Assembly (NCBI RefSeq): GCF_001983955.1
Contig: NZ_CP019562.1
Span: forward strand, 1,240,001-1,304,000
Source: Streptococcus oralis
GTDB taxonomy: Bacteria > Bacillota > Bacilli > Lactobacillales > Streptococcaceae
Direction: 5' to 3'
Length of the DNA: 64,000 nucleotides
A program made the translations under genes and the position numbers. Of this stretch, positions 1-64,000 are shown one piece after another (the first letter of the stretch is position 1; each line of letters begins with the position of its first letter). Below the pieces are notes generated by a model. It was not told the DNA's origin, did no database searches, and saw only the letters and a program-made list of their open reading frames with translations.

Positions 1-816
1 GCCTTTGAAAGGTTGCTTTTGCAATTCTGCTTTAATCTTCGGCATCTTGTCATGAGAAGCCAAGACCATCACTGTCGGCCCTGCTCCAGAGAGGTAGGTC
101 GCATAGGCTCCATTCTCTTTGGCTACTTGCTTAATCGTCGCAAATTCACGGACCAGACTTTGACGATAACGCTCGTGGAAGAGGTCCCCCTCGATTGCTT
201 GTCCAGCTGTCACCATATCTCCTGCTAACAAGGCTGCAACGGCCACATTGGCGATAGAACTAGCCGCAACAGCTTCCTTGTAGGACAATTTCTTAGGAAG
301 GACACCACGGCTGTCGCGAGTGCGCAATTCATAGTTAGGAATATAAGCTAGAAAATCACACTCGGGGAAGTCAGCCACGATTGCTGAAACGTGCCCTTCA
401 ACGGAACTCGCAACAACAAGATTTCCATAGATAGCTGGAGCCACATTGTCAGGATGTCCTTCAATCTTGGTCGCCAGTTGTAATTTGTCGTGGTTAGATA
501 AGTTGAGCTTGCCCAGCTGGTTAGCTAGTTCAATCCCAGCAACGATAACAGAGCTAGAAGAACCCAACCCACGCGCCAAGGGAACATCACTGGTCATTTT
601 CAAGCGTCTCGGTTGCAAGTCAGGCGCAATTTGCAAGGCAATCTTAAGCAAAAGATTACGCTCGTCATGGGGAATCCATTTACCAATCTGGTGTTCAATC
701 AACCACTCATCCCGTTCTTCACAGATTTCAATTTGAAGATACTTGGATACAGCTACACCGACCGAATCAAAACCTGGCCCGATATTGGCACTGGTTGCAG
801 GTACAATAATCTTCAT
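1..816 (-). CDS. thrB: Homoserine kinase, partial (C-terminal end lies outside the window)
   Basis: This GHMP-family kinase phosphorylates homoserine with ATP in threonine synthesis and is cytosolic. Its ATG at 814-816 gives an N-terminus reading [20 protein letters not shown], the GHMP substrate-side motif. The ATP-binding GLGSSSS motif is encoded near 550-580. About 272 codons are present with no stop before the left edge, so most of the usual ~289-residue protein is here. The start sits 2 bases beyond the hom stop, and an AGGAG Shine-Dalgarno overlaps the end of hom, so translation is probably coupled to hom. Family assignment is secure; only the extreme C-terminus is unseen. Confidence 0.93.
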
Positions 817-817
817 C

Positions 818-2104
818 CTATTCTCCTAAAACCTTGAAGGTATTTAAGAGGTCAAATTCTGATACCTTGGTCAACTCAGCTGAAACCTTTTCAAGCTGTG
901 CTTTATTGATCTTATGTGTAATGATGACCACACGCGCCTTGTCCCCCTCTTTTCCGTCTTGAAGGATTTGCTTAAAGGAAATATCTTGGGCATTGAAGAT
1001 TTCAGCCAATTTCAAGACCTGACCTTTTGAGTCTGGAGCCAATATTGAGAAGTAATAATTGGCTTTGACATCCTCAGGCTTTGCCAAGACCAAGTCACGG
1101 CTATATTCGTTGAAGTCTTTACCGATAGTACCATCATTCAAGCGACGAACGATACGGACAATATCTGCTACCACACTTGTTGCAGTTGGTTTTTGACCCG
1201 CACCTGGTCCGTAGTACATAGACTCACCGATACCAATAGATTCTACAAAAACAGCGTTCATTACACCATTCACACTGGCAAGTGGATGTGCTTTAGGAAG
1301 GAAGGTTGGGGTCACTTCTGCAGCAATCCCTGAAGGAGTTTCCTCGATAGAACCAACCAATTTCACTACATAGCCGAGGTTTTGGGCAACAGCTACGTCT
1401 TCTGGTGTGATGTTGCGGATTCCCTTGTGGGCTACATCGTCAAAGGCAACCTTCATACCAAAAGCAAACTGGCTCAAAATCACCATCTTGTAGGCTGCAT
1501 CAATCCCATCCACGTCATTTGTAGGATCGCTTTCTGCAAATCCAAGTCTTTGTGCTTCAGCCAAAGCATCATCATAAGACCAGCCTTCTTCCACCATCTT
1601 GGTCATCATGAAGTTAGAAGTTCCGTTAACGACACCAAGAACGCGCGTGATTTTATCAGAAGCCAATGAATTTGCTAGAGTGCGAAGAATTGGAATCCCA
1701 CCAGCAACTGCTGCTTCATAGTATAGTGCTACATTATGCTCTTTAGCAATTTCTAACAATTCTGCGCCATGGACAGCCAAAAGGTCCTTGTTAGCAGTAA
1801 CAACGTGTTTCCCAGCTTCCAAGGCACGCGTGATAAAGGTTTTAGCTGGTTCGATACGCCCCATCAATTCCACTACGATAGTAATGTCCTTGTCTGCTAA
1901 AATATCCTCTACATTGGTCACAAAGTTAAAGTCATTCCCTGCTGCAAGCAAGCGGTTCTTTTCATCTTCATCCTTGACCAATACCTTGGCTACTTCAATC
2001 TCAGAATGAGCTGACTGAACGATTTTTTCTCCATTTTCCTTTAGGAGGAATGGCACACCACTTGCAACGGTACCAAATCCAAGTAAAGCAATTTTAACTG
2101 TCAT
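818..2104 (-). CDS. hom: Homoserine dehydrogenase with C-terminal ACT domain
   Basis: Reduces aspartate semialdehyde to homoserine with NAD(P)H, the branch point to threonine and methionine. The 428-residue protein begins with a Rossmann nucleotide-binding loop (GFGTVASGV, residues ~9-17). The catalytic domain follows, including the segment around KDLLAVHG and [14 protein letters not shown]. The last ~80 residues (from ~345, [20 protein letters not shown]) read as an ACT regulatory domain, consistent with threonine feedback. ATG at 2104 is preceded by an AGGAG. It is followed directly by thrB in the same operon, with its own extended -10 promoter upstream. Confidence 0.95.
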
Positions 2105-2135
2105 GTTTGTCTCCTAGAAATTTTCTGATATAGCC

Positions 2136-2144
2136 ATTATAACA
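2136..2144 (-). promoter_or_regulatory. Extended -10 promoter of hom-thrB
   Basis: On the minus strand TGTTATAAT gives a TGn-extended -10 (hexamer TATAAT at 2136-2141), about 32 bases before the hom ATG. No good -35 is seen at 17 bp, as is common for extended -10 promoters in streptococci. A second TATAAT-like hexamer lies further upstream, near 2165, and could be an alternative start. Confidence 0.55.
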
Positions 2145-2194
2145 GAATTTTGTGAAAATTCCTATTATAGTAAATCACTATTTCAGTCTAGTAA

Positions 2195-2219
2195 AGAAAA
2201 AACGAATCCCATGATTCGT
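2195..2219 (-). terminator. Rho-independent terminator after mecA
   Basis: Inverted repeat ACGAATC / GATTCGT (2202-2208 and 2213-2219) with a 4-base loop. On the minus strand it is followed by a run of T's. It lies 30 bases beyond the mecA stop and upstream of the hom promoter, so it separates the two units. Confidence 0.8.
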
Positions 2220-2251
2220 CTTTCTTGATAAATGAAAATTGATTTTAAAAT

Positions 2252-2992
2252 TTATGAACGAATCTTTTGCAGACCGAGAACTGCATCGTGATTGATCAAG
2301 ATTTGCCCATACTCTTGCAAGACTGAACGACTGATGTCACTGTCGTCTGCAAACTCACGCATACGAGCCAAGAGCCAAGCCGGATATGGACTTGGATGAT
2401 TTTCCACATCGACTAAGATTGTCAAATAATAGTGTCCATTCATCTTATAGAGTTCAGATGTTTCCATCTGGTAGTTAACCGTCTTTGCAAAAGCAACTAA
2501 GTCAGCAAGGCTTGCAAAGCGTAGGATATAGTAGATATAAGGTTCTTTCTTATTCTCCGTCTCCTTGTCTGCCTGCTCTTGCTCTTCTTCCTTTGCTTCG
2601 ACCTGCTCTAGAGATTGGATGGCCTCAATATCGTCCTTGGTCTTATCTGCAATGCTCTTTTCCAAGGTTTTGAGAAATTCATCTGGCGACATTTGGGCTA
2701 ATTCTTCCATGTCTGGTAGATCCGCCAAATCTTCAAAATCCAAATTTTGGTCAATCTTGGACTTGGTCACAAAGACGTCGACCTTATCAGGTTTTGGCGT
2801 CACGCGGAAACTCAGCATGCCACTATCCAAGAAATTGTCTGGCATCTCTAACTCATCTAAAATAGCATAGAAAAACTCTTCGGTTTTTTCCTGAGGAACG
2901 AGAAAGTCTGCAATCTCCATTCCCCGATCCATCAAATCATCTAAAGTCATCGTGATTTTCAGTGTTGTATCACTAATTTGTTTCATCTTCAT
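2252..2992 (-). CDS. mecA: Adaptor protein MecA
   Basis: MecA is the substrate adaptor for the ClpCP protease; in streptococci it delivers competence regulators such as ComW/ComX for degradation. The protein is 246 residues from the chosen start, the usual size. It begins MKMKQISDTTLKITMTLDDL, has an acidic, Glu/Gln-rich linker around residues 125-150, and a folded C-terminal domain with YYILRFASLADLVAFAK. An in-frame ATG exists 15 bases further upstream, but a GAGG Shine-Dalgarno (3002-3005) is correctly spaced for 2992. It is monocistronic, with its own promoter and terminator, and divergent from the flippase gene. Confidence 0.93.
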   Translation of the reverse strand: MKMKQISDTTLKITMTLDDLMDRGMEIADFLVPQEKTEEFFYAILDELEMPDNFLDSGMLSFRVTPKPDKVDVFVTKSKIDQNLDFEDLADLPDMEELAQMSPDEFLKTLEKSIADKTKDDIEAIQSLEQVEAKEEEQEQADKETENKKEPYIYYILRFASLADLVAFAKTVNYQMETSELYKMNGHYYLTILVDVENHPSPYPAWLLARMREFADDSDISRSVLQEYGQILINHDAVLGLQKIRS

Positions 2993-3022
2993 ATCTAGTA
3001 ACCTCATACTTTCAGTCTATCT

Positions 3023-3051
3023 ATTATACTAGATTTTTACGATTTTATCAA
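3023..3051 (-). promoter_or_regulatory. mecA promoter
   Basis: On the minus strand: -35 TTGATA (3046-3051), exactly 17 bp, -10 TATAAT (3023-3028). It lies ~30 bases before the mecA ATG. The divergent flippase promoter lies just to the right. Confidence 0.8.
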
Positions 3052-3069
3052 AAGAATGAAGCGAGAATG

Positions 3070-3078
3070 TGATATAAT
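3070..3078 (+). promoter_or_regulatory. Promoter of the flippase gene (extended -10)
   Basis: TGATATAAT on the plus strand is a TGn-extended -10 (hexamer 3073-3078), 36 bases before the flippase ATG. There is no convincing -35. Confidence 0.6.
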
Positions 3079-3114
3079 ACTAGATATGATTTTAGATTTA
3101 AGAAAGAAAGTTCA

Positions 3115-4593
3115 ATGAAAAATATAAAAGTAAATGCCTTGGCCAGCTTGCTGGTCAATATTCTCAATATCGTTTTTCCACTGATAACCAACCCTTATCT
3201 GACGCGGATTCTCAGCAAATCCAATTACGGTTATTTCAATACAGCCAATACCTGGGCAAGTTTCGTTATTCCACTAGCTGCCTTTGGAATATACAACTAC
3301 GGGATTCGAGCTATTAGTAAGGTCAAGGATGACAAGAATAAAATCAACTACGTCTTTTCTAAGTTGTTTTATATCTCGGTTTTCACCTCTCTCCTGACGA
3401 CAGGTATCTACTTCCTCATTATCTTCTTTGACACCAGCATTGAGAATCTGAAAGTCCTCTACTACATTCTAGGGGCCCAAGCACTCTTCCAATTTCTCAA
3501 TATCGAATGGATGAACGAGGCTTATGAAAACTATGCCTTCATCCTCTATAAGACATTAATTATTCGAATTACCATGCTGGTCGCTATCTTCGCCTTCGTT
3601 AAAACGGCAGATGATATCGTTCCTTATGCTATCGTTATGACAGCGACCACTATCCTCAACTACCTGCTCAGTTTTCTTTGGATTAAGAGAGAAGTTTCTT
3701 TTGTTAAGATCGGTTTCGTCGAATTAGTCAAAGCTTCTAAACCGCTCTTCACTATGCTTCTCTTAGCAAACGCTAATATGCTTTACACCTTGCTAGATAG
3801 AATGTTTATCACCAAGGGACCAGATGAAAACTATATTTCTTATTATACAATTGCCTATAGTATCGTCATGTTGATTGCCAGTGTCTTGAGTGGAGCTATC
3901 AACGTCAGTATTCCACGCCTTGGCTACTATCTCGGTAAAAAGGATTACAAGTCCTATAATTATCTCGTGAATCAAGCGGCATCCTTATTCTATTTCCTTA
4001 TGGTTCCAACTAGTATTGGGATTATGATATTGGGACGGTACGCAACTGTTATTTATTCTTCTGAAAAATATCTTGAAGCGGGTATCGTAACTAGCGTCTT
4101 CGCTTTTCGTACCATCATTTGGGCTATTGAGTTGATTCTTGGTAAACAGATTATCTTTATCAACGACCATGAAAATCGCTTAACTGCCTTCTACTTCCTT
4201 GGTGGTGGTGCCAATATACTATTAAATAGCATCTTGTATTTCAATAATATTTTTGCACCTGAGTATTACATCGCTACGACCATTATCGCAGAAACTATCG
4301 TCGTTTTACTTGAAATTCATTTTATCAAGAAACACCAACTGATTAGTTTAAAAGAAATTTTTATAACCTTAACACGTTATAGCCTCATATCCCTTGGTTT
4401 TATCCCAATCTTCTATATTTTCAAGATGATTTTCCAAATCAATTCCTACACAGTAAACTTTAATATGATTCTCATGGTTCTTTCTACCGTAGCAACTTGT
4501 GGTATCTATTACCTCTTGACCCTCTTTATCACCAAAGACAAAACACTCCACTATGCACTGAACCTTGTACTTGCTAAATTAAAACGAAATTAA
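3115..4593 (+). CDS. Wzx-type polysaccharide flippase (MATE/MOP superfamily)
   Basis: Predicted to flip lipid-linked oligosaccharide repeat units across the membrane. The 492 residues are almost entirely hydrophobic and compatible with about 14 membrane segments. The first ~60 residues (LASLLVNILNIVFPLITNPY, then TRILSKSNYGYFN) are typical of the Wzx/RfbX family. It lies convergent to an operon with a glycosyltransferase, a Wzy-like polymerase and LicD proteins, so it may serve that pathway, although it is on the other strand under its own promoter. The glycan it carries cannot be read from the sequence. Confidence 0.85.
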   Translation: MKNIKVNALASLLVNILNIVFPLITNPYLTRILSKSNYGYFNTANTWASFVIPLAAFGIYNYGIRAISKVKDDKNKINYVFSKLFYISVFTSLLTTGIYFLIIFFDTSIENLKVLYYILGAQALFQFLNIEWMNEAYENYAFILYKTLIIRITMLVAIFAFVKTADDIVPYAIVMTATTILNYLLSFLWIKREVSFVKIGFVELVKASKPLFTMLLLANANMLYTLLDRMFITKGPDENYISYYTIAYSIVMLIASVLSGAINVSIPRLGYYLGKKDYKSYNYLVNQAASLFYFLMVPTSIGIMILGRYATVIYSSEKYLEAGIVTSVFAFRTIIWAIELILGKQIIFINDHENRLTAFYFLGGGANILLNSILYFNNIFAPEYYIATTIIAETIVVLLEIHFIKKHQLISLKEIFITLTRYSLISLGFIPIFYIFKMIFQINSYTVNFNMILMVLSTVATCGIYYLLTLFITKDKTLHYALNLVLAKLKRN

Positions 4594-4596
4594 AAA

Positions 4597-4634
4597 AATC
4601 CCCTACTGATAAATTAGTTGTCAGTAGGGGATTT
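4597..4634. terminator. Bidirectional terminator between flippase and pce
   Basis: Strong inverted repeat AAATCCCCTACTGA / TCAGTAGGGGATTT around a short AT-rich loop. A-runs lie on the left and T-runs on the right, so it can end both convergent units. Confidence 0.85.
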
Positions 4635-4639
4635 CTTCT

Positions 4640-7168
4640 TTATTCTTTTTCTTTCTTATCAGAAGCGTTGGCTTCTAGATTTGAATCTTGTTTAGGTTGT
4701 TCAACAATAGAGGAATTAGCTTCTTGTTTCTGTTCTGGCTTGACTGCATCGCTATTTACAGCAGCAACAGCCTGTTTCCAGATTCCTTCTTCGTTTACTT
4801 TATAACCATCAGGTGTTGTTGCGTTCTTCAACAAAGAACCATCAGCTTGGAAATAGTACCAATTACCATCAAGCTGTTTCCAACCTTTCTGCATAGCTCC
4901 TGATTCATCAAAGTAATAATGATCACCATTTACTTTATGAAGGCCAACCAACATGATGCCATCTTCAGGATTTAGATAATACCAGACGCCTTTGTCTTTT
5001 ATCCAACCAGTTTTCATGACTCCATTTGATTCAAAGTAACGGTAATGATTATCAAACCATTTCCAGTCAGTTTGCATGGCTCCAGATTTGCTAAAGTAAT
5101 ATTGCTTACCATCTACTTGATGGAGGCCGACTAACATAACGCCTTCCTTACCGTCAAGATAATACCAGGCATCACCATCTTTTAACCAACCAGTTTGAAG
5201 TGCGCCCGACGTAGCGTAATAATGCCAAGAATCATTTGACCACTGCCATCCAACTTGCATAGTACCTGCTGAGCTGAAGAAATAGTTCTTACCGTCAATC
5301 TCTTTAGATCCTACAGCCATAATACCAGTTTCTGGATCCAAATAATACCATGATTCTTTATCTTTCAACCAACCAGTTTTCATAGCACCTGAGTTCGTAT
5401 AGAAGTACCAGCTATTGTCTTGCCACTTCCAGCCAGTCTGCATGGCACCACTAGCATTCAAATAGTAACGAACACCATTTATATCTTGTCTACCAGTTAA
5501 CATGATGCCATCTTTATCCAGATAATACCATGTTTCCTGATCCTTGACCCAGCCGATTTTCATAGCTCCAGAACTTGCAAAATAGTTCCAGTGACCATCA
5601 ACAAAGGCCCAGCCAGTTTGCATGATACCTTCTTGATTAAAGTAGTATGTGCTTCCATTGATATTCTTTTTACCAACGGTCTTTAGCCCATCCTCGTCAT
5701 AGAAATACCAATTTGAATCAATCTTTTGCCAAGTTGAAGGCTTACCTGCTGTTTGGAGTGCACCACTTTCGCTAAAGAACATCTTCTTGCCATTATAGAC
5801 TTGATGTCCTGTTAGCATCTTGCCATCTGCCGCAAAGAGATACTTTTTCCCTCCAATTTCAGAGAGCTCGCTAAATCGTCTAGCACCATTTGATTGGATA
5901 TAATACCAAGAGTCATCTAGTTTGAACCAACCACCAGTTTGCATTTTACCATTTTGGTTCAGATAGTAATCATTCCCTTTGGCATTTTCTCCCCAGTCGT
6001 CGTTAAGGTGAAGCCAGCGACCTGCTTGCATTTGTCCTTTTCCATTAAAGAAGTAAGTGGCTCCGCCAATCTCTCTCCAGCCGATAGCCATTTCTCCGTC
6101 AGTCAAACGATATTTCCAATAGCCATCTTCTTGATACCATTTTTCGTCAACTACAGGGATATCAGGGAAGGTATTTGAAACATTAGCAAATCCTTTATCG
6201 CTAATATCAAAAACGGTAGCGTCTTGAGTTTGGCTAGCAGCATGAAGAACCTGAATATTTTTCTTCTGAAGGTATTCTCTTGTTGAAGCAACATTAATAT
6301 CTCCACCAGTTGTCTGAATGATCATTTTTGGTGATAAGTTTTCAAGGAAATTAATCGTATTTGAAATTGTCGCATCATAATGGTGGTTCCATTTCATCAT
6401 ATCAACCTTGCCGATAACTGGACCTAACTTATCTTCTGCTCCTTCGGCATTATCCAAATCTCCACCAAGATAGATTCTCTTTCCTGCCACAGTCACTACT
6501 GAAACAATGGAGTTGGAGTTATCATCTCGAACTTTTTTCAGATTCCCGTCAGCATCATATTCATTCTTATAGTTGTAGAGTTGGATATCCATATCACCTA
6601 ATTTTAGATGGCTATCCTCATCTGAAATATTCTGGATAAGAGTAACTCCTCGTTTTTGAGCTGCTCTCAAAGCATTATCATAATTGAAAAGATTATCCCA
6701 TAGTCCCCAGTTTGCTGTGATCCGATCATCTGAATATTTTTTCAAATAAAACTTACCGACTTGATATCGATTGAGTATTTCGTCCGCTCCACCAATATGG
6801 TCACTATGAACATGAGTTCCTATAATAAAATCTAATTTTTTTACACCTATTTGATCCAAGTGGCGAATCAATCGATCCTCCAATACTTGATAATTTCTCA
6901 TGGAAATTCCCCAGCGGCTTGGATAGCGTGGATCACTCCCATCAGGGAAATCATAGTCTTCACCCATATCAATCAAAGCATAGTGACCATTGCTTTCCAG
7001 AAGGATGGCATCACTCCCAGATTTTGCTTTTGTATTTATGAAATGGATACGATTGCCCGAACCTGCAGAGATGGTATCTGCATCTACTCCTTGCGATAAC
7101 TGAATCAGTAATAGAAAGAATGCGAGAACACTATAGCTGACTGATTTTAATAACCATTTATTTTTCAC
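4640..7168 (-). CDS. pce: Choline-binding phosphorylcholine esterase (Pce/CbpE-like), long form
   Basis: Predicted secreted surface enzyme that removes phosphocholine from teichoic acid. A signal peptide occupies residues ~1-30. A metallo-beta-lactamase-fold domain (~35-345) keeps the metal ligands: THVHSDHIGG (HxHxDH), the His of DSHLKLGDMD, the Asp of GGDLDNAEG and the His pair of WNHHYDA. About 20 choline-binding repeats follow (~350-800), several as ~63-residue triads such as GAMQTGWKW, GAMKTGWLKD, WYYLD. A charged tail without LPxTG closes the protein. At 842 residues it is much longer than pneumococcal Pce (about 627 residues, ~10 repeats). The start is GTG at 7168, with AAGGAG 8 bases upstream. 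It is the last gene of the licD operon, 43 bases after a licD gene. Confidence 0.9.
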   Translation of the reverse strand: MKNKWLLKSVSYSVLAFFLLLIQLSQGVDADTISAGSGNRIHFINTKAKSGSDAILLESNGHYALIDMGEDYDFPDGSDPRYPSRWGISMRNYQVLEDRLIRHLDQIGVKKLDFIIGTHVHSDHIGGADEILNRYQVGKFYLKKYSDDRITANWGLWDNLFNYDNALRAAQKRGVTLIQNISDEDSHLKLGDMDIQLYNYKNEYDADGNLKKVRDDNSNSIVSVVTVAGKRIYLGGDLDNAEGAEDKLGPVIGKVDMMKWNHHYDATISNTINFLENLSPKMIIQTTGGDINVASTREYLQKKNIQVLHAASQTQDATVFDISDKGFANVSNTFPDIPVVDEKWYQEDGYWKYRLTDGEMAIGWREIGGATYFFNGKGQMQAGRWLHLNDDWGENAKGNDYYLNQNGKMQTGGWFKLDDSWYYIQSNGARRFSELSEIGGKKYLFAADGKMLTGHQVYNGKKMFFSESGALQTAGKPSTWQKIDSNWYFYDEDGLKTVGKKNINGSTYYFNQEGIMQTGWAFVDGHWNYFASSGAMKIGWVKDQETWYYLDKDGIMLTGRQDINGVRYYLNASGAMQTGWKWQDNSWYFYTNSGAMKTGWLKDKESWYYLDPETGIMAVGSKEIDGKNYFFSSAGTMQVGWQWSNDSWHYYATSGALQTGWLKDGDAWYYLDGKEGVMLVGLHQVDGKQYYFSKSGAMQTDWKWFDNHYRYFESNGVMKTGWIKDKGVWYYLNPEDGIMLVGLHKVNGDHYYFDESGAMQKGWKQLDGNWYYFQADGSLLKNATTPDGYKVNEEGIWKQAVAAVNSDAVKPEQKQEANSSIVEQPKQDSNLEANASDKKEKE

Positions 7169-7211
7169 CTTGAAAACTCCTTTATCTTAACATTAAGCAA
7201 CTTTTAAAAAT

Positions 7212-8024
7212 CTAATCAATCCAGTAGTTTTTATCCCCTCCTGGGACTTGTTGCTCAATAGGTGGTGGAGTCATATAGTTTTCTCCAAATTCGTAGACAA
7301 GTATTTCATGGTATTTTCTCGGAACCTTGACCACAATGTCTTCATAGGGCATATCAATCAAATCATAGAGCCATTCTTTTTTTATACCATTTGGATAATA
7401 AGGGTCATAGATAGTACAAGTTAGATCTGTTGCTTGATCTACACTATACTTCAAAGCAAGACTCTCTAATTTTTGATTCCATAGCTGTGGGGAAGTTAAG
7501 CGGAAAATAGCTGATCCCATATAACGAGGGAGGTTTTTTAGTCCACCATTCTCAGACTTGATCCCTTTAAAATTCAAAGAAGAAAGGCGAATGAAATATT
7601 TGTAGAGTTTCATTTTTTTACGGTCACTTTCCTCTGTGACGACACCATCATATGGAAAAATGTCAACGCAAGTTCCCAATACGACCGTTGGGTCTACAAG
7701 GTTAGCATCTCGACGAGTCCTTACATCATAGACTCTCATATAACTGTATGGATATCCCTTTGTTTCTCTGAATGAAATCAATTTGTAGTAGGGATGATTT
7801 TCATTTTGTAAAACCTTGTAAAGTTTTTCAAATTCATCACGCGCTAAGGAAATATCTGTATCATCATCCCAAGGGATAAATCCTTTATGGCGTACAGCTC
7901 CTAGTAAGGTTCCAAAATCAATAAAGTATTTGATTTGATGTTGTTCACAAAGATCATGTAGATACTTTAAAATATCCAATTCTACTTGCTTTATTTCTTC
8001 AAGAGTTAAAGTTCTTTCAGACAT
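7212..8024 (-). CDS. LicD family phosphotransferase (270 residues)
   Basis: LicD proteins are nucleotidyltransferase-fold enzymes that transfer phosphocholine (or a similar phospho-group) from a CDP-activated donor to a sugar on a cell-surface glycan precursor, in the cytosol. The family signature is clear near the N-terminus: YFIDFGTLLGAVRHKGFIPW, then DDDTDI, carrying the metal-binding aspartates. The C-terminus has the common MTPPPIEQQVPGGDK motif. ATG at 8024 follows an AGGAG. It is the fourth gene of a five-gene operon and precedes the phosphorylcholine esterase. The true acceptor and donor are unknown. Confidence 0.88.
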   Translation of the reverse strand: MSERTLTLEEIKQVELDILKYLHDLCEQHQIKYFIDFGTLLGAVRHKGFIPWDDDTDISLARDEFEKLYKVLQNENHPYYKLISFRETKGYPYSYMRVYDVRTRRDANLVDPTVVLGTCVDIFPYDGVVTEESDRKKMKLYKYFIRLSSLNFKGIKSENGGLKNLPRYMGSAIFRLTSPQLWNQKLESLALKYSVDQATDLTCTIYDPYYPNGIKKEWLYDLIDMPYEDIVVKVPRKYHEILVYEFGENYMTPPPIEQQVPGGDKNYWID

Positions 8025-8081
8025 AGGTTCTATTCTCCTAAATTTGACTATATTTTTAAACGTTTCTTAATCCCAATCTCG

Positions 8082-10241
8082 TCATTTAGACCTTTTAACA
8101 ATCTTCCATAATTTAAAATCATGATGAGATACTCTTTGTTCAACCGGTGGCAATTGCATATAGTCTCCGTAGTCTGAGGTCAAAATTTCATGATAGTTTT
8201 TCGGAATGGTAAATTCCTTACCTTCAAATGTTCCAGTAGTAACTTGTTCCAGCCATTCACGTCTCCACACTGGTTTGTTCATATCCTTGTAGATAAGATA
8301 ATCCACTTGCTCATAATCTGAGACTTTACGGAATTTTGCAAGCTCTTCAATCTGGGCAACGTATTTGTTCGTATTGGTGAAATAGAAAATAATAACTGAC
8401 ACATAGCGTAGCAGCGAATTCAGTACACTTTTCGTATTGGTAATGCCTTTAAAGGTGTAGCAACTCAATTGACGTTTCTTTATCAGTTTCGTCATCTTGT
8501 TTTTAAATTGTATGTCATCCTCGTAGCCATCTACAGGGAAAATATCTACATAGATTCCCATATTCGAATCGATGCGAACATCTTCTTCCAGCAAGTAGGT
8601 ATGATTATCCTGCACTTTCATGAAGGGATAGACATAGTTGAGATTGTTTTTATAAGACATGACCTCGTAACGTTCATCAGGGTTAGCGATAAGGTAGTCT
8701 TGCAATTTTTCATAATCTTCTCGTAACATGCAGATATCCATGTCATCATCCCAAGGGATAAATCCTTGATGGCGTACAGCACCAATTAGACTTCCATATG
8801 CTAAGAAATACTTGACTCCAATTTTCTGACAAACTTCATGAATATACTCCATGATTCCAAGTTCCATTTGTTGAATTTCATTGATGTCTGTTACTTCTTG
8901 GTACCGAACTCCTTCATCTCGTTTGCAGACTACGAGTCCATAGCCAATCGCTAGCCAGAAGATGATATTAATAAAGTTGGTTGAATACATAATCTGACTT
9001 TCAAATAATTGACCAAACAAGATACCAAAGAATAGGATCATGATCAATTTATCAGTATGTTTCTTGGAAAAAATCAAATACGTTAAAAAGCGCTTGATGA
9101 CATAAGCCAGTACAAGAAGGAAGGATACCAAACCTAGAACTCCCGAACTGACAAATATGGTCACAAAAATGTTATGGAAATTCCCACCGATAAGGGAGTT
9201 TTGAATCTCAAATTTACTGAAATATTCTGCGTAGTAATCTGGAACATTTCGTACACCATAACCAAAAATTGGTTTGGCACTTCCCATCTTGATGGCATTT
9301 TTCCAGATATAGGTTCTACCACTTGGTGTTGTTTCGATTAGATGGAGCTCACCGTTTTTCTTAGTGACAGACGAATCTGTCTCAGCATAGGATTGTCCAT
9401 TGTTTAAATCTAACACAGTCGCAGTTTCAGATGAGATATAGATTGAAGTTACATAGCTTAATCCAATATTAGTTGCAGTGATCAGCAAACCAGCAACTAT
9501 AAAAGTGAGGAATCGTTTAGCGATACTTCCTCTAGTAGCAAAGAAACTATAGAGTCCAATCATGAGAAGTAAAGAAAGTAAGGCTCCTCGACTTTGCATC
9601 GTTGCGAAGTAAACGAATTGAATCACATTGTTCAGTTTAAGATAAACAGAATATTTACTTCCTTTATGGATCAAATACATAGCCAAAATAATGCTAATGT
9701 ATGAAAATATCGCACTAGCATTTGGATTGACAATCCCCCACAGACGTCCATTCATGACACCATAGTAATAAGATTGTTCGCCAATCTTAAATAGGATAAG
9801 GACTCTACTTACCAATAAACCAAACGCAAAAATTGCTGAAGAAAAAGATACAATTTGAACCGTATAGGCAATCCGGTCAAATAATTTTTTAAGTTGCCCT
9901 GATTGTAACATGGTAAATAATAAAACATAGGTTACCATGAAGAGAATTTCAATCACATTTCCAATTAAATGTCCAGAGCGATTGAAAACAGCTGATAGCA
10001 GATGACTTCCAGCTAAGAGTCCAAATAAGGATAGAAATTTGCGATCTGCTGTGATTTCTTTCCACTTAAACAATAAGGTATAGCAAATATAAAGCACTAC
10101 AATCGCTGATAATCCCTTGTAGAGGGGATTTGCTATCTTATAAACCAGTGAACTCATACTTAAAATCGAAATAAAAACAAATAGATACGCAATCCATAGT
10201 TTTGATTTTTCAAAGTATTCATCCATTTTTGAAAAATTCAT
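8082..10241 (-). CDS. Fusion of a Wzy/O-antigen polymerase-like membrane domain and a LicD domain
   Basis: The 719-residue protein has two parts. Residues ~1-445 are a polytopic membrane domain of about 10-12 helices. It contains a large loop between helices and a segment around PSGRTYIWKNAIKMG and FGYGVRNVPDYY typical of the Wzy/WaaL O-antigen ligase-polymerase family. Residues ~455-719 form a complete LicD domain with YFLAYGSLIGAVRHQGFIPW followed by DDDMDI. The chosen start is ATG at 10241, with AAGGAG 6 bases upstream; a TTG two codons earlier is less likely. A polymerase or ligase works on the outer face and LicD on the cytosolic face, so the fusion may couple modification to export or polymerisation. 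This is inference. It is read straight through with no frameshift. Confidence 0.85.
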   Translation of the reverse strand: MNFSKMDEYFEKSKLWIAYLFVFISILSMSSLVYKIANPLYKGLSAIVVLYICYTLLFKWKEITADRKFLSLFGLLAGSHLLSAVFNRSGHLIGNVIEILFMVTYVLLFTMLQSGQLKKLFDRIAYTVQIVSFSSAIFAFGLLVSRVLILFKIGEQSYYYGVMNGRLWGIVNPNASAIFSYISIILAMYLIHKGSKYSVYLKLNNVIQFVYFATMQSRGALLSLLLMIGLYSFFATRGSIAKRFLTFIVAGLLITATNIGLSYVTSIYISSETATVLDLNNGQSYAETDSSVTKKNGELHLIETTPSGRTYIWKNAIKMGSAKPIFGYGVRNVPDYYAEYFSKFEIQNSLIGGNFHNIFVTIFVSSGVLGLVSFLLVLAYVIKRFLTYLIFSKKHTDKLIMILFFGILFGQLFESQIMYSTNFINIIFWLAIGYGLVVCKRDEGVRYQEVTDINEIQQMELGIMEYIHEVCQKIGVKYFLAYGSLIGAVRHQGFIPWDDDMDICMLREDYEKLQDYLIANPDERYEVMSYKNNLNYVYPFMKVQDNHTYLLEEDVRIDSNMGIYVDIFPVDGYEDDIQFKNKMTKLIKKRQLSCYTFKGITNTKSVLNSLLRYVSVIIFYFTNTNKYVAQIEELAKFRKVSDYEQVDYLIYKDMNKPVWRREWLEQVTTGTFEGKEFTIPKNYHEILTSDYGDYMQLPPVEQRVSHHDFKLWKIVKRSK

Positions 10242-10262
10242 TTTCAACTCCTTCTCATGATA

Positions 10263-11231
10263 TTAGTTTTTCAATCCAACAATTTTCTTATATAGCCATG
10301 GAGAAATGACAAGTGATAGGATCGCTACCTTGCGAAAAGTAGTGAAATAAGCATCCTTCCATATTTCGCGTCGGTGCTGAACAATCCAAGTCCTCAGCTC
10401 AGCTTTCTCCTTTTGATACTCTTCACGTGAAGTAAAGATAATTTTATCGTAAACTGTGATGTACGACCAACATTCTCTATTTATTAATTCGTATTTTAAA
10501 TTAGGGAAGGTTTGTGAAACTTGAGCAATTATTTGCTGATAAACTTCTATCGTGTCAAATACATGTCGATTAACAGATGTCGTTGCACTTCCCTCACGAT
10601 GATCATAATAATAAACAGGTTTGTCAATAAATACGCAACTGCATCTTGTCTTTAGTAGCAATTCAGTTAAAAATAGAGCATCTTCAGCTAGGTGATAATT
10701 GGTATTAAACTTTTCATCCGCAAGCAGGTCTCTCTTAAACAGTTTTGCAACTGGAAAAAATGATGTTCTGGTAGTCATCAGTAGTTCCTTCATGGTTTCT
10801 TCTGTTGACCAGAGTTCTGTTTTTCCAGAATGTGAAGGTAGGTCTGTTACAATTCCGTTTTTGATATGGTGCAGAGGAGCAATAACAAAGCCTACATTCA
10901 ACCCTTCAACTGCACTTGCTAAAGTAGCTAGGTAATCTTGGGTAACGAAATCATCGCTATCAATAAAGGTAACCCAAGAACCCGTCGCTAGCTGAATTCC
11001 CATATTTCTAGCATTTGAAACACCAGCATTTTCGCTATGATAAACCTTGATATTCTCATACTGAGATGCTAAGTGATCACAGATCTGTCCACTAGAATCA
11101 GTAGAACCATCGTTGATTAGGATTAACTCAAAATGGGCATAAGTCTGTTGAAGAATTGACTCCACACATCGCTCCAGATAAGCCTCTACATTGTAGACTG
11201 GAACGACAACGCTTATTTTTTCTCCCATCAT
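10263..11231 (-). CDS. Glycosyltransferase family 2
   Basis: Predicted cytosolic or membrane-associated enzyme adding a sugar from a nucleotide-sugar to a lipid-linked glycan. The 322-residue protein starts with a GT-A fold: ISVVVPVYNVEAYLERCVES, then the NDGSTDSS and DSDDF motifs that bind the nucleotide-sugar and metal. Its C-terminal ~80 residues are less conserved and end in a hydrophobic, basic stretch. The ATG at 11231 overlaps the stop of the preceding licD gene in an ATGA (an in-frame ATG one codon later is possible). Acceptor and sugar cannot be told. Confidence 0.88.
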   Translation of the reverse strand: MMGEKISVVVPVYNVEAYLERCVESILQQTYAHFELILINDGSTDSSGQICDHLASQYENIKVYHSENAGVSNARNMGIQLATGSWVTFIDSDDFVTQDYLATLASAVEGLNVGFVIAPLHHIKNGIVTDLPSHSGKTELWSTEETMKELLMTTRTSFFPVAKLFKRDLLADEKFNTNYHLAEDALFLTELLLKTRCSCVFIDKPVYYYDHREGSATTSVNRHVFDTIEVYQQIIAQVSQTFPNLKYELINRECWSYITVYDKIIFTSREEYQKEKAELRTWIVQHRREIWKDAYFTTFRKVAILSLVISPWLYKKIVGLKN

Positions 11232-12064
11232 GCTCCATATTCTCCCTTGTACTCTGTGTAGCTCTTGTCCATGTCTGCTATAATAGCATCATGATGCGGT
11301 ACCTGCTTGTCTGCTGGTGGCGGTGTCATATAGACCCCAAAAGCAGTGCTGAGATAAGCATCGTAGCCAACTGGAATAGGCATCTCAGTTCCTTCAAATG
11401 GCAAGAAAAGATTGTCTTCAAAGGATGCGATTGGGTATTTGTTTCGCATGTAGCCGGGACCTGAGCATAATTCCGTAATTCCATCGCTCTCAGCCAGACC
11501 ATACTTGGTCATTTCTTTTTCAGCTTTTTTCCAAATGCGATAACGTAGAGGTTTTGGAGTCAGGCCGAGTAAGATGCGACTTCCCCATTTCATGATGGCA
11601 CCATGCTTTTCTGGGACAGTTTGGGCGCAAAAGAGTGAATAAATCAAGGCCCAACGAACCTGTTTCTTACGCTCAGCTGGATTTTTAGGATAATAATCCA
11701 AAGGTAAAACATCCAAGGCCAAACCGTGTGGCAAATCCAAATCCTTCTGATAAGGCTTGATACAAGTGGTTTCCTTGTCACGAATGGTAATAAAAAGGTT
11801 ACGGTCTACAAAATCTTTGTTACTCTTTGACAAGAAATAACGCTCGTCTGCATAACGTGGCCACAGCTCTGCTAATTTTTCATAGTCCTTACGTGGCATG
11901 AAAAAGTCCAAATCATCATCCCAAGGAATGAAACCCTTATTACGTAGGGCACCAATGGCTCCTCCACCACAGAGATAGCACAACAAATCATGTTCTTTAC
12001 AAAATGCGACGAAATATTCAGCCATTTCCAGACTACGAGCCTGAATCGCTTTCAAATCACTCAT
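11228..12064 (-). CDS. LicD family phosphotransferase (278 residues)
   Basis: First gene of the five-gene surface-glycan operon. The LicD signature is present as LCYLCGGGAIGALRNKGFIP with the following WDDDLDFFMPRKDYEKL, so the catalytic acidic cluster is intact. The C-terminus has the family motif MTPPPADKQVPHHD. ATG at 12064 follows an AGGAG. It differs clearly from the other two LicD domains of the operon, which suggests separate acceptors rather than recent duplication. Function beyond phospho-group transfer to a glycan is inference. Confidence 0.88.
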   Translation of the reverse strand: MSDLKAIQARSLEMAEYFVAFCKEHDLLCYLCGGGAIGALRNKGFIPWDDDLDFFMPRKDYEKLAELWPRYADERYFLSKSNKDFVDRNLFITIRDKETTCIKPYQKDLDLPHGLALDVLPLDYYPKNPAERKKQVRWALIYSLFCAQTVPEKHGAIMKWGSRILLGLTPKPLRYRIWKKAEKEMTKYGLAESDGITELCSGPGYMRNKYPIASFEDNLFLPFEGTEMPIPVGYDAYLSTAFGVYMTPPPADKQVPHHDAIIADMDKSYTEYKGEYGA

Positions 12065-12103
12065 GTCTCTCCTCTTCTGTCCAATAACGAGTTATATCGT
12101 TTT

Positions 12104-12112
12104 ATTATACCA
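12104..12112 (-). promoter_or_regulatory. Extended -10 promoter of the licD-GT-wzy/licD-licD-pce operon
   Basis: TGGTATAAT on the minus strand is a TGn-extended -10 (hexamer 12104-12109), 40 bases before the first licD ATG. It lies between the psr terminator and the operon. Gene spacings downstream (overlap, 21, 57 and 43 bases) fit a single transcript. Confidence 0.6.
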
Positions 12113-12145
12113 TAAAAACGCCCTAAAAATCCATCAGATACTAAG

Positions 12146-12199
12146 AAAAATCAAAGCCTAAACCACTTTTTCACTAGTGATTCAAACTTTGATTTTTTT
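12146..12199 (-). terminator. Terminator after psr
   Basis: Long hairpin: outer arms AAAATCAAAG and CTTTGATTTT, with further pairing inside (TTTGAATCACT against AGTGGTTTAGG). On the minus strand it ends in T's. It closes the aro-psr unit before the licD operon promoter. Confidence 0.8.
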
Positions 12200-12207
12200 A
12201 TAGTATT

Positions 12208-13503
12208 CTATCTCATTCCCATTTGGGCGAGTTTGGTCTGGTATTTATTTTGATCGACCAGAAGACCTTGCCCACCATAGATATCATAAGCGTCCACCCA
12301 GTCACCAAGTTCTGGGACGGTGAGTCTTTCAATGCCATTTTGAGCACCTTCTAGGACAGATAAGCCATTGGTTAACAAGAAGCTATAGGGTAAATTGGTC
12401 GAAGTCATCGCAAAGACTTTCCCAAGCGCCTCAGATCCTGTAAAGAGTTTGGTTGGATCTTTGATTTGCTCAAGAACGGCTGACATGACTTGTTGCTGAC
12501 GTTTGGTACGTCCGTAGTCTCCTTCATCATCATCACGGAAGCGGGCATAGTTGAGTAAGGTAGAACCATTCATTTGCTGTTTTCCAACTTTGATGGTTTG
12601 AGTTGGCGACTCTGTTTCTGTTGCATGAAGGTCGTCTCCGACTGTGGCTTCTGTCAGAGGTTGACCATTCAGAGTTGAAAATTGAGCATCGATAGTCACT
12701 CCTTCAGGGAAAAGGGTGTCAATAGCTGTTGCAAAAGCCTGAAAGTCAACTAAGGCGTAGTACTTGATATCCAAGTCAAAATTATCTTTTAGAACCTTGC
12801 GGACCATTTCTGCCCCTTTTTGCCCTTCTTGTTCCCCAAGTTCATAGGCAACATTAAGTTTGTTATCTGTTTGTTTCTGGCCATTTACAATCTTACTATA
12901 CCCGTCGATATACACTAAGTTGTCACGCATAAAGCTGACTAGTTTAATCTTCTTATCCGATCCACTGACATTCAGTACCATGATTGTGTCGGTACGGGTT
13001 TCTGCACTATTTTGACCGATACGGCCATCTGTCCCCATGACTAGGATATTCACACCATCTTTGGTATCTTGACCGTTAAAGACCTCTACTTGAGCTGCCT
13101 TGGCGTCAGCTGGCTTATTTGTTGGATTGGCTGCTGACTGGAACCCTCTAAGAAACATGAAAATCATCCCTGCAAGCACACAAGTAATCAACAGCAGGAA
13201 CCAAGTCAATATTCGTTTGAAGCGAATTCTTCTCTTTTTCTTTTTGACTTTAGGTTGAGGAGCTACCTTTTCACGTTTCTTAGACCGGCTTCTACTGCCA
13301 TAAGTCGGAAGATCAATATCTCTACCCCAAGATTCTTCTTTTTCTTCTTGGTAGAAATGGTGAACTTCAGACTTAGGACCTGCCATTTTCTGTTGCAGAT
13401 AATCAAATTCCCTCCGTTCACGGTCATTGAGGTAATGAAAATTCTTAAAGAGATAGTCATAACGTAACTGCTCATGATGACTTAAGGGGCTTTCTTTGCT
13501 CAT
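12208..13503 (-). CDS. psr: LytR-CpsA-Psr (LCP) family protein
   Basis: LCP proteins attach undecaprenyl-linked glycopolymers (teichoic acid, capsule) to peptidoglycan on the outer face of the membrane. The 431-residue protein has a charged cytosolic N-terminus (~1-95), one membrane anchor (~98-120, LTWFLLLITCVLAGMIFMFL) and an extracellular LCP domain. That domain has VNILVMGTDGR, RTDTIMVLN, SFMRDNLVYIDG and, later, NYARFRDDDEGDYGRTKRQQ with the conserved Arg/Asp residues. The start overlaps the pheA stop (ATGA), so it is the last gene of the aroA-aroK-pheA unit and directly abuts the licD operon. Confidence 0.9.
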   Translation of the reverse strand: MSKESPLSHHEQLRYDYLFKNFHYLNDRERREFDYLQQKMAGPKSEVHHFYQEEKEESWGRDIDLPTYGSRSRSKKREKVAPQPKVKKKKRRIRFKRILTWFLLLITCVLAGMIFMFLRGFQSAANPTNKPADAKAAQVEVFNGQDTKDGVNILVMGTDGRIGQNSAETRTDTIMVLNVSGSDKKIKLVSFMRDNLVYIDGYSKIVNGQKQTDNKLNVAYELGEQEGQKGAEMVRKVLKDNFDLDIKYYALVDFQAFATAIDTLFPEGVTIDAQFSTLNGQPLTEATVGDDLHATETESPTQTIKVGKQQMNGSTLLNYARFRDDDEGDYGRTKRQQQVMSAVLEQIKDPTKLFTGSEALGKVFAMTSTNLPYSFLLTNGLSVLEGAQNGIERLTVPELGDWVDAYDIYGGQGLLVDQNKYQTKLAQMGMR

Positions 13504-14344
13504 AGGCTCTCCTTTCCTAAATCCCTAATAGTGAAAATAGGGTAGGTTCCCAGTATCTTGTACTGGATCCCAATTGTTTCTAGTTCTTGTCTGGCAAAAT
13601 GAACCAGCTCTTTCGCACTATAATCCACATCGATGATGAAAAAGTACTCACCTAGTGCCGTTTTGAGGGGACGACTTTCTATCTTGGTTAAATCAATACC
13701 TCGCCAAGCAAAGGTTGAAAGAGCCTTGTAAAGGGCACCGGGAAGGTTATCCGGTAAAGTTAAGGCCAAACTCATTTTTTCAGTTTGTGATTGCAAAGGG
13801 ATAGCGGGAATCTCAGACCCTAAAACCCAAAAACGAGTGAAATTGGCTTCCATTTCTTGGATGTCTTCTGCTATCAATTCCAAACCATACTCTCTAGCTG
13901 AGTTTCTAGGCGCAATAGCCGCAAAAGCTTGGTCTGGATGTTCAGCGATAAAGCGGGCTGCATAGGCTGTGCTTGCCGTCACTTCAAGCTGGGCTTTTGG
14001 ATAATGCTCCTCTATGAATTTCTTTCCTTGAGCCAAAGCTTGAGGGTGTGAAAAAATCTTATCAATCTTAGTATGACCAGGAACTGCCATCAGTTGCTGA
14101 TGAATGGGTTGTACTATTTCTGCAACAGCCTGAATGTCCGCCTGATGAAAAAGATAGTCCAAGCTTTCATGCACACTTCCCTCAATGGAGTTTTCAACTG
14201 GCACCACCGAATAGTCCACCAATCCTTGTTCATAGGCCTTGATAACATCTGTGATATTGGCAAAGGCTTGTAATTCCTCATTAGGAAAAGCAGTCTGCAC
14301 AACGTGGTGTGAAAATGATCCCTTGGGACCTAGATAGGCAATCT

Positions 14345-14348
<4 letters not shown>
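13500..14348 (-). CDS. pheA: Prephenate dehydratase
   Basis: Converts prephenate to phenylpyruvate for phenylalanine synthesis. The 282-residue monofunctional form starts KIAYLGPKGSFSHHVV and contains the conserved VPVENSIEGSVHES. The C-terminal ~85 residues carry an ACT domain with the ESRPLKTALGEYFFIIDVD motif used for phenylalanine feedback. It overlaps aroK upstream and psr downstream by 4 bases each, so the three are translationally coupled. Confidence 0.95.
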
Positions 14349-16176
<1,828 letters not shown>

Positions 16177-16219
16177 TGACTTTTATACCTGATTTAGATA
16201 GAGAACTAGAGGGAAATCT

Positions 16220-16558
16220 TTATTTTAACAAATCTGAAACAGGTTCAAAGATAATCTTTTCGATATCAGATAAGTAAATAGATAACTGTTGCTGTTTAGC
16301 AAAGAAATCAGATAATAGAGCGTTTTCTTGGATTTGCTTGCTGAAAGACTGCATCTTTTCTTGGAAAGAAGTATCTGGCATTTGTCCAGTTTGCGCCATG
16401 ACTTGGATTTCTTGCTGGAAAGCAAGGTAGTCTGCAAAAATCTTGCTAGCTTGTTCATCAGCTTGGATAGCATCTTTGGCTGCCTTGACCGCCTTGTATT
16501 CTGGTAATTCACGTAACCCGCGGCTAAGTTCATTTGCACTATCGTAAATATTTGACAT
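16220..16558 (-). CDS. ylbF: YlbF/YmcA family protein
   Basis: Small (112 residues), predicted all-helical cytosolic protein of the YlbF/YmcA family. In Bacillus the relatives form a complex that influences RNase Y and developmental regulation; the streptococcal role is not established. It begins [20 protein letters not shown] and has the helical pattern [13 protein letters not shown] in the middle. It is inserted between tyrA and aroA, 10 bases after tyrA, and ends at the hairpin at 16139-16176. It is thus co-transcribed with aromatic genes without an obvious metabolic link. Confidence 0.85.
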
Positions 16559-16568
16559 GATTTTCTCC

Positions 16569-17672
16569 TTATTTAATGACGACTGTGTAGTCCGTATTTT
16601 CTGAAATTAAGCGCTCAGCTCGTTCCAGATCCTGAGCATTTTTAAAGGAAATTTGGAGAATCCCGTGAACATCCTCACGGTTTTCCTCATTGATGTGGAT
16701 ATTGACTAGGGAAGTACCACGTAGCAATTCCAAAATTCGCAAGATGACATCTTCTTCATCGGGAACGTCGACATAGAGATCGTAAGAGCTATCCACACCG
16801 CCGCGCTTATGGATTTCCATTGCCTGCCGTTGCTCACGTGCTTGATTGAAAAAGTTCCAGATTTGCTCTTCATCTCCCTTGCTGATGGCTTGTCCAACCT
16901 CATCCAAACGCTCCTTGAAATCCTCAATTCGCTCTAGAATAGTCTCACGATTGGACAAGAGAATAGAAGTCCACATACCTGGCTCGCTTTCCGCAATCCG
17001 AGTCATATCTCGAAAACCACCCGCCGCAAAGCGTCTTGCCATCTCATGTTCTTGAGCATAGAGCGCTGTCTGCTCCATGAGGCTGGAAGCCAGAATATGC
17101 GGAAAATGGCTAATCTGAGAAGTCACTCGGTCATGCTCTTCAGCATCGATTTCAATGAAACGAGCATGAAGACCTGACAGCAAGTCTTTCATTTCTTCGA
17201 GCGTATCCGGAGTTGTCAGACTAGATGGCGTGAAGATATAATAGGCATTTTCAAAGAGGTTGACATCTGCAGAGGCCGCTCCTGTCTTATGACTACCTGC
17301 CATAGGATGAGCTCCAACAAAGCGAACAGGCTTATCTGCAAAACACTTCTCAGCTGTAGACACGATAGCTGACTTGGTCGAACCAGCATCTGAAATAATG
17401 ACGCCTTCTTTCAAGTCTATAGTTGCCAACTCCTGGATAAATGCAATGGTCTGCTTGATTGGCAAAGTCAGAATGATGACATCTGCTAGAGGAGCAAAAC
17501 TGGCAAAATCATCCGTTGCACGGTCAATTATCCCCCGCTCCAAGGCAATGTCTCTCGAAGCCTGACTACGATTGTAACCTAGAATTTCATAATCGGGATG
17601 ATCGCGCTTGATACCAAGCGCCATCGAGGCACCAATCAAACCGAGACCAGCGATATAGATGGTTTTTGCCAT
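16569..17672 (-). CDS. tyrA: Prephenate dehydrogenase with ACT domain
   Basis: NAD-dependent oxidation of prephenate to 4-hydroxyphenylpyruvate for tyrosine synthesis. The 367-residue protein has a Rossmann start ([20 protein letters not shown]), the catalytic region [15 protein letters not shown] with the conserved His, and [16 protein letters not shown]-terminal ACT-like domain lies at ~295-367 ([18 protein letters not shown]). It lies between aroC and ylbF with about 10-base gaps, in one unit. Confidence 0.95.
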
Positions 17673-17681
17673 AGAGACTCC

Positions 17682-18848
17682 TTAATAGTTCTTTGTATAC
17701 TCACGGTGTTTGGCTACCGCTTCTTTTAATTCCTCTAGGTTGTCCGATGAGAATTTTTCAAGAATTTCCTGCGCCAGAACTGTTGCCACAACAGCCTCCA
17801 TGACAACACCTGCTGCTGGAAGAGCCGTCGGATCACTTCTCTCCACGGTTGCCTTGTAAGGTTCGTGAGTCTCGATGTCCACACTCATCAATGGTTTATA
17901 GAGAGTGGGAATGGGTTTCATGACACCTCGAACAACGATGGGTTGCCCATTGGTCATACCACCTTCGAATCCACCCAGATTATTGGTACGACGAGTATAT
18001 CCGTCTTCTTTAGACCAGAGAATTTCATCCATAACTTGGCTGCCTTTTCGGTTACCAGCTTCAAATCCAAGACCAAATTCCACCCCTTTAAAAGCGTTGA
18101 TAGAAACAACTGCTTGGGCCAATCGCGCATCCAATTTTCTGTCCCATTGAACATAAGATCCAAGGCCAACTGGAACACCTCCGACGACTGTCTCCACAAC
18201 ACCACCGATGGTATCACCGTCACGTTTGATTTGGTCAATATAATCCTTGATTTCTTGTTCTCGTTCTTGGTTGACAATAGAAACTTCAGACTGGGCAGCT
18301 CGTTCCTTAATCTCAGCGACTGTTAGATCTTCAGGAACATCGATTTCCTTGCCGCCAAAGACAACAACATGGTTGGCGATTTCTATATCAAGCTCAGCCA
18401 AGAGGCGTTTGGCTACTGCTCCAACTGCCACTCGCATGGTGGTTTCACGAGCAGATGACCGTTCCAAGGAATTACGCAAATCGTCAAAACGGTACTTGAT
18501 GCCCCCTACCAAGTCGGCATGACCTGGACGAGGATGGGTAATTTTTCGTTTGCTTTTAAGGCGTTCTTCTATGTCTTCTGCAGACATGATATCCAGCCAT
18601 TTTTGGTGGTCTTTATTGACGACATCCATGGTAATGGGAGCCCCTGTCGTCTTCCCGTGGCGAACGCCAGAAGTAAAGACAACCTGGTCACTCTCAATCT
18701 TCATACGACCACCACGTCCGTAGCCACCCTGACGACGTTTCAAATCCTCATTGATGTCCTCCGCAGTCAAAGGAAGTCCAGCAGGAATTCCTTCAATGAT
18801 AGCAGTCAGACGGGGGCCGTGTGATTCTCCCGCAGTTAAATATCTCAT
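17682..18848 (-). CDS. aroC: Chorismate synthase
   Basis: FMN-dependent conversion of EPSP to chorismate. The 388 residues carry the family signatures: GESHGP at the N-terminus, [26 protein letters not shown] (residues ~130-144) and, near the C-terminus, [16 protein letters not shown]. The length is as expected. It lies 10 bases after aroB. Confidence 0.96.
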
Positions 18849-18857
18849 AGGCTCTCC

Positions 18858-19925
18858 TTATTTTACCAAGTAGTCTTTCATCTCTTCTAGGGAAACAGGG
18901 TGAATGGTCGCTGAACCAAGCTCTGGTACCAAGACCAGTTTCAAGGTGTTGCCACGCGCTTTCTTGTCATGAGTCAAAGCCTGATAAAGCTTGTCAACAT
19001 CCCAGTTTTCATAGTCAACAGGTAGTCCAAATTTCTGACACATCTTTTTGATGGACTGGGTTATTCCTTCTGGCATGAGTTCTTTTCCCTCAGCAACCTT
19101 GGAAATCTGTACCATACCCATGGCCACAGCTTCACCATGCATGACCTTGCCATAACCGGCAGTCGCTTCAATAGCATGGCCAATAGTGTGCCCAAAATTG
19201 AGGTAAAGACGGACACCGTTGTCTAACTCATCCTCAACTACCATCTTGCGCTTCACCTGACAAGAATGTTCAATCAAAGTCTCTGCATGTTTCAGAATGC
19301 TCTCTACAGAACCGTCCATTTCCATCAGGAGATTCCAGAGTTCTACATCCTCAATCAAGCCATACTTGATGACCTCGCCCATCCCCTCAATCAGCTCTCT
19401 TTTTCCAAGCGTTTCTAGGACAAGCGGATCAATCAGAACCCCATCTGGTTGGGCAAAAGTTCCCACCATATTTTTAGCAAATGGAGTGTTAACGCCTGTC
19501 TTACCACCGATAGAAGAATCTACCTGGGCTGTCAAACTAGTCGGAATCTGAACAAAGTGAATCCCCCGCATATAGGTTGAGGCCACAAAGCCAGCTAGAT
19601 CTCCAACGACACCACCACCGAGAGCCACGATTCCATCGCTACGAGTCAAACCCTGCTTAACTAGAAACTCATAGACTTTCTGAACAGTGGTTAAATTTTT
19701 TCGTTCTTCGCCTTCTAAAAAGTCAAAAACAGCTACCTGAAAACCAGCATCTTCTAGGCTGAGTTTAACCTTCTCTGCATAGAGAGAAGCTACATGGTTG
19801 TCGGTTACGATAACCACTTTTTGAGGTTGCCAGAGTTCTCGCAACCATTGACCTGCTTGCGATAGACAACCTTTTTCAATCTGAATATCATAGGGATGAT
19901 TCGGAATATCGATTCTGATTTTCAT
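18858..19925 (-). CDS. aroB: 3-dehydroquinate synthase
   Basis: Converts DAHP to 3-dehydroquinate using NAD and zinc. The 355-residue protein has the NAD-binding [19 protein letters not shown], the substrate/zinc segments [10 protein letters not shown] and [13 protein letters not shown], and [10 protein letters not shown]. The length is typical. It follows aroE by 18 bases. Confidence 0.96.
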
Positions 19926-19943
19926 AGTAGGGTCTCCTTTTCA

Positions 19944-20798
19944 TTATTGGTATTTTTCTGTTAAGGACTGCCAAATCTCGTCTGTCGGCATTTCTTTACC
20001 TGTCCACAATTGAAAAGCTTCGGCGGCTTGATAGAGCAACATCCCCAGACCATTGACAGCTGGATTGCCCTGACTTTTAGCCCATTTCAAAAATGGAGTT
20101 TCAAAGGGTTGGTAAATGATATCTGCAACCAAGAGAGTTTCCGGCAAATTGATGCTTTCTGAAACTGGTGACGACTGGCCATCCATGCCCACACTGGTGG
20201 CATTGACTAGTAAGTGCGAATCGGCAATCCTTGCTTGCAAGACAGAAACATCTTCTAAAGCATACAAGTCCACTTTAAATCCTGTTTGCTCCTGCAACTT
20301 GTCTAGATAAGGTCTTGTTTTTTCCATGGAAACTGAACGAACAAAGACTGAAATCTGACTGACGCCATTCAAAATAGCCTGCGCCAAAATGGACTTGGCC
20401 GCACCACCTACCCCCAGAATGGTCATTTTCTTATCCGAAATTGTAAAAGAAGGCAAGCTCTTAAAAAATCCCTTGCCATCTGTATTATATCCAATTAACG
20501 TTCCATCTTGATTAACAACTGTGTTGACCGCCCCAATCAAACGAGCCTCATCACTCAACTCATCCAGATAAGGAATCACTTGCTCCTTGTAAGGCATAGA
20601 CAGGTTGATGCCAAACATCTGGTAACGGCGAATATTGGCGACTGTTTCTGCCAAATCACCCGCTTCAATCTCCCAAGCTACATAGGCGCCATTAATAGCT
20701 GTCGCCTCAAAGGCCCTATTGTGGATAAAGGGTGAAATAGAGTGTTTGATAGGATTGGCAACAACTGCAGCTAAACGTGTATAGCCATCAAGCTTCAT
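19944..20798 (-). CDS. aroE: Shikimate dehydrogenase
   Basis: NADPH-dependent reduction of 3-dehydroshikimate. The 284 residues contain the substrate motif [27 protein letters not shown] with the catalytic Lys, [19 protein letters not shown], and the NADP loop [12 protein letters not shown]. It overlaps aroD by 11 bases. The organisation aroD-E-B-C-tyrA matches the pneumococcal order as I recall it. Confidence 0.96.
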
Positions 20799-21465
20799 CC
20801 AAAATCTCCCTGATTTTCTTCATGTTTGATAGCGAAATCTGACCTGGGGCACTCGCTTCATCCAGACTAGCAAATGACCAACTTGAACCCGTCACATCTG
20901 AAGTGATACGGGATACCTTGCCCATTTTCCCCATGGAAATGGTCACGTACTCTTGTTCAGGATTGAGTGTTTTAAATCCTCGAGTGTAATTCATCAGGTC
21001 TAAAACATCCTGCTCCGTATGGGCCATAACTGATACCTTGACCACTTTTGGAGAGAGACTGGTCAACTCAGACAGGATTTCCATCATATTTTCAGGTGTC
21101 TCCTGGAAATTATGGTAACTCAAAACAAGATTTGGAAAATCCAACATTTCCTCAAAAACGTCCTTGTAGCTGAAATACTCAAAATCTACATAATCCGGCT
21201 GATAAAGCTGAGTAACTTCCTTGATGATTTGAACATACTCTTCTGAGGAAAGTTCGATTTCTCCTCCCTCAGCGCGGGTCCGAAGGGTAAAGACAAGTTC
21301 GCGTCCTGCAAATTTCTCAAAGATAGCGGGTGCTACCTGTAAAATAGCGTCCTTTGCAAGAAAGTCCGCACGCCACTCAATGATATCGGCATCTTCATAC
21401 CTAGTTGCATCCAGTTCTTGCGCTTCTTCTAAACTTCTTGGCATCACTGAAACGATTAATTTCAT
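20788..21465 (-). CDS. aroD: Type I 3-dehydroquinate dehydratase
   Basis: Schiff-base-forming (type I) dehydration of 3-dehydroquinate. The 225 residues show the EWRADF motif, [15 protein letters not shown] and [12 protein letters not shown] with the catalytic His and Lys region, and a C-terminal [12 protein letters not shown]. The start overlaps the stop of the upstream methyltransferase gene by 4 bases (ATGA type). Confidence 0.95.
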
Positions 21466-22625
21466 CTACTAACCTTCATACTAATCACCTTGAGGTAATT
21501 ACTGCTTTCATCTTTTTTATTATGGGCAAAGTCAGCTGGAAGACCATATTGGTTCAAGATCTGATACCTTCTTCCTGCAAAACCTTTATCAATTTGTTCT
21601 GTAAATTTCTGGCGGGAAACATTGGCAGCATTGGTACTGGCAATGATAATGCCTCCCAGATTTAAAATCTCTAGACTCTGGGAAATCAACTTGTGATAGT
21701 CCTTAGCTACAGAGAATGTTTGTTTTTTATTGCGGGCAAAGCTCGGCGGATCAAGCACAATCACATCATAGGTCAAGCCTTTTCGCTTGGCATACTTGAA
21801 GTACTCAAAAACATCCATGACGATAAAACGGTGATTGTCTGTGCTAAGTCCATTTGCCTGAAAATGAGCTTCTGACAGCTCTATCGATCGTTTTGCCAAG
21901 TCGACAGAAGTCGTCTCACTAGCGCCTCCCATAGCTGCAGCAACTGAAAAGGCAGCCGTATAGGAAAACATATTGAGCAAAGATTTGCCCATGGCTAGAC
22001 CGTCAACCAGACTCCCACGAACCTCATGCTGGTCTAGGAAAATCCCTGTCATCAAGCCATCATTCATAAAGACTTGATAGAGCACGCCATTCTCAAGAAC
22101 AGTAAAGTAGTCTGGCGCTTTCTCACCATAAACATGAGCAGACTCGTAATCTAGACCTTTAAAACGAATCTTTTCATATGCACCCAAAACCTCAGGAAAA
22201 ACTTCCTTAAAAGCCTTTACGATCAGCTCACGAATCTGGTAAATAAAGGAGTTGTACCAAGAAAAGACAGCATAATCTCCGTAGAGATCAACAGTCAGAC
22301 CCCCAAAACCATCTCCCTCTTGGTTAAAAAGGCGAAAAGCAGTGGTCAAATCATCCTGATAATAAGGCTTTCTAGCTTCCTTGGCCTTACGAAACAGAAT
22401 TTCAAAAAAGGCTTGATTGAAACGAACCTTTTCCTTGCTGATGAACCAACCGATTCCCTTGTTCTGCTGAGAAAGATAGGCACTCCCTAAAAACTTCCCG
22501 TCTTGACTAAGAACTTCTACTGCCTGATCCGTCAGTTCAATATCTGTTAAATCACTTGCTTCCAAAAGAACTAGACCCTTAGCTAGCTTTTTTTCAACAC
22601 GTCTGCTGACCCTAATTCTATTCAT
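21462..22625 (-). CDS. Class I SAM-dependent rRNA methyltransferase (RlmI/YwbD-like, PUA plus methyltransferase)
   Basis: Predicted to methylate a cytosine of 23S rRNA. The protein has 387 residues from the chosen start. It carries an N-terminal PUA-like RNA-binding region (~1-75), the SAM-binding segment [20 protein letters not shown] and the catalytic DPPSFARNK motif. The ATG at 22625 ([10 protein letters not shown]) is preferred because the upstream in-frame extension has no ATG or Shine-Dalgarno and includes the promoter -10. It heads the aro operon and overlaps aroD. Confidence 0.88.
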
Positions 22626-22632
22626 AGCTACT

Positions 22633-22661
22633 ATTATAGCAAATTTTGTGACAATTCTCAA
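22633..22661 (-). promoter_or_regulatory. Promoter of the methyltransferase-aro operon
   Basis: On the minus strand: -35 TTGAGA (22656-22661), exactly 17 bp, -10 TATAAT (22633-22638). Only 7 bases separate the -10 from the ATG at 22625, so the transcript from this promoter would be essentially leaderless. Confidence 0.7.
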
Positions 22662-22827
22662 AAAAGAAACCGTTTAACCAGTTGTACTTTAGTTTACTGA
22701 GTGTCATTTTTGTTAAAATAAGTATATGCCATTTACTTTTCCACCAAAACATCCTTTCCCTTATAATGGAAAGTGAGATTCTATTCGCTAAAAATAGACA
22801 ATTTCAGAAATGAGTATAGAATCTTGC

Positions 22828-22839
22828 GCAAACGTTTGC
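22828..22839. promoter_or_regulatory. cre-like operator (CcpA site) in the amylase promoter
   Basis: Palindrome GCAAACGTTTGC, the core of a catabolite-responsive element. Its right part overlaps the -35 hexamer of the amylase promoter, so CcpA binding would block RNA polymerase. The carbon-catabolite interpretation rests on the motif and the gene it controls. Confidence 0.75.
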
Positions 22840-22864
22840 CTGGTTCTAAACTTTATGGTAGAAT
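22836..22864 (+). promoter_or_regulatory. Alpha-amylase promoter
   Basis: -35 TTGCCT (22836-22841), 17 bp, -10 TAGAAT (22859-22864) extended by TGG. The 5' leader is about 27 bases. The AGAGG Shine-Dalgarno lies just before the ATG at 22898. Confidence 0.75.
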
Positions 22865-22897
22865 AAAACACAACATTGATAAGCAAGAGGAAAAACA

Positions 22898-24346
22898 ATG
22901 CAAAATCAGACACTTATGCAATACTTTGAATGGTATTTGCCTCACGACGGCCAACACTGGCCTCGACTGACAAATGACGCAGAACACCTAGCAAACCTTG
23001 GTATCAGCCATGTCTGGATGCCACCTGCCTTCAAGGCGACTAACGAAAAAGATGTCGGCTATGGTGTTTACGATCTTTTTGACCTAGGTGAATTTCACCA
23101 AAAAGGGACTGTCCGTACCAAGTATGGGTTTAAAGAAGACTATCTTCAAGCCATTCAAGCCCTGAAGGAACAGGGAATTCAACCTATGGCCGATGTGGTG
23201 CTCAATCACAAGGCTGCTGCCGATCATATGGAAGCCTTTCAGGTTATTGAAGTGGATCCTGAGGATCGTACCGTTCAACTAAGCGAGCCCTTTACTATCA
23301 ATGGCTGGACTCACTTTACTTTCGATGGTCGCAAAGACACCTACAATGACTTCCACTGGCACTGGTACCACTTCACAGGTACAGACTACGATGCCAAGCG
23401 CCGTAAGTCTGGCATTTATCTGATCCAGGGAGACAATAAAGGTTGGGCAAATGAGGAATTGGTCGATAACGAAAACGGTAACTACGACTACCTCATGTAT
23501 GCCGACCTAGACTTTAAACATCCTGAAGTCATCCAAAATATCTATGACTGGGCTGACTGGTTCATGGAAACGACTGGTGTAGCTGGTTTCCGCTTGGATG
23601 CCGTTAAACACATCGACTCCTTCTTTATGGGCAATTTCATTCGTGATATGAAGGAAAAATACGGTCAAGATTTCTATGTTTTTGGGGAATTTTGGAACCC
23701 AGATAAGGAAGCCAATCTAGACTATCTCGAGAAAATAGAAGAACGTTTTGACCTTGTCGATGTTCGCCTCCACCAAAACCTCTTTGAAGCTAGCCATTCT
23801 GGAGCAAGCTACGACCTTCGTAACATTTTCACAGATAGCTTGGTTGAACTCAAGCCTGACAAAGCAGTCACTTTCGTTGACAACCATGATACCCAACGAG
23901 GACAAGCACTTGAGTCTACTGTTGAAGAATGGTTCAAACCAGCAGCCTATGCCCTTATTCTATTACGTCAAGATGGGCTTCCATGTATCTTTTACGGAGA
24001 TTATTATGGCATTTCAGGAAAATACGCTCAACAAGATTTCAGAGAAGTTCTTGACCGTCTCCTAGCCATCCGAAAAGACTTGGCCTATGGAGAGCAAACA
24101 GACTACTTTGACGATGCCAACTGTATTGGATGGGTTCGTTCAGGCGCTGAAAACCAATCCCCGATCGCTGTCCTTATCTCAAATGACCAAGAAAACAGCA
24201 AATCCATGTTTGTCGGTCAAGAATGGGCTGAGCAGACTTTTGTTGATCTCCTTGAAAATCATCCAGCACAAGTTACAATCAATGCTGAAGGTTATGGAGA
24301 ATTTCCAGTAGCAGCGGGTTCAGTCAGTGTCTGGGCAGCAAAATAA
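22898..24346 (+). CDS. Cytoplasmic alpha-amylase (GH13)
   Basis: Hydrolyses alpha-1,4-glucans such as maltodextrins or intracellular glycogen-like polymer. The 482-residue protein lacks a signal peptide, so it acts inside the cell. The GH13 catalytic triad is visible: the nucleophile Asp in GFRLDAVKHID, the acid/base Glu in YVFGEFWNPD and the Asp in VTFVDNHDTQ; the conserved ADVVLNHKAAAD is also present. The first residues MQNQTLMQYFEWYLPHDGQH are typical of the bacterial cytoplasmic subfamily. It is a single-gene unit with a cre-controlled promoter and its own terminator. Confidence 0.92.
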   Translation: MQNQTLMQYFEWYLPHDGQHWPRLTNDAEHLANLGISHVWMPPAFKATNEKDVGYGVYDLFDLGEFHQKGTVRTKYGFKEDYLQAIQALKEQGIQPMADVVLNHKAAADHMEAFQVIEVDPEDRTVQLSEPFTINGWTHFTFDGRKDTYNDFHWHWYHFTGTDYDAKRRKSGIYLIQGDNKGWANEELVDNENGNYDYLMYADLDFKHPEVIQNIYDWADWFMETTGVAGFRLDAVKHIDSFFMGNFIRDMKEKYGQDFYVFGEFWNPDKEANLDYLEKIEERFDLVDVRLHQNLFEASHSGASYDLRNIFTDSLVELKPDKAVTFVDNHDTQRGQALESTVEEWFKPAAYALILLRQDGLPCIFYGDYYGISGKYAQQDFREVLDRLLAIRKDLAYGEQTDYFDDANCIGWVRSGAENQSPIAVLISNDQENSKSMFVGQEWAEQTFVDLLENHPAQVTINAEGYGEFPVAAGSVSVWAAK

Positions 24347-24361
24347 ACCTATCAGGTACAA

Positions 24362-24389
24362 GTCAAATCCAACCGGATTTGGCTTTTTT
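24362..24389 (+). terminator. Terminator of the amylase gene
   Basis: Stem GTCAAATCC / GGATTTGGC with loop AACC, followed by TTTTTT on the plus strand, 16 bases after the stop codon. Confidence 0.85.
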
Positions 24390-24397
24390 GTATGCAC

Positions 24398-24427
24398 AAA
24401 AAGACCTACCCAAATGGATAGATCTTT
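24398..24427 (-). terminator. Terminator of alaS
   Basis: On the minus strand AAGATCTATCC pairs with GGGTAGGTCTT (two G-U pairs) and is followed by T's. It lies just after the alaS stop at 24434 and back to back with the amylase terminator. Confidence 0.75.
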
Positions 24428-24433
24428 ATTGTC

Positions 24434-27052
24434 TTATAATTTACCTGCTACTGCATCCAAGAGTTCTTGGATTTTCGCTTGGTTGCTTCCTCCTGCCATG
24501 GCCATGTCTGGTTTACCACCACCACGTCCATCGACGATTGGAGCCAATTCTTTGACAAGGTTTCCTGCATGCACATCTTTTGTCTTGCTAGCTACAAGAA
24601 CGTTCACCTTGTCACCGATAGCTGCAACTAGGACAAGCACATCAGAGTAGTCTTTTTGTTTCCAGTTATCCGCAAAGGTACGAAGGGCACCTGCATCGGA
24701 TACAGAAACTTGACTAGCAATGTAACGGTGACCATTTGCTTCTTGAACATTCTTGAAGACATCACCTGCTGCCGCTGCCGCTGCTTTTTCTTTCAACTCA
24801 GCATTTTCTTTTTGGAGCTGACGAAGTTGTTCTTGAAGTCCTTCAACCTTATGAGGTACTTCTTTGAGTTGAGGTGCTTTCAAGGTTGCTGCGACGGCTT
24901 TCAGAGCGTCTTCTTGTTCGCGGTAGGCTTCAAAGGCTTCCTTACCAGTCACTGCCAAGATACGGCGGGTACCTGAACCGATTCCTTCTTCTTTGACAAT
25001 CTTGAAGAGACCGATTTCAGAAGTGTTGCCAACGTGGGTACCACCACAAAGCTCAACTGAGTAATCACCGATGGTCACAACGCGGACTTCTTTACCGTAT
25101 TTCTCACCAAAGAGGGCCATGGCTCCCATTTCTTTAGCAGTGTCAATATCTGTCTCAACAGTTTCTACTGCAATTGCTTCCCAGATTTTCTCATTGACTT
25201 GCTGTTCAATGGCGCGCAATTCTTCAGGAGTTACGGCTTGGAAGTGCGTAAAGTCAAAGCGAAGGAATTCAACTTCGTTCAGAGATCCTGCTTGTGTCGC
25301 ATGGTGACCAAGGATATTGTGAAGGGCAGCGTGAAGCAAGTGAGTCGCAGTGTGGTTTTTCATGACACGGTGACGACGATTTTTATCAATACTGAGTTTA
25401 TAGTTTTTGTCCAAAGAAAGAGGTGCAAGAACTTCAACCGTATGCAATGGCTGTCCGTTTGGTGCTTTTTGAACATCTGTAACTTTGGCTACAAGTTTTC
25501 CTTCGGAATTATGGATTTTACCATGGTCAGAAACCTGTCCACCCATTTCAGCGTAGAATGGCGTTTCTGAAAATATGAGGGAGGCAGTGCCTTCTGATAC
25601 AGCTTTTACCTCAACATTGTCAGCTACGATAGCTACAAGTCTACTACCTAGTTTTTCTTTTTTATAGTTAAAGCGACTTTCCACTGTAATGTTTTGAAGG
25701 GTTTCATTTTGCATAGCCATTGAGCCACCTTTGACAGCTGACGCACGCGCACGTTCTTGTTGCTCTTTCATGGCTGCTTCAAAACCTTCACGGTCTACAG
25801 TCATACCAGCTTCTTCAGCGATTTCTTCTGTCAACTCAACTGGAAATCCATATGTATCGTAGAGTTTGAAGACATCTTGCCCCGCGATAACGTTTTGACC
25901 TTTCGCTTTCAAATCAGCTACGATGCCTTGGGCAAAGTGTTGACCTGAATGAAGGGTACGGGCAAATGACTCTTCCTCGCTCTTAACGATTTTCTCGATA
26001 AAGTCTCGTTTTTCAAGGACTTCTGGATAGTAGCTTTCCATGATTTTTCCAACAGTTGGAACTAATTTGTAAAGGAAAGGCTCGTTGATGCCCAATTTTT
26101 GACCGTGCATAGAAGCACGACGGAGCAAACGACGAAGGACATAACCACGACCTTCATTTCCAGGAAGGGCACCATCACCGATGGCAAATGAAAGAGAACG
26201 GATATGGTCAGCAATGACCTTGAAGCTCATGTTGTCGCCATCTTGGTCATAAACCTTACCAGACAATTTCTCAACTTCACGGATGATTGGCATGAAGAGG
26301 TCTGTTTCAAAGTTTGTCTTAGCCCCTTGGATAACTGCCACCAAACGCTCCAAACCAGCACCCGTATCAATATTCTTGTGTGGCAATTCCTTGTACTCAC
26401 TACGAGGAACAGCAGGGTCTGCGTTAAATTGTGACAAAACGATGTTCCAGATTTCGATGTAACGATCGTTTTCGATATCCTCTGCAAGCAGACGAATACC
26501 GATGTTTTCTGGGTCAAAGGCTTCTCCACGGTCAAAGAAGATTTCTGTATCAGGTCCAGAAGGTCCCGCACCAATTTCCCAGAAGTTGTCTTCGATTGGA
26601 ATCAAGTGGCTTGGGTCCACTCCTACTTCAATCCAGCGGTTGTAAGAATCTTTATCTTCAGGATAGTAGGTCATATAAAGTTTTTCAGATGGGAAATCAA
26701 ACCATTCAGGGCTTGTCAAAAGCTCGTAAGCCCAAGTGATGGCTTCGTCACGGAAGTAATCCCCGATAGAGAAGTTCCCCAACATTTCAAACATAGTATG
26801 GTGACGCGCAGTCTTCCCTACGTTTTCAATATCGTTAGTACGGATAGCTTTTTGCGCATTGGTGATACGTGGATTTTCAGGAATGATGGTTCCGTCAAAA
26901 TATTTCTTAAGGGTTGCTACCCCAGAGTTGATCCACAAAAGAGTTGGGTCGTTTACTGGAACCAAGCTGACTGATGGTTCTACAGAGTGACCTTTGCTTG
27001 CCCAGAAATCTAGCCACATTTGGCGAACTTGAGCACTAGATAGTTGTTTCAT
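24434..27052 (-). CDS. alaS: Alanyl-tRNA synthetase
   Basis: Charges tRNA-Ala and edits mischarged serine or glycine. The 872-residue protein has the class II catalytic core ([32 protein letters not shown]). It also has the editing-domain zinc motifs [12 protein letters not shown] and [13 protein letters not shown], and a C-terminal DHHA1 region ending in [17 protein letters not shown] residues ([13 protein letters not shown]). The length is usual. It lies 20 bases after a LURP-one-like gene and behind an alanine T-box at 27574-27752 that should control both. Confidence 0.97.
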
Positions 27053-27072
27053 AATATCTCCTTATTACTTGT

Positions 27073-27558
27073 TTAATTTGATTGGCTTTCCAGCATTTCC
27101 ACATAGTCAATCGCGACACAAAGGGAAATGATCAGATCTGCATAAGAGTCTTCATAGACGGTTACGGTGTAAGTCGAGGTCAGATGGAAAATTTCTTTCC
27201 GAATCTCGGCAATCACTTGGTCGCGGTCATCCAGCAATTTGAAATTTAAATCCCAAATATTGCCTTCGATGCGAAGTCCCAGATTATCAAACTCATACTT
27301 ATCTCGCCAGAAGGTCAACTTCTTACGAATAACGAAATTTGAACCGTTTCGTAGCTGAATAGTAAAGCGAGGAAGCAAGGTGAAAAATTCTTTACTGATT
27401 TCACTGACTTGCTCACCATAGGCGTCATAGATGGTAAAGGTCTTAGGAATTTGGAAGAAAGATCCCTCCACCTGATAGTTCACTACTCCTCTATCATCCT
27501 TGATATCGAAGCGTTCGCCTCCAAGACGAAACTTTTGTTTCACGAGAAATGTCTTCAT
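27073..27558 (-). CDS. LURP-one-related (YxjI-like) protein
   Basis: A 161-residue protein of the LURP-one/Tubby-like fold family; its biochemical role is unknown. It begins MKTFLVKQKFRLGGERFDIK and shows the repeating beta-strand pattern of the family, such as GSFFQIPKTFTIYDAYGEQV and NLGLRIEGNIWDLNFKLLD. The start chosen is the ATG at 27558, with GGAGG 5 bases upstream; the reading frame extends four codons to a TTG inside the Shine-Dalgarno region, which is unlikely. It is the first gene behind an alanine T-box and precedes alaS, so it is predicted to be induced when tRNA-Ala is uncharged. Confidence 0.8.
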   Translation of the reverse strand: MKTFLVKQKFRLGGERFDIKDDRGVVNYQVEGSFFQIPKTFTIYDAYGEQVSEISKEFFTLLPRFTIQLRNGSNFVIRKKLTFWRDKYEFDNLGLRIEGNIWDLNFKLLDDRDQVIAEIRKEIFHLTSTYTVTVYEDSYADLIISLCVAIDYVEMLESQSN

Positions 27559-27573
27559 AAACACCTCCAAAAA

Positions 27574-27752
27574 TCAAAAGACAAGCTCACATCACGAAGG
27601 GCGAAAAACCGCGGTACCACCTTCATTCAATGAACTTGTCATTCTCTTATTCTTATGCAATTGTTACAATCGAGTAGCATGATTTTCTATCTTAGATGGC
27701 TCGCAGCACCGCCAATTCTCTGAACTAAGATGGGGAGAAAATCAATTCTCAA
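27574..27752 (-). promoter_or_regulatory. Alanine-specific T-box riboswitch
   Basis: The minus-strand leader contains the T-box core GGTGGTACCGCGG (27609-27621) and a stem I region with the GCT (Ala) specifier at 27676-27678 in ATGCTACTC. It ends in a terminator: GACAAGTTCA (27631-27640) pairs perfectly with TGAGCTTGTC (27580-27589), followed by TTTTGATTTTT. Uncharged tRNA-Ala should favour the antiterminator. The specifier assignment is by inspection of position, not by folding software. Confidence 0.9.
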
Positions 27753-27759
27753 CATTCCT

Positions 27760-27788
27760 ATTATACTGTTTTTTTGAGTTTGAGTCAA
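27760..27788 (-). promoter_or_regulatory. Promoter of the T-box-LURP-one-alaS unit
   Basis: -35 TTGACT (27783-27788), exactly 17 bp, -10 TATAAT (27760-27765) on the minus strand. It lies about 70 bases after the csm6' stop, so read-through from the CRISPR operon is possible; no clear terminator separates them. Confidence 0.85.
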
Positions 27789-27856
27789 CTGGGAAAGCAA
27801 GCACTTGCAATTTCATTATATGTATCATTATCAAATCGATTTATTGTTAAAGAATA

Positions 27857-29146
27857 TTATTGACGAAGTAAGTCAAGCATTTCATTATTAAGTGTTTGAT
27901 AACAAGAGAAATAGCTATCATCAATCTCAAATGTATCTTGTAAAATAAAGCGTAAGGTATCTATTGTCTGTTGCAATTTCTTTGAATTGACTAGTTTACT
28001 ATCAATCTCTGATAAGCCATGTGCCACCTTATTTCTCTCGCCATTTAAGCTATTTATTAGCTTTATGGACTTAAGTAATTCAGGAGAAACTTGATAATAA
28101 GATAGAATATTTTCATAAGACAAGAGATTTAAGGTTGACTGAGGTGAATAGATTCTTTCCTTCTCATCTTTTATACCCTTAGCTTTCTTAAATTCTAGGT
28201 CAATGAAATCTAAAATAGCTTCAAAATCCTTGTATTCTTCATTTAACTTTGGAAAAGTTCCGTCATATTTGATCAATTCTGGATAATCTTTCTTTATCTT
28301 TTCCTCGATGATAAATTCAACATAAGACTTTGATTTGATTAAGACATCAGCAACCTGCCCTCTCTCTTTCAAAACTTCAATCATTAAAAAGTAATTAAGA
28401 GCTTTTTTCTCAACCTCTGTAAGTGAATATCCCTGAATATCTTTTAAAATCGCTTGGGTTTTAAATACTTTTACAAAATCATTTAATAGTTCTCTTAAAC
28501 GAGCTAATTTCTTTTTAGAAAGTAATTTATTGTATTCTTTTCTAGTAATTAATTCTTCCGCAGCAAGATAATCATAAGAAGAGATTAAATTTCTTAAGTG
28601 GCGCTTGATAAGAGACTGGTTAAATTTTTCAGCTTCATCTTTGATTGTACGATCTTCGTAATCCTTTTGGTTATCCTCGTTCTCGTCAAAAAGCTTCTGT
28701 TCATCTTCACTTGACAGTGGTACATACTTTCTGTTTGCAGATTTGTTAGGAGTTGTAACCTGTATGGCCTGCGTATTATAATCATTAATTCGATTTAAGG
28801 CAAATAAAGCAGAAATAATCTGAGGTGTCCCTGAGGATAGATTTAAGATTAATTGATGATCTGTTCCAGAATATTTTTCAATAATCTGTCCCATCACTTC
28901 ATACATTTTATCAAACAGATAGACTTCATCATTTTTCAATATGATTGATTCAATAACCACTTTAGGATGATAACCCTCTATTGAACATAATGCTTTCTCA
29001 ACAAGATCTTTTTTTACTAACATTTCTTCACTATAAACCAAAACAATTTGTTCAGGTCTGTATGTTCGAGCAATATGTAATAAAGCTGCATCTCGATTAT
29101 TGCTTATCGGATCTGTCGTTCCAACTGCTGAAATCAAAATTTCCAA
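27857..29146 (-). CDS. csm6': Csm6-like CARF-HEPN ribonuclease, second copy
   Basis: Predicted ancillary RNase of the type III-A system, activated by cyclic oligoadenylate made by Cas10. The 429-residue protein begins with a CARF-type start, ILISAVGTTDPISNNRDAAL, and has LNLSSGTPQIISALFALNRI in the ligand-binding region. The C-terminal HEPN domain has an intact RX4H motif RNKVAH (residues 371-376; 28019-28036). It lies 16 bases after csm6 and is the last gene of the cas operon. It is AT-rich and clearly divergent from csm6, so this is an old duplication or a paired design as in Streptococcus thermophilus, not a recent copy. Confidence 0.9.
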   Translation of the reverse strand: MEILISAVGTTDPISNNRDAALLHIARTYRPEQIVLVYSEEMLVKKDLVEKALCSIEGYHPKVVIESIILKNDEVYLFDKMYEVMGQIIEKYSGTDHQLILNLSSGTPQIISALFALNRINDYNTQAIQVTTPNKSANRKYVPLSSEDEQKLFDENEDNQKDYEDRTIKDEAEKFNQSLIKRHLRNLISSYDYLAAEELITRKEYNKLLSKKKLARLRELLNDFVKVFKTQAILKDIQGYSLTEVEKKALNYFLMIEVLKERGQVADVLIKSKSYVEFIIEEKIKKDYPELIKYDGTFPKLNEEYKDFEAILDFIDLEFKKAKGIKDEKERIYSPQSTLNLLSYENILSYYQVSPELLKSIKLINSLNGERNKVAHGLSEIDSKLVNSKKLQQTIDTLRFILQDTFEIDDSYFSCYQTLNNEMLDLLRQ

Positions 29147-29162
29147 GATATTCTACCTCTCA

Positions 29163-30320
29163 TTATTTCAGTAATTCTAATAATTCCTTATTTAAGTCCT
29201 TGTAAAAATTAAAATCTTTCTCAGTGAGTTGATATTGTTCCTTGACTAGTCCTTTTAAGGTTTTTAGGACAGGACCTAACTGTTTTAATTCCTCAGAATC
29301 TAATGGATCCAATTTATGAGCTACAGTATTTCGTGTTTTGTTTATTTTCAAAATCGGTTTGATTTTGTAATACAATGTCCGATTTTTTATTTGAAGAATC
29401 TTATTATAATCCTGAATTCCGAGGTAATATTTCTCTGATTCATTCACGTAATTATCCAGAAATTCTGGATAACGATTTTCGATATAGTCTTCTAAGATAA
29501 ACTCTGTAAGGTTTTTAATTCTAATCAGACCTTCACTAAAATTACCACGTTCTTTTTGTAAATCAATAGTCAAATAAGCATTTAGTACTTTTTTCTGTTC
29601 TTCACTCCATTTTTTCTTTTGGAGGACTTGAGGTATATCTTGCCTATCTAATGAATCCACAATATCTTGTAACTTTTTGCGACAATCTTTCAATCCAGGG
29701 AAGTCAGGCAACTGATTTGCTATCTCTAAACTAGCTTTATAATCATATTTCTTAATAAAATCACGTAAAGTTTTTTTCATTAAGCCTTGTTTAAACTTAT
29801 CTGAAGTATCTTCAATAGTTCGATCGACATAGTCCTGCTTATTATCCATATTTGTATCAATTAGTACATCAATATCTTCCGAATCATCATGCCTAACGCC
29901 AGCATTCGATTTTTTTTCAGGACTTGGAACTTGTACTGCCTTGACATTGATTTCACTTAGTCTATTAAGAACAAATAAAGCTGATTTTATTTGAGGAGTT
30001 CCACTTGAAAGATTAAGAATAAATTCGTCGTCTTTTGTATAATACTCTTGTATAATAGCATCAAATTGATCAAACATGGTATCAAAAATATGTACTTCAT
30101 TGTTTAAAATGATTGGTTCATGGTATACAATCTCTGGGAGGTATTCAGAATCAATAGAACGAATTACTTTCTCAATATCATCTTTCTTACGAATCAGTTC
30201 CTCAGAAAAAACAATAATAATCTTATCTGGACGGTATTTTCTCGCAATATGTACTAAAGCTCCATCGTGAAAATTACGGATTGGATCCGTATTCCCCACT
30301 GCTGAAATCAAAACCTTCAT
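29163..30320 (-). CDS. csm6: Csm6 CARF-HEPN ribonuclease
   Basis: Cyclic-oligoadenylate-activated RNase of type III-A immunity. The 385-residue protein has the CARF start LISAVGNTDPIRNFHDGALV, the LNLSSGTPQIKSALFVLNRL segment and a C-terminal HEPN RX4H motif RNTVAH (residues 330-335; 29316-29333). The start overlaps the csm5 stop by 4 bases. It differs at many positions from the second copy downstream. Both catalytic motifs are intact, so the signalling arm of the system looks functional. Confidence 0.92.
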   Translation of the reverse strand: MKVLISAVGNTDPIRNFHDGALVHIARKYRPDKIIIVFSEELIRKKDDIEKVIRSIDSEYLPEIVYHEPIILNNEVHIFDTMFDQFDAIIQEYYTKDDEFILNLSSGTPQIKSALFVLNRLSEINVKAVQVPSPEKKSNAGVRHDDSEDIDVLIDTNMDNKQDYVDRTIEDTSDKFKQGLMKKTLRDFIKKYDYKASLEIANQLPDFPGLKDCRKKLQDIVDSLDRQDIPQVLQKKKWSEEQKKVLNAYLTIDLQKERGNFSEGLIRIKNLTEFILEDYIENRYPEFLDNYVNESEKYYLGIQDYNKILQIKNRTLYYKIKPILKINKTRNTVAHKLDPLDSEELKQLGPVLKTLKGLVKEQYQLTEKDFNFYKDLNKELLELLK

Positions 30321-31381
30321 TTAGTAATCTCCTTAATCATAAAGTTTGCCTTGCCCATCTCATAGAAAGACTCGTCATTCATTATCAATTTTCGGGTTGC
30401 TTGTGTTGTTTTAACACTTTTCATTGGTGCTTTTGTTAGTTTCAACACACCTTTTCCAACCATCTTAGTGGTTCTGCTATTCTGATAACGTTCTTGCAAA
30501 ATACCATTTGCTTGTTTAAAAATTGTTTTTGTCCAAGCTCCACTACCAGCACCCAAGTATATAGGATATTGAAGATTTGGCTGAATTTTATTTTCAGGAA
30601 AATCTGATAAGAAAAAGTTTTTATATTCTTTGTAAAAGGCTTGCGCTCTCTTTCCTAATTCCTCAATTAGGACTCCAGCTTCCTTAGTAGTTGTAGTAAT
30701 GGTGAAATTGATTTTAGTTAAGGGTGCGATCGCTTCCCTATATAAAGGTAGAGGCTTAGGAATAGGGGGCTTGACTTTATGATCCCATTTTTGAACTAAA
30801 ATAAGACTGGCATTGCTAAATGGTTTGCTATCACTAACACGAATAGCGTTAAACAAGTCATCATAGTTCTGCCCTTTTTTTGCTCCCCAAGGAATCAAAG
30901 ATTTGTTTTCCTTTTTATCTTGCAAAACATTTTTATTATTCCAGTCGGGATTGGTATTCATCAAAATAGTCCGAATAGCTCCCTTTAATGAACTTCCAGG
31001 AATATAGGGATTACCAAAAGGATCTCTTATAAACTTTGATACTTGATTTAATGCGCCTCCTCTTAAATAGTTATTATTTGTTTCTAACTTAGTTTCTATA
31101 ATTCTATAGCCACCAAAATTACGGTCAGAAATACGGTTATCTTCTAAAAAGGAAATCAAGCGATTATTTCTAGCGCTTGGCTTTGTCTCTTGTAAAAAAC
31201 GCTCAAACTTTTGATCGTAACCTTTCTCCACCATTCGATTATAAAACTTACCCATATCAGGGAAATAAAAGTACCCATTTTCATAGATAAATTCTCGAGA
31301 AGTATATTTTTCACCATTCCCAATATGGATAGGAGCCATAGCTAGGAGGCTGAATTGAAAGGTTCTATATTCTGTTTTCAT
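30317..31381 (-). CDS. csm5: Csm5 (RAMP subunit capping the Csm complex)
   Basis: Cas7-like RAMP subunit at the 3' end of the crRNA in the type III-A effector. The 354 residues begin with the typical FSLLAMAPIHIGNGEKYTSR and have the G-rich turn NPYIPGSSLKGAIRTILMN (~residues 123-141). The C-terminus has QNSRTTKMVGKGVLKLTKAP-like residues. It overlaps csm4 and csm6 by 4 bases each, consistent with strict co-translation. Confidence 0.93.
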   Translation of the reverse strand: MKTEYRTFQFSLLAMAPIHIGNGEKYTSREFIYENGYFYFPDMGKFYNRMVEKGYDQKFERFLQETKPSARNNRLISFLEDNRISDRNFGGYRIIETKLETNNNYLRGGALNQVSKFIRDPFGNPYIPGSSLKGAIRTILMNTNPDWNNKNVLQDKKENKSLIPWGAKKGQNYDDLFNAIRVSDSKPFSNASLILVQKWDHKVKPPIPKPLPLYREAIAPLTKINFTITTTTKEAGVLIEELGKRAQAFYKEYKNFFLSDFPENKIQPNLQYPIYLGAGSGAWTKTIFKQANGILQERYQNSRTTKMVGKGVLKLTKAPMKSVKTTQATRKLIMNDESFYEMGKANFMIKEITK

Positions 31382-32283
31382 CTTTCTCCCTCCATCTTGA
31401 AAAATAGTGGTTTAGCATAGTTTAATACTTCATGCGGGAAATCAAGAGGTCTTACATCCACAATCTGTCCTGTATAGGTTTCAGAGAAAGTAGATCCAGA
31501 AGCAAACTTATATAAATCCTGCTTACGGTAATTTTCCTTAGTTTCTGTACTAAAAGCAAAACCACTTGATTTACTTAGTAAATAGGAACCAGTTTCCATA
31601 GCATATTCAAGTTCCTTTTCAACTGGTAGAGAAGTTGTCAAGGTCATCACAGGTCCTTGATGGGCCTTGGTGAGACGATTTTTGAAGCTATCTGGTAAAT
31701 CTAATATAGTCAAATCAAATTGTCCATAACCACTGGAACGTTTGCCACCAATTCCTGTATACTGTAAGCTTGTCATAAGTTCATTTAATAGCTCAGACTC
31801 TTTAGCAATCACGTAAAGACAAGACTCATCTCTAAATCTAACGGTAGACACTTGGAAAAGATTTCCATCTACATGAGGTTGGTTTTTAGTGACGATATTT
31901 GTTACTGCATGATCTGCGTCTTTAAAAAGCGTTCCATTTACATAAGAATCAAATTTATCCAAAGGGATAAACTGAAGTTTCTTTGCCATTTTCGCTTGAC
32001 GTCTTACTTCTTTAACATCTGTTGTTAAGTCTGGCTGTTCAAACTTTGGAAATCCTATCGGTTTCGGTAAAAATGGACCTGACTGATAAGGAAAGGCATC
32101 AGTCAAAACAAAATCATCTTGACCCGCTGTTGACACGAATTCCTCCATTTTCCCCATTTTTTTTGCTTCTAAGACCAGAGCTGAAAACAAGCGGTCAGCT
32201 GCAAAAGTCATTTTAGAACTATCCAGACTACCTGCTCCAAAGTGAGCAGTATGGAAGTTCATAATATACATCTTATAGGTCAT
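31378..32283 (-). CDS. csm4: Csm4 (Cas5-like RAMP subunit)
   Basis: Binds the 5' handle of the crRNA and contacts Cas10 in the type III-A effector. The 301-residue protein starts MTYKMYIMNFHTAHFGAGSL and has the glycine-rich RAMP loop GIGGKRSSGYGQF around residues 180-192. It lies 1 base after csm3 and overlaps csm5. Confidence 0.93.
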   Translation of the reverse strand: MTYKMYIMNFHTAHFGAGSLDSSKMTFAADRLFSALVLEAKKMGKMEEFVSTAGQDDFVLTDAFPYQSGPFLPKPIGFPKFEQPDLTTDVKEVRRQAKMAKKLQFIPLDKFDSYVNGTLFKDADHAVTNIVTKNQPHVDGNLFQVSTVRFRDESCLYVIAKESELLNELMTSLQYTGIGGKRSSGYGQFDLTILDLPDSFKNRLTKAHQGPVMTLTTSLPVEKELEYAMETGSYLLSKSSGFAFSTETKENYRKQDLYKFASGSTFSETYTGQIVDVRPLDFPHEVLNYAKPLFFKMEGER

Positions 32284-32284
32284 A

Positions 32285-32947
32285 CTAGACCTCCGTAGTT
32301 AAAAGTTCATTCAATCTACTAACATTATAGTTTCCGAAAACTGTATTTGCTTTAAGATTCTCAAAAGCAACCTTACCATATCCACGAGAGCCTGAACCAC
32401 CTAAATAATCAAGTTCCAACAGTTTTAATCCATCAAGAATCACTTTGAAGTCTTCTTCTACTTGAGCTTGACTCTTGTCTGTCACCTCATAGATCAACTC
32501 AAATCCAAAGACACTGTCTCGGATGGCACGTTCAATTTGTCTTGGATTTGCTTCAGCAGTGATACGGTCAATAGTATTTTCAAACTTAACTTCAGTATAA
32601 CCTTTGACAGCTCGTGAATCTAAATCTTTTTTGTTAGTTAAAAAGGCATCTCTAAAAATGAGTCTTCCTACTTTATAGTCTTTGTTTGAACTATTCCCAA
32701 AGAGACGACTAATAATTTCCCCATCGTCTCCTGGTTTTTCTGCTAATGTAGTATTATATACTTTTGCCAGAAGGGTACGCATTTTCCCTTTGATACTAGA
32801 TCCTGGAATAATAGGTAAGTTTGTTATTGGATCTTTAATCACAGGTGAGTCCGTAGCACCAATCGCTGCAAAAGCATTGCTGGTCCCAATATGAAGTCCT
32901 GTCTCTAGACGGATTTGTGCTGTTACTTGAATTTTTGCAAATGCCAT
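32285..32947 (-). CDS. csm3: Csm3 (Cas7 backbone, target RNA nuclease)
   Basis: Forms the backbone of the type III-A complex and cleaves bound target RNA every six bases. The 220 residues include LETGLHIG, the catalytic Asp at residue 33 (AAIGATDSPVIKDP), LPIIPGSSIKGKMRTLLAK and the C-terminal GGSGSRGYGKV loop. Asp33 corresponds to the residue required for RNA cleavage in Streptococcus thermophilus Csm3, so RNA cleavage should be intact. It abuts csm2 and csm4. Confidence 0.95.
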   Translation of the reverse strand: MAFAKIQVTAQIRLETGLHIGTSNAFAAIGATDSPVIKDPITNLPIIPGSSIKGKMRTLLAKVYNTTLAEKPGDDGEIISRLFGNSSNKDYKVGRLIFRDAFLTNKKDLDSRAVKGYTEVKFENTIDRITAEANPRQIERAIRDSVFGFELIYEVTDKSQAQVEEDFKVILDGLKLLELDYLGGSGSRGYGKVAFENLKANTVFGNYNVSRLNELLTTEV

Positions 32948-33327
32948 TAATCGTTTCCTCCATAAAATTTAAAATAAGCTACTAGCGCTTCCATATAGCG
33001 ACAAAAACGTTGGAGACTTTCCCTACTATTAATTTCTTTTAAAATTGGTAAAATCTCACCTTTTTGAACTAAGTCCAGTACCGCCTCTTCACGGCCTGAT
33101 TGATAGACGAATTGGACCCTCAAATAGGCAATCTTATCCTTTAATTCTTCGTACTCACGGACCTTACTTTCATCAAAGAGGGTACTCGTTAAACTCAATA
33201 AGTTTCGTAGTTTACTCATGGATAGAACATCTGAATTTTTATTTTTAAAATTACGCTTATCAGTTACTAAATTTTTAATGGTTTTTTCTGCCTTATCTAC
33301 GTAATTATCATCTGTTAAAATTGCCAT
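32947..33327 (-). CDS. csm2: Csm2 (small helical subunit)
   Basis: The 126-residue alpha-helical small subunit lies along the crRNA-target duplex in the Csm effector. Its MAILTDDNYVDKAEKTIKNL start, central KLRNLLSLTS and LRVQFVYQSGREEAVLDLV match the family. It starts directly after the cas10 stop and overlaps the csm3 start by one base. Confidence 0.92.
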   Translation of the reverse strand: MAILTDDNYVDKAEKTIKNLVTDKRNFKNKNSDVLSMSKLRNLLSLTSTLFDESKVREYEELKDKIAYLRVQFVYQSGREEAVLDLVQKGEILPILKEINSRESLQRFCRYMEALVAYFKFYGGND

Positions 33328-35622
33328 CTATGAATCCTTTCTAATCTCATAAATATATAGAAGTAAAGCTATCTCTGCTTCCTTACGTTCATTATCGCTA
33401 CCTGTATACCAAGAAAAGAATAAATCTTTAAACTCTTTAAACTCTTCTTTTTTATCCTTAGAAGTTTGATCTTCTAAGCGCGTCAAATAATAGGCTAATC
33501 GAGCAATATTCATACGATCGTAGTTGCGAAGGAGCTCAATAAGTCTATATACAAAACTCTTTCCTCGCTCATCTTGAATATTAAAGTAGTAACGAATGCT
33601 CTTCAGTTTCCCATTATAGACATTGTCAATAAATTGGTCGAACTTCAATGTATAATTTCTTTCAGAATCAACATTGCCAAAAGATTGGTCCAACTTCAAG
33701 GTATTACCTGCTTTAAAAAGGGAAATACTATCCTTGTCGTTATCCTTTGCTGCTCCTTCTAGCTTACCAGTTTCTTCAGCCATGAGGCTAACTGGAGTTT
33801 TATCTGGAAAGAGGCCGATTCCTGCTGATAGGGTTAATTTGCCATTTGTCCACTTGATAAAGTTTTGTCGGAGACAAATAGTAAACTCAATAATATCCTG
33901 CCAAGAACCGATAGCAAATACATCATCTCCACCGGCATAAATGATCGATAGTTTTTTCTCCTTCGCAAACTGGTTGATATAGACCTTAAAGAAGAGACTC
34001 ATACTTCTAGAGAAGGTTGCCGAGCGTGCCAGAGTATTATATTTGCCACCATCTTGATAGGAGAATCCAGCCATAAAGGCTGCTCCAAGATCATCCACAT
34101 CTAGTCGAACAACTGCTAATCGCTTAATCCCTTGTCCAGTTTCACTATCCTGAGATAATTTGGCGTACTCGTAAATCTCATCATACTTGTAATCTCCGAC
34201 AAAGACATGGGTTGCTTTTAGGATATCTGTACTATAGCTATTCTTTACATAAATACGGTCCCACTCTTCATTGGCAAGGTCGGCTTTTGAAATACCACTA
34301 ATATAGGCTCCCGGACCTATCGGCAGGCCTTTTTCTTTTGTCACAATATAGTAGTTTTCTTGTATTTCCTTGGCAAAGCGATACATCCCTGCACAGATAT
34401 GGCAGACCTCTTGATCTTTATACTTGGTAAGCTTTTCGACTGAGTGACAAATTGCACATTCTTTCTGGGAGCTTTTTCCTCCTTGGTTGAGTTCAAGCAG
34501 AGTTTTGGCATCGTAACGAGAAATTTTCTTTTGGGAAATCATCCGACTAGTTGTTTGATAGACTTTTCGATAGTCGGCCAGTGTCGTTGTCATATCATTG
34601 GAAGAAAACGGACTCCAACCAAATGCTACGTACAAACCTGTCTGGAAATGCTTGACCAAAAACTCATTGAATTCTGCTTCAAAGTGAGCCAAGCTCTCTC
34701 TAGTTTTTTCGGTGTTTGGAAGGATAAAGTAGGCGTGCCCTCCACCAACGTAGAGAAGATTAGCCCTCGTAAGCTCTAACTTCTCCAGTAAGTTGTCAGC
34801 GATATGTTCCCCCATAAAATCTAGATACAAGGAACGTGCTTTTAGTTGCTTGGCTGCTCCAGCCGTTGCGATATTGTAGATAAAGTCTTGAATCCCTGAC
34901 AAGTCAAAACTTGCTAATAAAAAGGCCTTCTCGCTATAAAAAGCTTCTAAATCTTGCCCCAGTACCTTCTCATAGTCACGGCAATTCTTGTCTGCTAAAT
35001 AGTCCTCTATAGCTAGGGCAAAGCCAGCTGTCAGACGACTGTAGGTTGCTAGAGAAATATCCGATAATTCCTTGGTTCTTGTCGAAACAGGCACATAGGA
35101 AAGAGTAGACTCAAGGAGATTCAAAAGGGTATATATCTCAGATTGGCTAAAGTCCAATCTCTCAAACTCTTTTTCTAAGGTCTCTACTATCAAGTCATAA
35201 TCTGACTGGTCAGAAGGCTCACTCGATTCCTTAGCATAGTTTGGTTCCCCGTCAAGCTCTAATGGACGCACATCAAGATAACGCTTACTAGGGCTATCTG
35301 AAAATACATTGAAGATATCCGATTGTTTGCTTAGGAAATCTTCTTTACCTCCATGAGTGTCTGCTGCTCCTTTTAGACCTGAAGCAATCTTTGCAGCAGC
35401 TGACGTGATATAGACCAAACTATCAGGAGCTAAGTCCTTCGGCAAATCACTAGAAGTCGCCTTGGCTATCTGCTGGGCTATCTTTTCATTATCCGAAAAG
35501 CGTCTAAACCATTCGGACCCAATGGTACCCAGGTCTTTCTCATCACACCTGGAACCTTGAATCACCTTGCCGATAGCGTGCAAAAGCGATCCATAAACTA
35601 AATCAATCTTTTCTTTCTTCAA
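33328..35622 (-). CDS. cas10: Cas10/Csm1 with altered HD dyad (HA) and intact GGDD
   Basis: Large subunit of the type III-A effector. It normally combines an HD-type ssDNase with a cyclase making cyclic oligoadenylates. The 764-residue protein has an N-terminal GSLLHAIGKV. The metal-binding His15 is kept, but the usual Asp16 is Ala (GCT at 35575-35577). A CxxC...CxxC zinc element (ECAICHS, VCHICAG), the LASFDLSGIQDFIYNIATAG segment and the palm motif YAGGDDVFAIG (GGDD at residues 564-567; 33922-33933) are all intact. Otherwise it is very close to the family as I remember the Streptococcus thermophilus protein. The prediction is a cyclase that still signals, with the DNase disabled. It overlaps cas6 by 20 bases. 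Confidence 0.95.
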   Translation of the reverse strand: MKKEKIDLVYGSLLHAIGKVIQGSRCDEKDLGTIGSEWFRRFSDNEKIAQQIAKATSSDLPKDLAPDSLVYITSAAAKIASGLKGAADTHGGKEDFLSKQSDIFNVFSDSPSKRYLDVRPLELDGEPNYAKESSEPSDQSDYDLIVETLEKEFERLDFSQSEIYTLLNLLESTLSYVPVSTRTKELSDISLATYSRLTAGFALAIEDYLADKNCRDYEKVLGQDLEAFYSEKAFLLASFDLSGIQDFIYNIATAGAAKQLKARSLYLDFMGEHIADNLLEKLELTRANLLYVGGGHAYFILPNTEKTRESLAHFEAEFNEFLVKHFQTGLYVAFGWSPFSSNDMTTTLADYRKVYQTTSRMISQKKISRYDAKTLLELNQGGKSSQKECAICHSVEKLTKYKDQEVCHICAGMYRFAKEIQENYYIVTKEKGLPIGPGAYISGISKADLANEEWDRIYVKNSYSTDILKATHVFVGDYKYDEIYEYAKLSQDSETGQGIKRLAVVRLDVDDLGAAFMAGFSYQDGGKYNTLARSATFSRSMSLFFKVYINQFAKEKKLSIIYAGGDDVFAIGSWQDIIEFTICLRQNFIKWTNGKLTLSAGIGLFPDKTPVSLMAEETGKLEGAAKDNDKDSISLFKAGNTLKLDQSFGNVDSERNYTLKFDQFIDNVYNGKLKSIRYYFNIQDERGKSFVYRLIELLRNYDRMNIARLAYYLTRLEDQTSKDKKEEFKEFKDLFFSWYTGSDNERKEAEIALLLYIYEIRKDS

Positions 35623-36334
35623 GTTCTAAACCTCCCATCCCTAAGCTAGTTTTCATACCGAGACCTGAGTACTCCCCAAATTTTAGAAGCATATTAGCAT
35701 AAGCTTTCAAGGTATTTGGACCTGTAATCTTAAAGGTCAATTTCCCCCTGAAACCAGGTATTTTTTTGCCATGGACTTTAAAATAGCTGGATTCCAATCG
35801 ATAGCTGGTAACCCTACTATGCTTGACCAAGTAGTCCAGGGTTTCCTCTTCAATGTCCTGACGATTCTCGACCAGACGTGCATACTTCATCATCAAACTC
35901 TGAAAGATGAGACGCATGGTCGGAAAGAGCACGTACTCTCCCTGAGAGCGAAATCCTGTTGGAGTTTGAAAATGTATAGTGTAGAGTGACCGATCTTGGT
36001 TTTCATTAAAAAACTCAAAGAGTTGCTCCGAACTGAGATCTTGCATGGACAGAGACTCTACCATGAGAGTTGGTAAATCATGAAGTTCTACTTTCTTGAG
36101 CTCCAATAGAACTGGCAAAATCTGCTTGACAGCCTCATCCGTCAGGAGATGAAGGGACCATAGGGTCTTGTCCTTTTGATGGATGATTTTTAGTGAGTAG
36201 GGGTTGGTCTCCTGCTCATGTAGCCAAGTCACATAGTCTGGTTCCAAGTTTTCCATAAGAAAACCTTGGAATTTTGTAGATAGGTCGCTCGGTGATTGGT
36301 CAATCCGCTTAAATAATAGTTCGATGCGTTTCAT
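35603..36334 (-). CDS. cas6: Cas6 crRNA-processing endoribonuclease
   Basis: Cuts the precursor transcript within each repeat to leave an 8-base 5' handle. The 243-residue RAMP protein ends with the characteristic glycine-rich region (KFGEYSGLGMKTSLGMGGLE). AAGGAGG lies 5-6 bases before the ATG at 36334. It lies immediately downstream of the array on the same strand and overlaps cas10. It must act on strongly divergent repeats (see the array). Confidence 0.92.
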   Translation of the reverse strand: MKRIELLFKRIDQSPSDLSTKFQGFLMENLEPDYVTWLHEQETNPYSLKIIHQKDKTLWSLHLLTDEAVKQILPVLLELKKVELHDLPTLMVESLSMQDLSSEQLFEFFNENQDRSLYTIHFQTPTGFRSQGEYVLFPTMRLIFQSLMMKYARLVENRQDIEEETLDYLVKHSRVTSYRLESSYFKVHGKKIPGFRGKLTFKITGPNTLKAYANMLLKFGEYSGLGMKTSLGMGGLELEERKD

Positions 36335-36415
36335 ATGCCTCCTTTATTGATACAATTGCGCTTTTGGTTTCTCATGAGCGCTTTTTCTTTTACTTTTGGA
36401 ATTCTTTTCCCTTAT

Positions 36416-38423
36416 GAAACTGTCCCCTCGCGAGGTAGATAGGTAGCTATACGAAATTTTCTTTAATATTTCTGGCGATTTTCAATCGTTTCCGGCCCCT
36501 CTCGAGGTAGATAGGTAGCTATACAAAATGGAAATTAACGAAAAAATAAGTGCGGTTTATGTTTCCGGCCCCTCGCGAGGTTGATAGGTGGCCATACACG
36601 TTGGCTTAAACATACCGACGGTAAATGGTATTAGCTTCCGTCCCCTCTCGAGGTAGATAAGGTATCTATACGGATGGTGGTGGGAGGAGTCTGATGGCTC
36701 TTATCCATTTCCGGCCACTCTCGAGGTAGATAGGTTCTTATACTTTATTTTAGCTACCCTATAGATTCGATAGAAAAAATAGTTTCCGGCCCCTCTCGAG
36801 GTGGATAGGTTCTTATAAAAATTCGAAAATCATGATAATCCACATAATCTTTAGTTTCCGGCCCCTCGCGGGGCGAATAGATTGTTCTACACGAAATATG
36901 GCATTTACAGATACACATGTACTTGGTGCGTTTCCGGCCCCTCTTGAGGTAGATAGGTTCTTATACGGAACTATACGAAGTATTTGATTTGAAAGACGTG
37001 TTTCCGTCCCCTCTCGAGGTAGATAGGTTCTTATACAAAAAGAAATTTAACGAAAGGAATTGGGTTGAACAGTTTCCGGCCCCTCTCGAGGTGGATAGGT
37101 TCTTATACAGAATCGCTCACTTGCATCACCGTCAGATATTCTACGTTTCCGGCCCCTCGCGAGGTGGATAGGTTCTTATACGGGAAGTCTCAAATTGGAA
37201 CTACTTCAACATCAACGTTTCCGGCCCCTCTCGAGGTAGATAGGTAGTTATAAAAGGAGTTGGAAGATGAATAAGCAGGAATTGATTGTTTCCGGCCCCT
37301 CGCAGGGTAAATAGGAGTCTATACTGCCATACCCACAAATGAAAATCGGATACGATTTCTTGTTTCCGGCCCCTCTCAAGGTAGATCGGTATCTATACAA
37401 AAACAGAAAAAATGGAGAAAGCAGCATGAACGAACAAGTTTCCGGCCCCTCGCGAGGGAGATAGGTGGATATACTTATGCTTAAATTTGTTCAAAGCATT
37501 GATTTTTCTGTTTCCAGCCCCTCTCGAGGGAGATAGGGGGCTATACGAATGACCGATTGAACAAGAACTTTGAGCGCTACCTGTTTCCGGCCCCTCGCGA
37601 GAAAGATAGGGAGATATACCGGCTCTATGCAAACTGGTTGGGTTAAATACTACGAGTTTCCGGCCCCTCTCGAGGTTGATAGGGAGCTATACAAAACCAT
37701 ACGTTGTAATCAAACCTTATGTTCCTGTTCCGTTTCCGGCCCCTCTCGGGGTAGATAGGGAGATATACACTGTGGAGCGGAAAGCTCTGATGTCGATATA
37801 GAATTGTTTCCGGCCCCTCGCGAGGTAGATAGGTAGCTATACACAAAGGAGATAGAGAGTGAACAAGGCTAAAGAGTTTCCGGCCTCTCTCGAGGTAGAT
37901 AGGTTCTTATACGCAGTAGCAGCAGTAGAAGTTGTTGAAAACAACGTAGTTGCGTTTTCGCCCCCTCTCGAGGTAGATAGGGAGCTATAAAAATGGTACT
38001 GGTTCGATGAGAAAGGGTACATGGCGTTTCCGGCCCCTCGCGAGGTAGATAGGTATATTTAAACAGTTTCTGATTTTGTAACAGAAACTCGTGTGGTCGA
38101 GTTTCCGGCCCCTCCCGAGGTAGATAGGTATCTATACTGGTTAAGGCTGGAGATAAGATTGCTAAAGGTTCTGCTTAGTTTCCGGCCACTCTCGAGGTTG
38201 ATATACACAATTTACAAATAACGCAATTGTTGCTGGCAACTTGTTTCCGGCCCCTCTCGAGGTAGATAGGTATCTATACGATGACCAACGTACAATCATG
38301 AACTTTATCCAGTTTCCGGCCCCTCTCGAGGTAGATAGGTATCTATACAAAATGGGTTGTTAACACTTCAAAACTTATACGTTAACGTTTCCGGCCCCTC
38401 TCGAGGTAGATAGGTATCTATAC
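36416..38423 (-). CRISPR. Type III-A CRISPR array: 28 divergent repeats (mostly 37 bases), 27 spacers (32-41 bases)
   Basis: Repeats start on the plus strand at 36416, 36488, 36561, 36634, 36707, 36782, 36854, 36930, 37000, 37072, 37145, 37217, 37288, 37362, 37438, 37510, 37583, 37656, 37732, 37806, 37876, 37954, 38026, 38101, 38178, 38243, 38312 and 38387. Read on the plus strand each begins GTTTCC and ends near TATAC; the transcribed (minus) strand ends in GGAAAC, the type III 5' handle. The array is therefore transcribed leftward, with the leader at 38424-38514. Only the three leader-proximal repeats are identical. Repeat 1 is badly eroded at its start, repeat 4 has 38 bases and repeat 25 only 29. 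A CCTC-GNRA-GGGG hairpin survives almost everywhere. Spacers are unique within the array as far as I could see. Confidence 0.97.
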
Positions 38424-38514
38424 CCCATATCTTGTATGTAAACCTATAACAAGCACTAGATATAACCTATTGGAAACTACTATTAGTATACCATATTTTG
38501 TAAGAGTTTTCATC
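38424..38514 (-). promoter_or_regulatory. CRISPR leader with extended -10 promoter
   Basis: An AT-rich 91-base gap lies between cas2 and the first transcribed repeat. On the minus strand TGGTATACT is a TGn-extended -10 (hexamer 38485-38490), which would start the precursor about 55 bases before the first repeat. No good -35 is seen. The array could also be read from the cas1-cas2 promoter. Confidence 0.65.
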
Positions 38515-38844
38515 TCAAAAGAACAAACAATCCTCCTTTTCTATCTCGACTTCATCTGTGTTTAAGCGCAAGGTTTCTTCTCGATTTCCAACGTAAACAA
38601 TGATATTGTCTAACTGGTCAGCATCATAGAATGCTTGTAACTCACTCAGCAAGCTACGATAGTTGGACTTTTCTAGGTCAATCTCAAAGCAGGATCGTTG
38701 GACTCGGATACCAAATCCCTCTAGTAACTTTGCGAGTTTCAGACGCCTCTTATTACTAACAATGTCATATATGATAATACAAAAGAAAGACTTTTTCTTA
38801 GCAAACTCCTTCTCTTCTGCTGAAAGATTAAAATAAAGTCCCAT
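38515..38844 (-). CDS. cas2: Cas2
   Basis: Partner of Cas1 in spacer integration; a small ferredoxin-fold protein. The 109 residues carry the family start with the conserved Asp (FFCIIIYDIVSNKRRLKLAK), followed by GFGIRVQRSCFEIDLEK and DNIIVYVGN. ATG at 38844 follows an AGGAG inside the end of the cas1 remnant, so it is translated coupled to it. Cas2 appears intact, but its partner is not, so it is probably without function in adaptation here. Confidence 0.92.
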   Translation of the reverse strand: MGLYFNLSAEEKEFAKKKSFFCIIIYDIVSNKRRLKLAKLLEGFGIRVQRSCFEIDLEKSNYRSLLSELQAFYDADQLDNIIVYVGNREETLRLNTDEVEIEKEDCLFF

Positions 38845-38846
38845 GA

Positions 38847-39236
38847 TTATTCTCCTGTATAGCCTGTAACATAAAGTTCGGGTTTTAGACTCTCAAAAGC
38901 TCGAATCAATCCCTTAATTTGCATATCTGCCATATAGAAAAAAGTATAGCGTTTTTTGTCGACTTCGACATACTGATGGATTTCCAACATGCGCTCTCTC
39001 ATGGCCTGGATAAAAATCCTTCTCCCCTCCCCAGTAAAATAATAGACATTGACATTTTTCTTAGCTAGAACCCTAAGTAACTGTGTAGTTACCTGTGCTT
39101 GACCAAAAATCAAAAGGTTCTCTACTAAGTGAATAGAAATTTCTTTAACAATCTGACCTTGACCATTTTTTACGATAATCTTATGATTGTTAAGACACAG
39201 GAAATGGTTAGACTTTTGAACAAATAAATCACTCAT
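38847..39236 (-). pseudogene. cas1: cas1 remnant with a large internal in-frame deletion
   Basis: Full-length type III Cas1 is about 330 residues; this frame has 129. Residues ~1-72 read as a normal Cas1 N-terminal beta domain (MSDLFVQKSNHFLCLNNHKI, ENLLIFGQAQVTTQLLRVLA, VNVYYFTGEG). From about residue 75 the sequence jumps to IQAMRERMLEIHQY and RYTFFYMADMQIKGLIRAFE. I read this as the extreme C-terminal helices. The whole catalytic alpha domain with its Glu/His/Asp metal ligands is missing. The frame stays open across the junction. The ATG chosen follows AGGAGG by 10 bases; an upstream in-frame ATG would place that Shine-Dalgarno inside the gene. Confidence 0.82.
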
Positions 39237-39270
39237 CTCATAGATACCTCCTAAATGTATAAAGGATACC

Positions 39271-39298
39271 ATTTTATCATTAAAATTCCTTTTGTCAA
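39271..39298 (-). promoter_or_regulatory. Promoter of the cas1-cas2 end of the CRISPR-Cas locus
   Basis: On the minus strand: consensus -35 TTGACA (39293-39298), 16 bp, -10 TAAAAT (39271-39276) extended by TGA. It lies 35 bases before the cas1 ATG and after the potD terminator, so the locus has an independent promoter. Confidence 0.8.
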
Positions 39299-39324
39299 GC
39301 CCAAATATAAATTTTTTTTAATAC

Positions 39325-39353
39325 AAAAAACGAACCAGCTTAACTGATTCGTT
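39325..39353 (-). terminator. Terminator after potD
   Basis: Stem ACGAATCAG / CTGGTTCGT around a 5-base loop, followed on the minus strand by TTTTTT. It lies about 16 bases after the potD stop and ends the murB-pot transcript before the cas promoter. Confidence 0.85.
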
Positions 39354-39369
39354 TCATAACTGCTAACTC

Positions 39370-40440
39370 CTACTTCCGATACATTTTAAACTGGAGGAAG
39401 AGGTCGCTGTATTTTCCTGTCCATTTATGGTCAAATTTCTCATAAACTTCTAGGTGTTTCATGGTATCAGCGTCTGGATAGAAGGATTTGTCCTCACGAG
39501 TCTCCTCTGGGAGCATTTCCTTGGCTGGTAGGTTTGGTGTTGAGTAGCCCACATACTCCGCATTTTTCAGAGCATTTTCGGGTTTCAACATAAAATTGAT
39601 AAAGGCATAGGCTGCATCTTGGTTTTTCACAGTTTTTGGAATGACCATGTTATCAAACCAGAGATTGCTGGCCTCAGTCGGAACGACATACTTGAGGTTA
39701 GGATTTTTCTCCAACATCTGCCTAGCTTCCCCAGAGAAAGTCACACCGATAGCAGCGTTGTTCTGAATCATGTAACCCTTCATCTCGTCCGCCACAATGG
39801 CCTTGATATTTGGAGTCAGTTTGTAGAGCTTATCCACTGTCTCTTCCAGCTGCTGAGGATCCTTGGAGTTGAGACTGTAACCGAGTGAGTTAAGCCCGAG
39901 TCCCAGCACCTCACGCGCCCCATCAAAGAGCATGATGGAATCCTTGTATTCTGGTTTCCAGAGGTCATCCCAATGCTCAGGTGCCTCCTCTACCATGGTT
40001 TCATTGTAAACAATTCCCAAGGTTCCCCAGAAGTACGGGATGGAGAATTTGTTGCCCGGGTCAAATGACTGGTTGAGGAACTCAGGTCCGATATTTTCGA
40101 TTCCTTCAATTTTTGAATAATCAAGCGGAACTAAGAGGTCTTCGTCCTTCATCTTGTTGATCATGTATTCACTTGGGATGGCAATATCATAGGTCGTTCC
40201 ACCCTGCTTGATTTTGGTATACATGGCTTCGTTAGAATCAAAGGTCTCATACTGTACTTGGATTCCTGTTTCTTCTGTAAATTTCTCCAAGAGGTCTGGA
40301 TCGATATAGTCCCCCCAGTTGTAAATAACCAGTTTTTGACTGTCTCGGCTATTGATTTTACTGTCTAGATGAGTCGCAATTCCCCACAAGACAAGGATAA
40401 TTGCTGCAATTCCTGCTAAAAATGAATAGAGTTTTTTCAT
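39370..40440 (-). CDS. potD: Spermidine/putrescine ABC transporter substrate-binding protein
   Basis: Extracellular polyamine receptor of PotABCD. The 356-residue protein has an N-terminal membrane anchor or signal (LYSFLAGIAAIILVLWGIAT) without a clear lipobox Cys. The mature part has VIYNWGDYIDPDLLEKFTEE, typical of PotD, and PYFWGTLGIVYN. It overlaps potC by 4 bases and is the last gene of the pot unit. Confidence 0.95.
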   Translation of the reverse strand: MKKLYSFLAGIAAIILVLWGIATHLDSKINSRDSQKLVIYNWGDYIDPDLLEKFTEETGIQVQYETFDSNEAMYTKIKQGGTTYDIAIPSEYMINKMKDEDLLVPLDYSKIEGIENIGPEFLNQSFDPGNKFSIPYFWGTLGIVYNETMVEEAPEHWDDLWKPEYKDSIMLFDGAREVLGLGLNSLGYSLNSKDPQQLEETVDKLYKLTPNIKAIVADEMKGYMIQNNAAIGVTFSGEARQMLEKNPNLKYVVPTEASNLWFDNMVIPKTVKNQDAAYAFINFMLKPENALKNAEYVGYSTPNLPAKEMLPEETREDKSFYPDADTMKHLEVYEKFDHKWTGKYSDLFLQFKMYRK

Positions 40441-41210
40441 GCTTGCTCCTCCTTCTCACGTGAAATAAAGTAATATCCAACCACTAGGATAATACTAAAG
40501 AGAAAGACAAGGGCAGACAGGGCATTGATTTCTAGCGAAATTCCCTTACGAGCACGAGAGTAGATCTCAACGGATAGGGTAGAAAAGCCATTTCCTGTTA
40601 CAAAGAAGGTCACGGCAAAGTCATCCAGCGAATAGGTGAAGGCCATGAAATAACCTGCAATGATAGACGGTGTCAGGTACGGTAGCATGATTTCCTTAAA
40701 CATCTGAAACTGGCTGGCACCCAAGTCATAGGCCGCATGAATCATGTCATCATTCATCTCCTTAAGACGAGGCAAGACCATCAAGACCACGATAGGGATG
40801 GAAAAGGCCACGTGACTAGATAGAACAGTCAAAAAGCCAAGTGAAAACTTAAGCTGGGTAAAGAGAATCAAGAAGCTGGCACCAATCATAACGTCAGGCG
40901 CAACCATGAGGATATTATTGAGTGATAAAAAGGCTTCTTGGTATTTCTTACGAGACTGGTAGATATAGATAGCACCGAAAGTCCCGATAATGGTCGCAAT
41001 CAAGGCTGATAGAAAGGCCAAGAAAAATGTCTGGGTGAGGATCAACATGAGGCGACCATCACCAAACATGGTTTTAAAATGGCTCAGACTAAATCCTGTA
41101 AAGCTGTTCATATCATCCCCTGCGTTAAAGGCGTAACCAATCAGGTAAAAAATCGGCAAATAAAGGATGATAAAGACAAAGGCTAGGTAGAGATTGGCAA
41201 ATTTTTTCAT
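40437..41210 (-). CDS. potC: Spermidine/putrescine ABC transporter permease
   Basis: Inner-membrane channel half of PotABCD. From the chosen start ([20 protein letters not shown]) it has 257 residues with about 6 membrane helices. The cytosolic EAA-type loop AAYDLGASQFQMFKEIMLPY couples it to PotA. The ATG at 41210 overlaps the potB stop (ATGA); an earlier in-frame start lies inside potB and is unlikely. Confidence 0.93.
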   Translation of the reverse strand: MKKFANLYLAFVFIILYLPIFYLIGYAFNAGDDMNSFTGFSLSHFKTMFGDGRLMLILTQTFFLAFLSALIATIIGTFGAIYIYQSRKKYQEAFLSLNNILMVAPDVMIGASFLILFTQLKFSLGFLTVLSSHVAFSIPIVVLMVLPRLKEMNDDMIHAAYDLGASQFQMFKEIMLPYLTPSIIAGYFMAFTYSLDDFAVTFFVTGNGFSTLSVEIYSRARKGISLEINALSALVFLFSIILVVGYYFISREKEEQA

Positions 41211-42013
41211 CGTTCTCTCCTTTCCTTGGTCACCCACATGGTGATGAACATGGTCAGGATGAGGATCACACCGATGGTAGAACCCATACCGTAGTTGTCA
41301 TTGGTCAGGAAGTTCTGCTCAATAGCCGTTCCCAGCGTGATAACGCGGTTCCCACCAATCAAACGTGTCAGCATGAAGAGACTCAAGCTGGGGATAAAGA
41401 CAGACTGAACCCCACTTCTCACTCCATTCATTGATAGAGGAAAGATAACATGACGGAACGTTTCCCACTTGGTCGCACCGAGGTCGTAGCTGGCATTGAT
41501 GAGATTGTTATCCATGTCATCCAAGACATTGAAAATCGGTAAAATCATAAAGGGAAGCTCGATGTAGCTTGCGACAAAGATAAAGGAGAAATCGGTAAAG
41601 AGCAACTGTTGCGAACCGATTCCGATAAATTCCAAAAATTGATTAATAGAGCCATTTTGACCAAAAATCCCGATAAAGGCATAGGCCTTAAGGAGCAGAT
41701 TGATCCAGGTTGGCAAGATAATCAGCATAAGCCAGAGTTGACGGTGCTTGAGACGAGTCAAAAAGAGGGCTGTTGGATAGCTGATGAGCAGTGTTACCAA
41801 GGTGACAATCCCTGCATAAAGCACAGAGTTGAAGCTCATTTTAAGATAGGTCAAGTTTTGTGACGCAAAGTAGGATTTATAGTTTTCTAAACTAAACTGC
41901 CCTTCAATGTTGAAAAAGGATTGACCGAAAATCAAGACTAAGGGTGCGAGGACAAAGAGGGCAATCCAAAGCATGTAGGGCACTACAAAGAGTTTAGAGG
42001 TTGTTTTCTTCAT
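41207..42013 (-). CDS. potB: Spermidine/putrescine ABC transporter permease
   Basis: The second channel half of PotABCD, 268 residues, about 6 membrane helices. The coupling loop [20 protein letters not shown] is visible near residue 170. It overlaps potA by 20 bases and potC by 4 bases, so the operon is tightly coupled. Confidence 0.94.
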
Positions 42014-43151
42014 CTCTTTCCTCCTCGATCGCGTTAATCAAACCTGCTTCTTGCTCTTCGATTTCTACGTATTCTTCGATACGAGCATCGAACTCTTCTT
42101 CGGTTTCGTTGAGACGCATGATGTGGATATCTTCTGGTTCAAAGTCCAGACCGATTTCCTCGCCAACGATGGCCTTACGAGTCGAGTGAATCATCCATTC
42201 GTTTCCGAGTTCGTCATAGGCGATGATCTCATAGTGAACCCCACGGAAAAGCTGGGTATCAACTTTAACTTGGAGCTTGCCTTCTTCAGGAAGGGTAATG
42301 CGCAAGTCCTCTGGACGAATGACAATCTCGACAGGCTCATTTGGCTTCATCCCACCATCGACCGCTTCAAAGCGTTTGCCGTTAAACTCGACCAAGTAGT
42401 CCTCAATCATGGTTCCTGGCAAGATGTTGGACTCACCGATAAAGGTGGCAACAAAGTGGTTGATTGGCTCATCATAGATGTCCACTGGTGTTCCAGACTG
42501 GACAATCTCGCCATCATTCATAACGAAAATCCAGTCACTCATAGCAAGGGCTTCTTCCTGATCGTGGGTAACGAAAACAAAGGTAATACCCAATCGTTGT
42601 TGCAATTCACGCAATTCGTACTGCATGTCGGTTCGCAACTTCAGGTCAAGGGCTGACAGAGGTTCATCCAAGAGGACCACACGTGGTTGGTTGATAATCG
42701 CACGCGCAATCGCCACACGTTGACGTTGTCCTCCCGAAAGCTTACGAATGGAACGTTTCTCGAAACCTTCCAACTGTACCATTTTGAGAACTTCTAGCAC
42801 ACGTTTTTCGATTTCTTTCTTATCGACCTTACGCAAGCGGAGTGGAAAGGCAACATTTTCAAACACATTCATATGTGGAAACAAGGCATAGGATTGGAAG
42901 ACTGTATGAACATCTCGTTTGTTGGTTGGGATATCGTTGATCCGCACCCCATCCAGTAAAATATCCCCTGTCGTCGCATCCAGTAAACCTGCAATGATAT
43001 TTAGAATGGTTGATTTTCCTGAACCAGATGCGCCCAAAAGAGTGTAAAATTTCCCTTCTTCCAACTCAAAGTTGATGTCTTTGAGAACCTTGGTGTTGCT
43101 GTCTTCAAAAACTTTAGAGACGTTTTTGAATTCAATAATTGGTTTTTTCAA
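41994..43151 (-). CDS. potA: Spermidine/putrescine ABC transporter ATPase
   Basis: Drives polyamine import. The 385-residue protein has the Walker [10 protein letters not shown], signature [14 protein letters not shown], Walker [13 protein letters not shown] and a C-terminal TOBE-type regulatory domain ([20 protein letters not shown]). It starts at TTG (43149-43151): an in-frame TGA lies two codons upstream and the known MKKPIIEF N-terminus begins here. A Shine-Dalgarno AAGGA is 11 bases away, and an out-of-frame ATG lies between them (see the small frame at 43132-43158). Confidence 0.93.
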
Positions 43152-43158
43152 TTGTCAT
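43132..43158 (-). CDS. Eight-codon upstream frame overlapping the potA start (candidate regulatory uORF)
   Basis: ATG at 43156-43158, four to five bases after an AAGGA, encodes MTIEKTNY and stops inside potA. The ATG is better placed for the Shine-Dalgarno than the potA TTG, and it is out of frame with potA. It could divert ribosomes and set a low potA level. Translation is not proven; only the sequence arrangement is seen. Confidence 0.35.
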
Positions 43159-43305
43159 AAATTCCTTCTTTTTCATAAATTAACAGATCAGGGCTCTGTC
43201 AGGCCGCTACCACCTCGTGTAGGAGATTAAACTGCCTACATACATCTTCACTCACGATAGGCTTTCACCCCCTTTACAATGGTTATAGTAGCAACTTTTC
43301 TACCC
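43159..43305 (-). promoter_or_regulatory. Candidate structured leader of potABCD with alternative stems
   Basis: In the ~160 bases between murB and potA the minus strand contains TGTAGG...CCTACA (a perfect six-pair stem with an 11-base loop). The same TAGGC part can instead pair with an upstream GCCTA (near 43258). The two pairings exclude each other. A GGTGGTAGCGG stretch follows. A weak -10 (TATAAC) lies near 43280 at the murB end. I do not recognise a named riboswitch class. Confidence 0.35.
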
Positions 43306-43310
43306 CAACC

Positions 43311-44216
43311 TTATTCCTTCTCACCCAAGATTCGGACTTCTCTTTCAAGAGTGACACCTGAGTGTTCCTTGACTTTTTCGATAACAGATTGGATCAAGTC
43401 TTCATAGTCTTTGGCCGTTCCGTCAGCAACATTGATCATGAAACCAGCGTGCTTTTCAGATACTTCCACACCACCGATACGATAGCCTTTCAAGCCAGCC
43501 TCTGAAATCAACTGTCCTGCAAAATGCCCAACTGGACGCTTAAAGACTGACCCACATGATGGGTATTCTAGAGGTTGTTTGAGTTCACGTAGGTGCGTCA
43601 AGCGGTCCATTTCTTGCTTGATAACCTGATGATTCCCTGGAGCTAGGGCAAATTTAGCTGACAAAACAACAGCTCCAGAATCCTGAATAGCTGAATGGCG
43701 GTAACCAAAAGCCAAATCCTTGGCAGATAAGGTCTCGATTTCCCCTTCCTTGGTCAAAATTTGACAAGACTGCAAGATATGAGCAATCTCTCCTCCATAG
43801 GCACCCGCATTCATAAAGACAGCTCCACCGATGCTTCCAGGAATCCCACAAGCAAACTCAAAACCAGTCAAACTATGACGGAGAGCAATACGTGTCGTTT
43901 CGATCAAGTTCGCTCCAGCTTCTGCTTCAATAGTGTAACCATCAACTGAAACGTTATTAAGCTTATCGCATAAGATGACAAAACCACGGATTCCACCTTC
44001 ACGCACGATGATATTGCTGGCATTTCCTAGCACCATCCAAGGAATATTCTCTTGATTGGCAAATTGGACGACACGGGCCATCTCATAGCGATTGCGTGGC
44101 AAAACTAGATAATCTGCTCGACCTCCAACCTTGGTATAGGTATAGGTCTTCAAAGGTTCCTTAAAACGAATATCGATTCCTTCTAGGATTTCAAGCATTT
44201 TTTCTTTTACTGACAT
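43311..44216 (-). CDS. murB: UDP-N-acetylenolpyruvoylglucosamine reductase
   Basis: FAD- and NADPH-dependent step of peptidoglycan precursor synthesis. The 301-residue protein has the FAD-binding residues around [49 protein letters not shown] and the catalytic region [11 protein letters not shown] with the conserved Ser. The C-terminus has [13 protein letters not shown]. It lies upstream of potABCD on the same strand, an arrangement I recall from pneumococcus. Confidence 0.96.
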
Positions 44217-44281
44217 GTCACTCTTCCTTTTTCAAAATTCATTCCATTATACCATTTTTAGAGACATTTGACGACCTCAAA

Positions 44282-44380
44282 ATGACTATTGATAATTCAA
44301 CTCTTGTTTTTCAAATGATGGATACAGATGTTGACGTGAATGGGGACTATAGAAAAACAGCCCAAGAGTTAGATGAATGA
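44282..44380 (+). CDS. Short frame of 32 codons in the murB/araC gap, doubtful
   Basis: ATG at 44282 opens a frame reading MTIDNSTLVFQMMDTDVDVN and further, ending at 44380. No good Shine-Dalgarno is seen and no family was recognised. It overlaps the left arm of a large inverted repeat. It could be a gene relic or chance. The rest of the gap (44217-44281 and 44418-44483) shows nothing I can name. Confidence 0.15.
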   Translation: MTIDNSTLVFQMMDTDVDVNGDYRKTAQELDE

Positions 44381-44417
44381 TATCTAACTTTCAGGATGCT
44401 GTTTTCAAAATTTTTTT
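44354..44417. repeat. Nested inverted repeat/terminator-like hairpin
   Basis: Outer arms AAAACAGC (44354-44361) and GCTGTTTT (44398-44405) enclose perfect inner arms AGTTAGAT (44367-44374) and ATCTAACT (44382-44389) with a 7-base loop. TTTTTTTAT follows on the plus strand. No plus-strand gene ends here, so it may be left from a lost gene or a small mobile repeat. Confidence 0.5.
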
Positions 44418-44483
44418 ATATTGAATCTATCTACACTTGAAGCAATCAATAAGACCCTTCTAAAGCAAATGCTGAGATGGATG

Positions 44484-45305
44484 CTAATCAAGCGGGGACT
44501 TTTTCCAGCTTTGGCGGTAAAATTTAGGACTCACAGAGAAAAAGTTCTTAAAGGCTTTTGAAAAGACTAGTTGGTCCTGATAGCCGACTTCCAAGGTAAT
44601 TTCTTTTATAGATAGATTGGTGTCAGTTAAGAGTGTTCTTGCCTTTAGCAGGCGTGTTTCAAGGAGAAATTGCTGAGGAGATTTATGGTAAAGTTTCTTA
44701 AACTGACGAAACAAAGTACTACGACTGAGTCCGACCTGGGATGCCAAGTTTTGAATAGAGATATCTTGTTGGTAGTGTTGTAGTAAAATCTGTGCAGCTT
44801 TTTCAACAGGGAGTTGAGCGACATTCAGCGGTATTTCTGCTGGAAATTCTTCCTGCAAGTAGTAAAGGAAGGTATAAATTTGCATCTGGTACCAGCTTTC
44901 TTTTTGCCTATTTTCTGCAGTTTTGTGACAGATGTCCTGAATGATTTCCCTGCTTTTAAAATAACTATCGAAATGGCAAACAGACTCATAAAAAACTTGT
45001 GTGTTTTGGAGATAGTCGCTTAATTTGTCTCCAGAGAATCCCAGCCAGTAGGTGGTCCAAGGATCTTCTGGATTTGCCCAATAGCGTACTTTTTGGCCTT
45101 TTCTTAGGATAAAACCATCATTTTTCTCCAAAGAATAGGTCTGCCCATCAACTTGCAGGTAGCCTTTGCCTTCACAAATCCAGTGGATGACAAAATCCTG
45201 AAAAACAGTATAGTCATAAAACGGAAAGCTAGAATAATCATCAATCCCACATTCTTCAAGGTAAAATTCCTTAGATGTTTCTTTAAAATAGTGCCATAGT
45301 TTCAT
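44484..45305 (-). CDS. AraC-family transcription regulator
   Basis: The 273-residue regulator has an N-terminal cupin-type sensing domain (residues ~15-150; ICEGKGYLQVDGQTYSLEKN). Its C-terminal double helix-turn-helix contains ISIQNLASQVGLSRSTLFRQ and LSIKEITLEVGYQDQLVFSK, then FKNFFSVSPKFYRQ. The chosen ATG (MKLWHYFKET) follows AAGGAG by 9 bases; a longer in-frame start is less likely. It is divergent from the MFS transporter, 100 bases away, which suggests it may regulate it. The sensing domain resembles those of sugar regulators, but the ligand is unknown. Confidence 0.85.
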   Translation of the reverse strand: MKLWHYFKETSKEFYLEECGIDDYSSFPFYDYTVFQDFVIHWICEGKGYLQVDGQTYSLEKNDGFILRKGQKVRYWANPEDPWTTYWLGFSGDKLSDYLQNTQVFYESVCHFDSYFKSREIIQDICHKTAENRQKESWYQMQIYTFLYYLQEEFPAEIPLNVAQLPVEKAAQILLQHYQQDISIQNLASQVGLSRSTLFRQFKKLYHKSPQQFLLETRLLKARTLLTDTNLSIKEITLEVGYQDQLVFSKAFKNFFSVSPKFYRQSWKKSPLD

Positions 45306-45404
45306 AAATGCTTTCTCCTTGCAACATAAGTGCATATTTCTTCATCATGAACTCCTAGAAAAGCGATAAGCATTGGTTTATAATGGGCCAAGAAAGGAAA
45401 ACAA

Positions 45405-46613
45405 ATGAAAAAGTCGTATCAATCTAGTATAGTAGGGCTCAACCTCAGTAATCAAATTGTTTCCATCACCATCACAGGTGACTTCATGATTCTTTTTATG
45501 AGTCAGATTTTAAGTTTTAGTGATTTGCAAAATAGCTGGCTTATCACAATGCTACCAATTATAGCCCTTGTCCGCATTCCCTTGTCTCATCTGATGCGGA
45601 GGAAAAATCTCCTTGACCTGATGCGGTGGAGTATACTGTCTAAGCTGTGTTTGCTAGGGATATTAGTAGTGATTCCCTACGAAAGTGTGACTTTTTCTAT
45701 CTATGCTCTTTTTCTGGTTCTATATCAGATAGCCGTGGAGTTGGGCTTTGGTCTGGCTTGGAACCCCTTAATATTATTATTAACAGAAGAGAAAGTTCGC
45801 GCAAAATTTCTCAGTTACCTAGGTTTGTTTCAGCTAGTCACGAGCTTTTATACCCTTCTTATTTCCTTTTTCATCGGAAAAGAACTGACTGCACTTCATT
45901 ATCGTTGGTTACTGGTGATTGCCCTTGCTAGTCTGTTCATGCAGTTTATCCTTTTGAAACAGTTACAAACAGACTATAGCTTGTTTCAAAATCATCAAGT
46001 AACAAGGCAGATGGACTGGCAGGTTTTGAAAAAACAGCTCTGGCACCATGTCCGTATCCTACTTTTGGATAGTTTGATTTTATATGTAACCTTAACGATG
46101 AATGTCCTCTATATGGTACAGGTATTGCACCTATCCGCCAACCTCGTGTCTCTATATTCGAGTATGAGTTTGCTGGGGAACGTCCTAGCCTTTGCTCTTG
46201 CAGGTCCTTGTTTTGAAAAAAGACGTTCTCTGTTTTTCACAATCTTACTGTTGGTAACGGGATGCGAGATTCTTTTGATCTTCTTTCTTCCCCACGATGC
46301 TGCATCCTATACAATCTTTTGGAGCATAGGTTGGGGGTTATTAAATGGGGCTGTGGGAGCTCTATGGGGACTCTACATTTCTCTAGTCAAACACCAGGCA
46401 GCAAGTCCTAGCCCCTTTACAATTTGGAATATTTATCAGGGGATTGCCTATCTTGTTAGTGTACTTGTCTTTTATCTCTCTGGTAACTTGGTGCACCTAG
46501 CTAGTTCCAGCTCAGGGCTGGATCCGTATCGTCTGGTCTTGATTGTCTGCCTAAGCATCTGCATCATAGTTTGTTTACGGATGCTGTATAGAAGAAAAAT
46601 AGGTCTCAAGTGA
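45405..46613 (+). CDS. MFS transporter (12 membrane segments)
   Basis: The 402-residue, very hydrophobic protein fits a major facilitator. The first helices include IVGLNLSNQIVSITITGDFM, and a basic cytosolic loop (HLMRRKNLLDLMRW) lies after the second helix. A second half of six helices follows a central loop around residues 190-205. The substrate cannot be read. It starts 20 bases after a TATAAT (45379-45384), with AAAGGA before the ATG. It faces the AraC gene head to head and ends at a terminator shared with the LacI-type gene. Confidence 0.75.
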   Translation: MKKSYQSSIVGLNLSNQIVSITITGDFMILFMSQILSFSDLQNSWLITMLPIIALVRIPLSHLMRRKNLLDLMRWSILSKLCLLGILVVIPYESVTFSIYALFLVLYQIAVELGFGLAWNPLILLLTEEKVRAKFLSYLGLFQLVTSFYTLLISFFIGKELTALHYRWLLVIALASLFMQFILLKQLQTDYSLFQNHQVTRQMDWQVLKKQLWHHVRILLLDSLILYVTLTMNVLYMVQVLHLSANLVSLYSSMSLLGNVLAFALAGPCFEKRRSLFFTILLLVTGCEILLIFFLPHDAASYTIFWSIGWGLLNGAVGALWGLYISLVKHQAASPSPFTIWNIYQGIAYLVSVLVFYLSGNLVHLASSSSGLDPYRLVLIVCLSICIIVCLRMLYRRKIGLK

Positions 46614-46634
46614 CTATTGTCGCTTGAGACTATT
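46603..46634. terminator. Bidirectional terminator between MFS and LacI-type genes
   Basis: GTCTCAAGTGAC pairs with GTCGCTTGAGAC around TATT. It overlaps the end of the MFS gene and lies just before the stop of the convergent regulator; T-rich sequence follows. Confidence 0.75.
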
Positions 46635-46637
46635 TTA

Positions 46638-47570
46638 TCATCGTATGATAAACTCCGATTGAAGGATAATGGTCCGTTTTTCGTCAGAGAGAGCTTGCTT
46701 GAAGCTTTCCTGACCGAGTTGGTAGGATTTATTATCAATGGTAGGAATCCCCAGTACCTCTCCTGTCAGTTGCTTTTCTTGGCCAATCAGCAAAGGTAAT
46801 GCAAGATTTTTCTCCTGATAATAGCGAACCACACCAGTTGCTACATCATCTCCGTTGCTGAAAATACAGTCTAAATCTTGCTCTAGTAGGCTATCCCCTT
46901 GCTCATAAGCATCCTCTCCCGTGGAAATGCCATCCAAAATCAGAGGTTCCTTTTTTTCACCAAAAACTTCCTTGTAGGCTTCCATAGTAAGACGGTAGGT
47001 GGAACTTTTTAGGTCTTTTCGGGTAAATAGCAGAGCAATTCTACTTTTTCCCTGGTCTTTAATCCAATTAAAGGCTGTCTTGCAAGCATGGGTGCGGCTC
47101 ACATAAACGCTACTCAGATTGGGGTCCTGCACTTCTTCACAGCAGACAATATTGCCATACTTAGCGTAGGAAGCAATGGTTTCTAAGTCTACACTGCGAG
47201 AGGTGAAAATAAGACTGTCAAAGGCCCTTCCTCGAAGCTGCTCCAGATAATATTTTTCCAAGTCTATATCATAACGAGAAGGTAGAATGAGCAAGGTATA
47301 GTTATGATCCATAGCAGCGTCCAAAAGCCCGTTCAGTAACTGACTAAAATAAGGGGGCAGGGTCATGTTGGGAATAACTACACCGACCCGACGAGTCGAA
47401 CCTGAACTTAACTCCTGAGCTAGAATGTTGGGGCGGTAGTCCAGTTCCTCCATGACTTGCAGGATTTTCTGACGAGCCTCCTCGGATACATGAGGATGGT
47501 TGTTGATGACGCGTGACACGCTAGAAACTGAGTAGCCACTCAGTTTGGCAATTTTTCGAATATTTGTCAT
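46638..47570 (-). CDS. LacI/GalR-family transcription repressor
   Basis: The 310-residue regulator begins MTNIRKIAKLSGYSVSSVSR, a LacI helix-turn-helix with hinge (VINNHPHVSEEARQKILQVM). A periplasmic-binding-protein-like sensor domain follows (RVGVVIPNMTLPPYFSQLLN). An in-frame extension upstream overlaps the HAD gene and is unlikely. It lies 43 bases after the HAD phosphatase gene and shares its promoter, which holds a LacI-type palindrome; autoregulation is probable. The effector is unknown. Confidence 0.88.
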   Translation of the reverse strand: MTNIRKIAKLSGYSVSSVSRVINNHPHVSEEARQKILQVMEELDYRPNILAQELSSGSTRRVGVVIPNMTLPPYFSQLLNGLLDAAMDHNYTLLILPSRYDIDLEKYYLEQLRGRAFDSLIFTSRSVDLETIASYAKYGNIVCCEEVQDPNLSSVYVSRTHACKTAFNWIKDQGKSRIALLFTRKDLKSSTYRLTMEAYKEVFGEKKEPLILDGISTGEDAYEQGDSLLEQDLDCIFSNGDDVATGVVRYYQEKNLALPLLIGQEKQLTGEVLGIPTIDNKSYQLGQESFKQALSDEKRTIILQSEFIIR

Positions 47571-47613
47571 TGTTTGCTTTCTATAAGAGGATTGACATCC
47601 TCCGAACACGTGA

Positions 47614-48426
47614 TTAGTGGATTTTTTTGAGATATTTACGGATGCCGTAGCCGACACCATGTTCATCATTGCTGCGTGTTACCTTATAATCCAGCTCTTT
47701 GATGTCAGGAAAGGCATTGCCCATTACAATTGGATAGCCCACCATCTCAAACATTGGGATATCGTTGTGCCCATCACCAAAGGCAGCGATCTGGCTCTTA
47801 TCTAAACCTTCTTTTTTGAGAATATAAGCAATACCTTTTGATTTTTTAGCAGTTTTGCTGGTAATTTCTAGATGATATTGGCCAGATCGGAGAATGCTGA
47901 CCTCACCCAAGTCTAGGGCTTGCAAGTATTTTTCCAGTGCTAATAGTTCGTCATTATCTAGGGCAATCATCATTATCTTGAAGGTATTGTCCTTAGCTGC
48001 TAGAAAATCAGCCTCGTTCGTAAGTGTTGGTGCCTGGCGCGTGATGTTGAACTCTAGACGAATCCCTTCATCTATTCTATCACAATACCAGTTCGTCATA
48101 TCATAATAGCTGACGCTAATTTGTGGAAAATGCTGGCGCACTGCCTGTAAGATAGTTTGTGCTGTCTTTCTAGGGAGAATATCTATATGAAGGGGCTTGA
48201 CCTTTCCATCCACAATCTGATAAATCAAACCACCGTTAAAACCTACTTGAGGTCCAGTCAGCTGAAGTGCTTCGATAGCCTCTCTCATTTCCATTGGAGC
48301 TCGAGCAGAAACCAGAGTCAGCGGAATCTGAGCATCGCGGATAGCCTTGCTATTCTCGCTAGAAACGCGGCCCTCAGAATTGAGAAGGGTGCCGTCCATA
48401 TCTGAAAAAATACGTTTGATGGTCAT
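47614..48426 (-). CDS. Cof-type HAD-family hydrolase
   Basis: Predicted cytosolic phosphatase for sugar phosphates or a related small molecule. The 270 residues have the HAD motif I IFSDMDGTLLNSEG with the catalytic DxD, motif II around LTLVSARAPMEM, the type IIB (Cof) cap, and motif III/IV KKEGLDKSQIAAFGDGHNDI. It is the first gene of a unit with the LacI-type repressor. The substrate cannot be inferred. Confidence 0.9.
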   Translation of the reverse strand: MTIKRIFSDMDGTLLNSEGRVSSENSKAIRDAQIPLTLVSARAPMEMREAIEALQLTGPQVGFNGGLIYQIVDGKVKPLHIDILPRKTAQTILQAVRQHFPQISVSYYDMTNWYCDRIDEGIRLEFNITRQAPTLTNEADFLAAKDNTFKIMMIALDNDELLALEKYLQALDLGEVSILRSGQYHLEITSKTAKKSKGIAYILKKEGLDKSQIAAFGDGHNDIPMFEMVGYPIVMGNAFPDIKELDYKVTRSNDEHGVGYGIRKYLKKIH

Positions 48427-48503
48427 AATGTTGTCCTCTTTTCTTCTTTGTCCGCTAGCGTGTGATAGGTCGGTTTAAATGCGCATTCCCAACCTTTGAT
48501 ACC

Positions 48504-48534
48504 ATTGTACATTCTGGAACGCGTTCCATGTCAA
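48504..48534 (-). promoter_or_regulatory. Promoter of the HAD-lacI unit with a LacI-type operator between -35 and -10
   Basis: On the minus strand -35 TTGACA (48529-48534) and -10 TACAAT (48504-48509) flank the perfect palindrome TGGAACGCGTTCCA (48515-48528). A repressor bound there would cover the spacer. The spacing is 19 bp to TACAAT, or 17 to the overlapping TGTACA. Confidence 0.7.
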
Positions 48535-48617
48535 GAGGAAAATGAAAAATTTTTTAAATTTTTTTCGAGCATATATAAAGTTGATGTGGACTTGCTTGAT
48601 AACAGCATCTCCTAGGC

Positions 48618-48686
48618 TTAATTGAAGATTTTATCAAACAAGTTTTTCATTTCTTGAAAAGCTGGCTGTCCCTTGGTAAATAGGTG
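48618..48686 (-). pseudogene. Possible gene relic in the 48.5-48.8 kb gap, very weak
   Basis: Between the HAD promoter (48534) and the yhfC terminator (48775) there is no real gene. On the minus strand a 22-codon stretch reads TKGQPAFQEMKNLFDKIFN before a stop at 48618-48620, which looks like the end of a helical protein, but an in-frame stop lies just upstream. It may be the tail of a deleted gene or chance. Nothing else was recognised in this ~240-base stretch. Confidence 0.15.
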
Positions 48687-48774
48687 TTAAACAGAAAGAT
48701 AGGCTTGTCTTCCAGATAATACAACGGGTGGTAAATAGTAAGAAATAGACAAAAACAGAGTTAAGAGAGAACAA

Positions 48775-48799
48775 TAAAAAGAGGTCACCCCTCTTTTTA
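48775..48799 (-). terminator. Terminator of the yhfC gene
   Basis: AAAAAGAGG (48776-48784) pairs with CCTCTTTTT (48790-48798). It overlaps the stop codon of the gene upstream on the minus strand and provides its own T-run. Confidence 0.7.
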
Positions 48800-49549
48800 T
48801 GATTTTTTCCAAAATGTAGATTTGGTCAGCCAGATAAAGACTAGAAGCTCTACGAGAAGAATAAACTCAACTAGAAGCGGATTTGCAATCCATCCCACTT
48901 GAGATAAGGCTGGAGCTAAGTCAAACAAGGCATGTAATCCATAGGCAACAAAGAGATAGAGCCATTTCTTTTGGCTAACACTTTGGTAAACCCAGATGGA
49001 AAGACCGATTTGGAGAACTAGAGCCAATACACGCTCAACTCCTAGTAAATAAACCTGCCATACAGAAAGAGACTGAACCATTTCGAGTGTCGTCTTTGGA
49101 AGGAGATTGGCTACATCAGTATTTGAAGACTGGATGAATGAAAAGAGGATCAACAAACCGATCAAGCTTCCCATCCCAAGATAGAGCAACTCCAAACCTC
49201 CATGTCCCAAGCCATAAGCCAAAGCATCTCGATCTTCTAGCTTTCTCTTTTTCTCCAACCATTTAAAAAAGATAAGACGAGCCGTCTCTTCAAAAAGGGC
49301 TGCCATAGCGATCCCATAAAGGACGTATAAGAAAGGCTGCTCCTGCATAAGCGGAATGGTTCCATCTTTTTGCGGATGGAGTATCAGAAGGTGAACCATC
49401 TTCTCTAACACTTGAGAAGAAACAAAAAATGCGATTGCCCCCAAGCCCATCACTGCAAGAGAGATTTTAAACCGTTTTTTGGCATACCAAGTCCCACTTA
49501 CTAGAATGAGAACCAAAGCGATCATGGTAAGGATAATATGTACTGTCAT
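48797..49549 (-). CDS. YhfC-family intramembrane metalloprotease-like protein
   Basis: A 250-residue membrane protein with about 7 helices. It shows the putative metalloprotease residues FEETARLIFF (EE), GLGHGGLELLYLG (His-Gly-Gly-x-Glu) and, near the end, YGLHALFDLAP (His and Asp), as in YhfC/CPBP-like families. The substrate is unknown; CPBP-type relatives are often linked to bacteriocin immunity or protein processing. It lies 9 bases after acetolactate decarboxylase on the same strand, so the two are probably co-transcribed without evident functional link. Confidence 0.8.
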   Translation of the reverse strand: MTVHIILTMIALVLILVSGTWYAKKRFKISLAVMGLGAIAFFVSSQVLEKMVHLLILHPQKDGTIPLMQEQPFLYVLYGIAMAALFEETARLIFFKWLEKKRKLEDRDALAYGLGHGGLELLYLGMGSLIGLLILFSFIQSSNTDVANLLPKTTLEMVQSLSVWQVYLLGVERVLALVLQIGLSIWVYQSVSQKKWLYLFVAYGLHALFDLAPALSQVGWIANPLLVEFILLVELLVFIWLTKSTFWKKS

Positions 49550-49558
49550 CTTTTTCTC

Positions 49559-50290
49559 CTATTCTGACTTATCAATATCTTTCTTCATCTCGTCAACGTT
49601 AAATTTGGCAAATAAATACTGGCGATCTTGGACTGGAAAACGTTGGTCCAACTGGTCGACTGCCCCAACCTCGATCATTCCTTCTTTGATAACAAAGTCC
49701 ATCACATGCCCACCAAAGGTCAAGTCATCTGAGATAAAATGCAAATGGTAGCCTGCAACACTCACTCCATGGAAAATCTCCGGTGTCCAAAATCCAACAA
49801 TGGTTCCCGATACATTTTCACGGCTATATTCAGGTTGGTGAGTCGCGACATCAGCAAACTTGGTATCAGGTGTGGATTTAGGAATCATCCGCACGTGCAT
49901 TTGTGAAAATTCGCCATGAATCTTGATGGAACGAAAAAGATTTTCCCCATCATAGTAGGACTCAATTCGCTTTTCCAATTCCTTGTCCGTCATCTCAAAG
50001 CGCTGACGAAAAATCACTTCTGCCTGATGAGGGACCACTGCTGCATAGGGAATAAGAGCATCCGCTGCCACTTCAACGATTTCAGGCGTTTGACCAGACC
50101 CCTTGGCTTGATAAGCCTTGCCATCAAGGACAATCAACTCCCCATCAATCGAATCAAGGGTTCCCAAACCAAGGTCACCATGTTCCAGCAATTCTCCCAC
50201 TGTCATGGTTCCACCATAGAGACCTGCCATTAGGGCACCTAAAGTATTGTATTGAAATAATTTAACCGGTTCCTGCACTTTTCTATCCAT
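49559..50290 (-). CDS. budA: Alpha-acetolactate decarboxylase
   Basis: Converts acetolactate to acetoin, diverting pyruvate carbon away from valine/leucine synthesis and acid formation. The 243 residues contain TLGALMAGLYGGTMTVGELL, LGLGTLDSIDGELIVLDGKA and the zinc-site region GVSVAGYHLHFISDDLTFGG with conserved His residues. The length is typical. It is cytosolic and the first gene of a two-gene unit. It is divergent from a MocR-type regulator, which is a plausible but unproven controller. Confidence 0.93.
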   Translation of the reverse strand: MDRKVQEPVKLFQYNTLGALMAGLYGGTMTVGELLEHGDLGLGTLDSIDGELIVLDGKAYQAKGSGQTPEIVEVAADALIPYAAVVPHQAEVIFRQRFEMTDKELEKRIESYYDGENLFRSIKIHGEFSQMHVRMIPKSTPDTKFADVATHQPEYSRENVSGTIVGFWTPEIFHGVSVAGYHLHFISDDLTFGGHVMDFVIKEGMIEVGAVDQLDQRFPVQDRQYLFAKFNVDEMKKDIDKSE

Positions 50291-50380
50291 TCTCTTTCTT
50301 ATCTTCTTTTCAATGAATCATTATACTTTCTAAGTATACCACATTTGCTCCTAGTTGTGAAAGGGGGAATGCTTTTCCCA

Positions 50381-50409
50381 TTGCAAAGGAGGCAAAAAAA
50401 AGGTACAAT
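50381..50409 (+). promoter_or_regulatory. Promoter of the MocR-type regulator
   Basis: -35 TTGCAA (50381-50386), exactly 17 bp, -10 TACAAT (50404-50409). GGAGG precedes the ATG at 50435. Confidence 0.75.
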
Positions 50410-50434
50410 GTAACAAAATCAACGGAGGTCTGGA

Positions 50435-51706
50435 ATGAAGAAAGAAAGTAAATACCAAGTAGTCGTTTCCTTTCTAAAAAAGGGGATCGAATCAGGAAAA
50501 TTTCCAACAGGTAGCCGGCTTCCCTCCATCCGTCAATTGAGCCAAGACTTCCACTGTAGCAAGGACACTATCCAACGAGCCCTGCTGGAATTACGCCATG
50601 AACAATACCTATATGCCAAACCCCAAAGTGGCTACTATGTTCTAGAACAAGGACAGCACCAAGACTTGGAAATCGAAGTCACTGACGAACATGCCAGTGC
50701 CTATGACGACTTCCGACTCTGCGTCAACGAAACCCTGATAGGCCGAGAAAACTACCTCTTCAACTACTATGACAACCAAGAAGGCCTTGAGGAACTAAGA
50801 CAATCTGTCCATCAACTTCTTTTCAACCAAGCTCTCTACTGTAAACCCGATCAACTGGTTCTAACATCTGGTACCCAGCAAGCTCTCTTTATCCTTTCTC
50901 AGATTGACTTTCCGAGCAAGGGAGCGGAGATTTTGGTCGAACAACCGACCTACCACCGGATGAATCGCCTCTTGGTCGCTCAGGGGCTAGCATACCAGAC
51001 CATTGAACGCCGAATTGATGGCATCAACCTTGACGAACTAGAAGAACAGTTCAAATCTAGGAAGATCAAGTTTTTCTACACTATTCCTCGCTTCCACTAT
51101 CCCCTAGGTCATTCCTATTCTGATCAGGAAAAAAGGGCTATTCTGGATCTAGCAAACCAGTATGGTGTTTACATCGTAGAGGATGATTATCTAGGTGACT
51201 TAGACTCTAAAAAGGGACAAACCTTCCACTATCTGGATACTGAGGATCGGGTCATTTATATCAAGTCCTTCTCAACCAGTCTCTTTCCAGCCCTTCGTAT
51301 TACCGCTCTCATTCTTCCAAATGCCCTAAAAGAGGCCTTTGTTTCCTACAAAAATATCTTGGACTATGACAGCAATCTCATCATGCAAAAGGCTCTTTCT
51401 CTTTACATCGATAGCCAGTTATTTGAAAAAAATCGACTGGCTCGATTGAGCCTTCAAGAGAACTATCAGGCTCAGATTAAGGAGCTACTTGAAAAAAACA
51501 CCTGTCCCTTACCCCACTATCCTCTACACGATGGTCTTTTGCTTGATTTGAGACACTATCCTAAGATTGCCAGTTTGAAACACAGCTCACTCAAATTAGA
51601 CTTTTTTGAGAAGGCTTATTTGGATGCCTGTCCTTATCAGTTCGCCAAAGTCACTCTTGAAAATCTAGAAGAGCTATTAGAATACATAAAAGCAGAATTG
51701 GATTAA
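50435..51706 (+). CDS. MocR-type regulator (GntR DNA-binding domain plus aminotransferase fold)
   Basis: The 423-residue protein starts with a GntR winged helix (residues ~5-70; SRLPSIRQLSQDFHCSKDTI, QRALLELRHEQYLYAK). A full PLP-dependent fold-type I domain follows: VLTSGTQQALFILSQIDFPS, VEDDYLGDLDS, and the PLP lysine in YIKSFSTSLFPALR. Such proteins sense PLP or amino-acid-like ligands. It is divergent from budA. Target genes are not evident. It ends at a bidirectional terminator. Confidence 0.9.
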   Translation: MKKESKYQVVVSFLKKGIESGKFPTGSRLPSIRQLSQDFHCSKDTIQRALLELRHEQYLYAKPQSGYYVLEQGQHQDLEIEVTDEHASAYDDFRLCVNETLIGRENYLFNYYDNQEGLEELRQSVHQLLFNQALYCKPDQLVLTSGTQQALFILSQIDFPSKGAEILVEQPTYHRMNRLLVAQGLAYQTIERRIDGINLDELEEQFKSRKIKFFYTIPRFHYPLGHSYSDQEKRAILDLANQYGVYIVEDDYLGDLDSKKGQTFHYLDTEDRVIYIKSFSTSLFPALRITALILPNALKEAFVSYKNILDYDSNLIMQKALSLYIDSQLFEKNRLARLSLQENYQAQIKELLEKNTCPLPHYPLHDGLLLDLRHYPKIASLKHSSLKLDFFEKAYLDACPYQFAKVTLENLEELLEYIKAELD

Positions 51707-51724
51707 AGTCCAACTCTGCTTTTT
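51688..51724. terminator. Bidirectional terminator between the MocR gene and the binding-protein gene
   Basis: AAAAGCAGAATTGGA pairs with TCCAACTCTGCTTTT around a 6-base loop. It overlaps the end of the MocR gene; the convergent lipoprotein gene stops 2 bases later. Confidence 0.8.
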
Positions 51725-51725
51725 C

Positions 51726-52541
51726 TTATTGCTCAACTTCTGTTAGTTTCGCTGCCTTTTCAAGATAGTTTTGATAGGTTCCGTCGTCTTTCAGTTTTTG
51801 GATAACCTTATCGACTACTGCTTTCAAGTCTGATTGATTCTTCTTAATAGCAACGGCATTGGCTTCGCCATCTTTCATTGTCAAGTTAACAGATGCAACG
51901 ACAAGATCTGAGTTTTTACCTGCGTAGCTAAGAGCAACTGGTTCATCCATATGAACAGCATCCACTTTTCCAGCCTGCAATTCATTGACGGCTTCACCCA
52001 TATTGGCCAAGGATGTCAACTGGGCATTTGGCAATTGTTCCTTGACCATGGTTTCTGGCACAGTTCCCTTTTGAGCTGCGATATTGGCACTTGCGAGGCT
52101 TGTAAGATCCTTGTATTTGTCTAAATCGGCTTTTCTAACCAAGAAACTCATTTTGTTTTCATAGTAAGGGATTGAAAAGTCAAAGACTTCCTTTCTCTCA
52201 TCTGTAGCACTAATTCCTGCAATGGCCAAGTCAGCCTTTCCAGTTTGAAGACTGGTCAAGACATTGTCAAAACTCATGCTAGAGATTTCAAGTTTAACCC
52301 CAAGCTCATCCGCAATCGCTTGAGCCATATCAATATCTGCCCCAACCACTTGGTTTTTACCATCTACCAAGGCTTGGAATTCAAACGGTGCATAGTCTGG
52401 ACTGGTCGCAACGACTAGCTTCCCTTTTTGTTTAATAGCGTCCACAGCAGACTGGGAACTATCTGTTCCTGACTGGCAAGCTACCAAAACCATGCTGGCA
52501 AGCATGCTACAAACAACTAATATCCATTTCTTAAATTTCAT
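51726..52541 (-). CDS. Amino-acid ABC transporter substrate-binding lipoprotein
   Basis: The 271-residue protein has a lipoprotein signal with lipobox LVACQSG. A family 3 solute-binding domain follows (KGKLVVATSPDYAPFEFQAL, VVGADIDMAQAIADELGVKL, SFDNVLTSLQTGKADLAIAG). It should bind a polar amino acid outside the cell. No permease or ATPase gene lies next to it in this window, so it presumably serves a transporter encoded elsewhere. It is transcribed alone. Confidence 0.9.
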   Translation of the reverse strand: MKFKKWILVVCSMLASMVLVACQSGTDSSQSAVDAIKQKGKLVVATSPDYAPFEFQALVDGKNQVVGADIDMAQAIADELGVKLEISSMSFDNVLTSLQTGKADLAIAGISATDERKEVFDFSIPYYENKMSFLVRKADLDKYKDLTSLASANIAAQKGTVPETMVKEQLPNAQLTSLANMGEAVNELQAGKVDAVHMDEPVALSYAGKNSDLVVASVNLTMKDGEANAVAIKKNQSDLKAVVDKVIQKLKDDGTYQNYLEKAAKLTEVEQ

Positions 52542-52659
52542 AAATAAACGACCTTTCTGTTATTTCTGAATAATTATAACTCATTTGAAAATACTTGTCA
52601 ACGTTTTTCTTGCATTTTCATAAAATATCGTTACAAAAAATAGAAATTCAGAGATTAGT

Positions 52660-53127
52660 TTATCTATCTATTGGGAACTTATTTTCAAAAAAATCATTTA
52701 TCATATCTTGATGTTGCTGGTTTACAATCGCAATATTTTGTATGTCTATATGGTCAAAAAATCCTAATTCTAAAGTTTCATCACTTGAAAAAAAATTTGT
52801 AGAAATAGAATTTTCAGATGAAACTAAATACAAAATTGTAAGCACTTGAGCCTCATCACCATTCGGATAACTATCTGAATATTTAGTATAAACATTTAAG
52901 AGTTTTTCCGCTCTCACTTCGATTCCCGTTTCTTCATAAAACTCTCGCACTAAAGCTTCTAAAGCCGATTCACCTAATTCAATAGCACCACCTGGTAATC
53001 CCCACGTTCCTTTATCTGCTCGTTTTTGTAATAAAATTTTTCCTGATTGATTTAATATCCCACAGGTGAAATTTAAAATAATTTTATCTTTCCCAACTTT
53101 TTTTCTTATATTCTGTATGTAGTCCAT
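52660..53127 (-). CDS. Nudix hydrolase
   Basis: The 155-residue protein has a complete Nudix box: GAIELGESALEALVREFYEE followed by TGIEV, fitting GX5EX7REUXEEXGU. Such enzymes hydrolyse nucleoside diphosphate derivatives; the substrate here is unknown. It is more AT-rich than its neighbours and stands alone between the binding-protein gene and phoU, which suggests a later insertion. It ends about 120 bases after the neighbour's start with no terminator seen. Confidence 0.88.
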   Translation of the reverse strand: MDYIQNIRKKVGKDKIILNFTCGILNQSGKILLQKRADKGTWGLPGGAIELGESALEALVREFYEETGIEVRAEKLLNVYTKYSDSYPNGDEAQVLTILYLVSSENSISTNFFSSDETLELGFFDHIDIQNIAIVNQQHQDMINDFFENKFPIDR

Positions 53128-53161
53128 TACTCACCTCTGATAAAAAAATCATCAATACAAC

Positions 53162-53190
53162 GAAAGCTTACTATTAAAAAGTAAGCTTTC
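53162..53190. terminator. Hairpin after phoU (terminator-like)
   Basis: GAAAGCTTACT pairs with AGTAAGCTTTC around a 7-base loop. It lies about 26 bases after the phoU stop. The T-run is weak, so termination may be partial. Confidence 0.5.
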
Positions 53191-53215
53191 ACAATCATTT
53201 TATCATTTGAATACT

Positions 53216-53872
53216 TTATAATTCAACAATCTTACCTGTTTCAAAGTAAACAACCCATTCACAGATATTTTTTGCGTAGTCTCCGATACGTTCCAAGAAA
53301 GAAATGACCTGGAAGTAATCACGGCCTGTAACGATAGCTTCAGGATTTTTCCTAATTTCTTCTGTAGCCAAATCACGGATGCTATCAAAGTAATGGTTGA
53401 TTTTTTCATCCATCGCCGCTACTTCGTAGGCTTGATCCACAGAACCGTTGAGATAGAGATCTAGAGCTGCTTCAACGAAGTTTTTCACGTCGCGTCCCAT
53501 CTTTTTGATTTCTTCTTCAACAGAAGGGATACGTTGCTCCCCCTTCATACGAATGGTCGCCTCAGCGATAGACACTGCATGATCTCCCATGCGTTCCACG
53601 TCTGACACTGCCTTGAGAACGGTCAAGACGGTACGAAGGTCTTGAGAAACAGGTTGTTGGAGGGCGATCATTTCAAATGATTTCTTTTCCAACTTCACTT
53701 CATATTCATTTACTTCTGCATCGTCTTCGATGACTTCTTTTGCCAAATCACGGTCATGCGTAACAAAGGCACGCACTGTACGATTGATCTGCGAGAGCAC
53801 TTCTTGTCCCATAGCATAGAACTGGTTGTGCAATTTCTCTAAATCTTCTTCAAATTGAGATCGTAACATCAT
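53216..53872 (-). CDS. phoU: Phosphate uptake regulator PhoU
   Basis: A cytosolic helical protein that damps Pst transport and the phosphate two-component signal. The 218 residues consist of two three-helix PhoU repeats, each with an acidic metal-binding pattern (VSDVERMGDHAVSIAEATIR in the first, ISFLERIGDYAKNICEWVVY in the second). It lies 8 bases after pstB as the last gene of the pst operon. Two consecutive ATG codons are possible starts. Confidence 0.95.
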   Translation of the reverse strand: MMLRSQFEEDLEKLHNQFYAMGQEVLSQINRTVRAFVTHDRDLAKEVIEDDAEVNEYEVKLEKKSFEMIALQQPVSQDLRTVLTVLKAVSDVERMGDHAVSIAEATIRMKGEQRIPSVEEEIKKMGRDVKNFVEAALDLYLNGSVDQAYEVAAMDEKINHYFDSIRDLATEEIRKNPEAIVTGRDYFQVISFLERIGDYAKNICEWVVYFETGKIVEL

Positions 53873-53880
53873 TCAACTCC

Positions 53881-54639
53881 TTATCCAAATTTTCCTGTAA
53901 TATAATCTTCTGTTTCCTTGTTTTGTGGGTCTAGGAACATCTTCTTAGTGTCGTTAAACTCGATCAAATCCCCATCTAGGAAGAATCCTGTTTTATCAGA
54001 GATACGTGAGGCTTGTTGCATCGAACGCGTTACCAAGAGCATGGTGTATTTATCCTTCAGACCATACAAGGTTTCCTCAATCTTACCTGCAGAAATAGGA
54101 TCCAAAGCTGAAGTTGGTTCATCTAAGAGGATAATTTTCGGACTGGTTGCTAAGACACGGGCAACACAAACACGTTGTTGTTGTCCACCAGAGAGACCAA
54201 TGGCTGAATCATGCAAACGATCCTTTACTTCATCCCAGATAGAAGCACGTTGCAAGGCCGTTTCTACTGCTTCATCCAAAACATGTTTATCCTTAACCCC
54301 ATTGATACGCAGCCCATAGACAACATTTTCGTAGATAGACATAGGGAAAGGATTAGGCTGTTGAAAGACCATACCGATTTCCTTACGCAATTCAACCGTA
54401 TCGGTGCGAGGACTGTAGATATTGTGACCATTATAGACTACTGATCCCGTTGTTGTCACTTCAGGATTTAGATCGCCCATGCGGTTGATAGCTTTGAGCA
54501 GGGTAGACTTTCCTGATCCAGAAGGACCAATCAAGGCTGTTATTTCCTTAGGTTGGAAAGAAAGGGAAACACTATTCAAGGCCTTCTTTTTATTGTAATA
54601 AACGGACAGGTCTGACACCTGTAAAATCGCTTCTGACAT
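53881..54639 (-). CDS. pstB: Phosphate ABC transporter ATPase (second copy)
   Basis: ATPase of the Pst phosphate importer, 252 residues. Walker [10 protein letters not shown], signature [14 protein letters not shown] and Walker [14 protein letters not shown] are all present. It is a distinct protein from the preceding pstB (267 residues), not a copy. It keeps the PstB feature [19 protein letters not shown]. It lies 12 bases after the first pstB and before phoU. Confidence 0.95.
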
Positions 54640-54651
54640 ACCGTTTCCTTT

Positions 54652-55455
54652 CTAACCAAAGTGTCCCGTTACATAGTCATTGGTTGACTGTAACTTGGCA
54701 TTTTGGAAAATATTGGATGTCTTATCATACTCAATCAAATCACCCAAGTAGAAAAATCCAGTGTAGTCACTTGCACGCGCAGCCTGTTGCATACTGTGGG
54801 TAACGATGATGATGGTAAAGTCCTTCTTCAATTCCAACATGGTTTCTTCCAGTTGGGCTGTCGCAATCGGATCCAAGGCTGACGCCGGTTCATCCATCAA
54901 GAGGATATCTGGCTTGACAGAAATGGCGCGAGCGATACAGAGACGTTGTTGCTGACCACCAGAAAGCATCAAGGCTGATTTGTGGAGGTCGTCTTTGACC
55001 TGGTCCCAAAGGGCAGCCTGTCTTAAAGAGGTTTCTACAATTTCATCAAGTACTTTCTTGTCCTTAACACCTGCACGTTCATGAGCAAAAGTGATGTTGC
55101 GATAGATAGACTTGGCAAATGGATTTGGACGTTGGAAGACCATTCCGATATGCTTGCGCATCTCATAGACATTGATTTCTGGACGGTTGACGTCAATCCC
55201 TCGGTAGAGGATTTGACCTGTGACCTTGGCAATATCAATGGTATCATTCATCCGATTGAGACTGCGAAGATAAGTAGATTTCCCTGATCCAGAAGGGCCA
55301 ATCAAGGCTGTAATTTTATTTTTTTCAAATTGCATATCGATGCCCTTGATGGATTCATTTTTACCATAGTAAACATGTAAATCCTTAGTAGAGAGGGCCA
55401 CTTTTTCTTCAGGGAAGGTGATGATATGCTTTTCATCCCAGTTATATTTTGACAT
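54652..55455 (-). CDS. pstB: Phosphate ABC transporter ATPase (first copy)
   Basis: The 267-residue Pst ATPase has an N-terminal extension (MSKYNWDEKHIITFPEEKVA) compared with the second copy. It shows Walker [10 protein letters not shown], signature [14 protein letters not shown] and Walker B ILLMDEPASALDP. Two different pstB genes in tandem are the usual arrangement in streptococci. It follows pstA by 10 bases. Confidence 0.95.
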   Translation of the reverse strand: MSKYNWDEKHIITFPEEKVALSTKDLHVYYGKNESIKGIDMQFEKNKITALIGPSGSGKSTYLRSLNRMNDTIDIAKVTGQILYRGIDVNRPEINVYEMRKHIGMVFQRPNPFAKSIYRNITFAHERAGVKDKKVLDEIVETSLRQAALWDQVKDDLHKSALMLSGGQQQRLCIARAISVKPDILLMDEPASALDPIATAQLEETMLELKKDFTIIIVTHSMQQAARASDYTGFFYLGDLIEYDKTSNIFQNAKLQSTNDYVTGHFG

Positions 55456-55465
55456 GGCTTCTCCT

Positions 55466-56350
55466 TTAGGCAGCGGTTAATTTCTTGTGTAAATAGCTTC
55501 CGAGTTTGCGAGCTCCAAAGTTAAAAATCAAGATAAAGATGAGGAGCACGGCGGCAGAACCAGCAGATACAATGGTAGCATCAGGAATGGTTCCTTCACT
55601 GTTGACCTTCCAGATGTGGACAGCCAAGGTTTCTGCTTGTCGGAAGATTGAGATAGGGCTGGTAACACTGAGGATATTCCAGTTAGACCAGTCAAGGGCT
55701 GGAGCGGATTGTCCTGCCGTATAGATAAGAGCGGCGGCCTCACCAAAGATACGGCCAGATGCCAAGACAACACCCGTTACGATACCTGGAAGGGCTTCTG
55801 GAATGACGACATGGACCACAGTCTCCCAACGAGAAATTCCAAGGGCCAGACCAGCCTCACGTTGTGTATGGTGAACGTGTTTTAAACTGTCTTCAACATT
55901 TCGAGTCATCTGAGGGAGGTTAAAGACCGTCAAGGCCAAGGCACCTGAAATGATTGAAAATCCATACTCAAACTGGACTACAAAGATCAAGTAACCAAAG
56001 AGACCCACAACGACTGATGGTAGAGAAGACAAAATCTCAATACAGGTACGAATAAAATTGGTCACAGGTCCTTTTTTGGCATACTCAGCGAGGAAAACGC
56101 CAGCTCCCATAGACAGCGGAACAGAAATGATCAAGGTAATGACCAAAAGGAAGAAGGAATTGTAGAGCTGAATCCCGATACCCCCACCTGCTTGATAAGA
56201 GGAAGATTTCCCTGTCAAGAAGGACCAAGAGATATGCGGTAACCCTCTCACCAAGATATAGAGAATCAAGGATGCCAAGATGGCAACGATGATACCCGCG
56301 ATGGTATAGAGGACAGCTGTTGCAAGTTTATCTAATTTCTTAGCGTGCAT
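55466..56350 (-). CDS. pstA: Phosphate ABC transporter permease PstA
   Basis: Channel half of the Pst importer, 294 residues with about 6 helices. The coupling loop is REAGLALGISRWETVVHVVI, and LSSLPSVVVGLFGYLIFV is a conserved family segment. It overlaps pstC by 11 bases. Confidence 0.95.
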   Translation of the reverse strand: MHAKKLDKLATAVLYTIAGIIVAILASLILYILVRGLPHISWSFLTGKSSSYQAGGGIGIQLYNSFFLLVITLIISVPLSMGAGVFLAEYAKKGPVTNFIRTCIEILSSLPSVVVGLFGYLIFVVQFEYGFSIISGALALTVFNLPQMTRNVEDSLKHVHHTQREAGLALGISRWETVVHVVIPEALPGIVTGVVLASGRIFGEAAALIYTAGQSAPALDWSNWNILSVTSPISIFRQAETLAVHIWKVNSEGTIPDATIVSAGSAAVLLIFILIFNFGARKLGSYLHKKLTAA

Positions 56351-57257
56351 AGTTTTTCTTTCCTCTTTCTTTCGTAATCAATTTAATCACACTGTTGAAG
56401 GCTAAACTCATCAAGAGCAAGACTAGGGCCAGTGACCAGAGAACGTTATTATCAACCGTTCCCATGACGGTATTTCCGATACCCATAGTCAATACAGATG
56501 TCAAGGTCGCAGCTGGTGTTGTTAGCGAGGTTGGGATAACTGCTGAGTTTCCGACAACCATCTGAATAGCAAGAGCTTCACCAAAAGCACGCGCCATCCC
56601 AAAGACCACTGCAGTGAAAATACCTGAACGTGCTGCTTTCAAGGTCACACGCCAGATGGTTTGCCAACGAGTGGCTCCCATAGCTAAACTGGCTTCACGG
56701 TAATGACGAGGAACAGCACGCAAGCTGTCTGTTGTCATAAAGGTTACAGTTGGTAGGATCATGACAAAGAGAACGAAAATCCCTGACAAGATCCCAAAAC
56801 CAGTTCCACCAAAGATGCTACGAACAAAAGGCACCACAACTTGCAAACCGATAAATCCATAGACGACTGAAGGAATACCGACGAGAAGTTCAATGGCTGG
56901 TTGCAAAATCTTTGCACCCTTTGGTGAGACTTCTGTCATAAAGACTGCAGCTCCGATAGCGAAGGGTGTTGCGATGAGGGCTGATAAAATCGTCACAATA
57001 AAGGAACCCAAAATCATTGGAAGGGCACCAAATTGTTTCCCTGAAGGATTCCAAGTTTGTCCAAAGAGGAAATCAAAGATGTTGACCCCATTGACAAAGA
57101 AGGTCGATAAGCCTTTTTGAGCTACAAAAATCAAAATCATGGCCACAATGATAACAATCAAAGAAAGGCAAGTGAAGGTCAAACCTTTACCAAACTTCTC
57201 AAGGCGAGAGTTCTTTGAAGGAGATAGTAATTTTTTTGATAATTCTTCTTGATTCAT
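56340..57257 (-). CDS. pstC: Phosphate ABC transporter permease PstC
   Basis: Channel half of the Pst importer, 305 residues with about 6 helices. The coupling loop is REASLAMGATRWQTIWRVTL, with the family segment LLVGIPSVVYGFIGLQVVV. It overlaps the pstS stop by one base and pstA by 11. Confidence 0.95.
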   Translation of the reverse strand: MNQEELSKKLLSPSKNSRLEKFGKGLTFTCLSLIVIIVAMILIFVAQKGLSTFFVNGVNIFDFLFGQTWNPSGKQFGALPMILGSFIVTILSALIATPFAIGAAVFMTEVSPKGAKILQPAIELLVGIPSVVYGFIGLQVVVPFVRSIFGGTGFGILSGIFVLFVMILPTVTFMTTDSLRAVPRHYREASLAMGATRWQTIWRVTLKAARSGIFTAVVFGMARAFGEALAIQMVVGNSAVIPTSLTTPAATLTSVLTMGIGNTVMGTVDNNVLWSLALVLLLMSLAFNSVIKLITKERGKKNYAR

Positions 57258-58135
57258 TATTGACCTCCTTCTACTGCTGTAACGGTACCTGAAGCATCCT
57301 TTTGGACTTTCATTTCATTGATAGAGATATAGCCCATGCCCTTAACAATTCCATTTTGGGCTTCATCTGAGAGGACGAAATTCAGGAATTCAGCAGCTAA
57401 CTCATTTGGCTGACCAAGTGTGTACATATGTTCATAAGACCACAAAGGCCAGTTGTTGGTCGTTACATTCTCAGATGTAGGTTCATACCCATTCAGTTTC
57501 ATGCTTTTCACGGAGTCATCTACATAGGCAAAAGCCAGGTAAGAAATGGCTCCAGGGGTTTGGGATACAATGGACTTGACCATCCCGTTAGAATCCTGTT
57601 CTTGACTCTGCATTGCCGCTTGGCCATTCATAACCACCGTATCAAACGTCGCTCGTGAACCAGAACTTGCTGCTCGGTTGATGATTGAAATGGCCAGATC
57701 TTTGCCCCCAAATTCTTTCCAGTTGGTCACTTCACCTGTAAAGATTTTGCGAAGTTGCTCGGTTGTGAGATTTTCAACATCCACTTCCTTGTTTACAATC
57801 ACTGCAAGACCAGCCACTGCAACCTTGTGGTCTACTAGAGCTGAAGCATCGATTCCTTCTTTTTCCTCTGCAAAGACGTCAGAGTTCCCGATGTCAACTG
57901 CTCCAGACTGGACTTGTGATAATCCTGTACCCGATCCACCACCTTGAACATTAACTGTTTTTCCGATGTTTCTAGAACCAAATTCATCTGCTGCCGCTTC
58001 GACAAGAGGCTGAAGAGCAGTCGAACCAACGGCTGTCATGGATTCTCCACGATCAATCCAGCTAGCACATCCTGCTAGAGAACCTGCCATTAAAAGAGCT
58101 GCAAGAGACATGACGAGCTTTTTTCTTTTTTTCAC
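57257..58135 (-). CDS. pstS: Phosphate-binding lipoprotein PstS
   Basis: Extracellular receptor of the Pst system. From a GTG start at 58135 it has 292 residues: a lipoprotein signal with lipobox GSLAGC, then [36 protein letters not shown] and [14 protein letters not shown], which bind phosphate. The GTG start is chosen because AAGGAG lies 7 bases upstream and the reading matches the family N-terminus. The longer in-frame extension has no signal peptide character. It is the first gene of pstS-C-A-B-B-phoU. Confidence 0.94.
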
Positions 58136-58320
58136 TGTTATTCTCCTTGAACATAATGATAAATGTTCTGATTTCTTCCGTTTGTCCTGATCATCCAATT
58201 ATCATCAATGATTGTCCCGCTTTATTTTATCTAGTCATTCTTAGGAGCGGACAATTCCATCGTATAATATAAGTAATAATGAAAGACTATCAGAAAAAAC
58301 TCATACTTCCACTATAACAT
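58136..58320 (-). promoter_or_regulatory. Promoter region of the pst operon (region only)
   Basis: A long untranslated leader precedes pstS. On the minus strand an AT-rich TATATTATACG element near 58258-58270 is the best -10 candidate. TTTCATTATTA lies upstream and could belong to a Pho-type operator for the PnpR regulator. The exact elements are not resolved by eye. Confidence 0.3.
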
Positions 58321-58345
58321 AGAATAGGCTCTTTGACTAGCTTTT

Positions 58346-59650
58346 TCACCTGAATCTGAGTCCTTTTGGATAATAATTTTTCAAAACATTTCCCGTTACC
58401 TTGGCAAAGCCTAATCCGTTTCCTTGAACCAGAACTTGGTACCAACCATTTGGTCGAGCTTCAGACAATTGAACAGTCTCACCAGCCACATATTTTACAA
58501 AGTCCTTATCATTGATTTCGACACTTTGTTTTACTTGGCTTGGTTTCAAGGCTAATCCCAGAGCAAAGCTTGGTTCGAAGCGTTTCTTCTTAAAAGTACC
58601 CAGATGGAGCCCATTTCGGGCAATTTTGAGTTTCCCTAGATTAGGTAGCATCTCTGGCAAGAGATAGAGCTGGTCTCCAAAAGTTTGCAAGATACCAGCT
58701 AGATTGACCCGTAAGTGTTTTTGGGCAAATTCTTGCCACAAAGCCAGTTGCTCCCGACTGAGATTGCTCTTGCTAGCCTTGAATTTAGGTGCTGGATTTT
58801 GTCCCTTAAACTGCAGGTGGGCAACAAACTGGCCTTCTCCCTTAAAATGATGAGGATACATCCGAGCCGTTTCAGGAAGGTCAATTCCTGCTACCATACC
58901 GTTCACATGCTCAACTGGAAGCAATTCAAATTCATAAGTATCCAGCAACCAGTGGACGATTTCTTCATTTTCCTCAGGTGCCCAAGTACAGGTCGAATAG
59001 ACTAAACGGCCGCCTTCTGCAAGCATGGTCACTGCATCTTCTAAAATTTCTCTTTGGAGACTAGCACATTGGCTAGGATAATCGGTACTCCAATAATCCA
59101 TGGCCTCTGGCTGCTTACGAAACATCCCTTCACCCGAGCAAGGTGCATCAAGGATAATCACATCAAAGTAACCTTTAAAAACCTTGGCCAAGCGGTCAGC
59201 AGATTCATTGGTCACGACAACGTTTGTCGCTCCAAATCGCTCCATATTTTCCACTAAAATTTTAGCACGCTTGCTTGAAATTTCGTTGGAGACAAGGACT
59301 CCTTGATTAGCCAGATAAGCTGCTAGTTGAGTGGATTTTCCACCTGGAGCCGCCGCCAAGTCCAAGACCTTCATGCCAGGAATTGGTTGAGCCACCTGGG
59401 CTACCATTTGGGCTGCAGGCTCTTGCGAATACACGAGACCGGTCGCGTGCTCTGGTGACTTTCCAGAAACCTTACCATAATGTCCCCAAAGTGTATTTGG
59501 AATAGCATCTGCAAACGATAACTGACTTTCTTTTAAGGGATTGACCCGAAAAGCCGAAACTGCTTCTTGTTTAAAAGAGGCAAGAAAGTCTCTTGCCTCT
59601 TCTTCTAGTATCGCTTCATATTTTTCAACAAATCCTTCTGGAAATTGCAT
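58346..59650 (-). CDS. RsmF/RsmB-type (NOL1/NOP2/Sun) RNA m5C methyltransferase
   Basis: Predicted SAM-dependent cytosine-5 methyltransferase acting on 16S rRNA. The 434 residues have an N-terminal RNA-binding part, SAM motif MKVLDLAAAPGGKSTQLAAY, the catalytic PCSGEGMFRKQP, and TCTWAPEENEE with the second Cys. A C-terminal PUA-like RsmF extension follows (~360-434). It is followed one base later by the inositol monophosphatase gene's end, so they sit in one unit. Confidence 0.92.
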   Translation of the reverse strand: MQFPEGFVEKYEAILEEEARDFLASFKQEAVSAFRVNPLKESQLSFADAIPNTLWGHYGKVSGKSPEHATGLVYSQEPAAQMVAQVAQPIPGMKVLDLAAAPGGKSTQLAAYLANQGVLVSNEISSKRAKILVENMERFGATNVVVTNESADRLAKVFKGYFDVIILDAPCSGEGMFRKQPEAMDYWSTDYPSQCASLQREILEDAVTMLAEGGRLVYSTCTWAPEENEEIVHWLLDTYEFELLPVEHVNGMVAGIDLPETARMYPHHFKGEGQFVAHLQFKGQNPAPKFKASKSNLSREQLALWQEFAQKHLRVNLAGILQTFGDQLYLLPEMLPNLGKLKIARNGLHLGTFKKKRFEPSFALGLALKPSQVKQSVEINDKDFVKYVAGETVQLSEARPNGWYQVLVQGNGLGFAKVTGNVLKNYYPKGLRFR

Positions 59651-60424
59651 TTAGTTCTCTTTCCTTTCGTAGATATAAGACTGAATCTCTTCTTGCATCT
59701 CGATTGGCACCATCATGACCGGCTGGCGTGTTTGAAAATCAACAGGCTCACCAGAAACCGTAATCAGACGATAACCCAGACTTTCCCCTAAGATACTGGC
59801 CGCAGCGTAATCCCATGGCTGCAGGTAGGTAATGTAAGTCAGAAGTCGACCCGATAAAACCTTGGCAAAACTAATGGCCGCACTGCCGTAAACACGGACT
59901 CCCAACGCTGCTCGACCCAAATCAGCCAAGCCACACTCATTGCTTTCAAACATACCTGAGTTACCGGCAACTAAAAATTCTTGAAGAGGTTTCTTTTTAA
60001 AAGGCGGTAAGGGATCATTATTGCGACAAGGAGGAAAGGCGCCACCACCATGGTAACAATCACCTTTCATGACATCATAGATGACACCAAATTTGCCAAC
60101 ACCATTCTCAAAATAAGCCAACATCACGGCAAAATCTTCCTGCTGGGCGATAAAGTTATTGGTACCGTCAATGGGATCAATCACCCAAACGGAACCTTGA
60201 CCGACTGCAGCACGTAAACAACCCTCTTCCGCGCAAATCAAGTCTTCTGGATAAGATGCTAAAATTCTACCAACCAAGAGATCCTGAACTTCCTTATCCA
60301 AACGCGTCACCAAGTCGGTAGGTGAAGATTTTCGCTCAACCTGCAAATCTTCTTTCATGTGAGCCAAAATATAGGCAGCAGCTTCCTGCACAATCTGTTT
60401 GGCAAATTCAAATTTAGTTTCCAA
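59651..60424 (-). CDS. Inositol monophosphatase family protein
   Basis: Metal-dependent phosphatase, 257 residues, with [10 protein letters not shown], the signature [14 protein letters not shown] (metal-binding Asp/Asp) and, near the end, [15 protein letters not shown]. The family also includes NADP and PAP phosphatases, so the substrate is open. It overlaps the UPF0223 gene by 11 bases and is the third of a four-gene unit spx-UPF0223-imp-rsmF. Confidence 0.92.
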
Positions 60425-60692
60425 GAGAAATCTTCCCTTCTCTTTTTTCTTTTGCTAATTGAACTGCATGATAGCAGGAATAACCGCTAGCCGTCTCAAA
60501 TTCGCGACCTAAGCGCTTTTCTTCGCTTTTGCTTGGAACCACAGACTTAAATTTCTTGTAAGATTCTAGCAGTTTTTTTGCTTCAACCTTATCTTCATAA
60601 GCAGCTTCAACATCATTAAAAAAAGAAAGCACTGAAGCAAGTTCTTCAGTGCTCCACGACAAATCTAGTGGGTAACTATACTGTTTGTTCAT
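60414..60692 (-). CDS. UPF0223 family protein
   Basis: A 92-residue cytosolic protein of uncharacterised family UPF0223. It begins [20 protein letters not shown] and contains the typical [10 protein letters not shown] and [15 protein letters not shown]. No function is known. It lies directly after spx and overlaps the phosphatase gene. Confidence 0.88.
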
Positions 60693-61094
60693 CTATCCAA
60701 TACCAGCTCTCAATGTTGCTTCTTTCAATTCTTGTTTACGGTAACTACGAGGGAGAAAAGCACGAATCTCATCTTCATTAAAACCGATCTGCATGCGTTT
60801 GGTATCTATAATAATTGGGCGACGCAAAAGACTAGGATATTGCTCAATCAACTGAAGCAACTCCGATACCGAGATACTCTCTACATCAATATCCAATTTT
60901 TGAAAAATTTTTGAACGAGTTGAAATGATGTCATCAGTACCATTTTCGGTCAAGGAAAGAATATGTTGTAATTCTTTTCTTGTTAAAGGACTAGTCATAA
61001 TATTATGCTCTTGAAAGGGCACTTTATGCGTCTCTAACCAAGCCTTTGCCTTACGACATGATGTACAACTCGGTGATAAAAATAGTGTAATCAT
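60693..61094 (-). CDS. spx: Spx/ArsC-family regulator
   Basis: Spx proteins bind the alpha subunit of RNA polymerase and control thiol-stress genes. The 133 residues have a thioredoxin-like ArsC fold with an N-terminal CxxC redox switch (SPSCTSCRKAKAWL) and the RRPIIIDTKRMQIGFNEDEI segment. The C-terminal RSYRKQELKEA is usual for the family. Which streptococcal paralogue (SpxA1 or SpxA2) this is cannot be decided here. Confidence 0.9.
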   Translation of the reverse strand: MITLFLSPSCTSCRKAKAWLETHKVPFQEHNIMTSPLTRKELQHILSLTENGTDDIISTRSKIFQKLDIDVESISVSELLQLIEQYPSLLRRPIIIDTKRMQIGFNEDEIRAFLPRSYRKQELKEATLRAGIG

Positions 61095-61168
61095 GCTTTT
61101 CTCTTCTTTTATCTATACTTGCTATTTCTATTATACAAAAAAATAAAGCGCTTGACTAGGTATTTTTA

Positions 61169-61204
61169 GAAAAAAAGCCTATTTTTTCATAGAAAATAGA
61201 CTGT
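61169..61204 (-). terminator. Terminator-like hairpin after the membrane-protein gene
   Basis: AGTCTATTTT pairs with AAAATAGGCT, then a T-run on the minus strand. It lies 110 bases after the stop at 61315. The stretch in between (61205-61314) shows no gene or recognisable element. Confidence 0.65.
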
Positions 61205-61314
61205 TTTCTGCAAAAATCTCCTGCTTTGCAAGTTTATCTTTAGGATAACCTAACAATAAATAGGGAGTAGAGCAACTTCTCTCGTTTTTTATTAAAAATA
61301 CAGAATTTTTTCCA

Positions 61315-61932
61315 CTATTTCCTTGAAGCTTTAGCAAGAAGGAAACCAAACATTCCTTCATACAAAGCAAAGAAAAGTAAAAAGGCATGGAGAAAGAAAG
61401 TCTCTGGCAAAATCCAAATAACGGGATCCTTTGCTGGATCAAAAAGCCAGGTATCATCTCCCACAAAGAGAATCTGATGGAAAAGAGTAAAGAATTGCTC
61501 AAACCCAATCAACACTCCCAGAACCCCAATGATAAGGGGCAATAGTACTAGAGTTAAAATACTTTTACGATATAAGGGGAGAAAACCCTTTTTTACAATC
61601 TTTTTAACAAAGAAATAGAAACTTGGAAGTGTCACTAGGGCAACTAGCTGAACTAGATGAAAGAGATTCTTCACCACCGCAAAGTGGTGTAGACCTGCAG
61701 CTGATGAACGAAAATCTGACATCTCTAAGACCTGACTAAAGGGATTAGTCAGGTAATTCATCAAGATATGAAAATTGTACTGAATGGTTTCTGGCTTTAG
61801 ATAGACTCGATCCGCTAAGTTCAGCCACTCAATTTCCAAAGGATAGAAAATCCATGCCAGATAAATAGTCAGTAGGATAGAAATGGAAAGGAGAAAGAGC
61901 ATACTTCCCCAAAAAGTCAGTTTAGTTCTCAT
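61315..61932 (-). CDS. TIGR01906-type integral membrane protein
   Basis: The 205-residue protein has about 5 hydrophobic segments and the segment [26 protein letters not shown] region ([15 protein letters not shown]) characteristic of a Firmicute membrane family of unknown function. The chosen ATG ([10 protein letters not shown]) overlaps the end of the NagD-like gene by 11 bases, with GGAG upstream. Function unknown. Confidence 0.8.
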
Positions 61933-62695
61933 CAAAATTCCACTCCGCAAGGCTAGACACCACATGAGTTGGTGCGATTGGCAGGTCCGCTACTTCTTCT
62001 GCCTTGGTAAAACCTGTCGTCACCAAGAGCGTTGGAATACCATTGTCAATCCCTGCTCGGATATCTGTCAAGTAGTTATCCCCGACCATGAGCAATTCTT
62101 CTCTTTTCAAATCCAAGTGCTCAACTGCCTTATCCATAATGATAGCATTTGGTTTTCCGATATAAACTGGTTTTACGCGTGTTGCTACTTCAAGAAGTGT
62201 AATTAGTGAACCAGCACCAGGCAAGAGACCACGTTCCGTCGGGATATTGAGGTCAGGGTTGGTTCCGATAAAGTGAGCCCCCTTTTGAATGGCTAGAGTT
62301 GCTGTGGCAAATTTTTCATAGTCAACTTGCCAGTCCAGTCCAACGACCACATAGGCTGGATTTTCCTTGTCTTCGACATAACCAGCCGCCTCAATAGCAT
62401 CCTTGAGCCCAGCTTCTCCGATGACATAGACTGTCTTTTCCAGTCCCAAGTCGTTCATATAGTCGATGGTTGCCAAAGTCGCTGTATAGACAGTTGATAG
62501 AGGCGTATTAATGTTAAAATTCTGAGCCAACATCTCTTGAACACTCTCTGGAGTTCGGGTTGTATTGTTGGTTACAAAGAGATAAGGAATTTCACGCTTT
62601 TGCAGTTCATGCACAAAAGCCTCTCCTGCCGGGATTCTGTCTTTCCCCTTGTAAATGGTTCCGTCTAAATCAATTAAATAACCTTTATAAGCCAT
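61922..62695 (-). CDS. HAD-IIA (NagD-like, TIGR01457) sugar phosphatase
   Basis: A 257-residue cytosolic phosphatase. HAD motif [16 protein letters not shown], motif [14 protein letters not shown], the GxxGAGSL cap region and motif [16 protein letters not shown] are intact. The chosen ATG ([13 protein letters not shown]) follows AAAGGA; an in-frame start eight codons upstream lacks that support. It lies 10 bases after the thioesterase gene. Confidence 0.9.
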
Positions 62696-62705
62696 ATCGT
62701 CCTTT

Positions 62706-63443
62706 CTAATTGCCTTCAATTTCTTGCCAAGTAATCATAGCTTGGGCATTGATCTCCCCATCACTGATAATCTCATGCTTGCTTTCTAGTCCCTTGAGTT
62801 CATAAGCTGAAGCAATCATGCCACCTGGTCGCACTTCTTTGACATATTTGAGATTGATTTTCTTTGGAATATACTTGGTCAAAAAGTCTGCTCCCATGAC
62901 CTCAAAAATCCAATCCAGGTATTTGCTGTTATTAACATGACCATTCATATCCAAATCGTAAAAACGAACATGGTAGTCTTTACTGATTGGATCTTCTAGA
63001 TTTGCATACTTTGGCCCGCGGATGAGTTTTTTATCAAATTCAGACTGGTAAGGCGCAACAATCTCAGGTTCGACAGCATGAACTTTCCGACTGTCCCTGT
63101 CCATAAGAACAAAGGTTGCTACCATGCGAATGATTTCTTTACCTGCTTCATCATAGATAGTGAAACGGCGGTAGCAAAAAAGACGATTGTAAGTCAATGC
63201 TTCTGTTTCAATCGTAATCTCTTCAGCAAAGCGAGGCAAGCGAACCACGTCAATCGCATAGTCTGTAATAATCCAGACCAGATTGTAACGATCTAACACA
63301 TCCTTGTCGCTAACTCCCAGTTCAATCGACTGCATACCGGATACTTGCAAGGACAGCAAAATCACATCTGGAAGTTTGATATGACCGTTCATGTCCGCCA
63401 TATCAAAAGGAATTTTCATTTTCATTTGATAAGTTAAGCCCAT
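62706..63443 (-). CDS. Acyl-ACP thioesterase
   Basis: Predicted to release fatty acids from acyl carrier protein. The 245-residue protein has two hot-dog domains: [20 protein letters not shown] in the first, and [20 protein letters not shown] with the catalytic His/Asn in the second. It lies 4 bases after hemW, in one unit with the NagD-like and membrane-protein genes. Confidence 0.9.
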
Positions 63444-63447
63444 TGTT

Positions 63448-64000
63448 CTACTCCAAAATAAATCGTTCTGCTACAGTGTCTCCCAAGAAGAGACCCCTCT
63501 TTGTCATTCGGATACGATCACCGTCGATCTGCATGAGTCCTTGTTGAACCAAGTCTCTGATGATCTCGCCATAAAGTCCATCAAAGGACCGTCCAAATTT
63601 TTCCTCAAATCGCGCCATAGAAACACCTGATTTCTTGCGGAGGCCTAGGAACATTTCTTCTTCCATCTGCTCCCTTTGACTCAGGTGTTCTTCTGTAATC
63701 CGAGCATTTCCTGCCTCTACCGCAGTGAGATAGTGGCGGATAGGACCGTGGTTTTTATAACGCACCCCGTCCACATAACCCGAAGCACCTGCACCGATAC
63801 CATAATACTCGGCATTGTCCCAGTACATGAGATTGTGGCGACTTTCAAATCCGGGTTTAGAGAAATTGGAAATCTCATAATGCTCAAAACCAGCTCGCTC
63901 CAGTTCTGCGATAATGTACTCAAACATCTCCGCTTCTAACTCTTCCTTGGGTAGGGGCAACTTCCCTCGTCGCATGCGGTTCATAAAGACCGTATGATTT
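63448..64000 (-). CDS. hemW: HemW/coproporphyrinogen III oxidase-like radical SAM protein, partial (N-terminal part outside the window)
   Basis: Only the C-terminal ~184 codons are present; the frame runs through the right edge. The readable part starts NHTVFMNRMRRGKLPLPKEE and continues with FEHYEISNFSKPGFESRHNL and MYWDNAEYYGIGAGASGYVD, typical of HemW. It ends with a winged-helix-like HemW C-domain (FGRSFDGLYGEIIRDLVQQG). Streptococci make no haem, so this protein is thought to act as a haem chaperone. An internal ATG near 63984 is not the true start. Confidence 0.92.
   Translation of the reverse strand, partial: NHTVFMNRMRRGKLPLPKEELEAEMFEYIIAELERAGFEHYEISNFSKPGFESRHNLMYWDNAEYYGIGAGASGYVDGVRYKNHGPIRHYLTAVEAGNARITEEHLSQREQMEEEMFLGLRKKSGVSMARFEEKFGRSFDGLYGEIIRDLVQQGLMQIDGDRIRMTKRGLFLGDTVAERFILE

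What the first reader, a model, noticed from the sequence alone, without database searches (positions are those of the whole stretch)
35575..35580. Cas10 carries HA instead of the catalytic HD dyad
Residues 15-16 of the Csm1/Cas10 read His-Ala (CAC GCT) where the family has His-Asp. In Streptococcus thermophilus Csm the same residue (Asp16) is needed for single-strand DNase activity, and the laboratory change to Ala abolishes it. Here the loss appears natural, from a single-base GAT to GCT change. The cyclase GGDD (564-567) and the zinc element are intact. The system would keep RNA sensing and second-messenger synthesis without DNA cleavage.
Basis: partly seen in the sequence, partly recalled or inferred. 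Interest (0 to 1): 0.85.

Follow-up and report, generated by a model that had tools for sequence, protein, structure and literature searches.

The report
CRISPR alarm without its DNA cutter
A bacterial CRISPR defence in a lineage of mitis-group streptococci has lost most of the active site that would cut DNA, not just one residue, while the part that makes the alarm molecule and the RNA-cutting helpers it switches on look intact; loss of this cutter is already known in other bacteria, but here the steps of the loss can partly be read.

Summary
In detail: Cas10/Csm1 (33328-35622, minus strand) reads His15-Ala16 at 35575-35580. The reading needs correcting: it is not one base change in an otherwise intact HD site. 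Of five positions (H15, D16, H31, H55, D77) invariant in 93 homologues with a Pfam HD domain, only H15 survives. The HA/HT state is found in 122 of 289 aligned rows, a mitis-group lineage. A sister group keeps His-Asp but lost the other three, so D16A was probably last. The domain is still predicted to fold but evolves under weaker constraint. Cyclase GGDD, zinc element, Csm3 D33 and two Csm6 HEPN motifs are intact; seven spacers match phages, all facing the transcript. Most likely: RNA sensing, cyclic oligoadenylate, Csm6 RNase, no Cas10 DNA cleavage (inferred; no biochemistry). HD-less Cas10 is published as common, about a third of III-A loci, so this is a new member of a known kind. Most novel lead: a related streptococcal clade whose Csm3 also carries D33N (6 of 6 genomes held), predicted to signal without cutting its targets.

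The parts
33328..35622 (-). cas10/csm1, 764 aa, TTG start
   Evidence: best PDB hits are Csm1 chains of S. thermophilus Csm, E 4.2e-292; AlphaFold model against 9no4_A TM 0.95, rmsd 2.0
35308..35622 (-). N-terminal HD domain (residues 1-105), fold predicted kept, active site eroded
   Evidence: helices 3-13, 18-25, 31-40, 46-54, 69-81; residues 1-80 in blocks of mean pLDDT 81-96, residues 81-100 in blocks of 59 and 67; no Pfam HD match; pN/pS 0.38 against 0.095 for the rest
35575..35580 (-). residues 15-16 His-Ala in place of His-Asp
35530..35532 (-). residue 31 Leu in place of invariant His
35458..35460 (-). residue 55 Ala in place of invariant His
35392..35394 (-). residue 77 Ala in place of invariant Asp
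35371..35373 (-). residue 84 Lys in place of an Asp conserved in the HD-intact set
   Evidence: D in 93 of 93 HD-intact rows, K in 120 of 120 mitis rows
34393..34458 (-). zinc element C389-x2-C392 and C407-x2-C410, intact
33922..33933 (-). cyclase motif GGDD 564-567, intact
   Evidence: palm2 pN/pS 0.012
32947..33327 (-). csm2
   Evidence: Pfam PF03750
32285..32947 (-). csm3, D33 present
31378..32283 (-). csm4
   Evidence: Pfam PF17953
30317..31381 (-). csm5
   Evidence: RAMP PF03787; gene order and tblastn in relatives
29163..30320 (-). csm6, first copy, CARF plus HEPN motif RNTVAH at 330
27857..29146 (-). csm6, second copy, HEPN motif RNKVAH at 371
35603..36334 (-). cas6
   Evidence: Pfam PF10040
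36416..38423 (-). CRISPR array, 28 heterogeneous 37-nt repeats and 27 spacers; 7 spacers with phage matches examined, each facing the phage transcript
38515..38844 (-). cas2
   Evidence: Pfam PF09827
38847..39272 (-). cas1 remnant, 141 aa, internal part missing; the only Pfam Cas1 match in the genome
   Evidence: relative L005 has a 378-aa frame

Best explanation
This is a type III-A Csm system of mitis-group streptococci whose Cas10 HD nuclease was inactivated in a lineage ancestor by stepwise loss of its conserved site residues, D16A probably last. The complex still uses crRNAs to bind phage transcripts, still cuts them with Csm3, and still makes cyclic oligoadenylate at GGDD, which switches on two Csm6 RNases. 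Defence then rests on Csm6 (growth arrest protecting the population) and not on Cas10 cutting phage DNA. Shown here: the residue losses, their fixation across the lineage as sampled, intact cyclase, Csm3 and Csm6 motifs, weaker constraint on HD than on the rest, spacers facing phage transcripts. Inferred: that the five positions are the metal site, absence of ssDNase activity, cOA synthesis, growth-arrest immunity, and the order of the losses.
For: H15, D16, H31, H55, D77 are invariant in 93 of 93 homologues with a precomputed Pfam HD domain; 102 of 289 aligned rows are HDHHD. In 122 of 289 rows position 15-16 is HA (121) or HT (1) and none of these keeps H31, H55 or D77. A sister group of 8 rows (L012, P0120, P0219, P0220, P0222-P0225) keeps H15-D16 but lost the other three; three representatives of each fall in one clade at 100/99. 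GGDD is kept in 121 of 122 HA/HT rows, the other having a gap there. Within seven genomes pooled pN/pS is 0.384 (bootstrap 0.186-0.794) for residues 1-105, 0.095 (0.070-0.124) for the rest, 0.012 for palm2. Csm3 D33 is kept; two Csm6 frames with R-x4-H in each of 7 mitis loci. Seven distinct spacers match phage genomes and in 7 of 7 the annotated phage genes there run opposite to the crRNA. A staphylococcal Cas10-HD mutant defends only through Csm6, at population level (PMC11708336 section 9); D16A abolishes StCsm ssDNase (PMC7469701).
Against: No activity was measured. The HD fold is predicted to remain, and H15 plus conserved acidic residues (D27, E28, D30, E37 in 121-122 of 122 rows; at 28 and 30 HD-intact rows mostly have R, 96 of 102, and K, 99 of 102) could in principle hold a metal. 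HD pN/pS is below 1, so something still constrains the domain; part of its rise comes from a lower pS there (0.098 against 0.173), pN alone being 0.038 against 0.017, and against the outgroup L012 the ratio is only about twofold (0.148 against 0.071) with saturated dS. In L002 the open part of the second csm6 is only 287 aa against 429 in the window. The order of loss is parsimony on unlike residues (I/L/F/V against A/V/S at 31), so parallel loss in the two sister groups is not excluded. The 289 rows hold duplicates and come from the best 120 of each of three searches, not an even sample.
Confidence: 0.82

Rival explanations
1. The locus is simply decaying: HD loss, the cas1 remnant and uneven repeats are stages of pseudogenisation and the system no longer works.
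For: cas1 is internally deleted and is the only Cas1 match in the genome; cis cas1 is broken or absent in 7 of 17 HD-lost genomes; repeats are heterogeneous (26 distinct of 28).
Against: The rest of Cas10 is under strong purifying selection, palm2 pN/pS 0.012; csm2 to csm6 frames are open in the window; 7 of 7 phage-matching spacers examined face transcripts; repeats are also heterogeneous in relatives whose cis cas1 is whole, L003, L005 and L022; HD-lost Cas10 is found in several species.
Confidence: 0.1
2. The HD domain keeps or regained a nuclease through another metal site built from other conserved acidic residues.
For: Fold predicted kept; E28 and D30 are conserved in 121 and 122 of 122 HA/HT rows where HD-intact rows are mostly basic; some constraint on the domain remains.
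Against: Four of five invariant positions are gone and H15 is the only histidine conserved in over 95% of HA/HT rows over residues 1-110; constraint is weaker than in the rest of the protein.
Confidence: 0.06
3. The HD domain is kept as a structural or allosteric part (complex assembly, anti-tag sensing, cOA control) with no catalysis, and that is why it still folds. This refines the best explanation and does not compete with it.
For: Predicted fold with blocks of pLDDT 81-96 over residues 1-80; pN/pS below 1.
Against: Nothing here measures such a role; the need to stay soluble would also keep the fold. Clade 2 has a shorter domain there.
Confidence: 0.5
4. Sequencing error or a single-strain mutation.
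Against: Alanine in 121 of 122 HA/HT rows from many sources and in 7 of 7 mitis genomes by codon.
Confidence: 0.01

Closest known systems
Streptococcus thermophilus type III-A Csm (StCsm; PDB 6nud, 6ifn, 9no4)
   Same: Same kind of operon, Cas10 aligned end to end, TM 0.95 to 9no4_A, GGDD, zinc element and Csm3 D33.
   Different: The S. thermophilus protein P0188 keeps H15 D16 H31 H55 D77, and StCsm is an active ssDNase (PMC7469701, PMC11040160 passages); here four of the five are replaced.
StCsm Cas10 D16A and staphylococcal Cas10-HD laboratory mutants
   Same: Cyclase kept, DNase site broken; immunity of the staphylococcal mutant rests on Csm6 only (PMC11708336; PMC7469701).
   Different: Natural, found across a lineage, with the other conserved positions gone as well.
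HD-less Cas10 of other type III loci (no recognisable HD in 35% of III-A and 61% of all type III, from the counts in PMC11229360)
   Same: Cyclase without a recognisable HD nuclease, with a cOA effector at the locus.
   Different: Here an HD fold is still predicted and an intermediate of the loss can be seen in a sister group.
[quoted passage not shown]
   Same: Reductive loss of part of the catalytic set; Cas7 aspartates not conserved, as in clade 2 here.
   Different: Opposite direction: they keep an apparently active HD and lose the cyclase; these streptococci keep the cyclase and lose HD.

Membership tests
Type III-A (Csm) CRISPR system | cas10/csm1 with csm2, csm3, csm4, csm5, cas6 in one operon | tested here: met
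Type III-A (Csm) CRISPR system | Cas10 close to solved Csm1 in sequence and fold | tested here: met
Type III-A (Csm) CRISPR system | CRISPR array with spacers against mobile elements, facing transcripts | tested here: met
   7 of 7 phage-matching spacers examined run opposite to the annotated genes; in two (H57, H93) the match overlaps a gene end
Cas10 with an active HD nuclease | H15, D16, H31, H55, D77 (StCsm numbering) | tested here: not met
   only H15 present
Cas10 with an active HD nuclease | Pfam HD domain PF01966 detected | tested here: not met
   above cut-off in P0188 and L013, below it in P0120, not listed for the window protein, P0217 or L016 at E up to 1
Cas10 with an active HD nuclease | target-activated ssDNA cleavage | not testable with these tools
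   needs purified complex
cOA-signalling Cas10 with Csm6 effector | GGDD and palm DxD motifs | tested here: met
   D508, D510, G564-D567 invariant in 34 rows
cOA-signalling Cas10 with Csm6 effector | CARF-HEPN Csm6 with R-x4-6-H beside the operon | tested here: met
   two copies, (Pfam was run on the first copy only)
cOA-signalling Cas10 with Csm6 effector | cOA made and Csm6 activated | not testable with these tools
   needs biochemistry

The most novel reading that the evidence does not exclude
Streptococcal III-A systems include a line of descent towards a pure RNA-guided alarm: first the Cas10 DNase is dismantled (the window's lineage), and in a related clade Csm3 target-RNA cleavage is lost too (D33N in 6 of 6 genomes held), leaving a Csm complex that cuts nothing itself, only makes cyclic oligoadenylate for Csm6, and lacks the usual off-switch of target cleavage. 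In such systems with broken cas1 the spacer memory may be renewed by recombination between arrays of different species, single spacers moving with the adjoining repeat halves.
Probability: 0.4. Interest if true: 0.75.

Novelty: new member of a known kind. Interest (0 to 1): 0.45.

Why it matters
In staphylococci the Cas10 DNase helps cells recover from Csm6 growth arrest and keep their spacers (PMC11708336, summary and section 9 seen). A lineage that seems to do without it naturally, yet carries phage-matching, transcript-facing spacers, would let one test whether type III immunity can persist as population-level growth arrest alone. The clade with Csm3 D33N would, if confirmed, be a natural signalling-only complex, useful for asking how cOA output is shut off when target RNA is not cleaved.

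Tried and rejected
Single-base, strain-specific loss as the cause: rejected. Read error: rejected. Compensatory changes in the repeat hairpin of the uneven repeats: four stem pairs tested in eight arrays, no excess over shuffles. Ligand-targeted (rather than diffuse) loss: of eight comparisons, P0217 against each of two neighbours changes 4 of 5 ligand positions but 2 of 26 equally conserved ones (one-sided Fisher p 0.002, not corrected); window against P0120 gives p 0.04, but three of those four positions were already lost in P0120; the other five are not significant. I do not claim it generally. Link between HD loss and cas1 damage: cis cas1 broken or absent in 7 of 17 HD-lost genomes (window, G131, G121, G065, G106, G020, G024) against 0 of 7 HD-intact ones; by hand calculation one-sided Fisher about 0.056; the genomes are not independent and in-frame stops in draft genomes may be errors, so only a lead. 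One origin of all streptococcal HD losses: mitis plus clade 2 fall on one side of a branch at only 77/70, undecided; P0217, P0221 and L066 look separate, though the quick tree warns that L066 joins another long branch.

Literature: my statement that I saw no description of HD loss in mitis streptococci, or of natural Csm3 D33 loss together with HD loss, rests on the listings (listings are capped; one search showed 15 of 94, 15 of 60). PMC10123807 (diversity of Cas10 proteins) was asked for and is not held, so it is unread. For array recombination one search was made (10 of 104 listed); a review of spacer dynamics (PMC8047081) is in that listing with 20 uses of 'recombination', unread, so I claim no novelty for that observation.

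Rows dropped: the tree left out 13 of the 47 representatives; the spacer-pair test used 20 of the 30 cross-array matches listed, leaving out partial or chained ones, and the 20 are not all independent; the hairpin test used distinct repeats without N; two searches listed 40 and 60 of 106 phage records; the Csm3 sweep read 30 loci, from genomes of which 47 of 398 were over the cut-off. L019 was wrongly cut and replaced by L031 of the same genome.

Full report
WHAT IS THERE. The minus-strand gene 33328-35622 encodes a 764-aa Cas10/Csm1 with a TTG start; residues 15-16 are His-Ala, CAC GCT, at 35575-35580. Its closest solved relatives are Csm1 chains of the S. thermophilus Csm structures. On the minus strand the locus reads cas1 remnant, cas2, array, cas6, cas10, csm2, csm3, csm4, csm5, csm6, csm6. 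GGDD is at 564-567 and the zinc element at 389-410.

IT IS NOT ONE RESIDUE. I aligned 289 Cas10 rows: proteins listed by three searches, which show their best 120 of 487, 2997 and 384 hits, plus loci from genomes; some rows are the same protein from two sources. Positions H15, D16, H31, H55 and D77 (StCsm numbering, which the window shares up to there) are the same residue in 93 of 93 homologues with a precomputed Pfam HD domain. That they form the metal site is inferred from this invariance and from the D16 literature; I did not read a structure. The window has H15, A16, L31, A55, A77; D84, also invariant in those 93, is K. States over the 289 rows: 102 intact HDHHD; 122 HA or HT with none of the other three kept; 8 dyad-only (H15-D16 kept, the others lost); 50 otherwise lost; 7 lacking the N-terminus. 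Pfam HD is over its cut-off in P0188 and L013, below it in the dyad-only P0120, and not listed for the window protein.

A LINEAGE, AND AN ORDER. Named members include S. oralis, S. mitis and S. infantis contigs and a S. australis protein (P0097). In the genus, 17 of 284 genomes gave a Cas10 match. Trees built without the HD columns put HA and dyad-only representatives together at 100/99, with S. thermophilus and other intact sequences outside. The simplest order is loss of H31, H55 and D77 first and D16A afterwards; since the replacing residues differ between the two groups, parallel loss remains possible. A second HD-lost clade (L014-L018, L020, L021, L031) carries HN, YN or CS at the dyad and a shorter domain; whether it shares the same loss is undecided (77/70). 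P0217 and P0221 lie among intact sequences and look like separate losses, as does L066 from another family of the order (where it joins a long branch).

SELECTION AND FOLD. Across seven genomes of the lineage pooled pN/pS is 0.384 (bootstrap 0.186-0.794) in residues 1-105 against 0.095 (0.070-0.124) in the rest and 0.012 in palm2. Part of this is a lower pS in the HD stretch (0.098 against 0.173); pN is 0.038 against 0.017. Against the outgroup L012 the ratios are 0.148 and 0.071, with saturated dS. As a protein-level control the HD-to-rest distance ratio is 0.99 among 20 HD-intact representatives, 1.40 among 12 HA ones and 1.34 among 3 dyad-only ones. The AlphaFold model (34-row alignment, mean pLDDT 85) keeps HD helices with confidence and matches 9no4_A at TM 0.95. 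So the domain looks like a folded, less constrained remnant beside a strongly constrained cyclase.

WHAT STILL WORKS, AS FAR AS SEQUENCE TELLS. GGDD is kept in 121 of 122 HA/HT rows, the remaining one having a gap; the four zinc cysteines in 121 of 122. Csm3 D33, whose change to Ala abolishes target RNA cleavage (PMC7469701, passage), is present. Two Csm6 frames with R-x4-H are found in each of seven mitis loci, though in L002 the second is open for only 287 aa against 429 in the window. Seven distinct spacers of the window array have phage matches among the rows listed (60 of 106 records); for one match of each I looked at the annotation. In 7 of 7 the phage genes run opposite to the crRNA, taken as the cas strand with GGAAAC before the spacer; in two (H57, H93) the match overlaps gene ends. 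Targets include SM1 gp56 (called endolysin in NC_004996.1), a LytA-type hydrolase, a minor capsid gene and a hyaluronidase gene. Seven of seven in this direction has a chance of 1 in 128.

MECHANISM. In staphylococci a Cas10 HD mutant still protects, but only through Csm6 and at population level, and the double mutant without Csm6 activity does not (PMC11708336, section 9 read). By analogy this lineage should sense phage RNA, make cOA, activate Csm6 and arrest, without Cas10 clearing phage DNA. The biochemical steps are inferred.

THE RELATED CLADE. In six of six genomes held with the HN-type Cas10 of clade 2 (L017, L021, L028-L031) Csm3 reads GATNNP instead of GATDSP, that is D33N; the other 18 of 24 loci compared, the window included, have D33. 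In a sweep of the phylum 29 of the 30 loci read have D, the window's own among them, and one has E. The clade's csm3 is under constraint (pN/pS 0.22), GGDD is kept in all 50 rows classed as otherwise lost, and the four clade-2 loci scanned for it have one Csm6 with a HEPN motif. In StCsm the RNase-dead form keeps cutting ssDNA where the wild type switches off (PMC11040160, passages); carrying this over to cOA is my inference. So these complexes are predicted to signal without cutting. It is one clade and probably one event, and L014/L015-type members (L026, L027) keep D33, so this is not evidence of a general link. The array of L028 matches 76 phage records, each named as a Streptococcus phage.

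WHAT IS KNOWN ALREADY. A count of 1113 type III loci found a recognisable HD domain in 39%, and in 65% of III-A (PMC11229360, passages). HD loss in Cas10 is therefore common and the window's system is a new member of a known kind. I saw no description of this lineage or of the double loss in the listings; one relevant paper is not held.

LIMITS. No biochemistry; uneven sampling; the order of loss, the metal-site assignment and the growth-arrest mechanism are inferences.

Noticed in passing
38847-39272, minus strand: cas1 is cut to 141 aa by an internal loss (relative L005 has 378 aa) and no other Pfam Cas1 match was found in the genome, so spacer acquisition in this strain is probably off; cas1 and cas2 are missing beside the array in L002, L004 and L023.
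   Followed up: partly
36416-38423 and arrays of L002-L005, L022-L024, L026, L028-L030: Single spacers are shared between species at unlike places in the arrays. Over 20 of 30 listed pairs the repeat parts touching the shared spacer are alike (downstream 1-17: 35 differences against 92 expected; upstream 30-37: 8 against 21) while far parts are nearer chance (upstream 1-17: 72 against 92; downstream 30-37: 18 against 21), as if spacers move by recombination inside repeats.
   Followed up: partly
L017, L021, L028, L029, L030, L031: Csm3 D33 is N in 6 of 6 genomes held of a related HD-lost clade; of 30 phylum-wide Csm3 loci read, the window's own included, 29 have D and 1 has E.
   Followed up: yes
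L066 (G505): A genome of another family of the order has HD lost (YNSHN), GGDD kept and no csm6 found in the 14 kb read: output unclear.
   Followed up: no
L068 (G547): Cas10 with intact HD positions but EGDD in place of GGDD.
   Followed up: no
L076: One Csm3 of the phylum sweep has Glu at the D33 position.
   Followed up: no
35533-35541, Cas10 residues 28 and 30: E28 and D30 are conserved acidic residues in the HA lineage where HD-intact homologues mostly have R and K.
   Followed up: no
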